From positions 1,612,001 to 1,676,000 of the forward strand of contig JAKCFM010000001.1 of NCBI GenBank assembly GCA_025041195.1: 64,000 nt of DNA, in the 5' to 3' direction. The position numbers were made by a program, and so were the translations under genes. The notes under the pieces were generated by a model that saw only the letters and a list, made by a program, of their open reading frames with translations, did no database searches and was not told the DNA's origin. This DNA is from Halobacteriales archaeon YIM A00013 (lineage in GTDB: Archaea > Halobacteriota > Halobacteria > Halobacteriales > Haloarculaceae). This document shows, piece by piece, positions 1 to 64,000 of the stretch (positions are counted from its first letter, which is position 1; each line of letters starts with the position of its first letter).

Positions 1-299
1 AAACGACCGGGGCCGTGCACGACACCAAGGTGACAGACCACGACGGCGATCCGGTGATCACGATCGGCTATGGGCCTGACTTTGCCGTCCTCAGGAGTGA
101 TGGTGTGCGACTCGATATTCCAGAGATGGTAACTGCACTTGCCGATGAGTACACTGAAGCTGGTGTCAGTGGCGGTGGGCATCTCGTCGTTGGGTCGATC
201 AAATTCGTCTCCGGTCGTCGGGAGCGAGTCCTCGATGCACTCGTCGAGAAGATGGCCGACGCAGCGATCGACGAGCAGCTCCGTTCAACGCTACTCTGA
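1..299 (+). CDS. C-terminal end of a DHH-family phosphoesterase (RecJ-like), truncated by the window edge
   Basis: The reading frame is open from the first bases (frame starting at base 3), so this is the 3' end of a gene that begins outside the window. The last ~95 residues contain a GGGH motif (residues GVSGGGHLVVGS) followed by a short helix, the pattern that closes the DHHA1 domain of RecJ-like and other DHH phosphoesterases, where it helps bind nucleic acid. Family assignment rests on this motif only, so the exact enzyme (nuclease or other phosphoesterase) is open. Its stop overlaps by nine bases the 3' end of the convergent phospholipase D-like gene. Confidence 0.6.
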   Translation, partial: TTGAVHDTKVTDHDGDPVITIGYGPDFAVLRSDGVRLDIPEMVTALADEYTEAGVSGGGHLVVGSIKFVSGRRERVLDALVEKMADAAIDEQLRSTLL

Positions 300-1934
300 A
301 CGGTCTTCGAACGATATTCTGCGGGCGATCCACAGCGCTATCACCGTGAGGACGGCGAGCACGATGAGTGCACCCACTGGCAGTGGATCTTTCTTCTTCC
401 CGTCCCAGTCTGTATCGAAGATTGTTGTGTAATACCGACCGACGGAGGGCCCCTCCATCATCACCAGCAGTTCTCGGTTGTTCTCTGCAGCGTTCTGATT
501 CCAGTTCAGGCTCCCGAGGAAGACGGTGTCTGCATCGATGATGACTCCCTTGGCGTGAATCTTCTCGAAGCGACCCCGCGGATCAGCGAGTTTGACGCGA
601 AGATCGAGATCTGAGCGGTTCGCACGTCGATTGAGCTGCGCTGCCATTGCTCGGTTCTCATCTCTGACGTACCATTCACTTGAGAGGAGGATTCGAACGG
701 AGACACCTCGACGAGCGGCCGCGATCGCTGCAGTTGTAAACGGACCGTCCGGACCGCCGATTGATACCTGGATCACCCGGATCGAAGACGTCGCATTCGT
801 GAGCGCTCCACGAAGGGATTGAGCGGCGTTTTCGGGACCGACCAGCAATCGCGTTCGATTGGGCTGGACCGTTTTCGGATCAACCGTCCGGTCGTAGCGA
901 TCCCCGATCGGATCCGACGGCTCAAACGACGCCGATCGACGGTAGTGAGACCAGGGCTGGCTGGCGTTCCAGCCCCTATCTGCTCGAAACAGTTCGGTCA
1001 GTCCAGTTGCGATCTGGCGATTGGTGATTGTCGTTCCCCAGCCACGACTCGAACGGCTGCCAACACCGGAGGGCTTCCAGTTTTCCGTCAGTATGATTGC
1101 CGATTCATCCACAACCGCGTATTTTGCGTGATGAAACCGGTATCTGGCCTGCTCACCGCCCAGTATATGGACGGGGACACCGGCAGCCACGAGCCGATCG
1201 AGCTGTCGTGCCTGGCGCTGCGACATCCCCCCGACGGGACCGCCATCAAGCAGCAGTTCGACGGTCACTCCACGACGATGGGCCTCGATGAGATGCGTCG
1301 TAATCTGTGGATCACTGAACGTGTATCCTGCAAGTAAAATGCGATCGGTCGCTGATTTGAGCGAACTGACGACCGGTTTGGTTCCGCCAGGAAACGCATA
1401 CAGCGTTGCTTGGGCATGTGAGCTTTCGACAACGGGAAGATCAGTCGCTCCGCGCGGCCGCCACTCCCAGCCATCGTCCGTGGATATATAACGCTCTCCG
1501 GATCTGGCGTTCTCGTACGAGACGACATCGACCACACGACCGTCGGCCACTAACTCAAGTCGTTCACCAGTATTGGCAAGCGAGAGTGTTCCGTTGGTGC
1601 CAACAGTCTGTGCGCCATCCGTCGGTGGTGGTTTCGACGAATCCAGCGCTATCTGCACACGGCCCTGAACGGTCGTGTTCGAAACCGCAACCGCCCCTTC
1701 ATCGTCACGGAGGACGAGTGATGACGTCGAAGAGTGAACGATCAGTTCGACGAACTCACCCTGATCGTTTTCGGCGACTGGATCGGGATAGATCGCGACG
1801 ATTTCCGGATCAGCGGATGACGACGTCGTGTTAGAACTCGCACCCATTCCCATGAACGCAGAGGTACTGAGACAGAACAGACAGACTCCGTACACCAGCC
1901 ATTTCGAGGAAATCCGGAGCACAGATGGGAACAC
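291..1934 (-). CDS. Secreted phospholipase D-like protein with lamin-tail-like N-terminus
   Basis: This 547-residue protein has two HKD-type motifs: H269-A-K271 with D276 (FHHAKYAVVDES) and H460-A-K462 with D467 (KIHAKGVIIDAD). This is the paired active site of phospholipase D-superfamily enzymes, which cut phosphodiester bonds in lipids or nucleic acids. Residues 12-30 form a signal-like hydrophobic segment. Residues ~43-165 resemble a lamin-tail domain (IVAIYPDPVAENDQGEFVEL). A transmembrane helix at ~520-538 with a charged tail closes the protein. The expected topology is extracellular and membrane-anchored. The start is GTG at 1934; another GTG four codons downstream is possible. Substrate cannot be told from sequence. 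Confidence 0.85.
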   Translation of the reverse strand: MFPSVLRISSKWLVYGVCLFCLSTSAFMGMGASSNTTSSSADPEIVAIYPDPVAENDQGEFVELIVHSSTSSLVLRDDEGAVAVSNTTVQGRVQIALDSSKPPPTDGAQTVGTNGTLSLANTGERLELVADGRVVDVVSYENARSGERYISTDDGWEWRPRGATDLPVVESSHAQATLYAFPGGTKPVVSSLKSATDRILLAGYTFSDPQITTHLIEAHRRGVTVELLLDGGPVGGMSQRQARQLDRLVAAGVPVHILGGEQARYRFHHAKYAVVDESAIILTENWKPSGVGSRSSRGWGTTITNRQIATGLTELFRADRGWNASQPWSHYRRSASFEPSDPIGDRYDRTVDPKTVQPNRTRLLVGPENAAQSLRGALTNATSSIRVIQVSIGGPDGPFTTAAIAAARRGVSVRILLSSEWYVRDENRAMAAQLNRRANRSDLDLRVKLADPRGRFEKIHAKGVIIDADTVFLGSLNWNQNAAENNRELLVMMEGPSVGRYYTTIFDTDWDGKKKDPLPVGALIVLAVLTVIALWIARRISFEDRSE

Positions 1935-1977
1935 GATAGGAGATCATGATCCCGCCACTGTATTTGAACCTTCGGGG

Positions 1978-3252
1978 TTAGACCGGTTCGGTGTTCGCAA
2001 ACGCCTGTGTCGCCCGTTCGGCCTCAACCTGTACAAGATACGACTGATCGTCGTCGTACGACTGAATCGCATCGAGTGCGTCTTTGGTTCCGATCTGGTT
2101 GAGTGCCCACGCCGCACTTGCCCGAACGGAGTTCTCATCATCCGACCCAAGACATTCGCTGAGCGGTTGTATTGCCCGCGTATCACCGATTCGACCGAGT
2201 GCTTTGGCAGCGCTCGAACGCACCGACGGTTCGTCTGCGACGAGCCGGTTTGCGACGGCCTGTGTGGCCTCTGCGTCGCCGATTTCGCCGAGGGCTTTGA
2301 GCGTGATTGCCTGGAGTACGGGATCACCGTCGCCGTCGATGAACGGAATCAGCGTCTCAAGCGCGCGTGCGTCGCCGATTTTGCCGAGCGCTTCGATCGG
2401 TTTTTGCTTGCGCTTTTGGGCGCGTTCGTTCATCTCTTCGAACGCTTCCGGCGGACCCATCCGAATGAAAGCATCGAGGCAGTTTTCCTGCATAAAATCG
2501 GAGGTAAGCTTCTCAAGCGCAAGCAGAATCGGCTCTGGATTATTGTTCGATTCTGCAATCCTGACGACCGAAAGCTCCGGTGGGAAGTCTTTCCGGTTTT
2601 TCGGCGTCAGAACGTCGTAGAAACCCTGGTAGTCTAGCTGTTCGTGAACCGTGAGATCGCTCCACTCCTGGGCATCGTCGAGGTCGGCCGTCAGATCATC
2701 GGTTGCATCACCGAGCGCAGTGATCGTTTCGGTGTCGCTGTCTGGATGCAGTTCGCTGCTGTCGATTGCATCGCGCACCGATTCGAGTGTTGACACGGCC
2801 TCGTCGATCGAGTCACCGGGTTCGTCGATGGTGGTCGCAAGCGGTCCGGCGACGGCTCCAGCGTACGTACTGACGGCATCGATCGCGTCTTGTTCACCGA
2901 CGTCGGTCCAGCGAGTATCCGTGAGTCGGCTGGCCAACTCATCTACGCGTTCGGATACGTCCTCGGCGTACGGGCCGCGCTCGTCGTCGATTGCAGCCGA
3001 CAGTTCGTCCGCGCGAGTACTGAGTTGCTCGCGCTCGGACGGCTCATCGTCTTCGTCGTCCGATTCTGGGAGCGTCTCAATCGCTTCTGTGGCTGATTCG
3101 AGCTCACCTTCGAGATCGTCAAGGTCGGATTCGGTCACCTCATCGTCCGAAAGTGCCGTTTCGATGCTATCGAGACGATCGGACACCGCCGATGGATCGG
3201 TGTCGGCTGGGGTGTCATCTGTGTCGGGTGTGTCGTCGTCCCCGTTGCTCAT
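1978..3252 (-). CDS. HEAT-repeat protein with acidic N-terminal region
   Basis: The first ~190 of 424 residues are highly acidic and Ser/Asp/Glu rich with predicted helices and no recognised enzyme motif. From about residue 280 the protein consists of HEAT/PBS-lyase-type repeats of ~30 residues, seen as recurring patterns such as ALGKIGDARAL, ALGEIGDAEAT, ALGRIGDTRAI and ALNQIGTKDAL. Such repeats form a helical scaffold for protein binding. No signal peptide or membrane segment is visible, so it is probably cytoplasmic. Its partner is unknown. The ATG at 3252 begins the acidic stretch and no better start lies downstream. Confidence 0.75.
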   Translation of the reverse strand: MSNGDDDTPDTDDTPADTDPSAVSDRLDSIETALSDDEVTESDLDDLEGELESATEAIETLPESDDEDDEPSEREQLSTRADELSAAIDDERGPYAEDVSERVDELASRLTDTRWTDVGEQDAIDAVSTYAGAVAGPLATTIDEPGDSIDEAVSTLESVRDAIDSSELHPDSDTETITALGDATDDLTADLDDAQEWSDLTVHEQLDYQGFYDVLTPKNRKDFPPELSVVRIAESNNNPEPILLALEKLTSDFMQENCLDAFIRMGPPEAFEEMNERAQKRKQKPIEALGKIGDARALETLIPFIDGDGDPVLQAITLKALGEIGDAEATQAVANRLVADEPSVRSSAAKALGRIGDTRAIQPLSECLGSDDENSVRASAAWALNQIGTKDALDAIQSYDDDQSYLVQVEAERATQAFANTEPV

Positions 3253-3336
3253 ACCTCAGAATGCGACAGTCCAAGCCAAGAGCGTTTCCTTTCGTGCTAC
3301 ACCCACCAGGACCATCCCAACCGGAAACCGCCGGGC

Positions 3337-3345
3337 CTATATCTT
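3337..3345 (+). promoter_or_regulatory. TATA box of the halocyanin gene
   Basis: CTATATCTT is centred about 24 nt before the ATG at 3365. This is the spacing expected for a leaderless haloarchaeal transcript, and it favours that ATG over the one at 3356. Confidence 0.5.
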
Positions 3346-3364
3346 CGTCTAGTGTATGATTTCC

Positions 3365-3787
3365 ATGGATCGCCGTGCGTTCCTCTCGGGGGCAACGACC
3401 GTCGTCGCGGTGGGCCTGGCCGGCTGTCTGAGTCGGTCATCGCTCGGCGCAACCGATTTCGACATCGGGATGGACTCGGATGCGTTTGATCCCGAGGAGG
3501 TAACAATCGAGACGGGAGATACCGTCATCTGGGGTAACCCCAGCTCCCGAGCCCATTCGGTGACAGCCTACGAGGCAACCGTCCCCGACGGGGCAGCCTA
3601 TTTTGCCTCCGGAGGATTTGACACCGAACGCGATGCCCGAGACTCCTGGCGTGAACACACCGGGAGCGCTGGCGGCAAAATTCTCTCCGGCGAAACGTAT
3701 GAACACACGTTCAAGATTCCAGGGACATTCCCATACTTTTGCATTCCACACGAGAACGTGATGACTGGTCGAATACACGTCGAGTAG
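3365..3787 (+). CDS. Halocyanin-like blue copper lipoprotein
   Basis: This is a 140-residue type-1 copper protein, probably a membrane-tethered electron carrier on the outer face. It opens with a twin-arginine signal (DRRAFLSG) and a lipobox (LAGC), so it should be exported by Tat and lipid-anchored. The plastocyanin fold ends in FPYFCIPHENVMTG, giving copper ligands C126, H129 and M133; the fourth ligand is H64 in RAHSV. All four ligands are present. The TATA position supports the start MDRRAF rather than the ATG three codons upstream. It stands alone between convergent neighbours. Confidence 0.9.
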   Translation: MDRRAFLSGATTVVAVGLAGCLSRSSLGATDFDIGMDSDAFDPEEVTIETGDTVIWGNPSSRAHSVTAYEATVPDGAAYFASGGFDTERDARDSWREHTGSAGGKILSGETYEHTFKIPGTFPYFCIPHENVMTGRIHVE

Positions 3788-3792
3788 TCGGC

Positions 3793-3798
3793 AAAAAA
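3793..3798 (-). terminator. T-run after rps3ae
   Basis: On the minus strand a run of six T follows the rps3ae stop by 13 nt. Archaeal termination commonly uses such T-runs without a hairpin. Confidence 0.4.
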
Positions 3799-3811
3799 GT
3801 GAATTCCGTCG

Positions 3812-4453
3812 TTAGTTGTCGAGTTCGACGTCGTCTTCTTCGAGACTGACTGACGTCTCTTCTTCTTCTGCGATTTCGTCGGGATGAGCTTCGAGCGTCG
3901 TTTTCTGGACTTCGACGCGTCGAAGCGGGTAGATCGTCTTTGCTTCGTTGTAGATGCCACCAGAGAGCCGCCCATTGACGATGCCGTCGACGAACTCCGC
4001 AAACGTTCGCTCAGCAGCAGCGTCCTCGACAATCTGGGTCATCTGATTCCGGATTGCTTTCTCCTGGCTCTGGTCTGCCTTTTTCGTGGTGTAGGCGACC
4101 GGCTGGACCTGCACCCGGTAGTTGTCCGCCGTCATCACGGTCACGAAGGCATCGACCTTCGAGGAGCCACGGCGAACGAGGCTGCGAAGATAATCGCGCG
4201 TGAGTTCGTGTTTGATGAACTCAGTGTATGCGCTGTCGCTCCCCACATCGGTAATCTTGAACGTGAGCTTGGTGTTGTTCTCGCTGGCGTCGTTTTGCAA
4301 CTCGCCAAGCGTCGATTCGATGGTTCGCCCGTCCAACTGCTCGGGCTCTCGTGCAACTGTTTCACCGAGTTCGGCCCGATCGAACTGCTCCGGGGCGAAC
4401 ACTGTGTACCAGCGTTTCTCTCGTTTTCGTCGTGAAACTGATCGTTCACTCAT
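3812..4453 (-). CDS. rps3ae: Small-subunit ribosomal protein eS1 (S3Ae)
   Basis: This 213-residue protein matches the archaeal/eukaryotic S3Ae family throughout: a basic start (RRKREKRWYTV), the FKITDVGSDSAYTEFIKHEL region, and a C-terminal segment KTIYPLRRVEVQKT. The tail is very acidic (EEEETSVSLEEDDVELDN), a haloarchaeal feature. It sits on the small subunit near the mRNA exit. It is the last gene of the operon rps15 - DHH-like - pcc1 - rps3ae, its start overlapping the pcc1 end by eight bases, which points to translational coupling. Confidence 0.95.
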   Translation of the reverse strand: MSERSVSRRKREKRWYTVFAPEQFDRAELGETVAREPEQLDGRTIESTLGELQNDASENNTKLTFKITDVGSDSAYTEFIKHELTRDYLRSLVRRGSSKVDAFVTVMTADNYRVQVQPVAYTTKKADQSQEKAIRNQMTQIVEDAAAERTFAEFVDGIVNGRLSGGIYNEAKTIYPLRRVEVQKTTLEAHPDEIAEEEETSVSLEEDDVELDN

Positions 4454-4679
4454 GATTGGTAGGTTCGTTGTTCAACAACTGTACTGCGACTGTGAGATTC
4501 GTGATGTAGTCGTCCACGGTCGTCCGGACGCCTCCGGTGGTTGGCCGCTCGATGACGGTCGTTATCGTCCCTTCGTCCTCGACGGTTGTCATCTCGTCGG
4601 TATTGTCCGGGACGAGTGCTGCGGCGATGGTCGCACCATCGTCAGCGTCGACCGTTGTCCTGATTGTCGCACGACGCAT
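4446..4679 (-). CDS. pcc1: KEOPS complex subunit Pcc1
   Basis: This 77-residue protein has the Pcc1 pattern: an N-terminal strand (RRATIRTTVDADDGATIAAAL), a central acidic stretch, and a final amphipathic helix with TTVDDYITNLTVAVQLL. Pcc1 is the dimerisation subunit of KEOPS, which makes the universal t6A modification at position 37 of ANN-decoding tRNAs together with Kae1 and Bud32. The gene lies one base after the stop of the upstream DHH-like gene and overlaps rps3ae, so it is co-transcribed with ribosomal proteins. Confidence 0.85.
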   Translation of the reverse strand: MRRATIRTTVDADDGATIAAALVPDNTDEMTTVEDEGTITTVIERPTTGGVRTTVDDYITNLTVAVQLLNNEPTNHE

Positions 4680-4680
4680 C

Positions 4681-5778
4681 TCAGATCGCCTCCGTAAACG
4701 CCGTCACCACTGGATCGGTGTCGGTGACGCCAACACGGGTGTATCCGTTCGTTGTCGTCAGCGGCGTTGCAGGCGTGGTTGATTCGAGTGCGCGTTCGAG
4801 TGCAGGGGCGGTGTCCTCCGTTCCTGTGACGACAATGCTGTCACCGCTCACTGCCAGGACGACCGGCTCTGGCGATTGAAACTCCCGAATGAGTCGAGCG
4901 ACGGGTTCGAGCACCGCGTTCGAACCGTCAGGAAGTCGTGCAACCACACAGCCAGGGTGTCGTTCGAGAGCACAGTCATCGATTGCTCCATGAACGGTGG
5001 TAGCATAAGCTCGCCAGCACTCTAGCGCTTCTGGTGGGTCGCTGCGACCCAGTGCAAGCGCGAGTCCATCACCCGGTGCAACACGCGCCAGACCGTCCAG
5101 TACATCGCCGTAGCCGGCAATCGTCGCAAACGGTCCAGCGGGGGCAACGAGTGGGTGGAGTAGCCGCTCGATTCTGTGACTTGCACGCGTCTCGGGGTTC
5201 TTGACCACGGACATCGACACCAGCGACGCAATCGTCGTTCGCGTGGCGTCGTCGAGGCCGTCGTCAATCGATCCGAGAAGTTCGGTGACCGCTTCGGTGT
5301 CACCCGAAAACGGTGCGTGGATGAGCGTCGAGTGCGCGAGCCCATCGATCGGTCCGTTAGTTGGGACGCCAACGCCGGGTCGCCGTTCGAGCGCCGTTTC
5401 GAGGCGTTCGACTGTTGGTTCGACGGCGCGTTCGCTGGCACTCACGCCAGCCAGTCCCAACGTAGTGATAGCCGGCGCCAGCGACGCATTCGAGAGTTCG
5501 TTCGCAATCGAAAGCGCCGTGCTGGCGATCGGTCGATTGGTGAGCGCAATATCTCCACCGCTCGTGCCGACCGTCACGGTCACGTCATCGAAGTCGTCAG
5601 AGACTGTCGCGAGCCGGTCGAGCCGCGCCTGAAACGGCTGATCGAGCGTCCGTGCGAGGACACCGATCGCTGCCAGTGCATCGCCATCGGGGGTTCCAAT
5701 GAACCGAACGAACGGCGCATTTGAAAGCCGTTCGGCGTGCGTAGCAGGCGATCGATCAGCAGTGTCGGCGCTGGACAT
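4681..5778 (-). CDS. Degenerate DHH-family (RecJ-like) protein of the rps15-pcc1-rps3ae operon
   Basis: This 365-residue protein keeps the layout of a DHH phosphoesterase: an N-terminal Rossmann-like domain and a C-terminal DHHA1-like part. Where active enzymes have an HxDxDG motif, this one reads GTPDGDALAAIG. No later DHH triad is visible. I infer that it has lost nuclease activity and serves as a structural or regulatory homologue. It starts ten bases after the rps15 stop and ends one base before pcc1, so it belongs to a translation-linked operon. Haloarchaeal annotation often calls such genes recJ-like; that name should not be read as evidence of activity. Confidence 0.65.
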   Translation of the reverse strand: MSSADTADRSPATHAERLSNAPFVRFIGTPDGDALAAIGVLARTLDQPFQARLDRLATVSDDFDDVTVTVGTSGGDIALTNRPIASTALSIANELSNASLAPAITTLGLAGVSASERAVEPTVERLETALERRPGVGVPTNGPIDGLAHSTLIHAPFSGDTEAVTELLGSIDDGLDDATRTTIASLVSMSVVKNPETRASHRIERLLHPLVAPAGPFATIAGYGDVLDGLARVAPGDGLALALGRSDPPEALECWRAYATTVHGAIDDCALERHPGCVVARLPDGSNAVLEPVARLIREFQSPEPVVLAVSGDSIVVTGTEDTAPALERALESTTPATPLTTTNGYTRVGVTDTDPVVTAFTEAI

Positions 5779-5788
5779 TGATGAGATC

Positions 5789-6259
5789 TCAGTAGGATTC
5801 GAGGAGTTCGCGTGCGGACTCGTAGGTGTAGGTGAACTCCGCGTCGAGTTCGTCGCCGCGATAGTACGCTACAAGTCGGCGAACTTTCGACTCCGTGTTC
5901 TGGAGTGCGCGTTTGTTCTGGTGGTCGCCAGGGTTGGCGTCCATGTGTTCGTGAAGGCGCACCGCGCGTGCGAGCAGGTTCCGAAGATCTTCGGGGAGCT
6001 CCTCGCGAGCGTCGTTTTCTTCCAGGATCGTGGTGACCTTCTTCTCGGTTGCGAGTTTGACATCCGGGATTGGAACCCCCTGGACGCCCTCATCGCGCAG
6101 TTTGATCCCGATAACGCTCGGGTCGTGGCCCTGTTCTGCGAGTTCGACGACTCGCTCTTCGATTGCCTCAGGATCTACATCACTCCACTCCGGTGGTTCG
6201 TCGGTCGCTGGGCGGTCCGATCCGGACGACCCGCGACGTCGTGTGTGCATTCGTGCCAT
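5789..6259 (-). CDS. rps15: Small-subunit ribosomal protein uS15
   Basis: This 156-residue archaeal-length uS15 has the typical start MARMHTRRRG and the core LLARAVRLHEHMDANPGDHQNKRALQNTESKVRRLVAYY, which binds 16S rRNA. The ORF remains open 58 codons further upstream, but that part is low-complexity shadow sequence, and MARMHTRRRG is the family's start, so the ATG at 6259 is chosen. It is the first gene of the four-gene operon running to rps3ae. Confidence 0.95.
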   Translation of the reverse strand: MARMHTRRRGSSGSDRPATDEPPEWSDVDPEAIEERVVELAEQGHDPSVIGIKLRDEGVQGVPIPDVKLATEKKVTTILEENDAREELPEDLRNLLARAVRLHEHMDANPGDHQNKRALQNTESKVRRLVAYYRGDELDAEFTYTYESARELLESY

Positions 6260-6451
6260 ATTTCTGATTGGAACCGCACGAATAGCGACGTTGCACAGCT
6301 CTCGCGAGTAGCGAGAAGCTGTTGCACTACCACACTCTCGAGCGATGGAAGCCCATCGCGTTGTCGGATGTGTGGCCGTGCCGTTCCCAGCGAAGAGAGA
6401 GGGGGTATGCTGAAAACGGTTTCTACTCCCCATGGATACGGTTCGATGGGA

Positions 6452-6459
6452 TTAAGTTA
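6452..6459 (+). promoter_or_regulatory. TATA-like box of tRNA-Ala
   Basis: TTAAGTTA lies 24-31 nt before the mature 5' end of the tRNA, the usual archaeal distance. Confidence 0.5.
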
Positions 6460-6482
6460 CCCGGTGGGATAGAAAGGGATGC

Positions 6483-6554
6483 GGGCTCGTAGATCAGGGG
6501 TAGATCACTCCCTTGGCATGGGAGAGGCCCCGGGTTCAAATCCCGGCGAGTCCA
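6483..6554 (+). tRNA. tRNA-Ala (anticodon GGC)
   Basis: The gene folds into a full cloverleaf of 72 nt. The acceptor GGGCTCG pairs with CGAGTCC (one G-T pair), the D stem is GATC/GATC, and the anticodon stem CTCCC/GGGAG encloses TTGGCAT, so the anticodon is GGC. The T arm is CCGGG-TTCAAAT-CCCGG, with discriminator A. No CCA is encoded. Confidence 0.95.
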
Positions 6555-6604
6555 TCGACGAACGGAACTTTTGTGGAGCGAGTGAATGGCGAGTTAGCCG
6601 TCCA

Positions 6605-6631
6605 TATTGTATCGCAGCTCCCGATACAATA
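6605..6631. terminator. Perfect 10-bp inverted repeat (hairpin)
   Basis: TATTGTATCG (6605-6614) and CGATACAATA (6622-6631) are separated by 7 nt. It lies between the tRNA-Ala end and the 3' end of the minus-strand broken gene. It may terminate that gene or be a repeat-element remnant; no T-run follows. Confidence 0.35.
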
Positions 6632-6662
6632 CGATCCAGAACAGCGAGGCTCCGGTACCGAA

Positions 6663-7219
6663 TTAACAGCCACCCGAAACCCGATACATGAAGAGTGGAC
6701 CATTCTTTGTGTCGACTGTCTTGACGAGCGTGAATTGGCCAGTGTCTATTGTTCCCCGACATGGGGTAGCCCACCCACCAGAAAGTTCAACTGTTCCATC
6801 AGAAGGCAACCGTTTGCCCATCAACAATGTATCAAAAATTAGATCGCCATTGGGAGAGTGTGTGGAATAACTCTGCGCAATTTTTCCATAACTCACTGCT
6901 TGTAATGCGATGCCACGTTTTTGAAGCTCGTAGGCAACAGGTCTTTGTATTGGTGCCCGGACAGTATTATTTGCAATTTTTCCTTCAATCCAGACACTAT
7001 CATAAATTGTATTAGTTATGTCATTTGCAATTTCGACACCCGCATCTGTCGTTCGTGTAAATCCGGGAGAGGAGTCATGCCAAACCAGCATTCCAGCGAC
7101 CGGAGACAAAACCACCACCAGCACAGAAATGATTGCCAGTGTCCGATGGTCTTCCGTAGCTCAACGATAGATTTGATGTCGCGATAAATATCGCCAATGT
7201 TGGATAATTTACTAACCAT
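6663..7219 (-). pseudogene. Frameshifted gene for a small membrane-anchored protein
   Basis: Two overlapping minus-strand frames look like one gene. The upstream frame (ATG at 7219) gives a charged start MVSKLSNIGDIYRDIKSIVE. Near 7150 it would need a one-base shift to reach the second frame, which supplies a hydrophobic segment LAIISVLVVVLSPVAGMLVW and ~150 residues to the stop at 6663. A charged cytoplasmic N-terminus followed by a membrane helix and an extracellular domain is a natural layout, while either frame alone lacks half of it. A GTG at 7124 could start a shortened version. The domain is not recognised. A sequencing error cannot be excluded. Confidence 0.4.
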
Positions 7220-7618
7220 ATAATTAATTTATTATATTATATACTAGCATTTGTCTCAATGGATGTAGTTCAGTTGTGATTTATGGACAGCAAAATGCTG
7301 TCGAATGAAATGAGTGCATCAAACACGTCACTGGCGTTGGATTCATATTGTAGTTTAGACTTATCTTAAGATGAACATTATAGCTTCCGATTTGGTGTAT
7401 CCAACCCCAGTTTACGCTCTTCATATCTGGTCAGATACAGAAGTTGTAATTAATAGCACGTACCCCAGTGGTGATGATGGATACTGGATTGGGAGGAGAC
7501 TGGTTTTTGAGCAGCCCCAATTTCTATGCTTCCATCTAATTGTAAATGTATATTAATTTAGATCGAAATCATCATAGGAAAATTTAATACCATCCCGATG
7601 ATCACGTTGGTAAAATAG
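7220..7618. other. AT-rich intergenic stretch
   Basis: About 400 bases without a convincing gene. A 61-codon plus-strand frame at 7371-7556 has no recognisable features and an AT-driven composition, so I do not call it. TTTAATA at 7583-7589 is a TATA box placed ~31 nt before the ATG of the gene at 7619. Confidence 0.6.
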
Positions 7619-8314
7619 ATGTACAAATCAGAACGTTACAAATTTGCCACACTTACGCTCGAGCCGACCGCACAGCCTGAATTGGCAACGATTCACGAGG
7701 CACTCGATCGATTCGAGGCGATCGCGCCCAACACTAACCGCAAATACGACCCTGACAGCGAACGAATTACTGACCTCATACTCAACGCCGACCACGGCGA
7801 ATACGCCTACTGCCATTTCGTTTATCACGCGAGCGCACGCGAAGCTGATATCCCTTCAGATGACACGAACGAAACCGACAATGCACGGACGTGGACGATC
7901 CGTTCCAGAATATTCTACTTCGAAAACGGCCAGTTCGCGATCCAATCGACCGATGGACTGGCAAAACACTGGCTCCCACCACTGTTCGAGCGCATCTCGA
8001 ACGGAGCCATAGTGACTGAGTACCGATTCTACCCGGAAGAAACTGATTCGTGTGACAAAGACAAACAATTCAACACAGAGATAGCAGACGCAACCACCCA
8101 CTGTGACGACCCAAAGCCGACCGATCTTATTGATGCGACAGCAAATGAGATTGAATCGATCGGCGAGCAGCACGATAAATCACCACAAGAAACGCCACTT
8201 CCAACTGGCGGCGTCATGACTGCGTGGCCTGAACCGAACGATGGTCTCTCAACGGCCGATCGTGCCGAGCGAATTGTCGACAGAATCAAACCATATCTAG
8301 AAACCCACCGGTGA
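7619..8314 (+). CDS. Conserved-looking hypothetical protein, acidic, cytoplasmic
   Basis: This 231-residue protein has no recognised domain. The N-terminal ~115 residues read like a compact alpha/beta fold (YKFATLTLEPT, GEYAYCHFVYH, WTIRSRIFYFENGQFAIQS). The remainder is Asp/Glu/Thr-rich and ends in a short amphipathic helix (ADRAERIVDRIKPYLE). There is no signal peptide or membrane helix. A TATA box ~31 nt upstream and haloarchaeal acidic composition support a real gene. It stands alone in an AT-rich, gene-poor region, so recent acquisition is possible. Confidence 0.6.
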   Translation: MYKSERYKFATLTLEPTAQPELATIHEALDRFEAIAPNTNRKYDPDSERITDLILNADHGEYAYCHFVYHASAREADIPSDDTNETDNARTWTIRSRIFYFENGQFAIQSTDGLAKHWLPPLFERISNGAIVTEYRFYPEETDSCDKDKQFNTEIADATTHCDDPKPTDLIDATANEIESIGEQHDKSPQETPLPTGGVMTAWPEPNDGLSTADRAERIVDRIKPYLETHR

Positions 8315-8915
8315 GTGGCAGGCAAACCACTACCAACGCAGTCCACAGCGCCGATCTCGACCAACCAAAACGCCCCCGATATACCACTCACATCCACCAT
8401 TTATTTATTCCAGAATTGGTAAAATAATTTTGATATGGTGATATTTACTCGTTTCAGTATACGTAGATCTCCATATTGGTTACGAGGACGGATTATATAA
8501 AAAGGATGGGAAGTGCCGATCAGTAGTCCGTTTTATTAGTCAGTTGTGTGAATTCAGAAGACGATTCTTCGTCCAAAACAGGTTTCCAAATCGCTTCGCT
8601 ATCAGTACGCAATTGCTGTGCGGGCACACGGTGCGTGTCAGATCGCTCTCCGTTGATTTTGTGATTGGCAAATGCGCGGAGATTGCTCAGAATCTGATGG
8701 TGGTCCCCTCCCACCTTTAATTCACAAATTGATAAATCAAATTTTATATACAAATTCTGTCAGTTGTGTTCGAGAGAGCATCGATTGAGGGATGCTAATT
8801 TATCTGATATAATTCGTGGTAACAGTCCGGATGGATCCGACAAACGGCGACGAAACAGTAGTAAATCAGTCAATCTCGGATAGTTGGCCAGTCGTTCGTA
8901 TTCCCCAACGATAGA
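8315..8915. other. AT-rich intergenic stretch
   Basis: About 600 bases with no gene I can support. Minus-strand frames at 8520-8753 (77 codons) and 8760-8951 (63 codons) exist, but the first starts inside a TATA-like AT tract and the second overlaps the start of the PadR gene; neither has recognisable features. Confidence 0.55.
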
Positions 8916-8923
8916 CTTATTTG
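8916..8923 (+). promoter_or_regulatory. TATA box of the PadR-type regulator
   Basis: CTTATTTG is centred 27 nt before the ATG at 8946, fitting a leaderless transcript. Confidence 0.5.
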
Positions 8924-8945
8924 TGAACGGATACAACCTCGATTC

Positions 8946-9227
8946 ATGCACGATCTAACTGGCTTTCAGCGTGATCTGCTGTACGTGATCGCTGGACGAG
9001 ATGAGCCACACGGATTGGCGATTAAAGATGAACTGGAAGATTACTACGAAAAAGAGATCCACCACGGTCGGTTGTATCCCAATCTCGACACGCTTGTCGA
9101 CAAAGGCCTCGTCGAAAAAGGGCAACTCGACCGGCGGACGAACTACTACGAGGTAACCCGCCGCGGGCAGCGAGAGATCGAAGCCCGTAACAAGTGGGAA
9201 GCACAGTACCTCGAAGACAGCGAATAA
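8946..9227 (+). CDS. PadR-family transcriptional regulator
   Basis: This 93-residue winged-helix protein fits the PadR family: LTGFQRDLLYVIAG, then HGLAIKDELEDYY (recognition region), HHGRLYPNLDTLVDKGLVEKG, and a wing with NYYEVTRRGQREIEAR. It should bind DNA as a dimer and act as a local repressor or activator. It lacks the long C-terminal coiled coil of bacterial PadR, as is normal for the short haloarchaeal members. A hairpin terminator follows. Its target is not evident from the neighbours. Confidence 0.85.
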   Translation: MHDLTGFQRDLLYVIAGRDEPHGLAIKDELEDYYEKEIHHGRLYPNLDTLVDKGLVEKGQLDRRTNYYEVTRRGQREIEARNKWEAQYLEDSE

Positions 9228-9242
9228 CCGATTCGTGCACGG

Positions 9243-9268
9243 CCTCCCTTGAGGGGGGAGGAATTTTT
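9243..9268 (+). terminator. Hairpin plus T-run after the PadR gene
   Basis: CCTCCC (9243-9248) can pair with GGGAGG (9256-9261), followed by AATTTTT. It lies 15 nt after the stop. Confidence 0.5.
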
Positions 9269-9654
9269 AACGTGGACTGACTGCCGTGAGCCCCCGGCTC
9301 GGACGCTGGGTGGACATTCGTCAGAATTTTCCGTGAATAGCACAGCAATTGCTGAGCAGATCGACCACCTGCTGTGGTGATGGCAGGACCATTGCCAAGC
9401 AATTACAACCATACTGTTGTAATGTTCATGTCACTCACTGCAATATGGTGTAAATATTGCCGCCCCCCGCACACCCGCCAGAGACGGGAGTAGCGTGCCG
9501 TCATTCAACATGCGCAGCAAATCCGCTCGCTAGTGTGGCGCCACCAACCAACAGATGAGAATTTATTTCTTGCAGATTGTTTCAGCTCTAACCACAATAT
9601 TGTCCAATTTTTGGTAGCAAAATATATGGGTGCAACGTTCGACTACAAATTACC
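9269..9654. other. Intergenic stretch before the HTH-10 regulator
   Basis: No gene is visible. The sequence is of mixed composition with several short G/C runs. An AT-rich segment from 9550 ends in a TATA box (AAAATATATG, about 9619-9628) some 31 nt before the ATG at 9655. Confidence 0.5.
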
Positions 9655-10386
9655 ATGGCAACCCATGTAACGTGTCATCTCCCCACCGATGAGTTCGCCT
9701 TATCTGAGACTCTGGGCAGCGCTTCGGATCTTACACTGACATGCGAACGGATCGTGGGGCTCGGTGAGAAAGCCGCGACACCTCTGTTGCGTTTTCGTGG
9801 CCCCGATCTGTCGACGATTGAGGCGGCATTGTCGGACGATCCGACGGTCGATGCCTTCGAACTACTGACACGGACAGCGAATGAGGCGCTCTGTCACATC
9901 GAGTGGACCAACCGAGTCCGTCTGCTGGTTCGTATGCTCACTGCGACAGAGGGAGTAGTGCTGTCTGGAGCCGCGACACCACGCCGCTGGACGTTTCGAC
10001 TGCTGTTTCCATCGCGCGATGCCGTATCACAGCTCGATGAGTTCTGTACGACCCACAATCTCTCACTCGACGTAACAACGGTCGAAACGTGGGATGGCAA
10101 CGGACCAGATCCTCTGGGACTCACCGCCGACCAGTATGAGGCGCTTGTGACTGCGTTCCAGTACGGATATTTCAAGGTCCCTCGTGAGATCGTCCTTGAC
10201 GAACTCGCCGTGGAGATGGACATCTCTCATCAGGCCCTCTCCGAGCGTCTCAGGCGTGGACACGACACCCTGATCGAACGTGTGTTGCATCCTGGAGCGC
10301 CAGAAACTGAAGATTCGGGCGTCCGCACGGACAGCGAAGCCACCTCGGGGGAACCCTCACAGCTCTCGTCGGTGAATCTCGATTGA
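9655..10386 (+). CDS. HTH-10 (Bat-type) transcriptional regulator
   Basis: This 243-residue protein carries the haloarchaeal bacterio-opsin-activator type HTH_10 domain at ~160-220: LTADQYEALVTAFQYGYF, then VPREIVLDELAVEMDISHQALSERLRRGHDTLI. The N-terminal ~150 residues form the sensor-like region seen in many of these regulators, without GAF or PAS motifs I can name. The family regulates transcription in haloarchaea. The ligand and targets are unknown. The start is supported by a TATA box 31 nt upstream. Confidence 0.85.
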   Translation: MATHVTCHLPTDEFALSETLGSASDLTLTCERIVGLGEKAATPLLRFRGPDLSTIEAALSDDPTVDAFELLTRTANEALCHIEWTNRVRLLVRMLTATEGVVLSGAATPRRWTFRLLFPSRDAVSQLDEFCTTHNLSLDVTTVETWDGNGPDPLGLTADQYEALVTAFQYGYFKVPREIVLDELAVEMDISHQALSERLRRGHDTLIERVLHPGAPETEDSGVRTDSEATSGEPSQLSSVNLD

Positions 10387-10470
10387 ACCCACCGATCGAT
10401 TTGTTCACATGGTAGTTGGTTGCATCCTGCAAGCACTACTGCTATAGCAGATGCTGCATATTTCAGGTCC

Positions 10471-10617
10471 ATGCCACAGTGCCAGAACTGTGAATCGTTC
10501 GTGTCGAGACAGTACGCACGGGTATTCACGCCGGATGAGGTCAATCAGCCCCGTGTGTGCCCGAACTGCGAAGACAAAGTTCGCGATGGGAACAGTGTCC
10601 GAGAGGTACACAACTAA
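10471..10617 (+). CDS. Small zinc-ribbon protein (DUF7563-like)
   Basis: This 48-residue protein has two CxxC pairs, CQNC near the start and CPNC later, with the conserved stretch FVSRQYARVFTPDEV between them. It is a small haloarchaeal zinc-protein family of unknown function. An upstream in-frame ATG at 10420 would add 17 residues unlike the family, so the ATG at 10471 (MPQCQNC) is chosen. It is convergent with gatE. Confidence 0.75.
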   Translation: MPQCQNCESFVSRQYARVFTPDEVNQPRVCPNCEDKVRDGNSVREVHN

Positions 10618-10631
10618 TCGGGTGTACTTGC

Positions 10632-12485
10632 TCAGGACCGTTTTTGTATCTCTTCTCGGAGAACCGCACTGACGAGTTCCCCGTCAGCCTTTCCACGCAG
10701 TGCACCCATGCACTCGCCCATTAATGCTGAGAATGCACCCATGCCGTCCGATTCTACCTGTGATTCATTTCGCTCGACGACTGACTCAATTGTCTCGCGT
10801 ACTTCACTCTCATCGACGCCGGCAACGCCAGCTGCGTCGATCGCGTCCTCCAAGGTCCGTGTTGGATCCTCGGCGAGTGCTTCAAGCACCGGGTTGACAC
10901 CTTCTTTGGCCAGGTCGTCTCCAACGAGTGCTAGCGTCTCGATTATCTGCTCATCAGCCAACGCATCGACTGGAACGTCGTCCCGGCGCAGCTCCGTGAG
11001 CGTCCCTTCGAACGTTTGTGCGCCCAGCGTCGGATCGATCCCGCGTTCGACCGCGCGTTCGAACGCCGGCATATGCCGTCCGTAAGCAACCTGGTCGGCA
11101 AGAGTGGGATCGAGACCGAGCTCCGCGACGTAGCGGTCCGTTTTCTCGGTTAACAGCTCTGGTGGTTCGATTGCTGATGGGTCGAGATCAATGGGTAGGA
11201 CGTCGGTCTCAGGATACATCCTGGCCGCTCCCGGCAGCGGTCGAAGATACTCCGTCGTTCCGTCTGCGGTCACACCGCGAGTTTCTTCGGGAACGCCGTC
11301 GATGGCCGCTTTGGCTCGGTCGATGACAGCCTCGATTGCGCTCGTCGCAATGGTTTCGTCGGCAGCCACGAGCACAACGCCGTCGTCGGAGTCCGCACCC
11401 ACCGCGGCACGGAGTTGTTCGACTTCCTCGCTCGTTACCCCGTAGGCAGGGAGCTCGTCCGTGTGGAAGATTCCGCCCGCACCGCTTCGCTTGGCGTGAT
11501 CTGAGAGCTCCGTCCCGAGCCGTCGATCCGGTTGGATTTCACGGCCAAGGAGTCCATCGAAGCCGTAACAACAGGCCGCCAGTACGCGTTCTGCACCGGC
11601 GATGACACCGCTGTCAGTGGTAGCGAACACGTCAGTCACGTCGATGGGATCGCCAACTGATGCGTCTCGTTGGTGGAGCGTCTCACTGATCGAAACCAGC
11701 TCGATCTGGCGCTCAACCTCCTGATCAACGATCGAGGCAATCTCATCGAGACTCTGGACGCCTTTCATCTCGACACGTGCACCATCCGCAATCGAGACGT
11801 TCACGTCCTGGCGGATCGTGCCGAGCCCCCGTTTGACTGCGCCGGTCGATCGCAACAACATGCCAAGCGTGGCGGCAGCTTCCTGGGCCTGCTCTGGGGT
11901 TCGGATGTCTGGACCGGTCCCAATCTCCACGAGTGGAACGCCGAGACGATCGAGTCCGAACACGACGCCATCCTCGGTTTCTTCGATCCGTGCACAGCTC
12001 TCTTCTTCGAGGAGTAGATCCGTGATCGTCACCGACCCGTTCTCAGTCTCGATCGCTCCGTCGGTCGCTATGAGTGACGACCGCTGAAAGCCCGAGGTGT
12101 TGGACCCATCGACGACGATCTTGCGCATGATCTGTGCCTGATCGACGACTGTCATATCCAACAGGTGTGCAATCTCAAGCGTAACTGCCAACGCCTCCGC
12201 ATCGAGGCGATGTGGGGGTTCATCATCCTCCTCGACGAGGCAGGTCGTGTCGTACGCCAGATACGTAAACTCCCGGTCGATGCGGCTCTCCTCCAGCGCC
12301 GCGGCATCAATCTCCCCCAGCTCACTCCGCGTTGGATGTAAATACCGTGTCAGCGATCGCGTCGACTCCTCGGGCGATCTCCGTTCTGTGGGACAGCCAC
12401 AGAACAGCTTCGTTTCCGTGTCGAGCTGTTGATGGATCTCTAAGCCCGCCACCAGCCCGATTTCCTCGTAGTCGCGGTCGGTCAT
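10632..12485 (-). CDS. gatE: Glu-tRNA(Gln) amidotransferase subunit E
   Basis: This 617-residue protein is the archaeal GatE, which with GatD converts Glu-tRNA(Gln) to Gln-tRNA(Gln). Visible features are the GatB/E core (GLEIHQQLDTETKLFCGCPTE; FQRSSLIATDGAI; VPLVEIGTGPDI; IRQDVNVSI), an inserted AspRS-like region at ~280-400 typical of GatE, and a YqeY-like C-terminal tail (MGAFSALMGECMGALRGKADGELVSAVLREEI) that contacts tRNA. The ORF is open 28 codons upstream, but MTDRDYEEIG is the natural start. GatD is not in the window. Confidence 0.93.
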   Translation of the reverse strand: MTDRDYEEIGLVAGLEIHQQLDTETKLFCGCPTERRSPEESTRSLTRYLHPTRSELGEIDAAALEESRIDREFTYLAYDTTCLVEEDDEPPHRLDAEALAVTLEIAHLLDMTVVDQAQIMRKIVVDGSNTSGFQRSSLIATDGAIETENGSVTITDLLLEEESCARIEETEDGVVFGLDRLGVPLVEIGTGPDIRTPEQAQEAAATLGMLLRSTGAVKRGLGTIRQDVNVSIADGARVEMKGVQSLDEIASIVDQEVERQIELVSISETLHQRDASVGDPIDVTDVFATTDSGVIAGAERVLAACCYGFDGLLGREIQPDRRLGTELSDHAKRSGAGGIFHTDELPAYGVTSEEVEQLRAAVGADSDDGVVLVAADETIATSAIEAVIDRAKAAIDGVPEETRGVTADGTTEYLRPLPGAARMYPETDVLPIDLDPSAIEPPELLTEKTDRYVAELGLDPTLADQVAYGRHMPAFERAVERGIDPTLGAQTFEGTLTELRRDDVPVDALADEQIIETLALVGDDLAKEGVNPVLEALAEDPTRTLEDAIDAAGVAGVDESEVRETIESVVERNESQVESDGMGAFSALMGECMGALRGKADGELVSAVLREEIQKRS

Positions 12486-12862
12486 TGTATCGGGGTGTGT
12501 TCCCGAACAGTAAAAATCCGTCCAGTTACGGCCAGACTCACCGCCGTAGTCGCTCACCAGACCACCCACTACCCAGTGAACAGTTCAATCTATCAGAAAT
12601 AGAATGTGTATTGCTATTTATAACTATATAGATGATGTGATATGAAAATGTTATTCCAATATATCTAATTATTTCTCTCCACCATTCCAGCGGTAGCTCG
12701 TAATACGCTTGCTGTCCACAAGTATATGCGTATGTGTAGAGAAAGAAATATTACTAATTGTACAACAGTCAATTGTCCGCAATAATTATCTCAAAACCTA
12801 TTAGTAATTTATCACCATAAACAGTGAGTTCTCAGTTTTTCAGAGGGGGTGAGCCAGTTCGT
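12486..12862. other. AT-rich intergenic region upstream of gatE
   Basis: About 380 bases with no gene seen. It contains several TATA-like tracts (around 12607-12630 and 12775-12800). It lies between the gatE start and the fumC stop, both on the minus strand, so it holds the gatE promoter. Confidence 0.5.
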
Positions 12863-14275
12863 TCAGGAATCTTCGCCGAGAATTCCTGGCTCAGTCATTG
12901 CTGCTGGATCGAGAACTGTGTCGGCCTGGGCTTCAGAGAGATAGCCCTCTGCGATCGCCACTTCTCGAACCGTTTTCCCTTCCTTGAGCGCTTTCTTGCC
13001 GACAGTGGCCGCCGCGTCGTAGCCGATGGACGGATTGAGAGCAGTTGCCAGCGCCATCGATCGGTCGACCTGGCGTTCACACTGTTTCTGATTTGCTTCA
13101 AGTCGATCGATGAACCGGTCGGCGAACACCTTGCTTCCATTTGCGAGCAGTTCGATAGACTGCAACACGTTGTGTGCAAGAACCGGTTTGTAGAGGTTGA
13201 GATCGATCTGGCCTTCAGCAGCGCTTGCAGAGACGGCCGCGTCGTTGCCGAGCACCTGTTTGTGGATCTGATTGACGGCTTCGGCCACGACAGGATTGAT
13301 CTTTCCGGGCATGATCGAGGACCCTGGTTGATTTTCGGGCTGGTCGATCTCGCCCAGACCGTTTCGCGGACCAGAGGCGAGCAGGCGAAGATCGTTCGCG
13401 ATCTTGTTGAGCGAGCCCGCCACCACGCGAAGCGCACCGTGGATTTCACTCATGGCGTCGTGCGCAGCCTGGGCTTCGAAGTGATTGTCCGCCTCGCGGA
13501 AGGGGATACCAGTCTCTTCGGCGATATACTCACTGGCCAGCGCCGGGAAGTCCGGATCAGTGTTGAGCCCCGTTCCGACCGCAGTGCCACCGAGTGCGAG
13601 CTCTTCGAGTCTATCGGTGGCGAGTTCGACGCGCTCGACTCCTTTCTCGATCTGTGTCCGGTAGCCACCGAACTCCTGACCGAGTCTGACCGGCGTTGCA
13701 TCCTGAAGGTGCGTGCGGCCAGTTTTGACGATGTCGTCAAATTCGGATTCTTTCGCTTCAAGGGACGCCACGAGCGTCGCAAGCGCCCCGAGTAGCTCTT
13801 CCTCGATGGCCACGCGCGTCCCGATGTGCATTGCAGTTGGGATCACGTCGTTACTCGATTGACCGAAGTTCACGTGATCATTCGGGTGAATCTCTCGGGA
13901 ACCAATCTCCCCGCCAACGAGTTCGGTCGCTCGGTTGGCTATTACCTCGTTCGCGTTCATGTTCGATGACGTGCCGCTCCCAGTCTGAAACACATCGACT
14001 GGGAACTGATCGTCGAGCTTGCCGGCGATAACCTCATCTGCTGCTGTCACGATCGCAGCAGCCGTCTCTTCGTCGAGATGTCCGAGTTCGAGATTGGCCT
14101 GTGCTGCTGCCTTTTTCACAATTCCAAGTGCCCGAATAAATCGGCGCCCAAACGTTACCGAGCTGATCGGAAAGTTTCCGATTGCGCGCTGTGTCTGTGC
14201 GCCCCAGTATGCGTCCGCTGGAACCGTCATCTCACCAAGGCTGTCCCGTTCGATTCGTGTGTCCTGCTCGCCCAT
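12863..14275 (-). CDS. fumC: Fumarate hydratase, class II
   Basis: This 470-residue enzyme interconverts fumarate and malate in the citric acid cycle. It shows the family's signatures in order: SGTSSNMNANEVIANRA near residue 100, GRTHLQDATPVRLGQEF near 185, and GSSIMPGKINPVVAEAV near 320, the fumarase/aspartase signature loop. Class II enzymes have no iron-sulfur cluster. The start MGEQDTRIERDSLG at 14275 is preferred over an upstream in-frame ATG whose extra 18 residues are unlike the family. Confidence 0.95.
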   Translation of the reverse strand: MGEQDTRIERDSLGEMTVPADAYWGAQTQRAIGNFPISSVTFGRRFIRALGIVKKAAAQANLELGHLDEETAAAIVTAADEVIAGKLDDQFPVDVFQTGSGTSSNMNANEVIANRATELVGGEIGSREIHPNDHVNFGQSSNDVIPTAMHIGTRVAIEEELLGALATLVASLEAKESEFDDIVKTGRTHLQDATPVRLGQEFGGYRTQIEKGVERVELATDRLEELALGGTAVGTGLNTDPDFPALASEYIAEETGIPFREADNHFEAQAAHDAMSEIHGALRVVAGSLNKIANDLRLLASGPRNGLGEIDQPENQPGSSIMPGKINPVVAEAVNQIHKQVLGNDAAVSASAAEGQIDLNLYKPVLAHNVLQSIELLANGSKVFADRFIDRLEANQKQCERQVDRSMALATALNPSIGYDAAATVGKKALKEGKTVREVAIAEGYLSEAQADTVLDPAAMTEPGILGEDS

Positions 14276-14458
14276 GCGATAGCTTCGTTCTGTCCGGGCG
14301 TAAAATCCATCGAATCGACCCGCGGACACCGATAGTTGAAAGTCGACCAGATGGTTTTACCAGAAAGCATTTGTAATGGTGGGACTTTGTCCGAATCAAC
14401 ATACTGCCCACATCGAATCGTCCGATGTTTGGCAACTAATACGAACGAGTGGAGAACG

Positions 14459-16054
14459 ATGGGAACGAAACGGATATTCGACAGGGTGGTACTCACAACA
14501 ATCGTCGTTGCAACACTCTGGTGTAGTGTCGCCTTTGGCTCTGTAGTTGTTCCCACCGGGCTTGGCGGTGACTCACCCGATGCCCACGACGTGAGTGGGG
14601 GAGCACACCCCGCTATTGGGGAGTTCCACCAGGCAAATGAGCGCACAGCAGACCACAAAGAGACGACTTCTGGCACCGCACAAACATTCACTGACCAATC
14701 GTATCCGTTGCAGTCGGTCATAACCGGGACGGTGCCCGGAGCAATTCGCCAATCACAGCTTGCGTCAGGGGAGAACGTCAGTGAGGCCTTCACAGAGCGA
14801 AAGAAGGTTGCGATGAATGATTATCTCGCAATTCAACTCAACTCACCTGCGCTAACCAGTTCGCTGGCCGAGGCCGACGATTCAGAAGCAGCGTTGCTTG
14901 GGATTCTCGATCGAACGGAGCTATCGATCGGACTCTCAGTAGCCGCTCAGTCGGATACCGTCGCGATAGACGAAATTAGTCAGTCCGGTGGCCTCGAAGT
15001 TATTCCACAACAACAGAATGAGTCCACATTTGTGCTTCTCAACGTTGGCGCGATCGACTCACTGGCAGTCGAGGATGAGGGCGTGCCACTGAACCTTCGG
15101 ATTGATGCATCGAACACAGATCCTATCGAGCAAACGAAGACGATCGTTCCGCGTCAGGCGACGTTCGAACGGAGTGCTGATTCGCTTCAGCTTCGTGCTG
15201 ATCCGAACCAAACGATACGTGGGAAGTCAACGGTTGCTCCGGGAACAAACCTGACTGTCGTAACGAAATCGGAAGAAGGAGCGCCATTTCAGATCACCGA
15301 GCAGACACAGGTCGGAGCAAACGGCTCATTCGAGCTGCAGTTAGATCTGAACAAATCTTCTGCGGGAACTTCGTTTAGCGTCTCTATCTCGAACGAATCC
15401 CTCGAAAATACACCCACGCTTGACGGACAGATAGACAGCGCATCAAGCGCAGACATCGAGATCGGAACGGGCAGTGGAAAATCTCAGGGACAGATTGTCG
15501 TTTCACGGGCAAATCTCTCAGATGGTGGCTTTTTGGCCATCTACAACGGTTCGTATCTCTCAAACAGTTCATCATCCAGACATGAATACTACCGAGGCGT
15601 GTCGAGCCATCTCGACGCAGGGCAGTCAGAAGAGATTCCCATTCGCTACGATCCCTCCGGAACCGGGAATCGAACGATCGTCGTCGTTGCCCACCACGAT
15701 TCTAATGGCAACGAGAAGTTTGACTACGACAATAGCGCGCTCGATGCCCCATACGTCGGTGCCGATGGCGGTGCTGAGATGGATATTGCTCAGGTGACAA
15801 TTTCGAACGACAACGGGTCGGGCGGGCCCCAGTTCGTGACGGTGATTAACGGGACGACAGTCAACGCAAACGGCAACGCAACCGGCCCCGCAGCTGATCA
15901 ATCCACACACGATCGAGAACAGACGACAACCAGTGGATCAGCCACGCCGAATCCAGACGGAACGGAAACGTCTGGGCCCGGATTTGATGGTGTTCTCGGG
16001 CTGATCAGTGTGCTAATCGGGCTCTCACTGTTTGTCTGGCGACAGAATCTGTAG
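14459..16054 (+). CDS. PGF-CTERM surface protein with BGTF-like and DUF7282-like regions
   Basis: This 531-residue secreted protein starts with a signal peptide (RVVLTTIVVATLWCSVAFG) and ends in a PGF-CTERM sorting signal: PGF near residue 507, a hydrophobic helix (GVLGLISVLIGLSLFVW) and a short basic end. A Thr/Ser/Pro-rich stalk precedes the signal. The mid part resembles haloarchaeal BGTF surface domains. Residues ~340-440 resemble DUF7282 (FLAIYNGSY, VVVAHHDSNGNEKFDYDNS). Many NxS/T sequons suggest N-glycosylation. PGF-CTERM proteins are processed by archaeosortase A, whose gene is the next one downstream, 46 nt away. Confidence 0.85.
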   Translation: MGTKRIFDRVVLTTIVVATLWCSVAFGSVVVPTGLGGDSPDAHDVSGGAHPAIGEFHQANERTADHKETTSGTAQTFTDQSYPLQSVITGTVPGAIRQSQLASGENVSEAFTERKKVAMNDYLAIQLNSPALTSSLAEADDSEAALLGILDRTELSIGLSVAAQSDTVAIDEISQSGGLEVIPQQQNESTFVLLNVGAIDSLAVEDEGVPLNLRIDASNTDPIEQTKTIVPRQATFERSADSLQLRADPNQTIRGKSTVAPGTNLTVVTKSEEGAPFQITEQTQVGANGSFELQLDLNKSSAGTSFSVSISNESLENTPTLDGQIDSASSADIEIGTGSGKSQGQIVVSRANLSDGGFLAIYNGSYLSNSSSSRHEYYRGVSSHLDAGQSEEIPIRYDPSGTGNRTIVVVAHHDSNGNEKFDYDNSALDAPYVGADGGAEMDIAQVTISNDNGSGGPQFVTVINGTTVNANGNATGPAADQSTHDREQTTTSGSATPNPDGTETSGPGFDGVLGLISVLIGLSLFVWRQNL

Positions 16055-16100
16055 CCTCAGACCCAACAACTAAGCAATTTGGCCCGAACAATCCACAGTG

Positions 16101-17057
16101 ATGATTGACGTGCTGGTTGGGTTTCTCGCATGGACCCACGAATTTTCTCCGTATCTCGCGTGGCTCACCGTCAGTGGGTTCGTTCTTGGTGGATTTCAGT
16201 CCGGACGATCTGACCGAATCGCCCGTCCGGTAACAGTTGCATCGTGGGGACTGTTCGGGCTCTTCTGGATGACGCAGATTCACTACTATCTCTTCACACA
16301 AAAGAGTGCGATCGAAGGCGTTGGCTGTTTGCTCGCCGTGCCACTGTCGCTGTATGCCGGCCACTTGTTGTGGCGTGGGCGAACGTCGTTGTACGTCCTT
16401 TCGCGTGCGATTGGGGCGATGGGACTCGTGTTTCTTCCGTTTGAGGCCATTCCCGTGTTGACGCAGACGCTGATCGAAACCGTCACGTACCAGACGGAGT
16501 TTCTGATGGGTCTGCTGGGCCAGTCTGCACCAGGGGCGTTTCGAATCGTCTCGGGGGCAGTCGTCGACCAGCCACCGTACCGGTCTACATTTTTGTTTGT
16601 CGATGATTCGGGCCACACGATGACCTACACGATCAGACTGGCGTGCACGGGCCTTGGTTCGATGGCAATCTTCGGCGGCCTGATTCTGGCCGTTGAGGGG
16701 CCAGTGCGACAGAAAGCACGCGCGCTCATGGTTTCGATTCCAGTGATCTACGCGTTGAATCTCGTTCGCAACGTGTTTATCGGTCTCACGTTCGGTCAGC
16801 AACGGCTTCATGTCGCACCGGAGCTGATAATGGGGCTGTTCGGGACGTCCGATCCATACCGGGTGTCGTACTATCTGGCCGACCGAATCATCGCCCAGAC
16901 GCTCTCGGTGTTCATTCTCGTCGCCATTACCTGGCTCGTCGTGCGACAGCTGCCAGGGACGCTGCGCGTCGTTGAGGATCTCCTGTTTTTGCTCACGCGA
17001 ACTGAGTACGAACTTGCGGCTCGCGTCGAAGACGCCGAGCCGTCCCCTGCGGACTAG
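16101..17057 (+). CDS. artA: Archaeosortase A
   Basis: This 318-residue multi-pass membrane protein is an exosortase/archaeosortase-family transpeptidase-like enzyme that cleaves PGF-CTERM tails and links the substrate to membrane lipid. The catalytic residues C182 (LACTGLGS), R223 (NLVRNVFIG) and R262 (LADRIIAQ) are present, spaced 41 and 39 residues apart as I recall for the characterised Haloferax ArtA. About eight hydrophobic helices are visible. A GTG one codon upstream is an alternative start. Its stop shares the tetranucleotide CTAG with the stop of convergent dphB. Confidence 0.93.
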   Translation: MIDVLVGFLAWTHEFSPYLAWLTVSGFVLGGFQSGRSDRIARPVTVASWGLFGLFWMTQIHYYLFTQKSAIEGVGCLLAVPLSLYAGHLLWRGRTSLYVLSRAIGAMGLVFLPFEAIPVLTQTLIETVTYQTEFLMGLLGQSAPGAFRIVSGAVVDQPPYRSTFLFVDDSGHTMTYTIRLACTGLGSMAIFGGLILAVEGPVRQKARALMVSIPVIYALNLVRNVFIGLTFGQQRLHVAPELIMGLFGTSDPYRVSYYLADRIIAQTLSVFILVAITWLVVRQLPGTLRVVEDLLFLLTRTEYELAARVEDAEPSPAD

Positions 17058-17833
17058 TGCGACGGTTCGACGAGTTCGGAAGGACACCCAGCAAGCGTTG
17101 TGAGCGCGTCTGCCTCCATATGGTGGAGCGTCCCTGGGATGACGAGAAGATGCAGCGGCGCACCGAACGAGCGGTCTGCAAGCGCTCGGAGTTGGTCGGC
17201 TGCGACGGTCGGCTCTGGACTCCCGGCCCGACAGACGGCAACTGCAACCGTCTCATCGTCCAATCCGCTCGCAAGGAGTTCGCTTGCCGTCGAAGCCCGC
17301 ATATACTCCTCACGGTCGGCTTTGATATCGAGAAACACGAGCGTGTGCAGTCCACGGTCCTGATTGGCTTCGATCGTCTCAATAACGCTCTGTGGAACGT
17401 CATCGCCGCCGTGGGCGTATGGAAAGGGCAGCGTCGTCGCTTTTCCGAACCGGTAGTTCTGGAGGCCAGTGAGCGAACTCGCGGCAGCCTGGGCGGTCGT
17501 TCCATGGATCACGCGGGTTTGAATGTCCCGTGCCGTGGCGCGAAGGCGTAGATCGACGTGTGTCGTCGAGATCATCGTATCGCCGGCTGTCATAAACGCC
17601 ACATCCGATGCGGCGGCATCCTGGAGAATCGACTCGGGATCCCCTTCGACGGCCCCTCGATCCAGGCGTTCGATCTCGGTGTCGTGATACGATTCGAGCG
17701 CCTCGGTCGTCGTTCCCACGAGTTTGCTGGTGTAGAACTCTACGACGACGCGATCGGCCGCCGCGATCGCCTCCCGACCGGCGACGGTCACCGACCGTTC
17801 GTCGTACAGCCCCAGCCCCACGAAAGTAAGCAT
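17054..17833 (-). CDS. dphB: Diphthine synthase (diphthamide methyltransferase)
   Basis: This 259-residue SAM-dependent methyltransferase (Dph5 family) methylates the modified histidine of elongation factor aEF2 in diphthamide synthesis. Family features are the start MLTFVGLGLYDERSVT, FMTAGDTMISTTH, VIHGTTAQAAASSLTGLQNYRFG and LVFLDIKADREEYM. Length is typical. It is divergent from the Trm5-like gene, with 87 bases between starts. Confidence 0.93.
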   Translation of the reverse strand: MLTFVGLGLYDERSVTVAGREAIAAADRVVVEFYTSKLVGTTTEALESYHDTEIERLDRGAVEGDPESILQDAAASDVAFMTAGDTMISTTHVDLRLRATARDIQTRVIHGTTAQAAASSLTGLQNYRFGKATTLPFPYAHGGDDVPQSVIETIEANQDRGLHTLVFLDIKADREEYMRASTASELLASGLDDETVAVAVCRAGSPEPTVAADQLRALADRSFGAPLHLLVIPGTLHHMEADALTTLAGCPSELVEPSH

Positions 17834-17920
17834 ACCGCCACTCGGTGACGGATCGGGTTAAACGACCCGAACGAACCCGATGATCGTCAGCTTTAGTCAG
17901 CTTGATCGCCGAGAACGGAT

Positions 17921-18880
17921 ATGGATCGGGTTCCCTGTGTTCGCGTCCGCCCGTCGGCGGGCGAGGCCACCCGAACGGAGCTGGCCGGCAGAGAGCTGCT
18001 GGATCCGAGCAGAAAGATCACGGTCGAGGACGGCTGGCTCTACATTCCGGTGCTCGAACCACCATCGTTGTTCGATGTGGAGTACCGATCGCCACCCCAG
18101 CGGGATCGACAGACCACTCCCGAAGATGTGCTGGGATTTTCACCTCGCTACGAACGGATTGGTGACGTGGCGCTGCTCGATGAAGACGATCCGGAGCGGG
18201 CAGCAGAGATCGCCACTGCACTGTGTGAAAGCGATCTCCCAATCGAGAGCGTGTTGAATCGCGCATCGAAAGTCAAAGGCGAGCTTCGCGTGCGCGACTG
18301 GGACGTGCTCGAAGGCGATCCCACCACCGTCCATCGAGAGTACGGCATGGGATTCGAACTGGATCTCTCGGCAGTTTATTTCTCGCCACGACTCGCAACC
18401 GAGCGCCACCGCGTCATCGAGCAGGTGGAAGCCGATGAACGACTACTCGATATGTTCGCCGGCGTCGGCCCGTTCGTCATTCCAGCGGCAGCCAAGGGGG
18501 CGACAACCGTTGGTGTGGATCTGAATCCAGTCGCCATCGACTACCTCGAACGCAACGCAGGGCGCAACGATGTCGCGAATCGGGTCACCGCCATCGAAGG
18601 CGACGTGCGAACGGTCGAGTACACTGGGTGGGCGGACCGACTGGTGATGAATCTTCCACACAGCGCCAACGAATTCGTAGAGACGGCCGTCCGGCTCGCG
18701 GGCGATGCGTGTTGGATCCACTACTACGATATTCAGCATGAGGACGATCCGTTCGGACCGGGCGAGGCGGCGATCCGCGAGGCTGCCACGGAGTACGACG
18801 TGACCGTCGAACACAAGCAGATTGTTCGTTCGTATGCTCCCCACGAACTGAATGTCTGTCTCGACGTTCGGCTCTCGTGA
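17921..18880 (+). CDS. tRNA (guanine-37) methyltransferase, Trm5 family
   Basis: This 319-residue class I SAM methyltransferase has the Trm5/TYW2 layout: an N-terminal D1-like region, the segment SKVKGELRVRDWDVLEGD, EYGMGFELDLSAVYFSPRLATERHR, the SAM motif DMFAGVGPFVIPAA, and the catalytic-type NLPHSANEF. Trm5 adds the N1 methyl to G37; related TYW2 enzymes transfer the aminocarboxypropyl group in wyosine synthesis, so the exact branch is not certain. Trm5 is more likely given NLPHSA. It stands next to dphB, another translation-modification gene. Confidence 0.85.
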   Translation: MDRVPCVRVRPSAGEATRTELAGRELLDPSRKITVEDGWLYIPVLEPPSLFDVEYRSPPQRDRQTTPEDVLGFSPRYERIGDVALLDEDDPERAAEIATALCESDLPIESVLNRASKVKGELRVRDWDVLEGDPTTVHREYGMGFELDLSAVYFSPRLATERHRVIEQVEADERLLDMFAGVGPFVIPAAAKGATTVGVDLNPVAIDYLERNAGRNDVANRVTAIEGDVRTVEYTGWADRLVMNLPHSANEFVETAVRLAGDACWIHYYDIQHEDDPFGPGEAAIREAATEYDVTVEHKQIVRSYAPHELNVCLDVRLS

Positions 18881-18918
18881 GTCAGAAAGGGGTGGATGCG
18901 AAACGGTATGCCGAATCA

Positions 18919-18994
18919 AGCCAAGGATGGGATTTGAACCCATGTATTCTCGATTACAAATCGAGTGCTTGAACCGGGCCCAAGCTCCCTTGGC
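18919..18994 (-). tRNA. tRNA-Thr (anticodon UGU)
   Basis: A full cloverleaf on the minus strand: acceptor GCCAAGG/CCTTGGC, D stem GCTT/AAGC, anticodon stem CTCGA/TCGAG around TTTGTAA (anticodon TGT), T arm ATGGG-TTCAAAT-CCCAT, and discriminator U as is usual for archaeal tRNA-Thr. No intron, no encoded CCA. Confidence 0.95.
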
Positions 18995-19021
18995 GCGCTA
19001 TCCAACTGTTGGTGGTTCACC

Positions 19022-19492
19022 CTATGAGTGCGTATCGGTTTCGTGTTTTGCGAGGGTCAACCGATGAGCGTCATAGCCATGGCGAGCATAAAAGCGCTGT
19101 GCTGCGCTGTTGGCTGCCATCACATCAAGCATAATCGTCTCAACACCCGCGTCATGCAGCCGAGTGTGAGCTGCCTCAAGCAGTGCCGATCCGAGACCCT
19201 CATTTCGAGCCGCCTGAACCACGTAGAGATTCTCGATGACGCCCGTTTTGACGCGCTCCGTATACCGGCCAGCCTGCGCAGTGAACATAACGAATCCCAC
19301 GATGGTTCCTGCATCATCGCGGGCGACGAGAATGCCGTCGCTGATGAGATGCTGAGCGATCGACTCGCGAATTGTCTCTCGATTGGGAGCGGCTTCGATC
19401 AGAGAGTCGTGGCGCTGTTGGCCAGCAGCGAGTTCCACCCAGAGATCGACGAGATGGTCAATCTCCGCCCGATCTGGCGACTCGATCGACAT
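19022..19492 (-). CDS. GNAT-family N-acetyltransferase
   Basis: This 156-residue protein has the GNAT fold. The acetyl-CoA-binding motif is VVQAARNEGLGSALLEAAHTRLHDAG (Q/RxxGxG/A type), followed by AANSAAQRFYARHGY. The acceptor substrate is unknown. The ATG at 19492 overlaps the pgk stop (TGATG), which points to translational coupling with pgk; a GTG one codon upstream is an alternative. Confidence 0.85.
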   Translation of the reverse strand: MSIESPDRAEIDHLVDLWVELAAGQQRHDSLIEAAPNRETIRESIAQHLISDGILVARDDAGTIVGFVMFTAQAGRYTERVKTGVIENLYVVQAARNEGLGSALLEAAHTRLHDAGVETIMLDVMAANSAAQRFYARHGYDAHRLTLAKHETDTHS

Positions 19493-20685
19493 CACGCCCC
19501 GTCATCCAGCGCCTGGATGGCTGGCAATGGCTCTCCAGTGAGCATCGCGAGCGCTGCGCCGCCGCCCGTGGAAACGTGGTCGAATCCGGAGAGTCCGAGT
19601 CGTCGCATTGCGGCTGCCGTATCGCCGCCGCCAACGATCGAAAAGCCAGCGGCAGTCGCCGCAGTGTAGAGCTCTTTCGTCCCGGTGGCAAACAGTTCTT
19701 CCTCAAACACGCCGGCCGGGCCGTTGAGAACAACCGTGCCGGCGGTTTCGAAAATGTCCGCGTAGGAAGCGATCGTCTGGCTGCCGATATCGAGTGCGGG
19801 TTCGTCGACCGGCAGGTCTGACACGGCTAGCTCAATCCGCTCACCCGAGCGTTCGATCGCTACATCCGTCGGCGTGACAATCCGGTCGGGATAGCGCTCA
19901 AGCAACTGTGCTGCGAGATCAAGTCGATCTCGCGCCCGTGATTTGACCACGGACTCTGTCTCCGGACCGAGATCGACACCCGACGCGTAGCAAAACGTGT
20001 TCCCGACGACACCACTCGTCACCACCGTGTCGGCCAGTCCAGACTGCAACACCGTCTCTGCGATCTCGATCGAATCGTCAACTTTCGCGCCGCCGAGTGA
20101 GTACACGCGTGGCGATGGTCGCGCTTTAATCTCCCCCAGTGCTTCGATTTCGGTCTCCATGACGCGGCCAGCGTAGCTCGGAATCCGTTCAGTAAACCCA
20201 ACGATCGAGGGCTGCGAGCGGTGGGCCGCGGCGAAGGCGTCGTTGACGAATATATCCAGCGCTTCATACAGCTCACTGACAAGATGAGTGTTTGCCGCAG
20301 TTGCTGGATCAAACGACATGTTCTCTTCGCTGTAAAACCGGGTGTTCTCAAGGAGGAGTATACTCCCCGGATCAAGCGAGTCGATTGCCCTGCGGGCCGA
20401 CGAGCCAAACGTCGCGTCAACGTACGAAACAGGAAATGAAAGTAACTCGTCAAAGCGATTGGCATGCGACGCGAGCGTCGTGAAATCGTCGCCACCAGGC
20501 CGGCCTTGATGGGCAAGAACGACAACGCGACCGCCTCGGTCGGCGAGCTCCGAAAGCGTCTCGACGTGAGCGCACAGCCGAGCGTCGTCAGCGAGCTGCC
20601 CGTCCTGCCCGATCGGACTGTTGATGTCAACGCGCACCCCGATTGCATCACCGCTGACCGCAAGCTCGTCGAGCGTCCGTATCAT
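19492..20685 (-). CDS. pgk: Phosphoglycerate kinase
   Basis: This 397-residue glycolytic/gluconeogenic kinase interconverts 1,3-bisphosphoglycerate + ADP and 3-phosphoglycerate + ATP. Recognisable regions are GVRVDINSPI at the start, VVVLAHQGRPGG, ILLLENTRFYSEE, VNDAFAAAHRSQPSIVGF, and the nucleotide-binding SIVGGGDTAAAMRRLG with HVSTGGGAAL. A longer frame opens 34 codons upstream, but MIRTLDEL is the family start. The following GNAT gene overlaps it. Confidence 0.95.
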   Translation of the reverse strand: MIRTLDELAVSGDAIGVRVDINSPIGQDGQLADDARLCAHVETLSELADRGGRVVVLAHQGRPGGDDFTTLASHANRFDELLSFPVSYVDATFGSSARRAIDSLDPGSILLLENTRFYSEENMSFDPATAANTHLVSELYEALDIFVNDAFAAAHRSQPSIVGFTERIPSYAGRVMETEIEALGEIKARPSPRVYSLGGAKVDDSIEIAETVLQSGLADTVVTSGVVGNTFCYASGVDLGPETESVVKSRARDRLDLAAQLLERYPDRIVTPTDVAIERSGERIELAVSDLPVDEPALDIGSQTIASYADIFETAGTVVLNGPAGVFEEELFATGTKELYTAATAAGFSIVGGGDTAAAMRRLGLSGFDHVSTGGGAALAMLTGEPLPAIQALDDGA

Positions 20686-20785
20686 GTCCCTGGTTCCACT
20701 GCGGTGTACGAAAGGTGTTGTGTTCTGCTTGCGAGTGGCGTGTACAACCACACCACGCTCCGTAGTACTGCCCGTGGCACGAGCC

Positions 20786-20793
20786 ATTTATTA
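20786..20793 (+). promoter_or_regulatory. TATA-like box of the livHMGF operon
   Basis: ATTTATTA lies 35-42 nt before the livH ATG, the only AT-rich element in the short gap to pgk. Confidence 0.4.
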
Positions 20794-20827
20794 CTGTGGC
20801 ACCGACACCTGCCAGTGAGACGTACAC

Positions 20828-21934
20828 ATGGGAATGAATATTACGCATGATACGATCGCGGTGCGAGTTCGTGAACGACCGACAGAGCTGATTGTCGGCC
20901 TGATAACAACACTATTTCTTGCAGATTTACTGTTGAAACTACAGGGGACGACCGTCTTACTGTTCGACACGCACATTCTTGGCGGCTCAATAGGACTCTC
21001 CGAGCTGTTCACCTACGTACTGGACGGGTTGATCGTCGGGATTGCGGTCGGATTGGCGGGGATTGGTCTGTCGATGACCTACAGCATTCTCAACTTCGCC
21101 AACTTCGCCCATGGGGAGTATCTCACGAGTGGGGCGTTCGTTGGGTTCTCTACGGCAGCCGTTATTGCTGGGGGGTCGGGGATCGTGGATCGGATGTTGT
21201 TGCAGAGTAATCCTGGTCTCGAGTTGCTTTCGACACCGATTGCGCTCACCGCCGGTCTCATCATGGCTGCAATTAGCACGATCGGGCTGGCACTGCTACT
21301 CGATCGGCTCGTGTACAAACCGATGCGCGATGCCGAAGGGATCTCGTTGTTGATCGCCTCCATTGGCGTTGCGCTGTTGGTTCGCTATTCGATCGCATTC
21401 ATCTGGCAGACGGGTCGCTACGGTGTGACTGGAAGTGCCACCAAAGTCACGATCCTCAATCTGGTGACGCTCACGACACACGAGCTTACCTTACTGGTGT
21501 TGGGTGTCATGTCGATGATTGGCGTTGCGATCATGCTTGAGTTCACCAAACTCGGGACGGCAATGCGCGCGATGGCCGACAACGAATCACTCGCCCGAGT
21601 GAGTGGCATTCCCGTCGAGCAGGTCACGCGACTGACGTGGATCGTTGGCGGGGGGTTGACCGGCATCGCTGGCTATCTGTTCGTGTTGGAGTCGGGGACG
21701 ATCGCGTTCAACTTCGGCTGGATCAACCTGCTGTTGATCTTCTCGGCCGTCATTCTCGGCGGGATCGGATCGGTGTACGGCGCCATGGTTGGTGGCGTGC
21801 TCATCGGGCTGGTCGATAAGCTCGCACAGGTGTGGATCCCGTCAGATCTCACGCGAGCGGCCGTGTTCGTGGTGTTGATCGCCGTCTTGATCGTCCGGCC
21901 AACCGGACTGTTCGGTGGGGTGAAAACCGCATGA
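20828..21934 (+). CDS. livH: Branched-chain amino acid ABC transporter permease LivH
   Basis: This 368-residue inner-membrane permease has about eight to nine hydrophobic helices and the LivH motifs GLSMTYSILNFANFAHGEYLTSGAF and RAMADNESLARVSGIPVEQV, with the ABC-coupling loop following. It pairs with LivM to form the channel of a hydrophobic amino acid transport (HAAT) system. It is the first gene of livHMGF; its stop overlaps the livM start (ATGA). Confidence 0.93.
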   Translation: MGMNITHDTIAVRVRERPTELIVGLITTLFLADLLLKLQGTTVLLFDTHILGGSIGLSELFTYVLDGLIVGIAVGLAGIGLSMTYSILNFANFAHGEYLTSGAFVGFSTAAVIAGGSGIVDRMLLQSNPGLELLSTPIALTAGLIMAAISTIGLALLLDRLVYKPMRDAEGISLLIASIGVALLVRYSIAFIWQTGRYGVTGSATKVTILNLVTLTTHELTLLVLGVMSMIGVAIMLEFTKLGTAMRAMADNESLARVSGIPVEQVTRLTWIVGGGLTGIAGYLFVLESGTIAFNFGWINLLLIFSAVILGGIGSVYGAMVGGVLIGLVDKLAQVWIPSDLTRAAVFVVLIAVLIVRPTGLFGGVKTA

Positions 21935-23226
21935 GTACCAGCGACTTCCGAAGCCGGCTCACTGGGCTCCCAGATGCGCTCTACGTTTTTGGACTGATGG
22001 CCGGGCTGTACGCGGTGTTCACCGGACTCACCGTCCTCCTCAATTTCGAGCTGTCGGGCATCGTGAACACGCTCCGTGCGATCACCTACTTCTCTGCCGT
22101 CTACGCGATGGTCGTCCTGGCGTTGAATCTTCACTGGGGCTACACCGGGCTGTTCAATCTCGGCGTTGCCGGATTCATGGCGGTTGGCGTGTACACCATG
22201 GCGATCGTTAGTGGACCAACAAATCCAGGCCCTGCAGAGATCCCAGGGCTCGGCATGAATCTCTGGGTGGGCGTGGTCGCTGGCGTCGTTATGGCCGCGC
22301 TCGTCGGCGTGCTGGCGTCGCTGCCGGCACTGCGACTGGAAGCCGATTATCTGGCTATTGTAACGCTGGCGCTGTCGGAGATCATTCGGCTGGTGCTCAA
22401 CTCCACGCTGCTCCAGGAGGTAACCGTCGGTGGCGCCACGTTCGGCACTGGCGGCGCAACCGGGTTGACGGTTCAAAACAACCCACAAACCCCGGTGACA
22501 GCGTTTTTCCAATCCGGGCCAGGCAGTGCGCTTACTGATGTGGCGATGGGAATTGGGATCGACCGGCCAACGGTTGTCGAAGGGATTGGCTACGCCATCG
22601 TACTCGTGGTCATTGTTGGCCTGCTATTCGTCTTCATCCGGCGAATTGCCACCTCGCCGTTCGGCCGTGTGCTCAAAGCGATCCGAGAGGACCAGGTAGT
22701 CGCCAGCGCCCTCGGAAAAGACACCCGCCAGTTCAAAATCATCATCTTCGGTGTGGGCTGTGGACTGATGGGACTTGCTGGCATCCTCTGGTACGGGAGC
22801 GATGGCTACATCAATCCGCTCTCGTTCAGACCAAACATCACGTTCTACGTCTTCGTGGCGTTGATTATCGGCGGTGCCGGATCGAATACCGGCAGCATCA
22901 TTGGCGGGTCGATCTTCGCAAGCGTGCTGTTTTACCTGCCACAGTTTCTTGAGCAGAACAGTACCCCCGTCCTCGATGGGATCCAGTCGGTGCTTGGGGG
23001 CTCAACCGCGACACCGCAGACGATCATCGATGCTGGTGGTGCACTCGCTGGGCTGGATCTGACGGCGTTTCTCGCCTACTGCTTTGCAAACATCAGTTCG
23101 CTCAGATTCATCGGGGTGGGCCTCATTCTCATCTATCTGATGCAGCGCCGTCCGGACGGCCTGTTCGGCCACCGGATCGAAACGGCTGCGAGCATCCCGT
23201 TGACACGGGGTGATACCAATGAGTGA
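21931..23226 (+). CDS. livM: Branched-chain amino acid ABC transporter permease LivM
   Basis: This 431-residue second permease of the HAAT system shows LNLHWGYTGLFNLGVAGFMAVGVY and GRVLKAIREDQVVASALGKDTRQFK, the LivM coupling helix. It has around nine to ten transmembrane helices and a periplasmic-facing insertion around residues 180-220. A longer frame opens upstream, but the ATG overlapping the livH stop is the coupled start. It overlaps livG by eight bases. Confidence 0.93.
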   Translation: MSTSDFRSRLTGLPDALYVFGLMAGLYAVFTGLTVLLNFELSGIVNTLRAITYFSAVYAMVVLALNLHWGYTGLFNLGVAGFMAVGVYTMAIVSGPTNPGPAEIPGLGMNLWVGVVAGVVMAALVGVLASLPALRLEADYLAIVTLALSEIIRLVLNSTLLQEVTVGGATFGTGGATGLTVQNNPQTPVTAFFQSGPGSALTDVAMGIGIDRPTVVEGIGYAIVLVVIVGLLFVFIRRIATSPFGRVLKAIREDQVVASALGKDTRQFKIIIFGVGCGLMGLAGILWYGSDGYINPLSFRPNITFYVFVALIIGGAGSNTGSIIGGSIFASVLFYLPQFLEQNSTPVLDGIQSVLGGSTATPQTIIDAGGALAGLDLTAFLAYCFANISSLRFIGVGLILIYLMQRRPDGLFGHRIETAASIPLTRGDTNE

Positions 23227-24016
23227 GGCACCCGATGCGCCCGCGACAGAACCCGTGCTCGCCGTCGATTCGCTCAAAAAACAGTTCGGGGGAATCACGG
23301 CAGTCGAAGACGTTTCGTTCGACATCCAGCCCGGATCGTTGACCGGATTGATCGGCCCGAATGGAGCCGGCAAATCGACGACGTTCAACTGCATTAGCGG
23401 CACATTGGCGCCAACGTCCGGATCGGTTCATTTTCAGGGCGCCGAAATAACCGACGCTCCGCCGCACGTCGTTGCCGAGCATGGGCTGTTCAGAACGTTT
23501 CAGATCGCCCGCGAACTCGAAGAGATGACCGTCCTGGAGAACTTGCTGCTCGCACCGCCCGATCAACGGGGTGAATCGCTCGTCCATGCCGTTACGCCCG
23601 GCCTCCGCCAGCGCGTCAAAGAACAGGAACGCGAGCTACTTGAGCGGGCGTGGGAGCTGCTAGAGCGGTTTGAACTCGACCATCTTGCTCGCGAGTACGC
23701 CGGCTCGCTCTCTGGCGGCCAGCGAAAACTCCTTGAGCTTGCACGCGCGTTGATGGCCGAACCGTCAATGGTGTTGCTCGATGAACCACTTGCAGGCGTC
23801 AATCCGACGCTCGAAACACAGCTGCTCGAAGCGCTCCACGAACTCCGCGAGGAGGGATACACGTTCTTGCTCGTCGAACACGACATGAACGTCATCATGA
23901 ATCACTGCGATCCAATCATTGTCATGCACCAGGGATCGATACTCACCGTCGGCACAGCAGACGACATCAGATCGAACGAGCGCGTAATCGAGGCGTATCT
24001 CGGAGGTGACCAATGA
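23219..24016 (+). CDS. livG: Branched-chain amino acid ABC transporter ATP-binding protein LivG
   Basis: This 265-residue ATPase has Walker A GPNGAGKST, the signature SLSGGQRKLLELARAL, Walker B MVLLDEPLAGVNP and the switch histidine in LLVEHDMNVIM. Extra LivG-type segments such as TFQIARELEEMTVLENL are present. The start is ATG at 23219 inside the livM end; an upstream in-frame ATG three codons earlier is less likely. It couples to livF by an ATGA overlap. Confidence 0.93.
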   Translation: MSEAPDAPATEPVLAVDSLKKQFGGITAVEDVSFDIQPGSLTGLIGPNGAGKSTTFNCISGTLAPTSGSVHFQGAEITDAPPHVVAEHGLFRTFQIARELEEMTVLENLLLAPPDQRGESLVHAVTPGLRQRVKEQERELLERAWELLERFELDHLAREYAGSLSGGQRKLLELARALMAEPSMVLLDEPLAGVNPTLETQLLEALHELREEGYTFLLVEHDMNVIMNHCDPIIVMHQGSILTVGTADDIRSNERVIEAYLGGDQ

Positions 24017-24759
24017 GCGACGCCGCTGCGAGCACGGCCTCCCGTCCGGAGGATCCCGGCATTCTCTCCGTCAGAGATCTTGACGCTGGATACGACGAAC
24101 TGCAGGTGCTCTCTGGCGTGGATCTGGACGTGGCACGCGGCGAGTACGTCACGATCGTTGGCCCAAACGGTGCCGGAAAATCCACCGTCATGAAATCGGT
24201 CTTTGGGCTCACAACGTATTTCGATGGTTCAGTGACGTTCGATGATAGATCGATTGCCCAGCAGCAACCAGAGGAGATTATCCACCACGGGATCAGCTAC
24301 GTCCCCCAGACAGGGAATGTCTTTCCGTCGCTGTCGGTCCGAGAAAACTTAGAAATGGGCGCGTTCATCCTGGAGGACGTTCCTGAACAGCAGATCGAAA
24401 CGATCTTCGATCGGTTTCCGATCCTCCGCGAGCGCCAGTCACAGGCCGCGGGAACGCTCTCCGGGGGGCAGCGCCAAATGCTCGCGATGGGACGGGCACT
24501 GATGCTCGATCCGGAGCTGTTGTTGCTCGATGAACCATCTGCCGGGCTCGCACCGGATCTCGTTGACGAGCTGTTCGATCGAATCGACGCCATCAACGAG
24601 GACGGCACCGCAGTCATGCTCGTCGAACAGAACGCAACCGAGGCACTGCGACGCTGTGACCGGGGCTACGTGCTCGTCCAGGGGGAAAATCGGTTTATGG
24701 ACGACGGCGAGACCTTACTCGCCGATACAACCGTCAGAAAAGAGTTCCTCGGCGGCTGA
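24013..24759 (+). CDS. livF: Branched-chain amino acid ABC transporter ATP-binding protein LivF
   Basis: This 248-residue ATPase has Walker A GPNGAGKST, the LivF-type YVPQTGNVFPSLSVRENLEMG, signature TLSGGQRQMLAMGRAL, Walker B LLLLDEPSAGLAP and the switch region MLVEQNATEAL. It is the last gene of livHMGF. Its stop lies only four bases from the stop of the convergent substrate-binding protein gene. Confidence 0.93.
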   Translation: MSDAAASTASRPEDPGILSVRDLDAGYDELQVLSGVDLDVARGEYVTIVGPNGAGKSTVMKSVFGLTTYFDGSVTFDDRSIAQQQPEEIIHHGISYVPQTGNVFPSLSVRENLEMGAFILEDVPEQQIETIFDRFPILRERQSQAAGTLSGGQRQMLAMGRALMLDPELLLLDEPSAGLAPDLVDELFDRIDAINEDGTAVMLVEQNATEALRRCDRGYVLVQGENRFMDDGETLLADTTVRKEFLGG

Positions 24760-24763
24760 GCGA

Positions 24764-26113
24764 CTACTGGCTCATTGCCGACTGCAGCTTTGCCGAATAC
24801 GATGACTGCTCTTTCTCGAACGCGACTTCTGCCTGCACGGTGCCGCCGGCCTCCTCGAAGGCGCTCACGAACGACTCCGAGAGCGACTGGCCGTATGAGT
24901 TGTTGACGTACATCGTCGCGGCCGTCGTTGCGCCCTTGTCCTCCGCGGCGACCTGCGCGAGCACTTTCCCCTGGAGGGCGTCGCTGGGGGCCGTCCGGAA
25001 GATGAAGTCCGAATCGTCGAGGGGAGTAACCTTTGGCGACGTGGACGAGGGTGAACAGCCAACCACCTTATTTGGAATGTACACCTGGTTTGCAACTTTC
25101 AGATTCACGCCAGACGACAGCGGCCCTGCAATCGCCTGATAGCCGGCGTTAACGAGATTGTTCGCGGCTGAAATCCCGGCCTGCGGATCGGTCTGTGAAT
25201 CAGCCACTCGTTGGTCGATCGTGAGATCGACGTTCCCCTCAAGCTGTTTCACCGGGAGGGTTCCGGCGTCACTCATTGGCTTGCCAAGATCCGCGAGGTC
25301 ACCACTCGTCGCCATCAATGAACCGACCTTCACCGTTCGGTCGCTATCGCTCCCCGGAATTGAGTCGCTACCACCGCCGCCATCGCTCCCACCCTCGAAC
25401 GGGATCGTATCGTCAGTCGAGAGCCCATCACTGCCGTAGGAGAAGATGTCGTATTTGACGGCGCCCATATCGCCGTTCTCATCGAAGTTCACTGCACTCG
25501 ATGCGCCGTTGTAGTTGATCGCGGTCCCAGAGGCCACCGTTTCGACCGCCTCGACGAACGAATCCGGACCGAACTCCTCTCCGTCGGGATTGGCGACCGA
25601 GCGCATCGCATCGCGGATCGCAGGCCCGTCGTTCGATCCGGCCGCAACGTTCGCGAGCACCAGGATGGCTGTCGCGTCGTAGGTGTGTGCTGTAAACACC
25701 CCCGGTTCGGTCCCGTATGCTTCGTTGTAGCGCTGGGCGAAAAAGTCAGCACCCGGACCGGACGCTGCCGGCGCAGTGCCTGAGATGTTGCTAAGATCCT
25801 CGCCCACGTCGTCAGGCAGTGTCTCCGATTTCATCCCATCAGTGATCAGAATCGACGTATCGGTGTCGTACTCGGCGTAGTAATCCGAAAACAGCTGCAC
25901 GCCGCTGGCTGGATAGCCAATGACGATCAGCGCGTCTGGACCATCGCCACCACCATCCGATCCATCAGTTGTCCCCGAGTCCGAGCTATCCTCGGTCGTA
26001 CAGCCTGCCAGCGTTATGAGGCCGGCCGTACTCATCGCACCAATACCACCGAGCACCGCACGGCGACCCATGTAGCGCGAAGATTCATCACGGTTTGTGA
26101 TATCACGTCCCAT
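24764..26113 (-). CDS. Substrate-binding lipoprotein of the Liv transporter, circularly permuted
   Basis: This 449-residue protein begins with a Tat signal and lipobox (RRAVLGGIGA, LAGC, C38), so it is exported and membrane-anchored. After a Ser/Gly/Asp linker the two halves of the Peripla_BP_6 fold appear in reversed order. Residues ~59-240 (PDALIVIGYPASGVQLFSDY to SSAVNFDENGDMGAVKYDIF) are what normally forms the C-terminal part. A linker (GGSDGGGGSD, ~241-258) follows. Residues 259-449 (RTVKVGSLMATSGDLADLGK, AGPLSSGVNLKVANQ, IFRTAPSDALQGKVL, ending SSYSAKLQSAMSQ) are what is normally the N-terminal part. In ordinary relatives, a segment like SAMSQ runs directly into PDALIVIGY. It most likely serves the adjacent livHMGF system. 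The TATA position favours the ATG at 26113 over the GTG at 26125. Confidence 0.85.
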   Translation of the reverse strand: MGRDITNRDESSRYMGRRAVLGGIGAMSTAGLITLAGCTTEDSSDSGTTDGSDGGGDGPDALIVIGYPASGVQLFSDYYAEYDTDTSILITDGMKSETLPDDVGEDLSNISGTAPAASGPGADFFAQRYNEAYGTEPGVFTAHTYDATAILVLANVAAGSNDGPAIRDAMRSVANPDGEEFGPDSFVEAVETVASGTAINYNGASSAVNFDENGDMGAVKYDIFSYGSDGLSTDDTIPFEGGSDGGGGSDSIPGSDSDRTVKVGSLMATSGDLADLGKPMSDAGTLPVKQLEGNVDLTIDQRVADSQTDPQAGISAANNLVNAGYQAIAGPLSSGVNLKVANQVYIPNKVVGCSPSSTSPKVTPLDDSDFIFRTAPSDALQGKVLAQVAAEDKGATTAATMYVNNSYGQSLSESFVSAFEEAGGTVQAEVAFEKEQSSYSAKLQSAMSQ

Positions 26114-26136
26114 CGTGTTCGCCACTATGTGTGCAT

Positions 26137-26146
26137 AAGTATAAAT
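26137..26146 (-). promoter_or_regulatory. TATA box of the substrate-binding protein gene
   Basis: ATTTATACTT (minus strand) is centred about 28 nt before the ATG at 26113, consistent with a leaderless transcript starting at that ATG. Confidence 0.55.
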
Positions 26147-26200
26147 GTGACTTCTACTGACTGATCAATTAACATTAGAGTTCGCGGCCAGTATTGCGAG

Positions 26201-26734
26201 TTAGCTTTGTGCACACTCTACACAGAGCGATCGCCCATTCGCATTCGACAGTGACTGTGTAAACGCACCACAGTCTTCACAGATTCCCTGGGGATTGCTC
26301 TCAGCGTCCCTCTCGGTGGCCACGGGGCTCTCGAATTGGTCAGGGGTGTGGCGTTCCTCACCACTTGAAAGCGCACTCACAAGATCACGCTCGGTGAGCA
26401 CGCCGAACAGTTCGTCGTCTTCGACGACGAGCAGTGGATCCTCGGTTCCGACAAACCGGGTGAGGGCATCGTCAACCGGGGTGTCGGGACTGATCGTCTC
26501 GAACTCCGTCCGCATCACTGATGCGAGCGGGCGGGTTTCATCCACGCCGTTGACGAGGACGTCGAGGAGGTCACGAACGCCGACCAGCCCAACTGGTTCG
26601 GTCCCGCGGACAACGACGAGATAATCGGTCGCCTCCGCAAGCAACAGCGCAGCGCTGTCATACACCGTATCGGTTTCGCTCGCACCGACAAAATCGGGCA
26701 GGAGTACATCACGAACTGTGTTGTGAGCGACCAT
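26201..26734 (-). CDS. CBS-domain pair with C-terminal zinc ribbon
   Basis: This 177-residue protein has two CBS domains: TVRDVLLPDFVGASETDTVYDSA... with VGLVGVRDLLDVL, then VMRTEFETISPDTPVDDAL... with LFGVLTERDLVSAL. A treble-clef-like zinc site closes it (CEDCGAF ... CVECAQS). CBS pairs bind adenine nucleotides and act as energy or ligand sensors. The zinc ribbon suggests nucleic-acid or protein contact. It is cytoplasmic. No partner gene is evident. Confidence 0.85.
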   Translation of the reverse strand: MVAHNTVRDVLLPDFVGASETDTVYDSAALLLAEATDYLVVVRGTEPVGLVGVRDLLDVLVNGVDETRPLASVMRTEFETISPDTPVDDALTRFVGTEDPLLVVEDDELFGVLTERDLVSALSSGEERHTPDQFESPVATERDAESNPQGICEDCGAFTQSLSNANGRSLCVECAQS

Positions 26735-26781
26735 ATCTCATGGTAGTGGACAAGGAAAGAAAAAGATGGTCCACACCGATC

Positions 26782-27114
26782 CTACAGTCGCTCGGCGACG
26801 ACCGCAAATGCGCGACCGGGTTCGACGGTTGCCTGCTGGGGGTTGTACACCACGACCGTCGTGGCAGTGAGTTTCGGTAGGTGGTGGTCGTAGAGCTCGC
26901 GTCGCACTCGATCTGCAGTTGGCAGCGACCGAGCACTTGCGACCTGTTCGCTGGATTCGAGGGTCGCAACGATCGCACGTGCGAGCTCCCGCACGGTTCG
27001 GGGACGCTCGTCGCGAGCCTGTATCTGGAGCAGTGCGCGACGATATGGATGTGCCACCAGCTCAGTGATGACCTCCTCGGGGAGTGAGTGACCACGTGGG
27101 CGTTCGATCGCCAT
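26782..27114 (-). CDS. Haloarchaeal winged-helix protein (DUF7344-like)
   Basis: This 110-residue protein resembles small haloarchaeal wHTH proteins: LPEEVITELVAHPYRRALLQIQ, TVRELARAIVATLE, RVRRELYDHHLPKLTATTVVVYN with a wing (TVEPGRAFAVV). It probably binds DNA as a regulator. The ATG at 27114 (MAIERPRG) is preferred over an upstream start at 27165 that would overlap the end of the neighbouring gene. The target is unknown. Confidence 0.7.
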   Translation of the reverse strand: MAIERPRGHSLPEEVITELVAHPYRRALLQIQARDERPRTVRELARAIVATLESSEQVASARSLPTADRVRRELYDHHLPKLTATTVVVYNPQQATVEPGRAFAVVAERL

Positions 27115-27164
27115 ACTATACAGTAGGGGAGAAGACGACAATAAGTGTGTCGCACGCTGACACA

Positions 27165-27464
27165 CTACGCAGAACCGATCTCGTACGGCCAGTATCCCTG
27201 ATTTCTGAGTGAGCGGCCCATGGCCCGGTTAAACGACTGGATGTCATCGACCGACGACTCGGAAACGCCCGACAGCACATCAGAGACGCTCACAATGGTC
27301 TCGTGGTCGATGCGGACGGGCTCGTCGCCGTGTGCTTCCTCGAACGCGTCGAGATCCAGCGGAAAATCCTCCTCCTCGTCGACTTTCTTCGCGAGAATCG
27401 CCTGTCCGTACTTTCGCATGCCTTCACTACCCGCCTGGTCGTCCGGATCGTGGGGCCAGTTCAT
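27165..27464 (-). CDS. DUF5785-family protein
   Basis: This 99-residue protein fits a haloarchaeal family of unknown function: the conserved opening MNWPHDPDDQAGSEGMRKYG, the AILAKKVDEEEDFPLD motif, and a C-terminal aromatic segment (GYWPYE). It is acidic and cytoplasmic. It may be co-transcribed with the downstream wHTH gene 50 bases away. Confidence 0.8.
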   Translation of the reverse strand: MNWPHDPDDQAGSEGMRKYGQAILAKKVDEEEDFPLDLDAFEEAHGDEPVRIDHETIVSVSDVLSGVSESSVDDIQSFNRAMGRSLRNQGYWPYEIGSA

Positions 27465-27521
27465 AGCTGACAGTGTGGTCAGCGAATGGTTAAGCGTTCC
27501 TTTCGGCCCCCAATCGAATTT

Positions 27522-28085
27522 TTAGCCCGGAAAGATCACGTACAACAGCAGATACACCACGATCCCAAGCGCAAACGAGATGAGCCACAGTGGCGCTGCA
27601 ATCCGGCCGATCGTTCGGTGTCTGGTGTCGTAGATCTCAACGACCGATCTGGTGAGTCCGAGCAACAGCACGTAGTAGAGCAGCGGCAAACAGATGATCG
27701 CCAGCGTAATGTGAATCCCGAGCAGCGGCAGATACAGATACGATTTGATCATTTCCGGCCCCGCAAACGTGGTCGGTCCCTCAATCGTCACCCGGTAGAG
27801 ATACAGCGCCAGAAAGGCGATAAACAGAAATAACGCTGACATCATCGATCGACGGTGCCGTTCGACCATGTCACGCTTGATAAAGCGCCATCCCCCCAGA
27901 ATGAAGCCAATGGCAACGGCGCTCATGAGTGCGTTCAGGTGGGGAATAGCGACGAGCAGCCCCTCGTGGTGGGGAAGCTGCTCCGTGGGGATGAATCCGA
28001 GCACAGCGCCAAAGACGACCCCGACCGACGCAATCGTCAGTATGGCTGTCAATTCTAAAACGTGATCACGTGCGAACGATGACAT
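27522..28085 (-). CDS. DUF420-family membrane protein
   Basis: This 187-residue protein has about five to six transmembrane helices. The family signatures are PHLNALMSAVAIGFILGGWRFIKR with a conserved His, and MVERHRRSMMSALFLF. DUF420 proteins are often near cytochrome oxidase or haem-related genes, but no such gene is visible here, so a role in respiratory-complex assembly is only inference. The start MSSFARDH at 28085 is chosen; an upstream start four codons earlier is also possible. Confidence 0.8.
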   Translation of the reverse strand: MSSFARDHVLELTAILTIASVGVVFGAVLGFIPTEQLPHHEGLLVAIPHLNALMSAVAIGFILGGWRFIKRDMVERHRRSMMSALFLFIAFLALYLYRVTIEGPTTFAGPEMIKSYLYLPLLGIHITLAIICLPLLYYVLLLGLTRSVVEIYDTRHRTIGRIAAPLWLISFALGIVVYLLLYVIFPG

Positions 28086-28175
28086 ACAAGAGCCCACAAC
28101 GGGGAGCCTCTTGGATGTTATCGCTTGCTCGGAGTGGTGACTCGAAGCGAACTGTTTTGTGAGAATGTTGCGTGG

Positions 28176-28209
28176 GTGCTGTCTGCAGATCCCTCAAGGG
28201 GGACAGCAC
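28176..28209. repeat. 8-bp inverted repeat near tRNA-Leu
   Basis: GTGCTGTC (28176-28183) and GACAGCAC (28202-28209) are perfect inverted copies 18 nt apart. They lie between the DUF420 gene and the duplicated tRNA-Leu end. Confidence 0.4.
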
Positions 28210-28234
28210 GTGCACAGTGCCGTAGTGGCAGTAG

Positions 28235-28256
28235 TGCGTGGGACCGGATTTGAACC
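28235..28256 (-). repeat. Partial copy of the tRNA-Leu 3' end
   Basis: The 22 bases of 28235-28256 are identical to 28317-28338, the last 22 bases of tRNA-Leu (T-arm 3' side, acceptor 3' side, discriminator). The rest of the tRNA is not repeated. Such partial 3' copies are typical att scars left by integrases, but the two copies here are only 82 bases apart. Confidence 0.7.
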
Positions 28257-28316
28257 ACGGTCGCAGTACACTGCTCCCTGCTTCAAACCGGACACGCTGT
28301 CACTACGGACGTTCAC

Positions 28317-28401
28317 TGCGTGGGACCGGATTTGAACCGGCGGACCTCTACAGGACAGCGCCCTCAACGCTGCGCCGTTGGCCTGGCTTGGCTACCCACG
28401 C
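28317..28401 (-). tRNA. tRNA-Leu (anticodon GAG)
   Basis: An 85-nt class II tRNA on the minus strand: acceptor GCGTGGG/CCCACGC, an anticodon loop TTGAGGG with stem GCAGCG/CGCTGT, a long variable arm, T arm GCCGG-TTCAAAT-CCGGT and discriminator A. No CCA and no intron. An AT-rich element TTATTAGTTAA (about 28432-28443, minus strand) may be its promoter. Confidence 0.93.
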
Positions 28402-28488
28402 ACGGTGTGTCGTGTGCATTTACCCATATTCAGTTAACTAATAAAAGCCCTTCCCTTTCATCGTACGACTGCGTACCGTTCGCAGTGG

Positions 28489-29127
28489 TCACTGATCGTT
28501 GCCAACGCGGATGACCTGCAACAGCGAGAACACTGGCACACCCTCAATTTCATCGACGCCGCGTTTGTCTGCGAGCACGACACACGCTGCTGGCGTGCCA
28601 CCACGTGCCCGAACACCCTCAATTGCTTCGGTCATTGTGGTCCCGCTGGTGATGATATCATCCACAATGTAGCATTCGCGATCCTCGATCTGGGCGAAAT
28701 TCCGCGAGAACGATCCCGCGAGCTCTTCGATATCGCCCTCTTCCCACTGGTGTTTCCGGGGGGTGTACGCGCTCAGATCGGTGTCAAGCTCGCGGGCGAT
28801 CGTTGTCGCAAGCGGCGTCCCCGCCTTCTCAATGCCGATCGTGAGATCGACCGACTCGCCCTCCTTTGAGAGCAGATCCGCCATTGCGTTGCCGACGAAC
28901 GATAGCCGCCGGCTGTCCCGACCGAGTGCGCTCCAGTCGACGTGAATGTCGTGGGGGCCACTGACCGACGGCGCGACTGACGGCGAGGGCTCATCAACGC
29001 TCCCACGCTCGATCAACCAGCTGGCCGTGTCCCTGGAGACGTTCAGCTCGTCGGCGATCTCACCCTTCGAAAGCCCCCGTTCGGTTAGCTCCGCCGCGCT
29101 CTCGATCAGATCGTCAACGTTCTTCAT
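28489..29127 (-). CDS. gfcR: Transcriptional regulator GfcR
   Basis: This 212-residue protein joins an N-terminal helix-turn-helix (LTERGLSKGEIADELNVSRDTASWLIERG, ~15-42) to a phosphoribosyltransferase-like domain with the PRPP-binding motif CYIVDDIITSGTT (~152-164). This is the architecture of GfcR, known in Haloferax as a regulator of glucose and fructose catabolism, rather than of a true orotate phosphoribosyltransferase. A PfkB sugar kinase and an oxidoreductase lie just downstream on the map, and pgk elsewhere in the window could be a target; direct regulation is not shown here. Confidence 0.88.
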   Translation of the reverse strand: MKNVDDLIESAAELTERGLSKGEIADELNVSRDTASWLIERGSVDEPSPSVAPSVSGPHDIHVDWSALGRDSRRLSFVGNAMADLLSKEGESVDLTIGIEKAGTPLATTIARELDTDLSAYTPRKHQWEEGDIEELAGSFSRNFAQIEDRECYIVDDIITSGTTMTEAIEGVRARGGTPAACVVLADKRGVDEIEGVPVFSLLQVIRVGNDQ

Positions 29128-29353
29128 GTACTGTGGGCTAGCTGGTCAATGCGTATAAACATGGGCGGTGGATTCGAACTGAACGGCGGTAATCGTGGAT
29201 AGCTGGCCTACATTCGATGATCGGGTGTGTGCAAAACAGACAACTCACAACAATTATATAACGTTTTCAATTCAGCCCTACTATCGTTTGGAAGGGCTGA
29301 TTTCACCGATTCTGGAGGCAATGGATGAATCATTCAACGTTTCTTTCCATCTT

Positions 29354-29367
29354 CATATAGCAATATA
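29354..29367 (+). promoter_or_regulatory. TATA-like element before the Gfo/Idh/MocA gene
   Basis: The AT-rich run CATATAGCAATATA lies about 30-43 nt before the ATG at 29397. A second AT tract (around 29250-29262) lies further upstream. Confidence 0.4.
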
Positions 29368-29396
29368 CATCACCGACAGTGCTATAGGTGAGTGTA

Positions 29397-30494
29397 ATGA
29401 CTCCCTCCGGACAGACCGCCATCGGAATTATCGGATTGGGAAACATTGGACAGTATCACGCCAACCAGCTCCGATCGCTGGGGACGGAGATATCGGTCAC
29501 CATTGGCGGTGGGATGGATATCGATCGCACTGCGAGAGAGCAGTTCACCGAGTCGTTCGGGGTCACCACATACGAGGACGCCACAGCCCTCTACGACGCG
29601 GTCGATGCAGTGATCATCACCACGCCGAATCGGTTTCACGAACAGTACGCCGTCAGCGCGCTTGAGGCCGGCCTTGACGTGTTGATCGAGAAACCGATCG
29701 CGCACACGATCGAAAGCGCCCAGCGCGTCCGCGAGACCGCGGCCGAATCCGATGGCGACTGTATGGTGGGCTTTCACAATCGCTTTTCCTCTGCCGTGCA
29801 GGTCCTCAAAGAGTACCACCAGGCGGGCCGGTTCGGAGAGCTAACCCATATCGACGCGAACTACATCCGCAGACGGGGCGTTCCCGGACGGGGAACCTGG
29901 TTCACCAGCGAGGCTGACGCTGGCGGCGGTGCACTCATCGATATTGGCGCGCACGCGATTGATCTCGCGTTGTATCTCCTCGATTTCCCGACCGTATCGG
30001 AGGTCACCGGCGTCACTCGGTCGGAGTTTGGCGGCCGGCCTGATTACACGCATCTTGAAATGTGGGGAGACCACGGCGATGGTCCATTTGACGTGGATGA
30101 TTCGGCGAGCGCATTCATTCGCTGTGCAGAAAATCAGACGATCTCGCTCGATGTGGCCTGGGCGACCAACCGACCAGCAACCAACGAGTTCATCGTCACC
30201 GGGACGGAGGCCGGTGCTCGCCTCGATCTAAGCGATGGAACCCTGACGCTGTTTGAGTCCTCTCCGGCCGGCAGTCCACATTTTGCTGATACCGAGATCA
30301 CGACCCGTGATGAGAATCCACACCGGAATGAGCAGCGGTATTTCGTTGAGGAGATCCGGAGCGACTCGCCACTAACAATGAACACGGTCGAAGAAGGACT
30401 CAGTGTGCAGCGCGTGATGGACGCGATCTACCGATCGAGCGATCGAGCCGGAGCCGTACCGATAGAGATGGAACCGCTCTCGACGGCCGATTAA
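29397..30494 (+). CDS. Gfo/Idh/MocA-family NAD(P)-dependent oxidoreductase
   Basis: This 365-residue enzyme has an N-terminal dinucleotide fold (IGIIGLGNIGQYHANQL), the family motif EKPIAHTIESAQRV with the catalytic-type EKP lysine, and a C-terminal alpha/beta domain with GGGALIDIGAHAIDLALYLL. The family oxidises or reduces sugars and inositols; substrate is unknown. ATG at 29397 is preferred over a GTG three codons upstream. Its stop TAA shares the palindrome TTAA with the convergent sugar kinase. Confidence 0.9.
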   Translation: MTPSGQTAIGIIGLGNIGQYHANQLRSLGTEISVTIGGGMDIDRTAREQFTESFGVTTYEDATALYDAVDAVIITTPNRFHEQYAVSALEAGLDVLIEKPIAHTIESAQRVRETAAESDGDCMVGFHNRFSSAVQVLKEYHQAGRFGELTHIDANYIRRRGVPGRGTWFTSEADAGGGALIDIGAHAIDLALYLLDFPTVSEVTGVTRSEFGGRPDYTHLEMWGDHGDGPFDVDDSASAFIRCAENQTISLDVAWATNRPATNEFIVTGTEAGARLDLSDGTLTLFESSPAGSPHFADTEITTRDENPHRNEQRYFVEEIRSDSPLTMNTVEEGLSVQRVMDAIYRSSDRAGAVPIEMEPLSTAD

Positions 30495-31450
30495 CGCCGT
30501 CCAATCGACTGTTCATTCTGGAGGGCTTCAATCGCTGCTGCATCCGGAAACGCACTGACTGCACCGCGTGCCGTTGTGGTGAGCGCGCCCGCTGCGTTCC
30601 CTTGATCGAGCCAGTGCCACGGATCGTCAGCGCCACCGACTATCCCATCGAGCAGGCCAGCCAGAAAAGCATCACCAGCGCCAGTCGTGTCAGTGACTGC
30701 AACCGAGTAGCCTGGATGGTCGATCGCAGTGGGACCAACTGGACTGTTCGCGGTGGCACGCAACAGCGATCCATCCCCGCCCTGGGTGAGCACCACGGTG
30801 TGAACACCAGTCGCGAGCACCGACTGCGCAAGCGCCGCGGGGGTTTCACCGTCGAAGCCCGCGGTTCGACAGTCAGCGGCGGAGCCACAGACGATGTCAG
30901 TGTACGCGAGGACGTCGCGCGCGGTTCGTTCGAACGATTTGTCGGTCCACAGCGATGGCCTGGCGTTGGGATCGTAGACAATGGTACAGCCGGCCGCTGT
31001 CGCTCGGTCAAGGAGGTCGAGAATTGCCGCTCGTGCCCGATCAGCGGCGAGCGCGATCCCACCAACGACGACCCAATCTAGCTGTGCGAGCTGTTCGTCG
31101 GGAACAGCCCCGACTGAAAGGTGAACGTCAGCTGGCCGCTCCCGATAAAACGTGAACGTTCGATCTCCGGCTCCGTCGTGGGTGACGAGGGCGAGTGACG
31201 TCTTTGATTCCGGCGCCCGCTCAATGTATGGTCCCAACAGTCCGATCGCATCGAGGCGTCGCCGCAGAAAATCTGCCAGGGGATCAGCACCGAGACAGCT
31301 CCATAACAGGGGCGCATCGCCGAGGCGTGCGAGGCCAGCCGCCACGTTGGTCGGCCCGCCCCCCATCCGTCGGACGAAAAGATCGTCGTTCCCACCAGCT
31401 GGTACGAGATCGACGAGCGTCTCTCCCACGACGAGAACGGATTCGGTCAT
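30491..31450 (-). CDS. PfkB-family sugar kinase (fructokinase-like)
   Basis: This 319-residue kinase of the ribokinase/PfkB family starts VLVVGETLVDLVP, has GGGPTNVAAGLARLG (first PfkB signature) and closes with the second signature TDTTGAGDAFLAGLLDG, holding the catalytic Asp. The GGGPTNVA pattern is common in fructokinases and 2-keto-3-deoxy-sugar kinases; substrate is inferred only. ATG at 31450 is preferred over a longer frame beginning at 31492. It is convergent with the oxidoreductase, a possible functional neighbour. Confidence 0.85.
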   Translation of the reverse strand: MTESVLVVGETLVDLVPAGGNDDLFVRRMGGGPTNVAAGLARLGDAPLLWSCLGADPLADFLRRRLDAIGLLGPYIERAPESKTSLALVTHDGAGDRTFTFYRERPADVHLSVGAVPDEQLAQLDWVVVGGIALAADRARAAILDLLDRATAAGCTIVYDPNARPSLWTDKSFERTARDVLAYTDIVCGSAADCRTAGFDGETPAALAQSVLATGVHTVVLTQGGDGSLLRATANSPVGPTAIDHPGYSVAVTDTTGAGDAFLAGLLDGIVGGADDPWHWLDQGNAAGALTTTARGAVSAFPDAAAIEALQNEQSIGRR

Positions 31451-31573
31451 GGAATGACAAACGCACCCACCAGGGAAAAGCAGTCGTCTCACTCAAGCTT
31501 GCGGTGGGGAGATTCCATACCGCCGCCTGCTCGTCGTGTAATTGCTTAAATAGCAGCAACCGAATACACGTTC

Positions 31574-32101
31574 ATGGCAAAATACTCGACCGGGGGTATC
31601 AGCTCCGACGACGACGGGAGCTGTGAGCTCTGTGGAGCCGAGGGGACGACGCTCCAGACCGAGCGAGTGGCTGGCGCGACGCTCGCCGTGTGTCCCGACT
31701 GTCGGTCGCGTCACGGAGCGTCGAATGCGCCGACCGACCGAGACGAGCAGGGTCGGCCCACTGATTCCCGGGATCCAGACGAGTCGAACAGAAAGCGTCG
31801 TGCGGCCCAGAATCAGGCCCGACTCGACGACGCACAGCGCACCAACCCCGAAACCTGGGTTGATGGCGCAGAATACGAGGGCGATCCACTCCCCTATCTG
31901 GTGCGCGGCTACGGTGATCGAGTGGCCAACGCGCGTGCAGCCGTCGATTTCGGTACTGCCGATCTGGCGAACGAACTCGACGTGTCCGAACAGAAGATTA
32001 TCGCAATTGAAGCGGGTCGGGCGACCGACGCTGGCGTCGGTGGATCGCTGATCGAAGCGATCGAATCCACGCTCGACATTTCGCTCACCGAAGAGCACTG
32101 A
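31574..32101 (+). CDS. Archaeal multiprotein-bridging-factor-1-like protein
   Basis: This 175-residue protein combines an N-terminal zinc ribbon (CELCGAEG ... CPDCRSRH), a flexible charged linker, and a C-terminal Cro-type helix-turn-helix at ~110-165 (VANARAAVDFGTADLANELDVSEQKIIAIEAG). This is the aMBF1 layout, which in archaea has been linked to transcription or the ribosome. It is convergent with the rtcB-like gene, four bases between stops. Confidence 0.85.
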   Translation: MAKYSTGGISSDDDGSCELCGAEGTTLQTERVAGATLAVCPDCRSRHGASNAPTDRDEQGRPTDSRDPDESNRKRRAAQNQARLDDAQRTNPETWVDGAEYEGDPLPYLVRGYGDRVANARAAVDFGTADLANELDVSEQKIIAIEAGRATDAGVGGSLIEAIESTLDISLTEEH

Positions 32102-32104
32102 TTC

Positions 32105-33397
32105 TCAGGTTGCTTTGAGGTTGTGAATCACAGACAGCCGATCGACGATCTCCGCGGTCGGCTCGATTGCGTTCTCGATCAGTGCCGTGTCCTTATACGC
32201 CCCTGGGGCTTCATCGAGCGTATCATCTGAGACCGACGTGGAGTAGATGTCGTCCATCTGCGATGTGAACGTGTCCATATCCAGTTCGCGAAACGCTTTC
32301 CGACGGCTCATAACACGCCCAGCCCCGTGCGGAGCGGAGTAGTTGTAGTCAGCATTCGATTTTCCCACACAGATACAGATCCCATCGCGCATGTTGTACG
32401 GCAGCAACAGCCGCTCGTTTTCATACGACCGCACGGCTCCCTTTCTGATGATGATATCGCGAAAGTCGATGTAGTTGTGGACCGATTCGATCGAATCGAC
32501 CGCCTCGCGCCCGATGATCGCCTCGATCTGTCGGGCCATCTCACGGCGGTTTTCGGCGGCATACTGCTGTGCGAAGATCATATCCCGGAAGTAGCCATCC
32601 GCCTCTTCGCCTTCAAGATAATCAAGCGTCACATTGCGGTCTCTGTCGGCGATCCGCTCGTGGAGCGCATCGATCTGCCGTTCGATTTCTTTGCCGTCGT
32701 ACTCAGCGCGAATGCGCTCAATCTCGGCCTCGACATCGATCTCGCGCCGGTCCATCAGCTCCGTTGCCCGCGATTGCCAGTGCTGGGCCACGTTGTATCC
32801 CAGCCCACGGCTGCCGCTGTGGACCACCGCCCAGACGTGGTCAGTTCGGTGAGAGCGGCCGAATTCGATGAAGTGGTTGCCACCACCGAGCGTTCCAATT
32901 GAGTTGATCGCCCGGCGTTCGCCCACGCCAACTCGGCGACAGAGCGAGGAAAAGTACGACTCATCATACGCCCCATCCACGAGCGACCGACCGTACGCCT
33001 CCTCGAACTCGCGTAGTATCGACGTTGTCTCCTCGAATGGAAACGAATCGAGCGAGTAGTCGCTCTCTGACCGGACCGACGACCCCATTGGAATTTTCGC
33101 GCGGAGCTGCTGATCCAGTCGATCGTGATCGATATCGATATCGCCACCGAGATCGATCGCGTACAGCCCACAGCCGATATCGACACCGATCGTGTTCGGA
33201 ACCACGCGCTCACCGAGGGGCATTGTAAAGCCGATGACGCTCCCTTTCCCCCAGTGGGCGTCGGGCATCACCCGGACTGGTTGCCGAAACGCCGGGTGGT
33301 CGACCAGCGTCTGGAGCTGCTCGTGGGCCCCATCGCCGAGCTCCTCGGCGTCGAGAAACACCTCGGCATTCGTGTGCGCACCCGATATTCTGACCAT
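32105..33397 (-). CDS. rtcB: RtcB-family RNA ligase
   Basis: This 430-residue protein carries the RtcB motifs: MPDAHWGKGSVIGFTMPLGE, NTIGVDIGCGLYAIDLGG (metal site), LGGGNHFIEF, VVHSGSRGLGYNVA and SAPHGAGRVMSR, whose histidine forms the GMP adduct. RtcB joins 2',3'-cyclic-phosphate and 5'-OH RNA ends, for example tRNA halves after intron removal. The MPDAHWGKG form resembles the shorter bacterial-type branch rather than the MPDVHQGYG form I expect in essential archaeal tRNA ligases, so it may be a paralogue for RNA repair. The start is ATG at 33397 (MVRISGAHTNA). Confidence 0.85.
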   Translation of the reverse strand: MVRISGAHTNAEVFLDAEELGDGAHEQLQTLVDHPAFRQPVRVMPDAHWGKGSVIGFTMPLGERVVPNTIGVDIGCGLYAIDLGGDIDIDHDRLDQQLRAKIPMGSSVRSESDYSLDSFPFEETTSILREFEEAYGRSLVDGAYDESYFSSLCRRVGVGERRAINSIGTLGGGNHFIEFGRSHRTDHVWAVVHSGSRGLGYNVAQHWQSRATELMDRREIDVEAEIERIRAEYDGKEIERQIDALHERIADRDRNVTLDYLEGEEADGYFRDMIFAQQYAAENRREMARQIEAIIGREAVDSIESVHNYIDFRDIIIRKGAVRSYENERLLLPYNMRDGICICVGKSNADYNYSAPHGAGRVMSRRKAFRELDMDTFTSQMDDIYSTSVSDDTLDEAPGAYKDTALIENAIEPTAEIVDRLSVIHNLKAT

Positions 33398-33502
33398 GGC
33401 CGTGCTATCGGTCTGGCGAACAAAACGCCACCGGAACAAACGCTATTGTTCACCCACAGAATATCCGTGTAGCTTTGTGAGTCCAGACCGAACAGTTCGG
33501 TG

Positions 33503-34669
33503 ATGACACGAGCAAGTGTCGTCGGAGTCGGGATGACGACCTTCGGCGTTCACGACCAACCGCTGCCAGAACTGTTTGGACAGGCGGCACTGGATGCGAT
33601 CGATGATGCGGGTGTGATGCCCGGCGATATCGATTCGTTCTACTTCGGGAACGCGATGGGTGGACAGACCGAAAACGACACACATCTTGCCCCAACACTC
33701 GCCACCGAGATCGGTCTAGCCGGAATTGAGGCCCAGCGATTCGAAGACGCCTGTGCAACGTCTGCGAACGCATTTAAAAACGCGGTTGAAGCCGTTGACG
33801 CCGGTATTCACGACACGGTGCTCGTCGGTGGCGTCGAACGATGCACCCCCGAAACCGGCAAGGGAACCGGTGCCATGACAGAAATTTTCGCGTCTGCGTC
33901 GCATCGCCAGTACGAACAGCCAACGGGATTGACGTTCCCGGGGGTGTTCGCGTTGCTCACAAAGCGACACATGCACGATTACGGCACGACAGAGCGCCAG
34001 CTCGCCCATGTCGCCGTGAAAAATCACTACAACGGCACCAACAATCCACGCGCACACTTTGGCACCGAGACGACAGTCGAAGCGGTGCTCGACTCGCCGA
34101 TCGTGGCCGACCCGTTCCATCTGATGGACTGCTGTCCGTTCTCCGACGGTGCGGCGGCAGTGATCGTCACCAGCGACGACGTAGCCGATTCGTACGACGA
34201 GCCGGTCGATGTCACCGGTGTTGGTCAGGCCACCGGCCGAGTGCCACTCGGGCTAAAATCAGACATTCACGCAACCCAGCCAGCACGCGATGCCACGGCG
34301 ACAGCCTACGAGCAGGCTGACACCACGGCCGAAGCGGTCGATTTTGCCGAGGTACACGACTGTTTCACCGGTGCTGAGATACTGGCCAGCGAGGCGATCG
34401 GATTCTTCGAAGACGGCGACGGTGGCCCGGCAGCCGAAGCGGGACGCACCGCGGCGGATGGTGACCGGCCGATCAATCCGAGCGGCGGCCTCAAAGCAAA
34501 AGGCCACCCGATCGGTGCGACGGGTGTCTCCCAGATCGTCGAGCTGACCGAACAGCTCCGGGGAGACGCTGGCGCGCGCCAGCTTGACGATCCAACACGA
34601 GGGCTCGCACACAATCTGGGTGGCGACGCAGCTACCACCGTTATCTCCGTGCTGGAGGTGCGAGGATGA
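33503..34669 (+). CDS. Thiolase-family protein
   Basis: This 388-residue thiolase-fold protein has the acyl-binding cysteine region RFEDACATSANAFKNAV, the HPIGATGVSQIVEL histidine motif near the end, and the final LAHNLGGDAATTVISVL, which resembles SCP2-type thiolases (no CGGLG motif). It likely handles acyl-CoA condensation or cleavage. Its stop overlaps the start of the OB-fold/zinc gene (ATGA). Such thiolase + DUF35 pairs occur widely in archaea, where the DUF35 protein can bridge thiolase to HMG-CoA synthase; no synthase gene is adjacent here. Confidence 0.88.
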   Translation: MTRASVVGVGMTTFGVHDQPLPELFGQAALDAIDDAGVMPGDIDSFYFGNAMGGQTENDTHLAPTLATEIGLAGIEAQRFEDACATSANAFKNAVEAVDAGIHDTVLVGGVERCTPETGKGTGAMTEIFASASHRQYEQPTGLTFPGVFALLTKRHMHDYGTTERQLAHVAVKNHYNGTNNPRAHFGTETTVEAVLDSPIVADPFHLMDCCPFSDGAAAVIVTSDDVADSYDEPVDVTGVGQATGRVPLGLKSDIHATQPARDATATAYEQADTTAEAVDFAEVHDCFTGAEILASEAIGFFEDGDGGPAAEAGRTAADGDRPINPSGGLKAKGHPIGATGVSQIVELTEQLRGDAGARQLDDPTRGLAHNLGGDAATTVISVLEVRG

Positions 34670-35040
34670 CCGACGCGTTCAACTACGACGCGTGGACCTC
34701 CGCACTCGAACGCGGCGAGTTGCTCGGCGGCCGCTGTCAATCCTGTGAGACGACGTTCGGCACGCCCGTTATGGTCTGTCCGGACTGTTCACACCGTGGC
34801 CTTGCGCCGACGCCACTTGCAGAAACGGGGACCGTCCACACGGTGACGCGAATCGAGGTGCCACCGACCGGCTTTGAGGGGCCATTCTTCGTTGGAATCG
34901 TCGAACTTGAGGACGCACGACTCACTGCTCGAATCGAAGCCGATGACGGCGAGCCAGAAATCGGTGACAGCGTCACGTTTGCTGGGGGACTCAGTGCGGC
35001 ACCCGACGGGCGTGTGGCGCCGCTGTTTCGCCTCGACTAG
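34666..35040 (+). CDS. Zn-ribbon/OB-fold acyl-CoA-binding protein (DUF35)
   Basis: This 124-residue protein has an N-terminal rubredoxin-like zinc ribbon (GGRCQSCETTF ... VCPDCSH) and a C-terminal OB fold (TVHTVTRIEVPPTGFEGPFFVGIV, ARIEADDGEPEIGDSVTF). Such proteins bind acyl-CoA and channel it to or between thiolase partners. It is translationally coupled to the preceding thiolase gene. Confidence 0.9.
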   Translation: MTDAFNYDAWTSALERGELLGGRCQSCETTFGTPVMVCPDCSHRGLAPTPLAETGTVHTVTRIEVPPTGFEGPFFVGIVELEDARLTARIEADDGEPEIGDSVTFAGGLSAAPDGRVAPLFRLD

Positions 35041-35991
35041 CTAGCAATCCATCCGGGCGAGCCAGAGCGAGGGATCATCGAGTTCAGTGTTCGTCGGCAG
35101 GTTAGCTGGTTTCTCCCAGACGATCGCGGCGGTTTCGAGGTCGCTCTCGTCTGCAACCTGCTCGAAGAACGTCTTGCCGCGTTCGTACTGGCGACGCTTG
35201 CGGCCAAGCCCGAGCGCATATCGCATCACCTGCGTCACTATGCCACCGCTGTGCCGTCTGGCGTCGAGTTTGCGCCGGAGATCGTCGTACTCTGCATCGA
35301 ACGTTCGATCCATCAACAGCTCCGCGTACCCCTCGACCGCCGTCATCGTCACATCGACACCGGTCAGATCGAGCTGACTGACGTTTCCAGCCGAGAGATC
35401 CGCTAGCAACTCTTTTACTTGTCCTTCGAGATGGTCGGAGAGCCAGGGCGCAGCACCGAACTCGGCAGCGTGTGTCACTTCGTGAAACGCAATCCATCGG
35501 GTGAACCGAGCGGTGTCGACATCGAGTTCGTTCGCAATCCGCTCAATGTTCGGATGAACGAAATAGAGCGCGTGCTCGTCGCTGTCGGAAAGAAAGAGCG
35601 GATCGTACTGACCGAGCACGTTGTTAGAGAGAAAGCTGACTGAAAGCGCCATTGAACCGGTGTTGATTGTTCTGACGAGACCACCAAGCATGCCGATCTC
35701 CGTGTCCATCTCCGCAAGCACGCGCTCAAACGTCGCGACGTTAGCGTCGATCCAGTGGTGGCGGTGTTGTACTTCAATGGTTTCGGGCAGATCAAAATCC
35801 ACTCCACCGACCGAACGGATTCGGTCGCGAGCGCTGCGAACGTCGTCGCGATACCGATCAATCGCCGCCTCGTCGAGATCGATCGATCCGGGCTCAGTGG
35901 CCGCCTTCGCCGATTCGGTGACCGCTGTCCAGTCGATCGGTTCGGAGCCAGAAGCGTCCGCAACCGCCCGTACTGCACGATAAAAGTTCAT
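35041..35991 (-). CDS. Zincin-type metalloprotease, F420-associated family (DUF2342)
   Basis: This 316-residue protein has the zinc motif WIAFHEVTHAAEFGAAPWL (HExxH) with surroundings of the zincin_2 (DUF2342) family, whose members are often called F420-biosynthesis-associated. Other shared parts are LYFVHPNIERIANELDVD and GYAELLMDRTFD. No signal peptide is visible, so it is probably cytoplasmic. Function is unproven for the family. Its stop is immediately next to the stop of the convergent DUF35 gene. Confidence 0.85.
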   Translation of the reverse strand: MNFYRAVRAVADASGSEPIDWTAVTESAKAATEPGSIDLDEAAIDRYRDDVRSARDRIRSVGGVDFDLPETIEVQHRHHWIDANVATFERVLAEMDTEIGMLGGLVRTINTGSMALSVSFLSNNVLGQYDPLFLSDSDEHALYFVHPNIERIANELDVDTARFTRWIAFHEVTHAAEFGAAPWLSDHLEGQVKELLADLSAGNVSQLDLTGVDVTMTAVEGYAELLMDRTFDAEYDDLRRKLDARRHSGGIVTQVMRYALGLGRKRRQYERGKTFFEQVADESDLETAAIVWEKPANLPTNTELDDPSLWLARMDC

Positions 35992-36039
35992 AGATAGAAA
36001 AGATGCGCACTGGCAAAAGGTGTTCCGCCGATTGTCTTG

Positions 36040-36408
36040 TTATCGCGACCAGAGCCAGCCAGTGCTGGCCGTCTCAGCACCGGTCTCATCGTGACCGACG
36101 ATCGCAGTGAGCGAGCAGAGAAACGCAAGTCCAATGAGTGAACGGAGCCCCCCACGATCGGCTGCTGTCTCGGACTCTACATCCGCAGACGCTGTGGGCT
36201 CGGTTGGCGGTGCTGTTCCGTCCTGTCGTCGCCACAGAAAGACTCCCACTCCCACCGTCGCAACGCCAACCAGACCGACCAGCACACTGCGGAGCCCACG
36301 GGATTGTTCCACCGGCGCGTCAGTCGGCTCGCGAACGACCTTGTCACCACTGAACGGTGCGTTGAGCGTCGGTTCGTCAATGTCGACTTCGAAGATCGTC
36401 AGGTCCAT
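36040..36408 (-). CDS. Small haloarchaeal membrane protein
   Basis: This 122-residue protein has two hydrophobic helices (~43-62, GLRSVLVGLVGVATVGVGVFLW; ~88-104, LIGLAFLCSLTAIVG) joined by a Pro/Thr/Ala-rich acidic linker. The N-terminus (TIFEVDIDEPTLNAPFSG) has no motif I recognise. It is probably a two-span membrane protein. Confidence 0.6.
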   Translation of the reverse strand: MDLTIFEVDIDEPTLNAPFSGDKVVREPTDAPVEQSRGLRSVLVGLVGVATVGVGVFLWRRQDGTAPPTEPTASADVESETAADRGGLRSLIGLAFLCSLTAIVGHDETGAETASTGWLWSR

Positions 36409-36562
36409 GGAATGTATTCACTGTCGTCCACCATCAAAATTTGTATCAAGCCGACGCTAGCCGGTTGGTTGCTCGCTGGGGTGGAAACGCCCAGGGCGAC
36501 AGACAAACGGCCAGGCCCACCAGGACCGTGGTATTCTTGGGCTGGCTGGCACAACGTACGAC

Positions 36563-37633
36563 ATGGACGCCGAACAACGAGACTTTCTCGAATCACTGTT
36601 GACTACACCAACGCCGTCAGGATTCGAACGAAAAGGCCAGGGGACGTGGCTTGACTACGTAGAACCGTTTGCAGACGAACTCCACACGGATGCGTACGGC
36701 AACGCCGTTGCAGTGTATCACGGGAGCGACGACGTTGATCTCGAGCTGGCATTTGCCGGCCACGCGGACGAAATCGGCCTCATGGTCAGAAATATCACCG
36801 AAGACGGGTTTATCCAGCTCACTGGCGTTGGGGGCGCAGACAAAACCGTCACTCGCGGCCAGCAAGTGACCGTTCACGCCGACGAACCGGTTTCTGGCGT
36901 CATCGGACAGACTGCCATCCACCTGCGTGATCGGTCGAACGGTGAGGACGTGGATGACATCGCCAATCAGCACGTCGATATCGGCGTTGATTCGAAAGAG
37001 GAGGCCGAAGAACTGCTCGAAATCGGCGATCCGATCACGATCGACAGCTCGATAACCTCGCTCTCAGAGACGCGACTCACCGCCCGCGGAATGGACAACA
37101 GAATCGGCGTCTGGGCCGCCGCAGAAGCGCTCCGTCGGGCGGTCGAACGAGACGCTGATGCGACCATCTACGCGGTCGCAACCGTCCAGGAAGAGGTCGG
37201 ACTGAAGGGCGCACAGATGGTCGGCTTCGACATCGCTCCGGACGCCTACTTCGTGGTCGATGTAACTCACGCCACCGACACCCCAGCCGTCCCTGGTGAG
37301 AAATCAACCGCCGTGGAGATTGGTGGTGGACCCGTCGTTGCACGTGGCTCAACGAATCACCCAGCACTCGTCGATCGCCTGCGTACGGTTGCCGACGACG
37401 AATCGATCGATATTCAGCTCCAGGCTGCCGGCTCACGCACCGGAACCGATGCCGATGCGTTCTACACATCCCACGGCGGTGCCCCCGCTGTGAACGTTGG
37501 ACTTCCAAATCGATATATGCACACCCCCGTTGAACTCATTGACACCGACGATCTCGAAGCCGTGGCTGCGCTGCTCGGTGCCGTCGGCGGCGAAACAGAC
37601 ACACTGGTTACAGATCTCCTCAATAACAACTAG
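36563..37633 (+). CDS. M42-family metallo-aminopeptidase
   Basis: This 356-residue enzyme fits M42 (glutamyl aminopeptidase/TET family, sometimes annotated endoglucanase): AFAGHADEIGLMV (first metal His), ARGMDNRIGVWA (bridging Asp), TVQEEVGLKGA (catalytic Glu pair), VVDVTHATDTP (metal Asp), and the final HTPVELID (metal His). All metal ligands are visible. M42 peptidases form large hollow cytoplasmic complexes that trim peptides after the proteasome. Confidence 0.92.
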   Translation: MDAEQRDFLESLLTTPTPSGFERKGQGTWLDYVEPFADELHTDAYGNAVAVYHGSDDVDLELAFAGHADEIGLMVRNITEDGFIQLTGVGGADKTVTRGQQVTVHADEPVSGVIGQTAIHLRDRSNGEDVDDIANQHVDIGVDSKEEAEELLEIGDPITIDSSITSLSETRLTARGMDNRIGVWAAAEALRRAVERDADATIYAVATVQEEVGLKGAQMVGFDIAPDAYFVVDVTHATDTPAVPGEKSTAVEIGGGPVVARGSTNHPALVDRLRTVADDESIDIQLQAAGSRTGTDADAFYTSHGGAPAVNVGLPNRYMHTPVELIDTDDLEAVAALLGAVGGETDTLVTDLLNNN

Positions 37634-37697
37634 ATTGATATATTTTCAAAATCATAATTGAATCTGGCTATCACGAGCGTCGGTCGGTCTCGGTGGG

Positions 37698-37706
37698 CTT
37701 AAGACA
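37698..37706 (+). promoter_or_regulatory. TATA box of the LSm-rpl37e operon
   Basis: GCTTAAGAC is centred 26-27 nt before the LSm ATG. Confidence 0.5.
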
Positions 37707-37727
37707 GAGGAACGAGGGGAAGGGAAT

Positions 37728-37913
37728 ATGGCTGGACGACCGCTGGATGTACTGGAGGAATCACTTGGAACTGTAGTGACGATTTCGCTGAAGGGCGGGG
37801 AGTCGTACACCGGACGACTGGCTGGGTACGACCAGCATATGAATCTCGTCGTCGAGTCGGAAGAAGACACAACCGTTATACGCGGCGATAACGTCGTTTC
37901 CATCAACACATGA
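37728..37913 (+). CDS. lsm: LSm (Sm-like archaeal) RNA-binding protein
   Basis: This 61-residue protein is a short haloarchaeal LSm. The Sm1 motif is [32 protein letters not shown] and the Sm2 motif is [10 protein letters not shown]. LSm proteins form heptameric rings that bind U-rich RNA and take part in RNA turnover and small-RNA action. It overlaps rpl37e by four bases, a gene pairing widespread in haloarchaea. Confidence 0.95.
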
Positions 37914-38083
37914 CTGGAGCGGGTACCCCGAGCCAAGGAAAGAAGAACAAAACGACGCACGTTCCGTGCCGTCGCTGTGGTGAAAAATCCTACCACTCGA
38001 AAAAGAAGGTCTGTTCGTCGTGTGGGTTCGGTAAATCCGCCAAACGACGCGATTACGCCTGGCAGTCGAAAGCTGGCGAGTAA
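37910..38083 (+). CDS. rpl37e: Large-subunit ribosomal protein eL37
   Basis: This 57-residue ribosomal protein reads [20 protein letters not shown] and continues with a zinc ribbon C-R-R-C ... C-S-S-C, then basic [14 protein letters not shown]. The four cysteines (CRRCG and CSSCG) hold zinc, and the protein sits on the 23S rRNA. Its start overlaps the LSm stop (ATGA), so the two genes are translated together. Confidence 0.95.
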
Positions 38084-38160
38084 CTGGACTGACCGAACGA
38101 CTATCCTGCGTGTCGGTCGGTTCGCCCGATCGGAACGTGTCTCTCGATAAACAGTAGACA

Positions 38161-39591
38161 ATGCACGAAAAATGCGGTGTCGTAGGAATTTCTCTTGATG
38201 ATCGAACCGCTGCCCATCCACTGTATTACGCACTGTTCGCGTTACAACACCGTGGTCAGGAGTCTGCCGGGATCGTAACCCACGACGGATTTCAACAGCA
38301 CGACCACGTTGATATGGGTCTTGTCGGCGACGTGTTCGACGAGGACGACCTCGAGTCGCTCACTGGTTCAGTGGGGATTGGCCACGTGCGATATCCCACG
38401 TCTGGGAGCGTTGATGCCTGTTGTGCCCAGCCGTTCTCCGTCTCGTTCAAAAGCGGATCGCTGGGATTGGCACACAACGGCAATCTGATCAACACAGAAT
38501 CGGTGCGTGATGAGCTCGCCGCACTGGGACACGCGTTTACCTCAGACGGTGACACGGAGGTGATTGCTCACGATTTAGCCCGGAATCTCCTTGATGGTGG
38601 CTTGATCCAGGCCGTTCGACAGACCATGGGTCGGATCCACGGCTCGTACGCACTCACGATTATTCACGATGACACGGTCGTCGGCGTTCGCGATCCAGAG
38701 GGCAATCGCCCCCTCTGTCTCGGGAAAGTTGATGGCGGCTACGTACTCACCAGCGAGAGCGCTGCCATCGACACCCTCGATGGGGAACTGATCCGAGACG
38801 TTCGACCAGGTGAGTTGATCAGGCTCGATCCAGACGGTGGCGGCTACACCTCCTATCAGCTCACCGAGCGAGAGAACAGCGCCCACTGTTTCTTCGAGCA
38901 CGTCTATTTCGCCCGGCCGGACTCCGTGATCGACGAAACGCTCGTTTATGAGGTTCGACGCGAGCTGGGACGACAGCTTTGGGAGGAGTCGGGCGTCGAT
39001 ACGGACGTGGTGATGCCCGTTCCGGATTCTGGCCGTGCGTTCGCTGGCGGCTACGCCGAAGCCGCAGACGGTGTCGAGTTCGCTGAAGGGCTGATGAAAA
39101 ACCGGTACGTCGGTCGGACGTTCATCATGCCGAACCAGGACGCCCGCGAGCGCGCCGTACGGCTCAAATTGAACCCAATCAAATCCACAGTCGAAGGCAA
39201 GACGGTCACATTGATCGACGACAGCATTGTGCGGGGCACCACTTCCACACAGCTCGTCGAGCTGCTCAGGGACGCTGGCGCGAGCGAGGTACACATGCGG
39301 ATCGGTGCACCAGCGATCATTGCCCCGTGTTATATGGGGATCGACATGGCGAGCAGAGAGGAGTTGATCGCCGCCGACAGAAGCACTGAATCGATTCGCG
39401 AGACGATCGGTGCCGACAGTCTCGCCTATCTCTCGATCGACGCCGTTGCAAACGCACTCAAGACTGATCGCGATGATCTCTGTCTTGGCTGTGTCACCGG
39501 CGAGTATCCCTATGACATTCCGGACGAAACTGCAGATCGCGACGTTTCACAGCCCGTGCTCGGCGACGAACCCGTCTCGCACGCCGACTGA
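38161..39591 (+). CDS. purF: Amidophosphoribosyltransferase
   Basis: This 476-residue enzyme makes 5-phosphoribosylamine from PRPP and glutamine, the first committed step of purine synthesis. The N-terminal class II glutaminase begins MHEKCGVVGISL with the nucleophile Cys5 (exposed after propeptide removal), and shows LQHRGQESAGI and IGHVRYPTSG. The phosphoribosyl domain has the PRPP motif VTLIDDSIVRGTTS. The C-terminal cysteines (CLGC) match PurF proteins with an iron-sulfur or metal site. It is a complete, unmodified family member. Confidence 0.95.
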   Translation: MHEKCGVVGISLDDRTAAHPLYYALFALQHRGQESAGIVTHDGFQQHDHVDMGLVGDVFDEDDLESLTGSVGIGHVRYPTSGSVDACCAQPFSVSFKSGSLGLAHNGNLINTESVRDELAALGHAFTSDGDTEVIAHDLARNLLDGGLIQAVRQTMGRIHGSYALTIIHDDTVVGVRDPEGNRPLCLGKVDGGYVLTSESAAIDTLDGELIRDVRPGELIRLDPDGGGYTSYQLTERENSAHCFFEHVYFARPDSVIDETLVYEVRRELGRQLWEESGVDTDVVMPVPDSGRAFAGGYAEAADGVEFAEGLMKNRYVGRTFIMPNQDARERAVRLKLNPIKSTVEGKTVTLIDDSIVRGTTSTQLVELLRDAGASEVHMRIGAPAIIAPCYMGIDMASREELIAADRSTESIRETIGADSLAYLSIDAVANALKTDRDDLCLGCVTGEYPYDIPDETADRDVSQPVLGDEPVSHAD

Positions 39592-39631
39592 GGCCGACAT
39601 CATAATGTGATTGTCGTCTGATCAGTTTTGT

Positions 39632-40114
39632 GTGCCGTTCACACCGTTTCATCTTGGTCCGGGATTGCTCGGTGGAGTGCTGTTCTACCGTCAGCTTGAT
39701 CCGCTCACGTTCGTCATTGCCAGCGTCATCGTTGATTTTCGGGCCGCACTGGTTCTGTTCGGCCTGCTTGGGGGCCGACTCCACGGGCCACTCCACACCT
39801 ATCTTGGAGCCACGGTGCTGTCGGTTCTGCTCACGGCAGCGATCGTACTCACTGCACGGCGGATCCAACTGCGTGATCGAATCAGGTTCGCTCCCCGTTC
39901 AGTCCGTCACGTCGTCGGTGGAGCGATCGCCGGCAGCTGGCTCCACGTGACGTTGGATTCCGTTCTCTACACAGATATTCGACCGTTTGCCCCGCTTTCG
40001 GTGAATCCACTCCTCGGCGCTGCTGGTTTGGAACTGATCTACGGCGGCTGTCTGCTCGCATTCGTCGTCGGGTGCGCTGTCGCGCTCTTCCAGCATCACC
40101 AAATCACGAACTAG
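39632..40114 (+). CDS. Small multi-pass membrane protein (YdjM/metal-dependent-hydrolase-like family)
   Basis: This 160-residue protein begins with PFTPFHLGPGLLGGVLF, the opening motif of a family often annotated as membrane-bound metal-dependent hydrolases, with four to five hydrophobic segments. Two conserved histidine regions (HGPLHTYLG; GSWLHVTLDS) are visible. GTG at 39632 gives the family start; a TTG 21 bases upstream is possible but adds residues unlike the family. Catalytic activity is not proven for the family. Confidence 0.7.
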   Translation: MPFTPFHLGPGLLGGVLFYRQLDPLTFVIASVIVDFRAALVLFGLLGGRLHGPLHTYLGATVLSVLLTAAIVLTARRIQLRDRIRFAPRSVRHVVGGAIAGSWLHVTLDSVLYTDIRPFAPLSVNPLLGAAGLELIYGGCLLAFVVGCAVALFQHHQITN

Positions 40115-40208
40115 CAACCAAAGCAATCGAGTAAATATACATACCAATTCGAAACGTATACAACTATATCTACAACACTTATAGCGTAGTAGTTGGCTAC
40201 CGACGGAC

Positions 40209-40697
40209 ATGGCGACCGGTCGGACCCACACGCAGGTGAGCACCGTTTTGGATGGTCTCCGCGAGACGTACGACTCCTTTTCGATCAATCAGTCCTCCGT
40301 TTCAGTCGATCACGAGACCTTCGAGCGGGTTGCTGAGCGGGCTACTACCCACGTAGTCGATGTCGACGTGAAGGTACAACGTGAATCGAGCGTCCTCGTT
40401 GTCGAGACGGATGGAATGGCGCGCGCGCCCCACGGAACGGTCGCGGTTGAGGAGTCCGGACTCGAAAGCGGAGCCCACAGACTCGTAAAAAACCAGACTG
40501 GTATCAACTGCCATGTTGTAGACGTACAGAGTGCGACAATACTGACGATCACCGATAAATCACACACTGGCCGTGATCCCGTTTATCGACTTTCGCTGTT
40601 GTTCAATGCGGTGTACGAAGCAGGTGAGCCAAAGGGAACAGCCCGATGGCAAAGCGCCACTGCGACGCCAACCGTCGCCCATCCGGCGCTGGACTAG
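40209..40697 (+). CDS. Nudix-fold-like protein with degenerate Nudix box
   Basis: This 162-residue protein follows the haloarchaeal Nudix layout: an N-terminal helical region, strands (VDVDVKVQRESSVLVVE), then a box-like segment beginning GTVAVEESGLESGA and ending HRLVKNQTGI, then strands to the end. An active Nudix box reads GxxxxxExxxxxxxREUxEExGU. Here the E and EE of its second half are L and NQ, so Mg2+ binding and pyrophosphohydrolysis are unlikely. It may bind a nucleotide without cutting it. Its stop shares CTAG with convergent egsA. Confidence 0.6.
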   Translation: MATGRTHTQVSTVLDGLRETYDSFSINQSSVSVDHETFERVAERATTHVVDVDVKVQRESSVLVVETDGMARAPHGTVAVEESGLESGAHRLVKNQTGINCHVVDVQSATILTITDKSHTGRDPVYRLSLLFNAVYEAGEPKGTARWQSATATPTVAHPALD

Positions 40698-41743
40698 ATC
40701 ACGCCAGTGACGCGTGCGGCCTCACGGGCTGCAGCTTCACTCACACCGTTGCCAAGAATGGTATAGCGGTCGCGAATCTCGTGTGCACTCGTCATAGCCT
40801 TGAGGAAATCATCCGTACTGTGACCCAGTGCGTCGACCGTGGTTGGGGCGCCGATACTCGACAGTGCTCCACGAACGTTCTGCCAGTTGCCATCCTGACC
40901 GGTGTGGAGATACTCCGTGGTGATCGTGGCAACGCCAACCTGGTGGCCATGCAGTGCCGTGTCGCCAGCGATCCGGTCAAGCTGGTGTGAGATCAGATGC
41001 TCGGCACCGCTCGCCGGTCGTGAGGAATCAGCGATCGACATAGCGACGCCCGATGAGACGAGTGCTTTCATCACAATCCAGGCAGAATCCTCCAGGCCGG
41101 GCTTGATCGACTCTGCATTGCCGACAAGCATTTCGGCCGTCATCTGTGAGAGTGCACCAGCGTATTCGGAGTATTCCGCGTTTTTCAGCCGGTGTGCGAG
41201 CTGCCAGTCCCGAACCGCAGTGTAGTTGCTAATGATATCAGCACAGCCAGCCGTGGTGTATCGCCATGGTGCGCCGGCGATCAGTTCGGTGTCGGCTATT
41301 ACGCCAAGCGGCGGGTCGGCAGCGACGCTGTGACGCGTGTTGCCGCTCGGAATCGATCCGCGACCGGAGACGATTCCGTCATGGCTCGCCGTCGTCGGCA
41401 CGGAAACGAATCCCACGCCGAGTTCGTCGGCCGCCATCTTCGCCACGTCAATCACCGTCCCGCCGCCGATCCCGAGGAGGTAATCGATATCTTCTGCCCT
41501 GGCGCGGTCGATTACCGCCTCAACAGCACGAAACCGTGCCTGGTCGACGAGCTCGACCGGTGGGTCGAAATCCAGTTGCTCGATAACCCCGGTGACGGCC
41601 AGCTCTCTTGGCGTTTTGCTGGTGACAATCAGCCCACAGCCCGAGAGATGAAGATCGGATAACACCGTCTCTGTTTCCTCGATCACTCCGTGACCGATCA
41701 CCACGTTTCGCGGGAGCCGGATCCACGAGCGCTTCTCGAACAT
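40694..41743 (-). CDS. egsA: Glycerol-1-phosphate dehydrogenase
   Basis: This 349-residue enzyme reduces dihydroxyacetone phosphate to sn-glycerol-1-phosphate, the backbone step unique to archaeal lipids. Motifs are the NAD(P)-binding LGIGGGTVIDVAKMAADELG and the VPTTASHDGIVSGRGSI segment, metal-binding Asp/His residues around ISNYTAVRDW and LDRIAGDTALHGHQVG. A longer frame is open upstream to 41821, but MFEKRSWIRLPR is the family start. One such gene per archaeon is expected, so this is probably essential. Confidence 0.95.
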   Translation of the reverse strand: MFEKRSWIRLPRNVVIGHGVIEETETVLSDLHLSGCGLIVTSKTPRELAVTGVIEQLDFDPPVELVDQARFRAVEAVIDRARAEDIDYLLGIGGGTVIDVAKMAADELGVGFVSVPTTASHDGIVSGRGSIPSGNTRHSVAADPPLGVIADTELIAGAPWRYTTAGCADIISNYTAVRDWQLAHRLKNAEYSEYAGALSQMTAEMLVGNAESIKPGLEDSAWIVMKALVSSGVAMSIADSSRPASGAEHLISHQLDRIAGDTALHGHQVGVATITTEYLHTGQDGNWQNVRGALSSIGAPTTVDALGHSTDDFLKAMTSAHEIRDRYTILGNGVSEAAAREAARVTGVI

Positions 41744-41795
41744 ACCGAGGAGAACAACCCGCGGAGTATATACTGTCTGGTTGGCTCCGGCCGCC

Positions 41796-43904
41796 TCAGA
41801 CGTTCGGCATCCGGCTCCCACCAGCCGGGCAGAACTCCTGAATCAGATCCGGGCTCGCCACCTTCCGGACGAACGTTTCATCCGTGAATCGACGCTTCAG
41901 CTCCCGGTAGCAGAGTTTTGCGATGTCATTCTGTGCGTACCGACCGGGTTCGAGATCGACGGTTGTCACCGCCTGTTCGGTGATTGCCGCCGGCGGACCA
42001 CCGATGACGCGCGTTTGTGGCTCACAGGTGATCCCAATCACGACGCCAACCGGCGTATCACGGAAATACGTCCGCTCGCCACGAATCACGAACGAGCCTT
42101 TCTCGATGAACTCGCCGCTCTCTGGCGTTTTTGTCACTTGATCCGGCTCTGCCATGTACACATCACCGCTGTAGTGGCCATCCTTCCAGACCGACGAGTA
42201 TGATATCGCAAACTGTGCCGCCTCGGATTTGCTCCGGTCGGGAATGTCGATATCGCGTGCCGATTCGCTCGGGCCGGTCGCCTTGAGAATCGTCACCGGT
42301 GCGCCGTGTGCCTGGGCGTGGAAGAACAGATCACCACGCTCCATGTACTTTTTCACGAGCGCTTCGTTCTGGTCGGCGTTGCGCCCACCAATAACGAGAA
42401 AGCCATCACTCGTGTGGAACCAGCGGAATCGTTCGTACCAGCCCTCATCCTGCCGAACGGGTATCGATTCGCGCGACAGCCACTCGTCGTCGGTTCGTCT
42501 GGCTTTCTCAGTTTCGTCATCCTCTGTGTCATCGTCGGGCGCCTGCCAGTTGTCGCGTCGTTCTTTGATGGCCGCTAGCTGTTCGCGAGTGTCATCAATC
42601 GCCTCAAGTGCGCCATCACGCTTTGACTCGATTGCTTTTGCGGACTGGTACAGCTGGTCTGCGTTCTTTTCGACACCCATGCTGACGTCGATCGTCACCG
42701 TCGTCTCATCGAGATCGAGCGTGACAGTTTTCTCGTTGCCATCAAGGCCAACCACGGCGTTGGCCGCCGGAATGTCCTGGTCTTTGCCGGCATCGAATCG
42801 TGACTCGATCGCCTCGAAGGTGAGATCGTCCGCGCGTGCGGTCTCGATGGCCGACAGTACCTCATCAACCAGTCCATACCGCTCGTAGAGCAGCTCTGCC
42901 TTTCGTCGTTCAGCGGCGGCGTCCGCTTCGAACCCATCGATTGCACCCGATTGCTGGTCGATAATTCGTTCGTATTTTTCGATCTCTGCCTCGAAATCCG
43001 GCCGTTGTGAGGATTGCTCAGCGGGTTGCTGTTCGTCCTCGGTGAGATCGCGATAATACTGATCCAGCGCGTCCGTGAACTGCTCGAACGGCTCTGTGGC
43101 GAGCGATTCATACTCCGTCATCGGAACGGGTGTTACATCGACCGGCGTCTCATCCTCCTCGTAATAACAGCGCGCATCGAATGAGCCATCGCTGATCGTC
43201 GTCCGCAGGGCGGAGAGTTCACGAAAGAGCGCATCGAGCGTTGTTTCCGTAATCGACTCGATCGAGGCCGTCTTCTCGACGCCCGCCCGACTGCAGAGTT
43301 CTTCAGCCCAGAGGCCACCGAAGTTCAGCTGCGTTGCTAGCGTCCGCACAACATCAGTGTCGGAGTCGTGCATCTGCGCGTCGAACTGTGAGCGATCCAC
43401 CGAGAGCGGATCGAACCGAGACTGTGGATACTCATACTGTGCGCCGGGGGCAACCGTCCGTGAGGAGAGCCGCACGGTCTCTAAACAGGCCAGAATCTCA
43501 AAATCAGCGTTACAGACGATCACATTCCCGTCACCAAACAGCTCAGTGATGACGTACGTATCGCCATCTGGCCGGGAGAACCGAAGGGTGACGATCCGGT
43601 CAAACTCGTGTTGTTCGACCGCCTCAAGATCCGCGCCGGACGTTCGATTCCGGAGTTTCATCGCGAAGTTTGGGGGTCTCCCCGGCGCGTCTGGAACGTG
43701 TTTCGGATCGGCCAGATAGAGCCGCTTTGGGTCGCCAATGTCGATGAGCAGCTCTAAGCGCCCAACATCGAAATCCCGCATCCGCAGCCTGACGAGTGAG
43801 TCGTCGTAGAGATATGCCTTGTCGAGCTTGGCACCCTCATACTGTCGCAGTTCCGTGGTGAGTGCCGCGAGGTCGACACTGCTGAGCTCGCGTTTCTGGT
43901 CCAT
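41796..43904 (-). CDS. rqcH: Rqc2/NEMF-type ribosome quality-control protein (archaeal RqcH)
   Basis: This 702-residue protein has the NFACT layout: NFACT-N (KRELSSVDLAALTTELRQYE, FAMKLRNRT, ITELFGDGNVIV), a helix-hairpin-helix part around ATQLNFGGLWAEELCSRAG, a long coiled coil (~320-500), and NFACT-R with GYLVIGG-like FLVIGGRNADQNEALVKKY and DLFFHAQAHGAP. Such proteins bind stalled large subunits with peptidyl-tRNA and tag the nascent chain. The ATG at 43904 (MDQKRELSSVD) is preferred over an upstream frame. Confidence 0.92.
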   Translation of the reverse strand: MDQKRELSSVDLAALTTELRQYEGAKLDKAYLYDDSLVRLRMRDFDVGRLELLIDIGDPKRLYLADPKHVPDAPGRPPNFAMKLRNRTSGADLEAVEQHEFDRIVTLRFSRPDGDTYVITELFGDGNVIVCNADFEILACLETVRLSSRTVAPGAQYEYPQSRFDPLSVDRSQFDAQMHDSDTDVVRTLATQLNFGGLWAEELCSRAGVEKTASIESITETTLDALFRELSALRTTISDGSFDARCYYEEDETPVDVTPVPMTEYESLATEPFEQFTDALDQYYRDLTEDEQQPAEQSSQRPDFEAEIEKYERIIDQQSGAIDGFEADAAAERRKAELLYERYGLVDEVLSAIETARADDLTFEAIESRFDAGKDQDIPAANAVVGLDGNEKTVTLDLDETTVTIDVSMGVEKNADQLYQSAKAIESKRDGALEAIDDTREQLAAIKERRDNWQAPDDDTEDDETEKARRTDDEWLSRESIPVRQDEGWYERFRWFHTSDGFLVIGGRNADQNEALVKKYMERGDLFFHAQAHGAPVTILKATGPSESARDIDIPDRSKSEAAQFAISYSSVWKDGHYSGDVYMAEPDQVTKTPESGEFIEKGSFVIRGERTYFRDTPVGVVIGITCEPQTRVIGGPPAAITEQAVTTVDLEPGRYAQNDIAKLCYRELKRRFTDETFVRKVASPDLIQEFCPAGGSRMPNV

Positions 43905-43953
43905 ACAAATGCAGTGTTGGAGCAGTCGAAAATGGGTGTCGCTCGCCGTGCGC

Positions 43954-44667
43954 TCACAATTGATCGGCAAGGCGCTGCAGGTGGTCGAAGCCGTTCTCCG
44001 TGAACGGCGATCCATGGCCCATACATGCGATTTCGAACGGTGGGCACCGTTGAGCGAGCGATTTTACGCTCTCGCGAACCTGGCGCATGTCGTACGAATC
44101 CCCCCAGAACGGCGTCGTGAGCTCGCCGTCGGTTTCCCAGACCAGATCGCCAAGGAAGGCGACGCCGGATTCGTGGACGTACACCATATGTCCCGGATTG
44201 TGACCCGGCGTCGCAAACGCTTCGAATCGGCCAATCCACTGTTCGTCGGTAACGCTGTGGAGATCGATCGACTCCGGGAGCGGGAACAGCGTTCGTGCCG
44301 CCCGGTGGAACAGCCCCTTGTGGTGTGCAAGCGGTGGCTGATGGTCGCCTTCGGCCAGCTTGATTTCGGTGGCGCCGAGATACACCGGACAGTCGATCGA
44401 GATGGAGTGGAGTCCACCGGTGTGGTCGAGGTCGTAATGTGTGAGTAGGATTCGATCAATCTCGTCGGCCTCATACCCAGCAGCTGCTATTTCACTGGCA
44501 AGCGATCGTCGATTCCACCGATAGCCGGTGTCAACGAGCGTCAGGTCACCCGCCGTTCGCTCACCGGTTTCCGGATCGATTGCGTCGTCAATAAGAAACG
44601 CATTCGACCCGAACGGCTCGTGCCAGCCGAGTTCGAGCAACCAGAGATCCTCACGAAGCCGTCGCAT
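43954..44667 (-). CDS. Metallo-beta-lactamase-fold hydrolase
   Basis: This 237-residue protein has the metal-binding motif LLTHYDLDHTGGLHS (HxxxDH pattern) and later FATPGHNPGHMVYVHESGVAFLGDLVWE with the further His and Asp ligands. It is a glyoxalase-II-like or quorum-lactonase-like hydrolase; substrate cannot be named from sequence. ATG at 44667 begins MRRLREDLWLLE, directly before the fold. Confidence 0.85.
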   Translation of the reverse strand: MRRLREDLWLLELGWHEPFGSNAFLIDDAIDPETGERTAGDLTLVDTGYRWNRRSLASEIAAAGYEADEIDRILLTHYDLDHTGGLHSISIDCPVYLGATEIKLAEGDHQPPLAHHKGLFHRAARTLFPLPESIDLHSVTDEQWIGRFEAFATPGHNPGHMVYVHESGVAFLGDLVWETDGELTTPFWGDSYDMRQVRESVKSLAQRCPPFEIACMGHGSPFTENGFDHLQRLADQL

Positions 44668-44736
44668 CGTGCTATCTACCAACGTTGTACGCTTAATCTT
44701 CACGGCAGTCACAACCGGACTGCCAGACCTGTTGGA

Positions 44737-46380
44737 TTACAATCGCTTCGAGACGTATGGGCCGTCCTGGTAGTAGCCCAGCTTCTCGCGGTAGTACTGG
44801 CGGACGCCAATGCCGCTAATGACGCTTAGCTTCTCGTATCCGGCATCGCGCGCCAATCGTTCTGCGTGATCAAGCAGCTTTTTTCCGTAGCCTTTGTGCT
44901 GAAAGCCGTCGGCTTCGTCCTGGCCGAGCCCAACCTGCGAGCCGTACACGTGGAGTTCGCGGACGATTGCTGCGCCTTCGAGTTCGGCCCTGGTGATTTC
45001 GCCGGGGAATCGCAGTCTGCAAAAGCCCACGAGCAGGTCCTTATCAGGGTCTTCGTAGCTGATGAACTGCTCGGTGCCGTCGGCGACCTCGTAGGTCAGC
45101 ACATCGCGTTCGACGGTATCCGGCGTTTCATCGTTCATCCCGACTTCGCGACACCGGATACAATCACACGTCCAGCCGTGCGTTTCCATCCGCTTGCGAG
45201 CGAGCTGTCTGAGATTCGATTTCCAGACGCCGCCTTCGATGAAATCCGCGGGGATATCGCGCTGGACGCGCTGGAGACGGGTGTACTTCGGGATCATCGA
45301 TTTGATTTCGGCGACGAGCTCGGCTGCTTCGTCGTTTGACAGCGGCTCGTACGCATCCTGTCGCCACATGTCGTATGTACGCGTTCCCTTGACGACGAGT
45401 GTGGGGTAGATCTTCAGATAGTCCGGCCGCCAGGCCGGATCATCGAACAGCTGGCGGAAATCCTCAAGACACATGTCGGCCGTCATGCCTGGTTGCCCGG
45501 GCATCATATGAAAGCCGACTTTGAACCCAGAATTACGCAGTTGCCGATTGGCATCGATCGACGCCTGAATGCCGTGTCCGCGGTGCATCTCCCGGTTGAT
45601 ACGCTCGTAAGTCGTCTGCACGCCGAGTTCGACTTTCGTCGCGCCGAGTTCGAGCATGCGATCGATCTGCTCGGGGTCACACCAGTCGGGTTTCGTCTCG
45701 AACGTTGTGGCCACATTGCGCACGTCTGCGGTTTCGTTCGCCGCGATCACGTCTTCGAGATACTCGAAATCGTACGATTCCTGGGCGAAGCTCTCGTCTT
45801 CGGCCGGTTCTGGCTCTTTGTTCACGTCGTACTCGTTCATCGCCTGGAGTGCGCGCTTGACGAACCATTCCTGGTAATCGTGCGATCTGGCGGTCATCGT
45901 GCCGCCCATCAGAATCAGCTCGGCCTTTTCAACCGGATGGCCGATTTTCCGGAGCTGTTCGAGCCGAAGTATCACCTGACCATATGGATCGTAGTCGTTT
46001 TGCACGCCGCGGGCTGCCGCCGGTTCGTGGCCGGTGTAGCTCTGTGCGGAGGAAAACTCCGATGCCGGCCCGCCAGGGCAGTAGAGACATTTGCCGTGGG
46101 GGCACATGTGCGGCGAGGTCATGATCGCGATCGGAGAGACCCCCGATTGCGTCCGAACCGGTTTGCGCCGAAGCACCGGCTCAAGCTCGTCTCGCAGGTC
46201 AGGGCCGCCAAAGTCGAGCAGTTCGGAGTTTTTCGGCACTTTCGGCGCGGAGAACTCCGAGCAGACTTCGAGTTTCGCGGATTCGAGATCGTCGCGTCCA
46301 ATTGACCCATCGAGAATCCGATTGATCAACGTCTCACAGACCCGCTCGAAGGCGTCCGTTTCGGTCGGGTGTGTACTCAT
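44737..46380 (-). CDS. elp3: Elp3-type tRNA uridine(34) acetyltransferase (radical SAM/GNAT)
   Basis: This 547-residue protein has a radical-SAM cluster motif CPHGKCLYC (C93, C98, C101), the substrate core (TTFETKPDWCDPEQIDRML, LGVQTTYERINREMHRGH), zinc-type cysteines (CDCIRCREVG), and a C-terminal GNAT domain (EADGFQHKGYGKKLLDHAERLARDAG). Elp3 starts the cm5 modification of wobble uridine in tRNA by building the acetyl-derived side chain. Full length for archaea. Confidence 0.95.
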   Translation of the reverse strand: MSTHPTETDAFERVCETLINRILDGSIGRDDLESAKLEVCSEFSAPKVPKNSELLDFGGPDLRDELEPVLRRKPVRTQSGVSPIAIMTSPHMCPHGKCLYCPGGPASEFSSAQSYTGHEPAAARGVQNDYDPYGQVILRLEQLRKIGHPVEKAELILMGGTMTARSHDYQEWFVKRALQAMNEYDVNKEPEPAEDESFAQESYDFEYLEDVIAANETADVRNVATTFETKPDWCDPEQIDRMLELGATKVELGVQTTYERINREMHRGHGIQASIDANRQLRNSGFKVGFHMMPGQPGMTADMCLEDFRQLFDDPAWRPDYLKIYPTLVVKGTRTYDMWRQDAYEPLSNDEAAELVAEIKSMIPKYTRLQRVQRDIPADFIEGGVWKSNLRQLARKRMETHGWTCDCIRCREVGMNDETPDTVERDVLTYEVADGTEQFISYEDPDKDLLVGFCRLRFPGEITRAELEGAAIVRELHVYGSQVGLGQDEADGFQHKGYGKKLLDHAERLARDAGYEKLSVISGIGVRQYYREKLGYYQDGPYVSKRL

Positions 46381-46476
46381 CTATGAACAGTGTCGCGATC
46401 CAGCAATAAGAGGTTGCGGTTGCGCGGCTGACGGATTTCCCAACAGTTATCTCAGTATCAACTGTTTCGCACAACT

Positions 46477-47079
46477 ATGGTCGACACTCGGTTCGCAGTT
46501 CTCGCGCTGGTCGGGCTCCTGTTGGTCGCAGGCTGTTCTGCGCCATCAACAGGCCCGGAGAACGACGCCGGCACCAGCACGCCAGCATCACAAACAGAAA
46601 CGGCGACGACGACTGCCACCGCTACGCCCTCACCCACGGATAGCACGTTCGTCATGACGGCGCCTGGTGAGGAATCGAGCAAGTGGACGGAACCGAAGCC
46701 ACCGAAAGATCCTGAAGACAAGCGGCAGGATCGAATCTCCAAGGTGGAGTTCGTCAACTCAGAGGCTGCGGGTGATGGAGCGGTTTCGAATTTCGACCTT
46801 GAGGTGACGGCAGACACGATGATGAAGGATGTCGATCCCACGCCGGATGTCGACGGTGAGCCGTACTTCACGGTCGTGGTCAACGGGCAGCTCATCGATC
46901 GGGAAGAAGTGAACATGCGAGAGGATGGTTCGTTTGTCCTGACGATTCACAGCGGTGCACTCGGACAGTTTGATGCGGGCACGCTCGACGTTCGGGTGAC
47001 GATGTACGACGTCGATCACTACCACGACGATCGCTACGACGTCTGGGAGGGATCGATCGACTTCCAACCGGCAGGGTAA
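46477..47079 (+). CDS. Secreted lipoprotein of unknown function
   Basis: This 200-residue protein has a Sec-type signal with lipobox (LALVGLLLVAGC), then a Thr/Ser-rich stretch (TSTPASQTETATTTATATPS) typical of glycosylated linkers, and a beta-rich domain of ~130 residues (FDLEVTADTMMKDVDPT ... IDREEVNMREDGSFVLTIHSG ... LDVRVTMYDVDHYHDDRYDV). It should be exported and lipid-anchored. The domain is not recognised. An AT-rich element ~28 nt upstream supports the start. Confidence 0.75.
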   Translation: MVDTRFAVLALVGLLLVAGCSAPSTGPENDAGTSTPASQTETATTTATATPSPTDSTFVMTAPGEESSKWTEPKPPKDPEDKRQDRISKVEFVNSEAAGDGAVSNFDLEVTADTMMKDVDPTPDVDGEPYFTVVVNGQLIDREEVNMREDGSFVLTIHSGALGQFDAGTLDVRVTMYDVDHYHDDRYDVWEGSIDFQPAG

Positions 47080-47110
47080 TCGACCGTTTCGACGGATTCG
47101 GTGGGCGTTT

Positions 47111-47460
47111 TTACGGACTCGGTTTCAAAATCTCGCCGACCATTGTCTCGAATTGATCGTGTTGGAACCACTGTTCGTCGCCATCCTCGGCCCTGAGATG
47201 GACACCGACTGCACGCTCTTTGGCAGGATCGTATAGCTATTCGATTTTTTAGTCCTGGAGACCCTGCTGGACCCGGAGCCGTTGGATTGCAAATCGTCCA
47301 GCAACGTCCTTCTGGGCCATCAAACTGATCTCCAACGGAGCGATCACCAACCTCCAGGAGATCGATTGCCGCCCAAAGTTGTGTCCCGCAGTGACGACAT
47401 TCGGCCTCGATTTCGACCGTTGTGCCGGAGGGTTCGACGGTGCTGATCCGTGTGGATCGT
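47111..47460 (-). pseudogene. Decayed gene of a small zinc-motif protein
   Basis: The minus strand here reads as protein in pieces. After the stop of the zinc protein at 47463 comes VEPSGTTVEIEAECRHCGTQ followed by LWAAIDLLEVGDRSVGDQF, with a CxxC motif. A different frame then gives LYDPAKERAVGVHLRAEDGD followed by EQWFQHDQFETMVGEILK, ending with the stop at 47111. A TAG stop precedes the second piece in its own frame. The pieces look like real haloarchaeal protein but no single frame spans them, so the gene is broken by at least one indel. Confidence 0.45.
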
Positions 47461-47462
47461 GC

Positions 47463-47699
47463 TCACAGGTCATCGATGGCCTCCTGGTCAACGACGACGA
47501 TCCAGTTGCATCCAAGACAGCGGAAGGCTGTGTTTGCAAACGCCGATGGATCCCCATGGAGCGGTGTCCGACAGCCGTTGTGGGGACAGACGGCAGTGCC
47601 GAACACTGACTCGCAGGTTCTAACCATCCGGTGATCCGTCGTGATCGTTCGACAGCGATGCGTTTCGTCGAATTGCTTTGGGTTGCTGTCGCTATTCAT
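47463..47699 (-). CDS. Small zinc-binding protein of the TFB operon
   Basis: This 78-residue protein has cysteine pairs and histidines suggesting zinc binding (TCESVFGTAVCPHNGC, FRCLGCNWIVVVDQ). It starts at the ATG overlapping the stop of the upstream wHTH gene, so the frame upstream of that point is not used. It is the third gene of TFB - wHTH - zinc protein. It could be a DNA-binding cofactor of the neighbours; family not recognised. Confidence 0.6.
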   Translation of the reverse strand: MNSDSNPKQFDETHRCRTITTDHRMVRTCESVFGTAVCPHNGCRTPLHGDPSAFANTAFRCLGCNWIVVVDQEAIDDL

Positions 47700-48066
47700 C
47701 GTCTGACTCTCCTGGTGGAATCGATCGGCACGCTCCGCCACCGGAATACACGAGCTCGAACGCGTCACGCTTCTGATCTGGTTCGCCAAGAAAGTCACAG
47801 AGTAATCGGTAGTACTCCTGTACGACAGCTCGACCAAGCGGGGTGATCTGATAAGTGGCCCAGTCGCCCGTTTGTTTGACGACAAATCCCCGTTCTTCGA
47901 GCGCTTTGAGCTGGTCGTAGATGCGAGCGTAGCTCACAACTTTCCCTGTCTCTTCTTTGAGATTGGTCCCAATTTCCGCCTCTTTTACCGGCTCTCCGTG
48001 CGAAAGGACGGTTAGTAGATCTCGCTTCGGTGCGTTTAGATCGGTGAATCCTGTGTACGCAGCCAT
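47692..48066 (-). CDS. Winged-helix transcriptional regulator (PadR/MarR-like)
   Basis: This 124-residue protein has a winged helix: NAPKRDLLTVLSHGEPVKEAEIG, then VSYARIYDQLKALEERGFVVKQ (recognition), and the wing WATYQITPLGRAVVQEYY. It starts two bases after the TFB stop and overlaps the following zinc protein by eight bases, so all three are likely one transcript. It probably regulates the TFB operon or the genes that TFB directs; no evidence for a ligand. Confidence 0.75.
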   Translation of the reverse strand: MAAYTGFTDLNAPKRDLLTVLSHGEPVKEAEIGTNLKEETGKVVSYARIYDQLKALEERGFVVKQTGDWATYQITPLGRAVVQEYYRLLCDFLGEPDQKRDAFELVYSGGGACRSIPPGESDDE

Positions 48067-48068
48067 GT

Positions 48069-48986
48069 TCAGCCCACCTCGTAGAACGCTTCGAGACGTG
48101 GGTAGTGGTCCTGGATCACCCTGTCGTAGATATCGCAGCAGTCTCCGACTTCCTTCTGAGTGACTGCTGGTCCGCCGGTGAGTCTATCTCCGAGATAGAG
48201 CGCAGCGGCCGCAATCGTAACGGGGCTTGCACCTGAACCGAGATACTCCTCAGGAGCTGATTCAAGCACCGTTCGTGCTTTCTGGATGGATTTTGCGTTC
48301 AGATCGAGTTCCGATCCGAACCGCTCCAGAAATGTCGATGGGTGACTGGGTTCGATTGCGAGATTGAATTCGGTGTTGATCGCGCGCTTCGCCCGTGCGA
48401 TGGGCGTCCGCTCGACACGAGCGACGTGGGCGATTTCGTCTAGCGTTCGATTGAGGCTAGTTATTGCGGCGGCGATGTGCAACCCAGCTGCTGCGACTGC
48501 CTCGATCGATCGACCAACCACGATTCCGGTCTGGTGTGCCTGCCGGAAGATGTCACCTGCTGTCTTGCGGACATCCGTTGGAAGACCGAGCGCTGACCCC
48601 ATACGGTCGATCTCTCCGAGTGCCTGTCTGCGGTATTGGTGCTTTGAGTCAGGCGTTTGAGAGCGAATATGCCACGTTCGAAGCCGGTTCATCTGTCGGC
48701 GCTTCTGCGCCGGCAGGACGTTCCCATTTGCGTCTTTGTCGGCCCAGCTGATCGTGGTTGCCAGGCCACGATCGTGGAGTGACCGATCCGTTGGCGGGCC
48801 GACGCGGGATTTTTGTTGGTTTTCTTCGAAGCTAAACGAACGCCACTCCGGTCCGTAGTCTGTTTTCCCTTCTGAGATTATAATTCCACACTCGTCACAG
48901 ACGGTTTTACTGCCCTGATTCACTATTTTCCCATCACATTCGGGGCAGTCCTCGTTATGGTCCCTTGTGATGTTTGTCACAGCCAT
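48069..48986 (-). CDS. Transcription initiation factor TFB paralogue
   Basis: This 305-residue TFIIB-like protein has an N-terminal zinc ribbon (CPECDGKIVN ... CDECGIIIS), the B-reader/linker region (PEWRSFSFEENQQKSRVG, GLATTISWADKDANG), and two cyclin repeats (ALGEIDRMGSALGLPTDVRKTAGDIFRQAH; LDLNAKSIQKARTVLESAPEEYL, ASPVTIAAAALYLGDRL). TFB recruits RNA polymerase to TATA-bound TBP. Haloarchaea carry several TFBs; this one sits in an operon with a wHTH and a zinc protein near accessory genes, suggesting a specialised rather than general role. The ATG at 48986 is preferred (MAVTNITRDH). Confidence 0.92.
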   Translation of the reverse strand: MAVTNITRDHNEDCPECDGKIVNQGSKTVCDECGIIISEGKTDYGPEWRSFSFEENQQKSRVGPPTDRSLHDRGLATTISWADKDANGNVLPAQKRRQMNRLRTWHIRSQTPDSKHQYRRQALGEIDRMGSALGLPTDVRKTAGDIFRQAHQTGIVVGRSIEAVAAAGLHIAAAITSLNRTLDEIAHVARVERTPIARAKRAINTEFNLAIEPSHPSTFLERFGSELDLNAKSIQKARTVLESAPEEYLGSGASPVTIAAAALYLGDRLTGGPAVTQKEVGDCCDIYDRVIQDHYPRLEAFYEVG

Positions 48987-49114
48987 GTGAAGCATCTCTA
49001 TTCGTAATGACTTAATTGTTTGCCTCTAGTCGCAAACTTACGGCCAGAATTGCTTCGAAGTGGCTAATCTTTGAGTGTCCACAACATCTTTAATCGATCG
49101 ACGAAGATAATAAT

Positions 49115-50005
49115 ATGATGACAACCACTGCCGTAGAGCGTCACATAATCGACTCAGGAGAAGTCATCCGTTCGATGACTCCCCGCCGGTTGGGCAGTCT
49201 CTATTGTCTTAACCAGCCCAGTGTGCACACTCAGACTGAGATAGCGACTCAGTTAGGATGCTCGCCACCAACAGTGTCACAGCACATGCACAAGTTATCT
49301 TCCCTGCCTATCCAAGTCGTTGAGAAAGTAGGAGCATCTCACGTGCCAACTGAGTTCGGATCAAATATGATCGATATCTTTGACTATATGCTATCATACC
49401 TAGATATTGATATAACAACTGTAGACTGGTCACAAGATGATCCATTAGACGGCGGTCTGTATCCTCTCCACACCGCGCGTGGTTCTATGATCTTCCTATT
49501 ATTAGATGCTCTTGGCCGTCAGATCTCATTTGGCAGTGAGTTAGATCTTTTCTGCCAGGAATCCAAGATTTATATCTCGGAAGTTGTTTCAGACATACAA
49601 TCACTGAACTACAGCATTGAAACGTCTGATCGAAGGATCAAGCGACAGATGCGGAAATTGGAAGAGAGTGGATGCGTTTCATTTGGCGAGAAAACAGTTA
49701 CTCTCTCTAAGAAAGGATTTGCCCAAATATGGGTTGTAAAAGAGATTCGTGACCTGATTCAATCACAACGAAGCAAGAGTGATACCTCAGAGGCGTCGAA
49801 AACTGTAGAACGAATCCCGGTGAGTCTATCCGAAGAAGGACCTGGTGAGTTGATTGAGCCAGTGCTCTATCTTGATGATGAACCTGTATTGGTGATCGGA
49901 GATTCTATGACACTAGCAGAGCTCCGGGCTTCCGTGAACGAGATGATGCAAGAGAATGACGGTGATGAGACACTAGAGACACAATGGACGATACGCCGTA
50001 ATTAG
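49115..50005 (+). CDS. Helix-turn-helix transcriptional regulator of the low-GC island
   Basis: This 296-residue protein has an ArsR/MarR-type winged helix near the start: GSLYCLNQPSVHTQTEIATQ, LGCSPPTVSQHMHKL. A second helical region at ~170-210 (RRIKRQMRKLEESGCVSFGEKTVTLSKKGFAQIW) looks like another winged helix. DNA composition is lower in GC than the chromosome core. Its stop overlaps the end of the convergent Tat-signal protein gene, which it may regulate. Two ATGs open the gene; the first is used. Confidence 0.7.
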   Translation: MMTTTAVERHIIDSGEVIRSMTPRRLGSLYCLNQPSVHTQTEIATQLGCSPPTVSQHMHKLSSLPIQVVEKVGASHVPTEFGSNMIDIFDYMLSYLDIDITTVDWSQDDPLDGGLYPLHTARGSMIFLLLDALGRQISFGSELDLFCQESKIYISEVVSDIQSLNYSIETSDRRIKRQMRKLEESGCVSFGEKTVTLSKKGFAQIWVVKEIRDLIQSQRSKSDTSEASKTVERIPVSLSEEGPGELIEPVLYLDDEPVLVIGDSMTLAELRASVNEMMQENDGDETLETQWTIRRN

Positions 50006-51438
50006 GCTCGTTGTCGATCTGCCTGCTGATACCAATTGATTTCAGTTCCATCATCTCGACGAATCTTGTTACGGTCACGGAAGAACTCTATCTCTTCATC
50101 ACCGAGTGTCGCAGTCCTATGCTGGAGTTTTTGCGCTTTCTGATACAAATCATCATGAGACGCACGCCATTGAGGGTCCATCAAAACTGATGCAGCTATC
50201 ATCAGTGCTGCCTGGGAGTAGTGATCATCATCACCGAGAGCCCGGAGATCATCGGAATAATTCGAAAGATCTGCTGCTCGATTGAGTTGTTTTTCGATAT
50301 CGTGGTGTGAATCAGTAGTTGTGATTTCTTCCGCTATTTTTTCTGCCTCATAGCTCATCGAGGACGAAGTATTTGAGTTGCTTTTAGTACGGAGCTCTGC
50401 AATAATCTCCTTGGCTTCGTGAGCAACAGCAGACGGGCGGTGAGTGACTTCATTCCGAACGTTTGTGATTGAGAGGTCTGTCATTGTTGGCACAGCAAGG
50501 TTTGCCCCGAGCATGTACCAATCGTTATCCTGGACTCCAGTGGTTTCTTGAGCTATTTTGCTGATACTGTTGATCAATTTATGCCTCTGAGCAGGATGTG
50601 ATGGTGTAGGGTGTCCAACCTGTTCAATCGTTTGTCCATCACTTCCTAGTGAAATCACATCAGAATCGATATCCAAATTAGTTTCACGGAGAATTGTTGC
50701 TATCCCCCGGCTATCACCATCACCAAGTACACCATCTATGTGATGCGGTGTTTCAGAATTGAGCGTGTGACGAATTTCGAGTGCTGCGATATATTGCGCC
50801 CAGATATTCTCATTGAAGGTCTCCGGATCACCTGAGCCACTATCGAAACGTCGATGTTGTTGTCTCAACCCCTTTCGTCGTTCTGTGTTGACATCCCAAT
50901 TTCCGAGGGCTCTCCGGAATTGCTTCTGATAATCTCCTCGTCGATACCCTAGATGACCATCAATTGAATTTCGAGCAGCTGTGTCTGCGACGTGATCCGG
51001 AAGTTGTTGCTGTGCTTCCCAGAATCGATCGAGATATCGATCTTGTTTTTCGATAGAATAATAGGACGCATAGTCGATAGTTTGGAGATCTCCCCGACGA
51101 ATGAGCATGTCAGTAATGCTCGTCAAATACTGCATTCGCATATCGTTTGGATAGACATGAATCTGTGATCGGAGGCGATCGTAGTCATATCGATCCATGA
51201 GAATGGTTGGATTAGGGCCGTGACTGGAGAGAAGCACTGGCAGATTAGAAAATAGAGTTGTGAAAGAGGCTCCTGGGATGCAGAGATACGTACTATCCAT
51301 TACTATATTATTTTTTGAATAATACCTATTAATTGTGTCGAAACAATTTATTGATTTCCCAGTAGCATCTTGTCCTATGACTCCGAAACCAAGTATTGAA
51401 GCTATTGTTTTCATCATGTGTCGACGTGATGTTTTCAT
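50002..51438 (-). CDS. Tat-signal protein of unknown function in the island
   Basis: This 478-residue protein opens MKTSRRHMMKTIASILGFGV, a twin-arginine motif (SRRxxxK) before a hydrophobic stretch, so it may be exported folded. No lipobox follows. The rest is hydrophilic and helix-rich (DRYDYDRLRSQIHVYPNDMR, WDVNTERRKGLRQQHRRFDS, TDSHHDIEKQLNRAADL); no protease, hydrolase or sensor motif is recognised. GC content is low. It is convergent with the HTH regulator and lies two genes from the ABC exporter, so a link to the peptide system is possible but unproven. Confidence 0.6.
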   Translation of the reverse strand: MKTSRRHMMKTIASILGFGVIGQDATGKSINCFDTINRYYSKNNIVMDSTYLCIPGASFTTLFSNLPVLLSSHGPNPTILMDRYDYDRLRSQIHVYPNDMRMQYLTSITDMLIRRGDLQTIDYASYYSIEKQDRYLDRFWEAQQQLPDHVADTAARNSIDGHLGYRRGDYQKQFRRALGNWDVNTERRKGLRQQHRRFDSGSGDPETFNENIWAQYIAALEIRHTLNSETPHHIDGVLGDGDSRGIATILRETNLDIDSDVISLGSDGQTIEQVGHPTPSHPAQRHKLINSISKIAQETTGVQDNDWYMLGANLAVPTMTDLSITNVRNEVTHRPSAVAHEAKEIIAELRTKSNSNTSSSMSYEAEKIAEEITTTDSHHDIEKQLNRAADLSNYSDDLRALGDDDHYSQAALMIAASVLMDPQWRASHDDLYQKAQKLQHRTATLGDEEIEFFRDRNKIRRDDGTEINWYQQADRQRA

Positions 51439-51461
51439 ACTAGGTGATACAGTACCATTGC

Positions 51462-51695
51462 ATGATAATCTTGTCGCTAATTTCAGATAAACAGAGGACT
51501 GAATATGAACGTGATGACGTGGTGACCACTATCGACCGAATTGATGGCCTGATCACTTTCGTGGAGATGGAGGGGATTCTCACAGCGGAGAAGGGTCAAC
51601 GATTCGATCCCATCATTGAGTGCTTTGATCTCAATAGAAAGCATCGGGTGAGGAACAAAGGAAATCCCGATCTAATCATAGAAGATCAGAACTAA
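51462..51695 (+). CDS. Small hypothetical protein divergent from the Tat-signal gene
   Basis: A short acidic protein (77 residues from ATG 51462; the frame also has an ATG at 51444). No domain is recognised: ERDDVVTTIDRIDGLITFVEMEG and a charged end (RKHRVRNKGNPDLIIED). The divergent start of the neighbour is only 5-23 bases away, leaving no room for a promoter between them, so this may be a minor or spurious gene. Confidence 0.35.
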   Translation: MIILSLISDKQRTEYERDDVVTTIDRIDGLITFVEMEGILTAEKGQRFDPIIECFDLNRKHRVRNKGNPDLIIEDQN

Positions 51696-51854
51696 CCCAT
51701 CTTCTTGATTCCTGAATTGGTATTGCAGAAATTATAATATTAATATATTTGGCGATATTTAGCACGCCACCACAAAACACGTTATCTACGCAGTCTTTGA
51801 TCGGAAGTACGATGTGTCATTATAGGCACCATATTTCAACGAGACAGAACGATC

Positions 51855-53780
51855 ATGACTGCAGACAAGGATACTGACGACGATCCGCTGTTGTTCGAAC
51901 AAGACCAAGCCGAGACTAGTTGGCCAATTCCCCGACTGTTTCAGGAGTATGGGGCAGCGTACAAACCACTGATAGCGGTTGCACTCGGAGCGTCCCTCCT
52001 TTCTCCTGTAGTCAGTCTCCTTCCAACATATCTTCTAAAAGTGGTAATCGACAGCATATTCCTCCAGACGACGACATTCACAGTGCCGCTTGTTCCTGCT
52101 AATTGGCTACCCACACACCCTCAGTCCCAACTTCTCCTCTCGGTCGGGCTCATAGCCGGTGCTGCAGTGACGAGCTCAGGGCTTGGTTGGGTCAGTGGTT
52201 GGGCGTGGGGTCGATTCGCCCAAACTGTTCAGCACATCGTGCGGACGGATGCCTACAAGAAGATCCAGCGGCTCGGGATATCCTTCTTCGACGACCAGCA
52301 AACCGGACAGATTCTGAGCATCCTCAACGATGACGTGAACGAACTCAATCGATTACTTGAGCGATTTCTTGATGAGCTTCTCCGGATCGGAGCTCGGTTT
52401 ATCGCCATCGCCGCGGTTCTGTTCTATCTCCACTGGCAACTCGCGATCATCGCTTTGATTCCAGTTCCAGTATTGGCCGTGATGAGTCGATGGTTTATCT
52501 CCCGTATTCGTCCGAAGTACGACGATGTACGCCAGCGCGTGGGTGTTCTCAACGCTCGGATCGAAAACAGTCTGAGTGGGATCAGGGTCGTCAAGGCCTA
52601 CACGTCGGAGCTGTTTGAAGCTAATCGTGTTGATGATGCATCCAAACAGCTACTCAATACCCGATGGGATGTGATCACCACACGCATCAGCTTTTTTCCA
52701 TTAATGAATGTCGTCAACTGGCTCAGCTTCGGTGTTCTCGTGGTGATCGGCGGGTTGTGGATTCTCAATGGTCCACCACTGTTCTTCACCGAGCCATTGT
52801 CAGTTGGGACGCTAGTAGCTTTTCTCACGTACAATCGGCAGTTCACGAGTCCGCTGATCCAAGTGGGGCACTTAGTTGATTTGTATCACGACGCTCGGGC
52901 CTCAGTGATTCGTATTTTCGCGCTTAAGGACTACGACATCGAGATCAAGAATCAAGAGAATGCACTCTCTCTCGTCGACATCGATGGGGCGGTTGCATAC
53001 GAAGACGTAACATTTCGATATGAAACGGACGAGGAGCCAGCGATCGAGGATATCTGCTTCGAGGTCGAACCAGGTGCATTTGTCGGGATCGTTGGACCAA
53101 CTGGATCTGGCAAAACCACACTGACCAAACTTCTTCCACGGTTTTATGACCCAGATGATGGATCTATACGCCTTGATGGCCACGAACTACGCTCGATTGC
53201 GCTCAATGACCTCCGGACAGCGATCGGCTACGTCTCCCAGGAACCGTTCTTGTTTTCTGGCACGGTCAGTGAGAACATCGCCTATAGCACCCCAAACGTT
53301 TCTCGTGCCGAAATCGAGCAAGCGGCCAGAATGGCTGGCGCTCACGAATTTATCACGTCACTTGCAGACGGCTACGAGACCGAGGTTGGCGAGCGTGGTG
53401 TGAAACTGTCGGGCGGGCAGCGTCAGCGAATAGCCCTCGCCCGAGCGATCATCACGGACCCAGATTTGTTGATTCTCGATGAAGCGACCTCACACGTCGA
53501 TAACGAAACGGAAGTATTGATTCAGACAGCCCTTCGGGATTTCAGCGCTAAACGTACCACCTTCGCTATTGCCCACCGCCTCTCGACGGTCCGACACGCC
53601 GATACGATACTAGTTCTTGATGGTGGAAAGATTGTTGAGCAGGGTGTGCATGAGGAGTTACTTGAGCATGATGGGCTGTATGCGAATCTTTGGAAGGTCC
53701 AGGTTGGGGAACTGGGTGATTTACCAGAGACGTTTCTCGAACAAACAGCCGATGCAGATGCAACTTTCTCCATTCGGTGA
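51855..53780 (+). CDS. ABC exporter, fused transmembrane and ATPase domains
   Basis: This 641-residue half-transporter has a six-helix transmembrane domain (~35-340) and an ATPase domain with Walker A GPTGSGKTT (414-422), Q-loop SQEPF near 461, signature KLSGGQRQRIALARAI (~517-532), Walker B LLILDEATSHVD and the switch histidine in IAHRLS. It works as a dimer and exports lipids, peptides or drugs. There is no N-terminal C39 peptidase domain, so any peptide leader would not be cut by this protein. It lies 314 bases upstream of the small peptide gene and the asparagine-synthetase-like enzyme, which makes it the likely exporter of that product. Confidence 0.9.
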   Translation: MTADKDTDDDPLLFEQDQAETSWPIPRLFQEYGAAYKPLIAVALGASLLSPVVSLLPTYLLKVVIDSIFLQTTTFTVPLVPANWLPTHPQSQLLLSVGLIAGAAVTSSGLGWVSGWAWGRFAQTVQHIVRTDAYKKIQRLGISFFDDQQTGQILSILNDDVNELNRLLERFLDELLRIGARFIAIAAVLFYLHWQLAIIALIPVPVLAVMSRWFISRIRPKYDDVRQRVGVLNARIENSLSGIRVVKAYTSELFEANRVDDASKQLLNTRWDVITTRISFFPLMNVVNWLSFGVLVVIGGLWILNGPPLFFTEPLSVGTLVAFLTYNRQFTSPLIQVGHLVDLYHDARASVIRIFALKDYDIEIKNQENALSLVDIDGAVAYEDVTFRYETDEEPAIEDICFEVEPGAFVGIVGPTGSGKTTLTKLLPRFYDPDDGSIRLDGHELRSIALNDLRTAIGYVSQEPFLFSGTVSENIAYSTPNVSRAEIEQAARMAGAHEFITSLADGYETEVGERGVKLSGGQRQRIALARAIITDPDLLILDEATSHVDNETEVLIQTALRDFSAKRTTFAIAHRLSTVRHADTILVLDGGKIVEQGVHEELLEHDGLYANLWKVQVGELGDLPETFLEQTADADATFSIR

Positions 53781-53931
53781 CGGTGCGACAGATCTATTAA
53801 TCCATGTTCACGACGAAGGCAAGTTCAGAATTCGTGGTTCAAGCTCAGAGGAGAGCAGGAATAATCTGATAGCTGCTCTATATTCGAACACAACCAATAG
53901 AATAAAGTATATTTTTCCATTTTCTCAATAA
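53758..53931 (+). CDS. Short open frame overlapping the ABC exporter end
   Basis: A 57-codon frame from the ATG inside the last codons of the exporter gene: MQLSPFGDGATDLLIHVHDE, then KFRIRGSSSEESRNNLIAAL, ending FPFSQ. The DLLIHVHDEGKFRIRG part reads like a protein strand pair, so it may be a small gene coupled to the exporter or the remnant of a longer one. No Shine-Dalgarno site is clear and no family is recognised. Confidence 0.35.
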   Translation: MQLSPFGDGATDLLIHVHDEGKFRIRGSSSEESRNNLIAALYSNTTNRIKYIFPFSQ

Positions 53932-54018
53932 CGGATGTTTGCCAAAATCCATGTTTCAATCCATTCATGAACATTCCCTGCTGTTTCTCGTTTAGCCTTG
54001 GAAGTAGTATTAATTCGA

Positions 54019-54032
54019 TTTTTTATTTATAC
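54019..54032 (+). promoter_or_regulatory. AT-rich promoter region of the peptide gene
   Basis: TTTTTTATTTATAC lies about 63-76 nt before the peptide start in a strongly AT-rich stretch; further TATA-like tracts follow up to 54060. Which one is the true box cannot be decided by eye. Confidence 0.4.
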
Positions 54033-54083
54033 TAAAATAAATAATGAGAAATAATATATACTATGATGTATTAGAACGATAAT

Positions 54084-54089
54084 GAGGTG
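54084..54089 (+). promoter_or_regulatory. Shine-Dalgarno site of the 39-codon peptide gene
   Basis: GAGGTG, complementary to the 3' end of haloarchaeal 16S rRNA, with five bases before the ATG at 54095. Few genes in this window have so good a site, and it decides the start of a gene too short for routine gene calling. Confidence 0.7.
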
Positions 54090-54094
54090 CAAAA

Positions 54095-54214
54095 ATGGGA
54101 ACAGATCATGTCAAGGCAGATGGTCAGTATGGTTCCAACGATGACGATGCCCGACTTAATGTTGAATCGGATGATCCACCAGAAGAGATAAAGGAATTAT
54201 TCGAATTGGAGTAG
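54095..54214 (+). CDS. Small acidic peptide, candidate modified-peptide precursor
   Basis: A 39-residue peptide starting MGTDHVKADGQYGSNDDDAR and ending in DDPPEEIKELFELE. It has 15 acidic residues, only three basic ones (two Lys, one Arg) and one His, and no Cys, so it cannot be a lanthipeptide or disulfide bacteriocin. A strong Shine-Dalgarno site precedes it. It lies 46 bases before the asparagine-synthetase-like gene in the same direction, the place a precursor normally takes. The G-Q-Y-G-S-N-D-D-D part offers a Gly with Asp at positions 7-9, the spacing of lasso-peptide rings, but the expected Thr two residues before the core is missing and no protease gene is present. The role as substrate is an inference from position. 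Confidence 0.55.
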   Translation: MGTDHVKADGQYGSNDDDARLNVESDDPPEEIKELFELE

Positions 54215-54260
54215 GGAGTTGCCATTACTAGAATAACACATTCAAGGAACTCATTTATTC

Positions 54261-56123
54261 ATGTCTGGTATTATAGTTACTATTAACAAAGATACCGAAC
54301 CGGTTGACGAATCGCATCTAAAGGAGCTGCTTACGAAACTCGAACACAGGGGAGGAGACACTTTTAACGTCCGCTGTATAGAGAATGTAGGAATTGGATA
54401 TGTAGGTATGTATACGGTACCTGAAGAGGTTGGGGAGGTACAACCAATCCACCACAATGGAATCTCAGTCGTCGTTGACGGGAGAATTGATAATAGAGAT
54501 AGCTTGCTAGAGGAGATAAAACAAGCGGAGGGCGAGGTATCGGACGAACTGAGTGATGCCCAGATTATTCTTAGATCATACTCATTATGGGGAGAGGATT
54601 TCCTGGAGAGGGTAGTTGGAGTCTTTGTTATAGTCATTTGGGATTCTTTAAAGAATAGGCTCCTATGCGCTAGGGACAGAACTGGAGTGCGAAATATCTA
54701 TTTGTATGATTCTCCAGACCAACTATGTTTGTCGTCAGAAGTCTCTCCTCTTTTGCACAATAGTATAGCAGACCCAGAATTAAATGCTAGTGTCATAGCT
54801 GAGTTTGCAGTACATAACCATCAGAGGATTGGAGAGACGTTTTACAAAGGAATCAATTACGTACCACCAGCGACGTGTGTTAAATACGACGGAGACGAAC
54901 TGCTCTCCACCACTTATTGGAATCTAGCAGAGTACGAAGGACGAAGAGAAGATATATCTGAATCAGAGATAGTTAGAGAATTTCAGGCATTATTCAAAGA
55001 ATGTATTTTATCTCGAATGCGGTCCATAACATCGCCAGGTGTGATGATGAGTGGTGGATTAGATTCCACTGCAATTGCTGGAGTTCTAAATAAAGAAACG
55101 ACAGATGAAGTTTCGACATATTCGTTAGTATCGAATGCGCTTGAAGAATCGAATCCGACTGATCCCAATTATACGTTTCCTAAGAGAGAAAGAGAGTGCA
55201 TCCAGTCTATGACCGACATACGCGGTATAGAAGAAAAATTAATCAATATTGACGAATATTGGACGTTAAAAGATGTTAATGCGTATACACCACAACGGCT
55301 TGAATCACCACGATTTAATGCTCTACGCCTGGTAAATTCAGAAGCCCATAATGCTGCGGCCAACGCTGGAACAAATGTATTACTACTAGGCGATGGAGGG
55401 AATTTGTTCGATGGTTCACGGATATACTATGCAGATCTTATCCAAAATCGAGATATAAGCGCTCTTCTGGAACATATTGATATTGACTCCATTTCTAACG
55501 AATATCTTCTAAAATGGTATGGATTGGCTCCACATCTTCCAGATGTATTTTCTGTTGGGGTTGATTTAGATGCTGATAGTGACTGGCCAAGCTGGGTTAA
55601 TAATTCCTTTATCAGAGAACACCTATCCGCAGAAGATAATGACCGTGATAAATTCCATTATTACGAGAACAAGCGGAATTTCGGCCTACTTACCGACCCA
55701 GAACGAACATTTGCGTATGATATGGAGCAACAAGCAGCACTACGGCAAGGAATCGAGCTACGGTTTCCGCTTCTAGACTCTAGGATTATCGAGTTTCTCT
55801 TTTCCCTTCCTCCGGGGATGAGATACCGTGCTGGATCAGAGAAATATTTGTTTAAAAAAGCAATGGAGGACGTTTTACCAAAGGAAGTTCTGTCTCAGGA
55901 CCATACATTCATATTCGATCCACTCATTAACCATGGTCTTGCTAGAGAACAAGAGAAGGTAGAGCGATTGCTGTCCAACGGAAATATAATAAATAATTCA
56001 TTTTCAGACGAAAGTGAATTGATGGAATTCATTGAGTCCTATTACAGAGGCGAGGTTGACGCAATGGCGTTTTGGCGGATCATTTCCCTTGAGCTGTTTC
56101 TCTCGGCAGCAAGGGCCCGGTAG
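54261..56123 (+). CDS. Asparagine-synthetase-like enzyme without glutaminase cysteine (candidate peptide cyclase)
   Basis: This 620-residue protein has the two-domain AsnB layout. The N-terminal glutaminase-like domain starts MSGIIVTINKD: the nucleophile Cys2 is Ser, so it cannot take ammonia from glutamine in the normal way. The ATP-pyrophosphatase domain keeps SGGLDST (264-270) and ELRFPLLDSRIIEFL, with GDGGNLFDG in place of the usual GGDELFGG. Proteins of this type that lost Cys2 include lasso-peptide cyclases and beta-lactam synthetases, which activate a carboxylate with ATP and close an amide with an amine of the same molecule. It follows the small peptide gene and an ABC exporter lies upstream. 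An ammonia-using asparagine synthetase is the alternative. Confidence 0.75.
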   Translation: MSGIIVTINKDTEPVDESHLKELLTKLEHRGGDTFNVRCIENVGIGYVGMYTVPEEVGEVQPIHHNGISVVVDGRIDNRDSLLEEIKQAEGEVSDELSDAQIILRSYSLWGEDFLERVVGVFVIVIWDSLKNRLLCARDRTGVRNIYLYDSPDQLCLSSEVSPLLHNSIADPELNASVIAEFAVHNHQRIGETFYKGINYVPPATCVKYDGDELLSTTYWNLAEYEGRREDISESEIVREFQALFKECILSRMRSITSPGVMMSGGLDSTAIAGVLNKETTDEVSTYSLVSNALEESNPTDPNYTFPKRERECIQSMTDIRGIEEKLINIDEYWTLKDVNAYTPQRLESPRFNALRLVNSEAHNAAANAGTNVLLLGDGGNLFDGSRIYYADLIQNRDISALLEHIDIDSISNEYLLKWYGLAPHLPDVFSVGVDLDADSDWPSWVNNSFIREHLSAEDNDRDKFHYYENKRNFGLLTDPERTFAYDMEQQAALRQGIELRFPLLDSRIIEFLFSLPPGMRYRAGSEKYLFKKAMEDVLPKEVLSQDHTFIFDPLINHGLAREQEKVERLLSNGNIINNSFSDESELMEFIESYYRGEVDAMAFWRIISLELFLSAARAR

Positions 56124-56127
56124 CTGG

Positions 56128-57582
56128 TTAGTACTTTTTTGCGAAGTAAGCCGTTTCAACGGCCTGCTCACCGCAGATCGCACACTCCTCATATACGGTC
56201 CCAGTCTCATCTTCCGGTGGAATCATCACTATCTCCGCAGAAATTGTGTCCTTGATCGGTGTCTCACACTCCTCCTTGCCACACCAGGGCGCTTTCACAT
56301 ATCCACCATGTTGACCAATCGTCCCCAGAATTTCCTCCCGAGATTCAGCCTCACGGATGTTTTCTTTGAGATTCTCGTGGGCCGCGTCGTAGAGTTTTTT
56401 GTAAACGTCGTCAAGATGAGTATCAACGACCTCAATCGCATTTACACGATCCACTGTGGTCGATTCGCCGTCGGGACGATGGACCAGCGTAAGTTCATCT
56501 TCAGCAACCTCGTTAGGTCCGATCTCGATACGAACAGGTACTCCCTTTAGTTCCCATTCGTTGAATTTGAAACCTGGATTGCGTTCGTCGCGCTCGTCAA
56601 GGTGGACACGGAAACCCGCTTCAGCGAGTTCTGTGCGAATGCGTTCGGCGTAACCAAGCACTTCCGCGTGAGTGTCTTTCTGCCAGATAGGGACGATGAC
56701 GATCTGTTCGGGTGCGATTGTTGGAGGGAGGACGAGTCCTTGGTCATCCGAATGGGTCATGATCAGAGCACCGAGTGCCCGCCATGAGAGCCCCCACGAA
56801 GTTGTAAAGGCAGTGTGCTTCTCCTCATTTTCATCCCTAAATGCGAGATCAAACGCTTCGGCAAAACTCTGTCCAAGCAAGTGACTTGTTGCACCCTGAA
56901 CAGATTTTCCGTCAGGCATCAAGGCCTCGACAGTTGTCGTCGTATCTGCACCTGCGAACTTGTCATGGGCTGGTTTGCGACCTCGCAGTACAGGGATGGC
57001 GAGTACATCTTCGTACAAGCGTTCGTACTGATCAAGACGGCGCATCGTCTCCGTCCACGCAGCTTCGTTGGTTTCGTGGGCTGTGTGGCCTTCTTGCCAG
57101 AGGAACTCTTTGGTGCGGAAGAAGGGCTTGGTTTCTGTGGCCTCCCATCGCACCACCGAACACCACTGGTTCACTCGTAAGGGTAAATCTCGGTGGCTAC
57201 GCACCCACTGCGCCATAAATGGCGCGATAATTGACTCGCTGGTGGGCCGAACAGCGAGGCGATCTTCAAGTTCGTCGTGCCCACCGTGTGTAACCCACGC
57301 TACTTCAGGATCAAACCCTTCGATCACGTTCTTCTCTTTTTGGAGATATGACTCGGGGATAAACAACGGAAAATAGGCATTTTGCACACCGTCGGCTTTG
57401 AACCAGCCATCAAGGTACTCCTGAATACCTTCCCAGAGTGCATATCCACGAGGACGTGTGACGATGAATCCACCCATTGGGGCGTAATCCGCGAGTTTGG
57501 CCTTCTGGACGACTTGCGCGTACCACTCGCCCGTATTATGCTCCTTGGATTCGGTAACACCGAGCTCTTGTTCAGCCTTCAT
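56128..57582 (-). CDS. proS: Prolyl-tRNA synthetase
   Basis: This 484-residue class IIa synthetase charges tRNA(Pro). Motifs are VRPTSESIIAPFMAQWVRSHRDLP (motif 2 region), FLWQEGHTAHET, THSDDQGLVLPP (motif 3 region), the anticodon-binding domain (IVIVPIWQKDTHAEVLGYAERIRTEL) and a C-terminal zinc site (CGKEEC ... CAICGE). It is the archaeal/eukaryal-type ProRS without editing insertion, normal length. It sits four bases from the stop of the peptide-cluster enzyme, convergent with it. Either the housekeeping enzyme happens to border the island or it is a second copy; the window cannot tell. Confidence 0.93.
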   Translation of the reverse strand: MKAEQELGVTESKEHNTGEWYAQVVQKAKLADYAPMGGFIVTRPRGYALWEGIQEYLDGWFKADGVQNAYFPLFIPESYLQKEKNVIEGFDPEVAWVTHGGHDELEDRLAVRPTSESIIAPFMAQWVRSHRDLPLRVNQWCSVVRWEATETKPFFRTKEFLWQEGHTAHETNEAAWTETMRRLDQYERLYEDVLAIPVLRGRKPAHDKFAGADTTTTVEALMPDGKSVQGATSHLLGQSFAEAFDLAFRDENEEKHTAFTTSWGLSWRALGALIMTHSDDQGLVLPPTIAPEQIVIVPIWQKDTHAEVLGYAERIRTELAEAGFRVHLDERDERNPGFKFNEWELKGVPVRIEIGPNEVAEDELTLVHRPDGESTTVDRVNAIEVVDTHLDDVYKKLYDAAHENLKENIREAESREEILGTIGQHGGYVKAPWCGKEECETPIKDTISAEIVMIPPEDETGTVYEECAICGEQAVETAYFAKKY

Positions 57583-57936
57583 TTCGATTATTCCTATCTT
57601 TCTTCCCGCAGCCTTGCGTTTTTTGGTTCTTCGAAATTACGTTCTAAATAGTAACACTATCACTACTTCAGGAATTTAGTCTGGAGCCAGAACACTCTGG
57701 ATGATGTATTGTCGAGTGATTCGCTCTCGTGTTGACGAAGTGGTTCTGTCCTCACGTTTGCCGGGGCACCAGCCAGTACGCGATTGGATTAATACTTCAG
57801 CTACGTTTAGAATCACGTGATCTCCAGAGACCAATGGCTGCCGAAGAGGTAGAACGATACTGACGACGGGTCGCTGACGAAAGTAAGACTGTACACGAGG
57901 TTTATGGACATCGCGGCAAAAGTAAGATGAATCTCA
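57583..57936. other. Intergenic stretch upstream of proS
   Basis: About 350 bases with no gene I can support. AT-rich near 57600-57680 (possible proS promoter). A 39-codon frame at 57701-57820 (MMYCRVIRSRVDEVVLSSRL...) reads protein-like and may be a remnant of a decayed gene. Confidence 0.4.
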
Positions 57937-58065
57937 ATGACGGACGACGAAGCCACAGAAGAATTGGTTGAGAGGCTCGCCGCAGCGTTGGTTGTCGATG
58001 ATTCCCCACCAGGTGATTCGAGTGCGTTTTCTGTCGCTCGATTTGAGAGTAAATCTCTCCCGTAA
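57937..58065 (+). CDS. Short acidic open frame, possible gene remnant
   Basis: A 42-codon frame: MTDDEATEELVERLAAALVV followed by DDSPPGDSSAFSVARFESKS. The acidic helix start is typical of haloarchaeal proteins. It could be a small gene or the 5' end of a lost longer one. No family recognised. Confidence 0.35.
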   Translation: MTDDEATEELVERLAAALVVDDSPPGDSSAFSVARFESKSLP

Positions 58066-58129
58066 CGATTTCGATACCCCAGTATACAGAGTTGTGGTTT
58101 ATAGCGAATTAAAAAACCGAACCGTACGC

Positions 58130-60256
58130 TCAGTTCGCCTGCGGTGCCTGCAGCGTCGCGGTGATTGCATCGAAGACATGCGCTTCGATCGCGGTCCGCT
58201 CGCCGACAACGAAGCCGATGCGGTTGTTGCCATCGCGTGCGGTTACGCCCGCGTTTGGAACGGTCTCGTCGAGATACTCGACAACGGCCTGGAGATCAAC
58301 CGGCGTCGTGGAGCGAATGGCGATCTCGTCTTCGTCAACGCCGATCGTGACAAAGGTTCCATCCCGGTTACGCCGGTGGATTTCATCGAGTAAGAGCTCC
58401 GTCGATGGGAAATCGAACCGGTGAGTGAAGGCGTCCGTATCGAGTACCGCAAACGCGACGCCGTTTTCGGCCGTCCGATCGAGATTTGCCTCGGCGGTTT
58501 CGAGCTCCGTATCGAGTTTCTCGCGGAACTGTTCGCTGACCTGCTCGATCAGCCCATCAGAAACGGATTGATCGAACAGCAGGTCGCCGATCAGCTCGCG
58601 TTTGCCGTCGTAGGACTGGTAGTAGGCCTGCAGGGCGATCGATTCACGGAGCTGGTCGATCTGCGACTGTTCGTAGCCAAATGGGCTCCGTTCTGCGAGT
58701 TCTGCATACACTGCTGGAGGCGTCTCCCAGAAGCTCGCCGCCGGGAGATGACCGAGATCGGAGCGGATATCTGGTGTGACGTGAACGGCAACGGTGCTGG
58801 CGAGTGCCGTGGTGCTCGTTTCGGAGGATTCACCAGCAAGCTGCGGGTTGATCAGCACCTCGATGGCGTCTCCAACGGTCGCTTCGCCGGCGCTATCGTC
58901 GATGACGATAACGTCGACATCGTACAGTTCGAGCAGTTCGAGGCCGTCAAGCGAATCCGTCGTGCTTCCAGTTGCCACGAACACGAAGAGCGGCGGCTGC
59001 TGGGAGTGTCGGTTCTGAGAGGACAACAACGAGGTGACATCGTTCGTCGCGTCGTCCATATCGTAGGCGCCCTCAAGCGGCCGCCGGTCGAAGAGATGAT
59101 AGATGGCATCGCCACCAACGTGTTCGTCTTCGATTCGGGGCTCGACTGCGTGCTCAATCGCCGCGCCGGCAAGATAGCCATCAACAGTCGTTTCGTGACG
59201 GACGACGATCGGTCGCGATTCGATCACTGCTCGGCGGATTTTCGTTGCAGCGGTGCGGATCCCGTCGAGAACGGCCTCGACAGCGGTATCGTCGGCCAGT
59301 GGGTCAACGTTGTCCACGGCAGCCTCTGCCTGAATTGCGTCGTCCATCCGGGACGCCACACTCGATGCGCCGTCGTCGGAGAGCGCTTCGAGTGCTTCGG
59401 TCTCGATCTGGAGTTCGCCGCGTCGTTCTCGAACTTCGCCTGTGAGCCGGACGTAATCGCCCGATTCGATCGACGGATACGCACGAACGCCGGCACCGTC
59501 GAACGCTGCACAGTCGACCGTGGCGGTTTCGTCCTGAATCGAAAAGACCGTTGGACCGCTCGTCTGTCGAACGTCCGTGACGACGCCTTCGAGCCGGACG
59601 ACATCACCGATCTGCTCGGAAAGGCCGCCGATCGAAGCACGTTGGAGATCGGCCGAGGGCTGGCCGGCGTCGGGTGTCGTCTCCGTCACTGCTTTGGATT
59701 CGGATGCAGTCGATTGCGGGTGGTCGGCTTCAATCGATGGTTGTTGCGATTGGTCTGGTGTCGAGTCAGCTGCCGTCTCAGTACTCGGTTGCTGCTCGGT
59801 ATCGGTCGGTTCTGGCTGTTCCGTCTCGGTCGTCTGTGACTCCGCATCGTCAGTGTCGTCGGCTGCAATAGCCACGTCGGAGTCATCGAGAGTGTCGTCC
59901 GGGTCGTGAACGTACTGGCCGCGGAATTCTCGCAATGAATCGCGAAGCGACCAGCCGAGATCGACATTGCCGTTGTCTCTGACGTTGGTCACCTGGACGA
60001 ACACGTCGTCGCCTTGATCCCAATTGAGACTCTCAAGACGCCGTGGAATTTCACTTCGATGGAGAAGACCGGTAACGTGGTCTCCGAGATTGACGAAAAT
60101 GCCGAAATCTGCGTAGCCATCGACAGTACCGCGATAATAACAGTCAACGATGAGTTGGTCGGGTCGCGTCCCGGTGAAATCGAGGACGACATCCTCCTTG
60201 TGGAGATTGCCGATCTGACCCTCCAAGGAGTCACCGGTGACGATCTGCTCGCTCAT
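58130..60256 (-). CDS. S1/OB-fold and DHH-like nucleic-acid-binding protein
   Basis: This 708-residue protein has an N-terminal S1-type RNA-binding domain (VDCYYRGTVDGYADFGIFVNL, TGLLHRSEIPRRLESL), a disordered Thr/Glu/Gln-rich linker (~125-205), an OB fold (RLEGVVTDVRQTSGPTVFSIQDETATV), and a C-terminal region resembling DHH phosphoesterases (VVRHETTVDGYLAGAAIEHAV and YDVDVIVIDDSAG) with a late DHHA1-like part. Where active DHH enzymes have HxDxDG it reads RHETTVDGY, so activity is uncertain. Related haloarchaeal genes are annotated as DHH/OB nucleases. It likely handles single-stranded nucleic acid. Confidence 0.8.
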   Translation of the reverse strand: MSEQIVTGDSLEGQIGNLHKEDVVLDFTGTRPDQLIVDCYYRGTVDGYADFGIFVNLGDHVTGLLHRSEIPRRLESLNWDQGDDVFVQVTNVRDNGNVDLGWSLRDSLREFRGQYVHDPDDTLDDSDVAIAADDTDDAESQTTETEQPEPTDTEQQPSTETAADSTPDQSQQPSIEADHPQSTASESKAVTETTPDAGQPSADLQRASIGGLSEQIGDVVRLEGVVTDVRQTSGPTVFSIQDETATVDCAAFDGAGVRAYPSIESGDYVRLTGEVRERRGELQIETEALEALSDDGASSVASRMDDAIQAEAAVDNVDPLADDTAVEAVLDGIRTAATKIRRAVIESRPIVVRHETTVDGYLAGAAIEHAVEPRIEDEHVGGDAIYHLFDRRPLEGAYDMDDATNDVTSLLSSQNRHSQQPPLFVFVATGSTTDSLDGLELLELYDVDVIVIDDSAGEATVGDAIEVLINPQLAGESSETSTTALASTVAVHVTPDIRSDLGHLPAASFWETPPAVYAELAERSPFGYEQSQIDQLRESIALQAYYQSYDGKRELIGDLLFDQSVSDGLIEQVSEQFREKLDTELETAEANLDRTAENGVAFAVLDTDAFTHRFDFPSTELLLDEIHRRNRDGTFVTIGVDEDEIAIRSTTPVDLQAVVEYLDETVPNAGVTARDGNNRIGFVVGERTAIEAHVFDAITATLQAPQAN

Positions 60257-60363
60257 ATGAATACGAGCCGGTCCGGCTTGAAACGGTTGTCGGAATCACT
60301 CGCGGGACATCGACAGACGACACCATGTTGCACAGTACCCAACCGCTGAACCAAGCCAGTCCG

Positions 60364-60978
60364 TTACAGAATCGCCGTGATCGCCGTTCTCGCGCCAAAC
60401 ACGTAGCCAAAGAGGATCACTGCCGGAACGAGTGCACTGCTGGCGGCCCGAGCGATTGACGTTTCGTGGACGATCGCCGTTCCGTACACCAACAACACGG
60501 CGCCGTAGCTCGTCGCAAGCATCCAGATGAGCGCACCCATCGTTGCGAGAACGCCGCCTGTAGTGGCGACAAGCACCGCACAGACGCCGGTCACTGCACA
60601 CGGGGCGATCGCGTAGGCGATCAGCTGGACAGTTTGTGAGACACCGGCGCGATCGGGTTCGACGGCCAGCAGGCCGACCGTTTCGAGCGCTGCCACGAGA
60701 TGGAGGCCAACAGGAGTGACGAAGACAGCGATCAACAGGAGCACCAGCAGTCCTTCAAGGACCATCGCGTCGAGTGAGCCCCCCAAATCGACGAGCACCC
60801 GCGGCAGCGCAGCGATGAGCGAGACGGCGATGGCGAACGTGAGCCCTGGTGCCTGATCACCGGTTGATATCGCGCTCGTGAAAAATTCACGGGGAGCGAA
60901 CAGCACCCGAACCCAGGCCGTTATCGTGCCGGCAACCCCACGCTCGCGGCCGCCGCTCGCATCGATCCACGTAGTCAC
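60364..60978 (-). CDS. Yip1-family membrane protein
   Basis: This 204-residue protein has about five transmembrane helices. The N-terminal part (TAWVRVLFAPREFFTSAISTGDQAPGLTFAIAV) is typical of haloarchaeal YIP1-domain proteins. Function is unknown in archaea. A GTG at 60978 (MTTWIDASGG) is chosen over a TTG four codons upstream because it matches the usual start of relatives. Confidence 0.75.
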   Translation of the reverse strand: MTTWIDASGGRERGVAGTITAWVRVLFAPREFFTSAISTGDQAPGLTFAIAVSLIAALPRVLVDLGGSLDAMVLEGLLVLLLIAVFVTPVGLHLVAALETVGLLAVEPDRAGVSQTVQLIAYAIAPCAVTGVCAVLVATTGGVLATMGALIWMLATSYGAVLLVYGTAIVHETSIARAASSALVPAVILFGYVFGARTAITAIL

Positions 60979-61226
60979 TGTCAAAACCAATGCGACTGGC
61001 AGAAATTAACGTTCCCATTTGGTGAACCACCTTGGGGGAAATCCGTTCAGAGAGTGGCTCAGTGACAGTTTGGAAATGGGTTACATTGAAGACGTCTCTG
61101 CTGGAATGTCGATCTGAGAAGACGGATATCGTTCCGTACTCGGTCCGCTGCGCCGGCGTTCTCGATGCTTACCACTTGTTTCGGTTCGACACAGTTCCCT
61201 CTGAAACTGCCGTGAGGGTGGTTTGG

Positions 61227-61781
61227 TCATCGGAGGCTGTAATCGACCAGGACGGAGCCGTCCTCGAAACGACGTGTCGTGTCGAGAGTGAGATCGACCC
61301 GGACAGCGTCGGGGAGGGCTCGGGTTCCCCCACCGACGATCGTCGGGAGCACGCGCAGTACATACCGGTCGACCAGACCTGCCCGGATGGCTTCGCCAGC
61401 GAGGCCGGCACCACCGATTTGCAGGTCGCGCTCTGCGGTGTCTTTCATGGCCTGTACCGCTTCGGGATCGAACGTCCGCTCCAGTCGGGTTCGCGGTTCC
61501 GGCACCGTGTCCAGGGTGGTCGAGTAGACGACTTTCTCGGTATCCCGCCACGCCTCGGCGAACTCGCGTTCTACCACGGAAAGGTCGTCGAGGACTACTG
61601 TGTCCCAGACCCGCATCGTCTCATACATGCGACGGCCACAAAGGAAGGTGGCGACCGATCGTTGGAGATCGTTGAAGAAGGCATGCGCGTCCTCGGATGG
61701 CTCTGACCAGTCGAAGTTGCCGTTCTCGTCGGCGATATACCCATCAAGTGATGCGTTGATGCAGTAGATGAGGGTGGCCAT
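61227..61781 (-). CDS. Dihydrofolate-reductase-like protein (RibD C-terminal type)
   Basis: This 184-residue protein has the DHFR/RibD-C fold: the start ATLIYCINASLDGYIADENG, FLCGRRMYETMRVWDT, VVYSTTLDTV, and DLQIGGAGLAGEAIRAGLVDRYVL with LPTIVGGGTRALPD. It binds NADPH and reduces an unknown substrate. Such proteins are common accessory enzymes and do not replace FolA with certainty. Confidence 0.85.
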   Translation of the reverse strand: MATLIYCINASLDGYIADENGNFDWSEPSEDAHAFFNDLQRSVATFLCGRRMYETMRVWDTVVLDDLSVVEREFAEAWRDTEKVVYSTTLDTVPEPRTRLERTFDPEAVQAMKDTAERDLQIGGAGLAGEAIRAGLVDRYVLRVLPTIVGGGTRALPDAVRVDLTLDTTRRFEDGSVLVDYSLR

Positions 61782-61925
61782 GGGTTCCGCTTGGGTATCG
61801 CGCTTATTAACTATAACAGCAGACGTGATTAAAACTGATCAAACGCTATCCATCTTCTGCGTACATCCTCTCGAAGGAGATTGCAGTGTGAAAGCCAAAA
61901 CAGTGCGACCACCAGAACGGAGCGG

Positions 61926-62504
61926 TCAGTCCTCCGCGCCGACGTTCTCGGTGCTCGCAACGGTGTGTTGCTCCGGTTCGATCGTTGCGTACTCGACGGT
62001 ACGCTGTCCAAGTGTCACAACACGGTCTTCGATATCAGGATCGACAAACGCACCGTCATCAATCTGACTGTTCACGGATGGAATTGCCACCTGGTGGGGT
62101 ATCACCCAGGCGTTCAGCGACCGACACACCGATCGTAGATGGTTCAGCGTCGGGACCGGGAACGAACCACCAGAAACGGCCAGCAGCCCAACGGTCGTGT
62201 TTTCGAACTCGTCGAAGCCACAGTAATCCAGCGCGTTCTTCAGGGCACCCGAATACGAGCCGTGATACATCGGCGAACCAAGAATGACGGCATCAGCCGC
62301 TCGGACCGAGGATCTGAGCGCCACAGCGTCGCCGGCATCACTGTTGTCGGCGTTGAACACCGGCAGCTCCATCGTTTCGAGATCGATGAGCTCCGTCGAT
62401 CCATCCATCGATCTGACCGTCGTCAGTGCTCGTTCGAGTGCAATCCGCGTGTTGCTGTCAGTTCGGAGGCTGCCACAGACCGCAACGACGTGGGGAGCAG
62501 TCAT
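61926..62504 (-). CDS. NADPH-dependent FMN reductase
   Basis: This 192-residue flavodoxin-like protein shows VVAVCGSLRTDSNTRIALERAL and GSPMYHGSYSGALKNALDY, the FMN-binding signature (SPMYHGSxxxxLKNxLDY). It reduces FMN, quinones or related acceptors. It lies in the same direction as mutY, 69 bases downstream of its stop. Confidence 0.88.
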   Translation of the reverse strand: MTAPHVVAVCGSLRTDSNTRIALERALTTVRSMDGSTELIDLETMELPVFNADNSDAGDAVALRSSVRAADAVILGSPMYHGSYSGALKNALDYCGFDEFENTTVGLLAVSGGSFPVPTLNHLRSVCRSLNAWVIPHQVAIPSVNSQIDDGAFVDPDIEDRVVTLGQRTVEYATIEPEQHTVASTENVGAED

Positions 62505-62573
62505 GAGAGAAACACATCTCTGTGTGTGAAAAACATTCCGAATGTCGATATCGCGAGGGGACAGCCCTTACCG

Positions 62574-63467
62574 TCAAAGCCGGACAGTGGTGTCTTCGAG
62601 CTCGACGAGATCGTCATCGGCCAGATCCGAGCAGAGATCCCTGAGCCACTCGCGGCCGTGGGTGCCATCCGGAGTATAGTCAACACGCACGCGTGGCCCG
62701 AGTCGATCGAGTTCGAGTTCGTCGTGCTCGGAGAGCACACTGATCACCCGACCACGGAGTTGTCGTCGACTTCCCTCGAAGCTGGGCTGGGTCGGAACGT
62801 CTGGCGCGGTGAAATCACCGCTCTGAAAGGCAGCGCAGTCGTCGCGCCACGGACACCCTGCTTCCTCACAGCGGGGGGTTTTCTGACAGGCAACGGCGCC
62901 GAGTTCCATGATCGCGTTGTTCCAGACGCGAGAGTTCTCTTCGGGCATGCACTCGTTTGCGACCGACTCGAACGTCGCGTCGTCGTCTTCGATCTCGAAC
63001 AGCCGATAGTAGACCCGCTTGACGTTCGTATCGACCACTGCGTTTCCGTTGTTGAACGCAAAGCTCGCGACGGCGTTGGCCGTGTACGGACCAACACCCT
63101 GGAGCTCCTGGAGCGTTGCTGGATCCTTCGGAAATTCGCCGTCGAACTCCGAGCAGACCTGATTGGCAGCCGTGTGGAGATACTTCGCCCGATTGTTGTA
63201 GCCGAGGCTGTGATTCGACCAGAACCCCACCACGGCCGCCTGTTCAGCCGACGCAAGCGCATCGACCGTGGGCCAGCGCTCTAGAAAGTCGTGATAAGCG
63301 GCTTCTACCCGATCCAGTTGTGTCTGCTGGCTCATCACCTCCGAGATCAGAATGGGGTACGGGTTGGTGGTCTCTCGCCAGGGATACGATCGGTGGTCGG
63401 ACTCGTACCACTCGATGAGCGATGAACGAAGTGACGCGAGTCCGTTCGATGTGAGCGCCTCGGCCAT
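62574..63467 (-). CDS. mutY: A/G-specific adenine DNA glycosylase
   Basis: This 297-residue enzyme removes adenine opposite 8-oxoguanine. It shows ILISEVMSQQTQLDRV (catalytic Glu), the helix-hairpin-helix LQGVGPYTANAVASFAF, the catalytic Asp in VVDTNVKRVYY, and a 4Fe-4S motif C-x6-C-x2-C-x5-C (CQKTPRCEEAGCPWRDDC). A C-terminal NUDIX-like domain is missing, as in short archaeal members. The ATG at 63467 is used; an upstream frame is unlike the family. Divergent from tenA. Confidence 0.92.
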   Translation of the reverse strand: MAEALTSNGLASLRSSLIEWYESDHRSYPWRETTNPYPILISEVMSQQTQLDRVEAAYHDFLERWPTVDALASAEQAAVVGFWSNHSLGYNNRAKYLHTAANQVCSEFDGEFPKDPATLQELQGVGPYTANAVASFAFNNGNAVVDTNVKRVYYRLFEIEDDDATFESVANECMPEENSRVWNNAIMELGAVACQKTPRCEEAGCPWRDDCAAFQSGDFTAPDVPTQPSFEGSRRQLRGRVISVLSEHDELELDRLGPRVRVDYTPDGTHGREWLRDLCSDLADDDLVELEDTTVRL

Positions 63468-63559
63468 CGACCGATGACTCCGCGACCAATCCGCTTGAAC
63501 GTGGCGTTCTGGAACCACGATCAGTACGCTAATGGCGGTACTCCCCCCACCAGTCGAAT

Positions 63560-64000
63560 ATGTCGTTCACTGATGAACTCAAACCGATTGCCGAGCCGAT
63601 CTGGGAGGCGACGCTCGAACACCCGATGGTCAGCCAGCTCGGCGAGGGAACGCTTGAGCAGTCGCCGTTCGAACAGTGGGTACGGCAGGACTACGTCTTC
63701 TTGATCGATTACAGCCGCGTGTTTGCGTTGGGTGCGGCTGCGGCGCCGGATCTTGAGCGGATGGGTCGGTTTGCAACGCTTCTCGAATCGACAGTCAACA
63801 CGGAGATGGACCTGCATCGCTCGTACGCAGAGGAGTTTGGCATTACCGAATCCGAGCTGGAAGCGACGGTGAAATCACCCACAACGCAGGCGTACACCGA
63901 CTTTCTCGTCCGGAGTGCCCACGAGGGATTCGGTGCGACGGTTGTCTCGCTCTTGCCGTGTATGTGGGGCTTCAACGTCACCGCGAAACGGCTTGCCGAG
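63560..64000 (+). CDS. tenA: TenA-family thiaminase II (truncated by window edge)
   Basis: The first 147 codons of a TenA-family gene, running off the window. Features are ELKPIAEPIWEATLEHPMVSQ, EQWVRQDYVFLIDYSRVFAL and LLPCMWGFNVTAKRLAE, whose Cys is the thiaminase nucleophile. TenA enzymes salvage thiamine breakdown products. The gene is complete on its 5' side, beginning at the ATG at 63560. Confidence 0.92.
   Translation, partial: MSFTDELKPIAEPIWEATLEHPMVSQLGEGTLEQSPFEQWVRQDYVFLIDYSRVFALGAAAAPDLERMGRFATLLESTVNTEMDLHRSYAEEFGITESELEATVKSPTTQAYTDFLVRSAHEGFGATVVSLLPCMWGFNVTAKRLAE

Follow-up and report, generated by a model that had tools for sequence, protein, structure and literature searches.

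A gene at positions 24764–26113 of the window, the 64,000-nucleotide stretch of DNA analysed here, raises the question of whether a transporter's binding protein is encoded in rotated order and, if so, how and how often such a rotation arose. The gene is encoded on the minus strand, at the coordinates that a sequence-only reading had given, and runs from an ATG at 26113 (an alternative GTG start is possible upstream, at 26125) to a stop codon at 24766–24764. Sequence, Pfam, genome comparison and alignment to the Thermotoga LivK structure 3td9 identify its 449-residue product as a permuted Peripla_BP_6 (LivJ/LivK-type) substrate-binding protein. Residues 1–38 (26000–26113) carry a twin-arginine signal and a LAGC lipobox ending at Cys38 (GRRAVLGG...LITLAGC), and a lipobox-like motif is kept in 70 of 74 distinct permuted relatives. 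A Gly/Ser/Asp-rich spacer (25943–25999) leads from the lipobox to the folded part. Profile blocks, alignment and AlphaFold2 models place next block C, P59 to F239 (25397–25939), which is the C-terminal part of an ordinary protein and contains the second half of lobe 2, the C-terminal part of lobe 1 and the tail strands of lobe 2. By junction comparison, the 20-residue linker EGGSDGGGGSDSIPGSDSDR (25337–25396) then connects the old C-terminus to the old N-terminus. The N-terminal part, T260–Q449, closes the protein with a stop codon directly behind it; block profiles and alignment divide it into block n (residues 260–292, 25238–25336), the first β-α unit of lobe 1, and block N′ (residues 299–447, 24773–25219), the remainder, at whose end SAMSQ forms the new C-terminus. 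All of these features are on the minus strand.

Several alignments establish that this arrangement is a rotation. Peripla_BP_6 matches the protein in two stretches of swapped order, the better of which places residues 260–447 on profile positions 1–187 of 343, and the PF13458 score is 115.5 bits against a cut-off of 31.7. Residues 260–448 align to chain positions 16–202 of 3td9 and residues 58–174 to positions 204–323, so the halves meet and nothing is lost at the cut. Pfam, junction and 3td9 alignments thus agree that the chain departs from the ordinary N-to-C order. The order proposed from sequence, a Tat lipoprotein signal followed by C-terminal part, linker and N-terminal part, is confirmed by Pfam and 3td9, and with it a natural circular permutation, by the lossless rotation and by the same order in other genomes. 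The expected continuation of SAMSQ into PD is likewise present in ordinary relatives, with about three residues in between.

The gene adjoins livHMGF, as had been read from the sequence, and Pfam recognizes all four transporter genes on the plus strand: the Liv-type permeases livH (BPD_transp_2, 20828–21934) and livM (BPD_transp_2, 21832–23226, true start probably further in), and the Liv-type ATPases livG (ABC_tran and BCA_ABC_TP_C, 23210–24016) and livF (24013–24759). Four bases separate the livF stop from that of the binding-protein gene, which is convergent with it. In nearly all loci with flanking sequence, the binding-protein gene of either order follows livHMGF at its 3′ end and points towards livF; because both occupy this same place, the two gene forms, permuted and ordinary, are alternatives at a single locus. 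Further along the window, 28489–29127 (minus) encodes a phosphoribosyltransferase-domain protein with an apparent N-terminal helix-turn-helix, putatively a GfcR-like regulator; a Gfo/Idh/MocA oxidoreductase gene (29388–30494, plus) and a PfkB sugar kinase gene (30491–31492, minus) are near it.

The permutation had been treated as a single oddity; it is instead a widespread, recurrent state. Among 59 relatives, 18 give one collinear match across nearly the whole query at 50–96% identity, and in others the halves match separately, in swapped order. A search of other genomes for the same order, which had been suggested as a check, found the permuted signature, taken as a best E below 1e-100, in about 168 of the 391 haloarchaeal genomes sampled from the class, roughly four in ten, and solely the ordinary one in about 130, both being hand counts. 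Actinarchaeum halophilum YIM 93972 carries the same permuted gene at 96% protein identity on a complete chromosome, and further named permuted records come from strain YIM A00010 and five Haloarcula species; Halobaculum gomorrense, Halococcus morrhuae and Natrialba swarupiae have the ordinary order. With so many independent assemblies showing the same order, chance and misassembly are excluded. Outside Halobacteria, strong matches in 120 genomes of the phylum are ordinary by coordinates (plasmid matches left out) and include no demonstrated permuted member, and many of the weaker matches are single halves. Since the strong matches in the same phylum have the ordinary order, we take that order to be ancestral. 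Pfam and NCBIfam match permuted genes without flagging them, so annotation pipelines pass them as ordinary.

Within the window's genus the gene is patchy, four members (G002, G003, G004 and G006) having no close homologue; the window's own genome has one copy, free of stops. Elsewhere, a permuted gene (L166, G104:C2:2081210-2083870) is apparently interrupted by about 1.4 kb of additional DNA, which may be an insertion element. Probable decaying family members are G107:C1:2821300-2822610, with an in-frame TAG, a frameshifted ordinary gene (L168) and a truncated N-terminal part (L183).

Comparison of the window gene with that of A. halophilum gives dN 0.020 and dS 0.463 (dN/dS ~0.04). The C half (dN 0.026, dS 0.50) and the N half (dN 0.011, dS 0.43) are both constrained under strong purifying selection, in keeping with the earlier view that both are intact. 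All 45 permuted sequences compared have Ser and Thr at the positions matching Ser79 and Thr102 of LBP (1usg); in LivJ and LBP, this Ser and Thr anchor main-chain groups of the ligand. The putative ligand is a hydrophobic amino acid, which the protein would deliver to the permease.

Structure prediction, another suggested check, yields a rotated two-lobed clamp. From an alignment of 45 permuted relatives, AlphaFold2 models the window protein with pLDDT 89.6 and pTM 0.87; a model of an ordinary relative, L019, reaches pLDDT 91.9 and pTM 0.89. After rotation, the secondary-structure elements of the two models match one to one, except for one short helix in the ordinary model, and the window protein is accordingly predicted to have the type I two-lobed fold. 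The ordinary model superposes on 3td9 across 340 residues (Z 41.2), and the window model only at residues 207–397 against chain 1–192 (Z 14.3, 189 residues), the partial superposition expected of a rotated chain under sequential alignment. The second part of the window model also superposes on LivK/LivJ structures. A whole-length match to 5er3 (VIA-align: Z 13.6, rmsd 4.5, 10% identity) was set aside as lobe pseudo-symmetry.

The models also relocate the cut. It had been read as lying exactly at the lobe crossover, with the two lobes in swapped order. In the L019 model it falls at residues ~193–195, in a loop between a helix (185–191) and a strand (198–202) inside lobe 2, well past the first lobe crossover at ~119–124; the crossover reading is therefore wrong, and lobe 2 itself is split rather than exchanged whole. 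Helix–strand loops of this kind in Rossmann-like lobes occupy the pole that points away from the cleft, so the lipid tether would shift from the pole of one lobe to that of the other. The permuted chain is predicted to need four lobe crossings, against three in the ordinary one, as described for TpMglB-2 (PMC4990184).

Classification of the fetched family members with profile HMMs of blocks n, N′ and C revealed three cyclic orders: the ordinary n-N′-C in 68 distinct members, the window's own C-n-N′ (CP1) in 74, and N′-C-n (CP2) in 4 (G017, G332, G398 and G406). In CP2, block n has been displaced again: at these loci (L088:5489-6859, minus strand; L106; L107; L108), the first β-α unit stands at the C-terminus behind a CP1-type linker. 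The CP2 proteins match one another at full length with 65–67% identity, and their genomes span two families and include a single-contig chromosome (G406). One branch rotated again after CP1 to give CP2. CP2 sits inside the permuted clade and is likewise polyphyletic, CP2 as one clade being rejected by the AU test (p=5e-5).

The junctions are constrained in position and variable in sequence. In every lineage the protein ends 1–5 residues past the same helix and restarts at (P/V)D-x-(hydrophobic), and all CP1 clades are cut at the same loop. The joining linker is 18–24 residues long in nearly all permuted proteins, with lineage-specific sequences: EGGSDGGGGSDSIPGSDSDR; SAGDDIPQPEPNGSGSDSGR; GAGLTEEDQNATAEAPVGVDSFE; and EGENPDGAGPSADSSPGGLGR-like. 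Of the earlier impression that the two linkers of the window protein are alike, the shared Gly/Ser/Asp richness stands; the internal one is nevertheless lineage-specific in sequence and near-constant in length. In the small L014 group, the residues before block n (DSFE/EFE) match those of the ordinary sister (SFE), which makes the linker look like the N-terminal spacer of that sister. The motif DSIPG is common to the window linker and one main-clade linker (L004) and could be a trace of one origin; at the corresponding position, an ordinary relative, L023, reads AVPGSEAGR.

To count origins, the blocks were aligned separately, joined in one common order for all members and stripped of linkers, which makes the resulting tree blind to chain order. 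The CP1 proteins form four clades, each with bootstrap 100: a main clade, a Haloarcula group, the window's genus and the L014 group (G014, G037 and G135), the last nested among ordinary genes beside G013. A one-origin topology occurs in 0 of 200 bootstrap trees, and separately run N-half and C-half trees recover the same clades, with one origin in 0% of bootstrap trees. The livHMGF gene tree agrees with the binding-protein tree, and the L014 lineage groups with the ordinary gene L093 in the tree of each half and in that of livHMGF (support 100). AU tests reject all permuted members as one clade (p=4e-6), as well as L014 with the main clade (p=0.002), with the window and Haloarcula lineages together (p=4e-4) and with the window lineage (p=4e-5). 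Joining window and Haloarcula lineages is not rejected on the binding protein alone (p=0.10) or with the linked liv genes added (p=0.22), and joining window and main gives p=0.14. Window, Haloarcula and main together are marginally disfavoured on the binding protein alone (p=0.057) and rejected with the linked genes added (p=0.003); p-values near 0.05 are not to be leaned on, because the clades were named only once the first tree was known. Collectively, these results establish that CP1 arose at least twice. It likely arose three or four times, four on the best tree, a number that we do not claim as shown because a single origin of the window and Haloarcula lineages is not rejected.

We consider it very probable that the gene encodes a working, lipid-anchored binding protein of a branched-chain/hydrophobic amino-acid (HAAT) ABC importer, circularly permuted relative to its orthologues by a change that recurred at one syntenic locus, most likely through tandem duplication and trimming. 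The chain would start in the middle of lobe 2, run through the remaining ordinary C-terminal part, pass over the ~20-residue linker into the N-terminal part and end at the lobe 2 loop. The same two-lobed clamp would form, capture ligand in its cleft and pass it to LivHM/LivGF as usual, with the Tat-exported lipid tether now on lobe 2 instead of lobe 1. The most likely route would be an in-place tandem duplication followed by fusion and loss of the outer halves, a path on which each intermediate could work and which accounts for a signal left intact, a cut without loss and a linker that resembles a spacer. Permutation by duplication is a standard, favoured model for natural permutations (PMC3320104). 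The liv locus does duplicate, since two genomes carry head-to-tail pairs of permuted CP1 genes there (L081, 5492–8307, G158; L122, 5299–8133, G348); in each pair, one copy lacks the lipobox cysteine and keeps the twin-arginine motif. The duplication and outer-half loss first proposed from sequence fits these data; against it, 150 distinct members and their flanking DNA yielded neither a fused tandem nor a half-trimmed intermediate. The route is therefore one that we infer; the absence of intermediates does not exclude permutation by duplication. Four long open frames (G139, G309, G159 and G076) considered as double-length intermediates each proved to be a single permuted gene, and a long ordinary frame (L168) a frameshift.

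The same observations bear on other explanations. A single permutation event, scattered afterwards by reversions or by transfer and gene conversion of each half by a resident ordinary gene, would fit the common loop cut, the 18–24-residue linkers of all lineages and the DSIPG shared by the window and L004 linkers. It would also explain why the window and Haloarcula lineages are not separable with confidence (p 0.10 and 0.22) and why their union with the main clade is marginal on the binding protein alone. We regard it as unlikely, because a single gain needs about eleven reversions (a hand count on the tree), the N-half and C-half trees agree on the clades, and linkers differ between lineages. 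The L014 lineage tells further against it: its neighbour is ordinary L093 whether the tree is built from either half or from livHMGF, and the residues before its block n resemble those of its ordinary sister.

Recurrent permutation might instead have proceeded by gene fission and refusion in the other order, a route in whose favour the missing double-length fused intermediate speaks. The halves occur as separate genes in no genome examined, however, and the few partial members look frameshifted or truncated. The complete Tat lipoprotein signal at the new N-terminus is natural for a trimmed duplicate, and head-to-tail permuted copies stand at the locus in two genomes; on this evidence we find fission and fusion quite improbable. 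An assembly artefact or decaying pseudogene, for which the sole argument is that a swapped order is unexpected, can be dismissed with near certainty given the same order in ~168 genomes, complete chromosomes included, a dN/dS of ~0.04 and a reading frame without stops.

Parallel origin of CP1 three or four times, together with repeated second rotations, might reflect a benefit that surface-anchored haloarchaeal binding proteins draw from moving the tether from lobe 1 to lobe 2. We offer this tentatively and rather doubt it; if true, circular permutation here would be an adaptive, repeatable change and not a frozen accident. Most natural circular permutations are old, happened once and reveal little about how they came about. 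Here, one orthologous, syntenic gene exists in three cyclic orders among close relatives (50–75% identity), and several apparently independent changes at one loop allow direct tests of how permutation happens. The system, a rare natural test bed for the rewiring of protein chains, could also test whether folding or selection determines the cut site, and whether transport depends on where a binding protein carries its lipid tether.

Among known natural permutations, to our knowledge and within the review that treats them, neither the DNA methyltransferases nor saposin/swaposin show one cut recurring among orthologues at a single syntenic locus. The haloarchaeal case resembles both in being natural and in having duplication as the favoured route, and the methyltransferases show intermediates (PMC3320104). 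In the open-access literature we found no description of permuted haloarchaeal, branched-chain or Peripla_BP_6 binding proteins, nor of one permutation recurring at one orthologous locus. What we did not find described, then, is recurrence at one loop of one locus; a permuted type I binding protein as such is known. With ordinary LivJ/LivK HAAT binding proteins (3td9, 1usg), the window protein shares family, predicted fold, transporter neighbourhood and the Ser/Thr positions; it differs in its rotated chain order and in an anchor that would be on lobe 2. Its closest parallel is TpMglB-2 (Tp0684), the glucose-binding lipoprotein of Treponema pallidum, a naturally permuted type I binding protein of solved structure that crosses between its lobes a fourth time, retains the clamp and was proposed as a 'Type Ic' ligand-binding protein (PMC4990184). 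Both are lipoproteins with a permuted type I chain and their own ABC transporter adjoining, and the fourth crossover and clamp fold are predicted for the window protein. TpMglB-2 is bacterial, sugar-binding and MglB-related, whereas the window protein matches LivJ/LivK proteins. In TpMglB-2 the first three strands of the N-lobe moved to the C-terminus, an arrangement nearer to CP2, and the moved part has little sequence similarity to MglB (13%). In the window protein, by contrast, the cut lies in lobe 2, the entire N-terminal part has moved and taken half of lobe 2 with it, both halves are 50–60% identical to orthologues, and the event recurs. The window protein would thus work like Type Ic proteins and is not itself a member.
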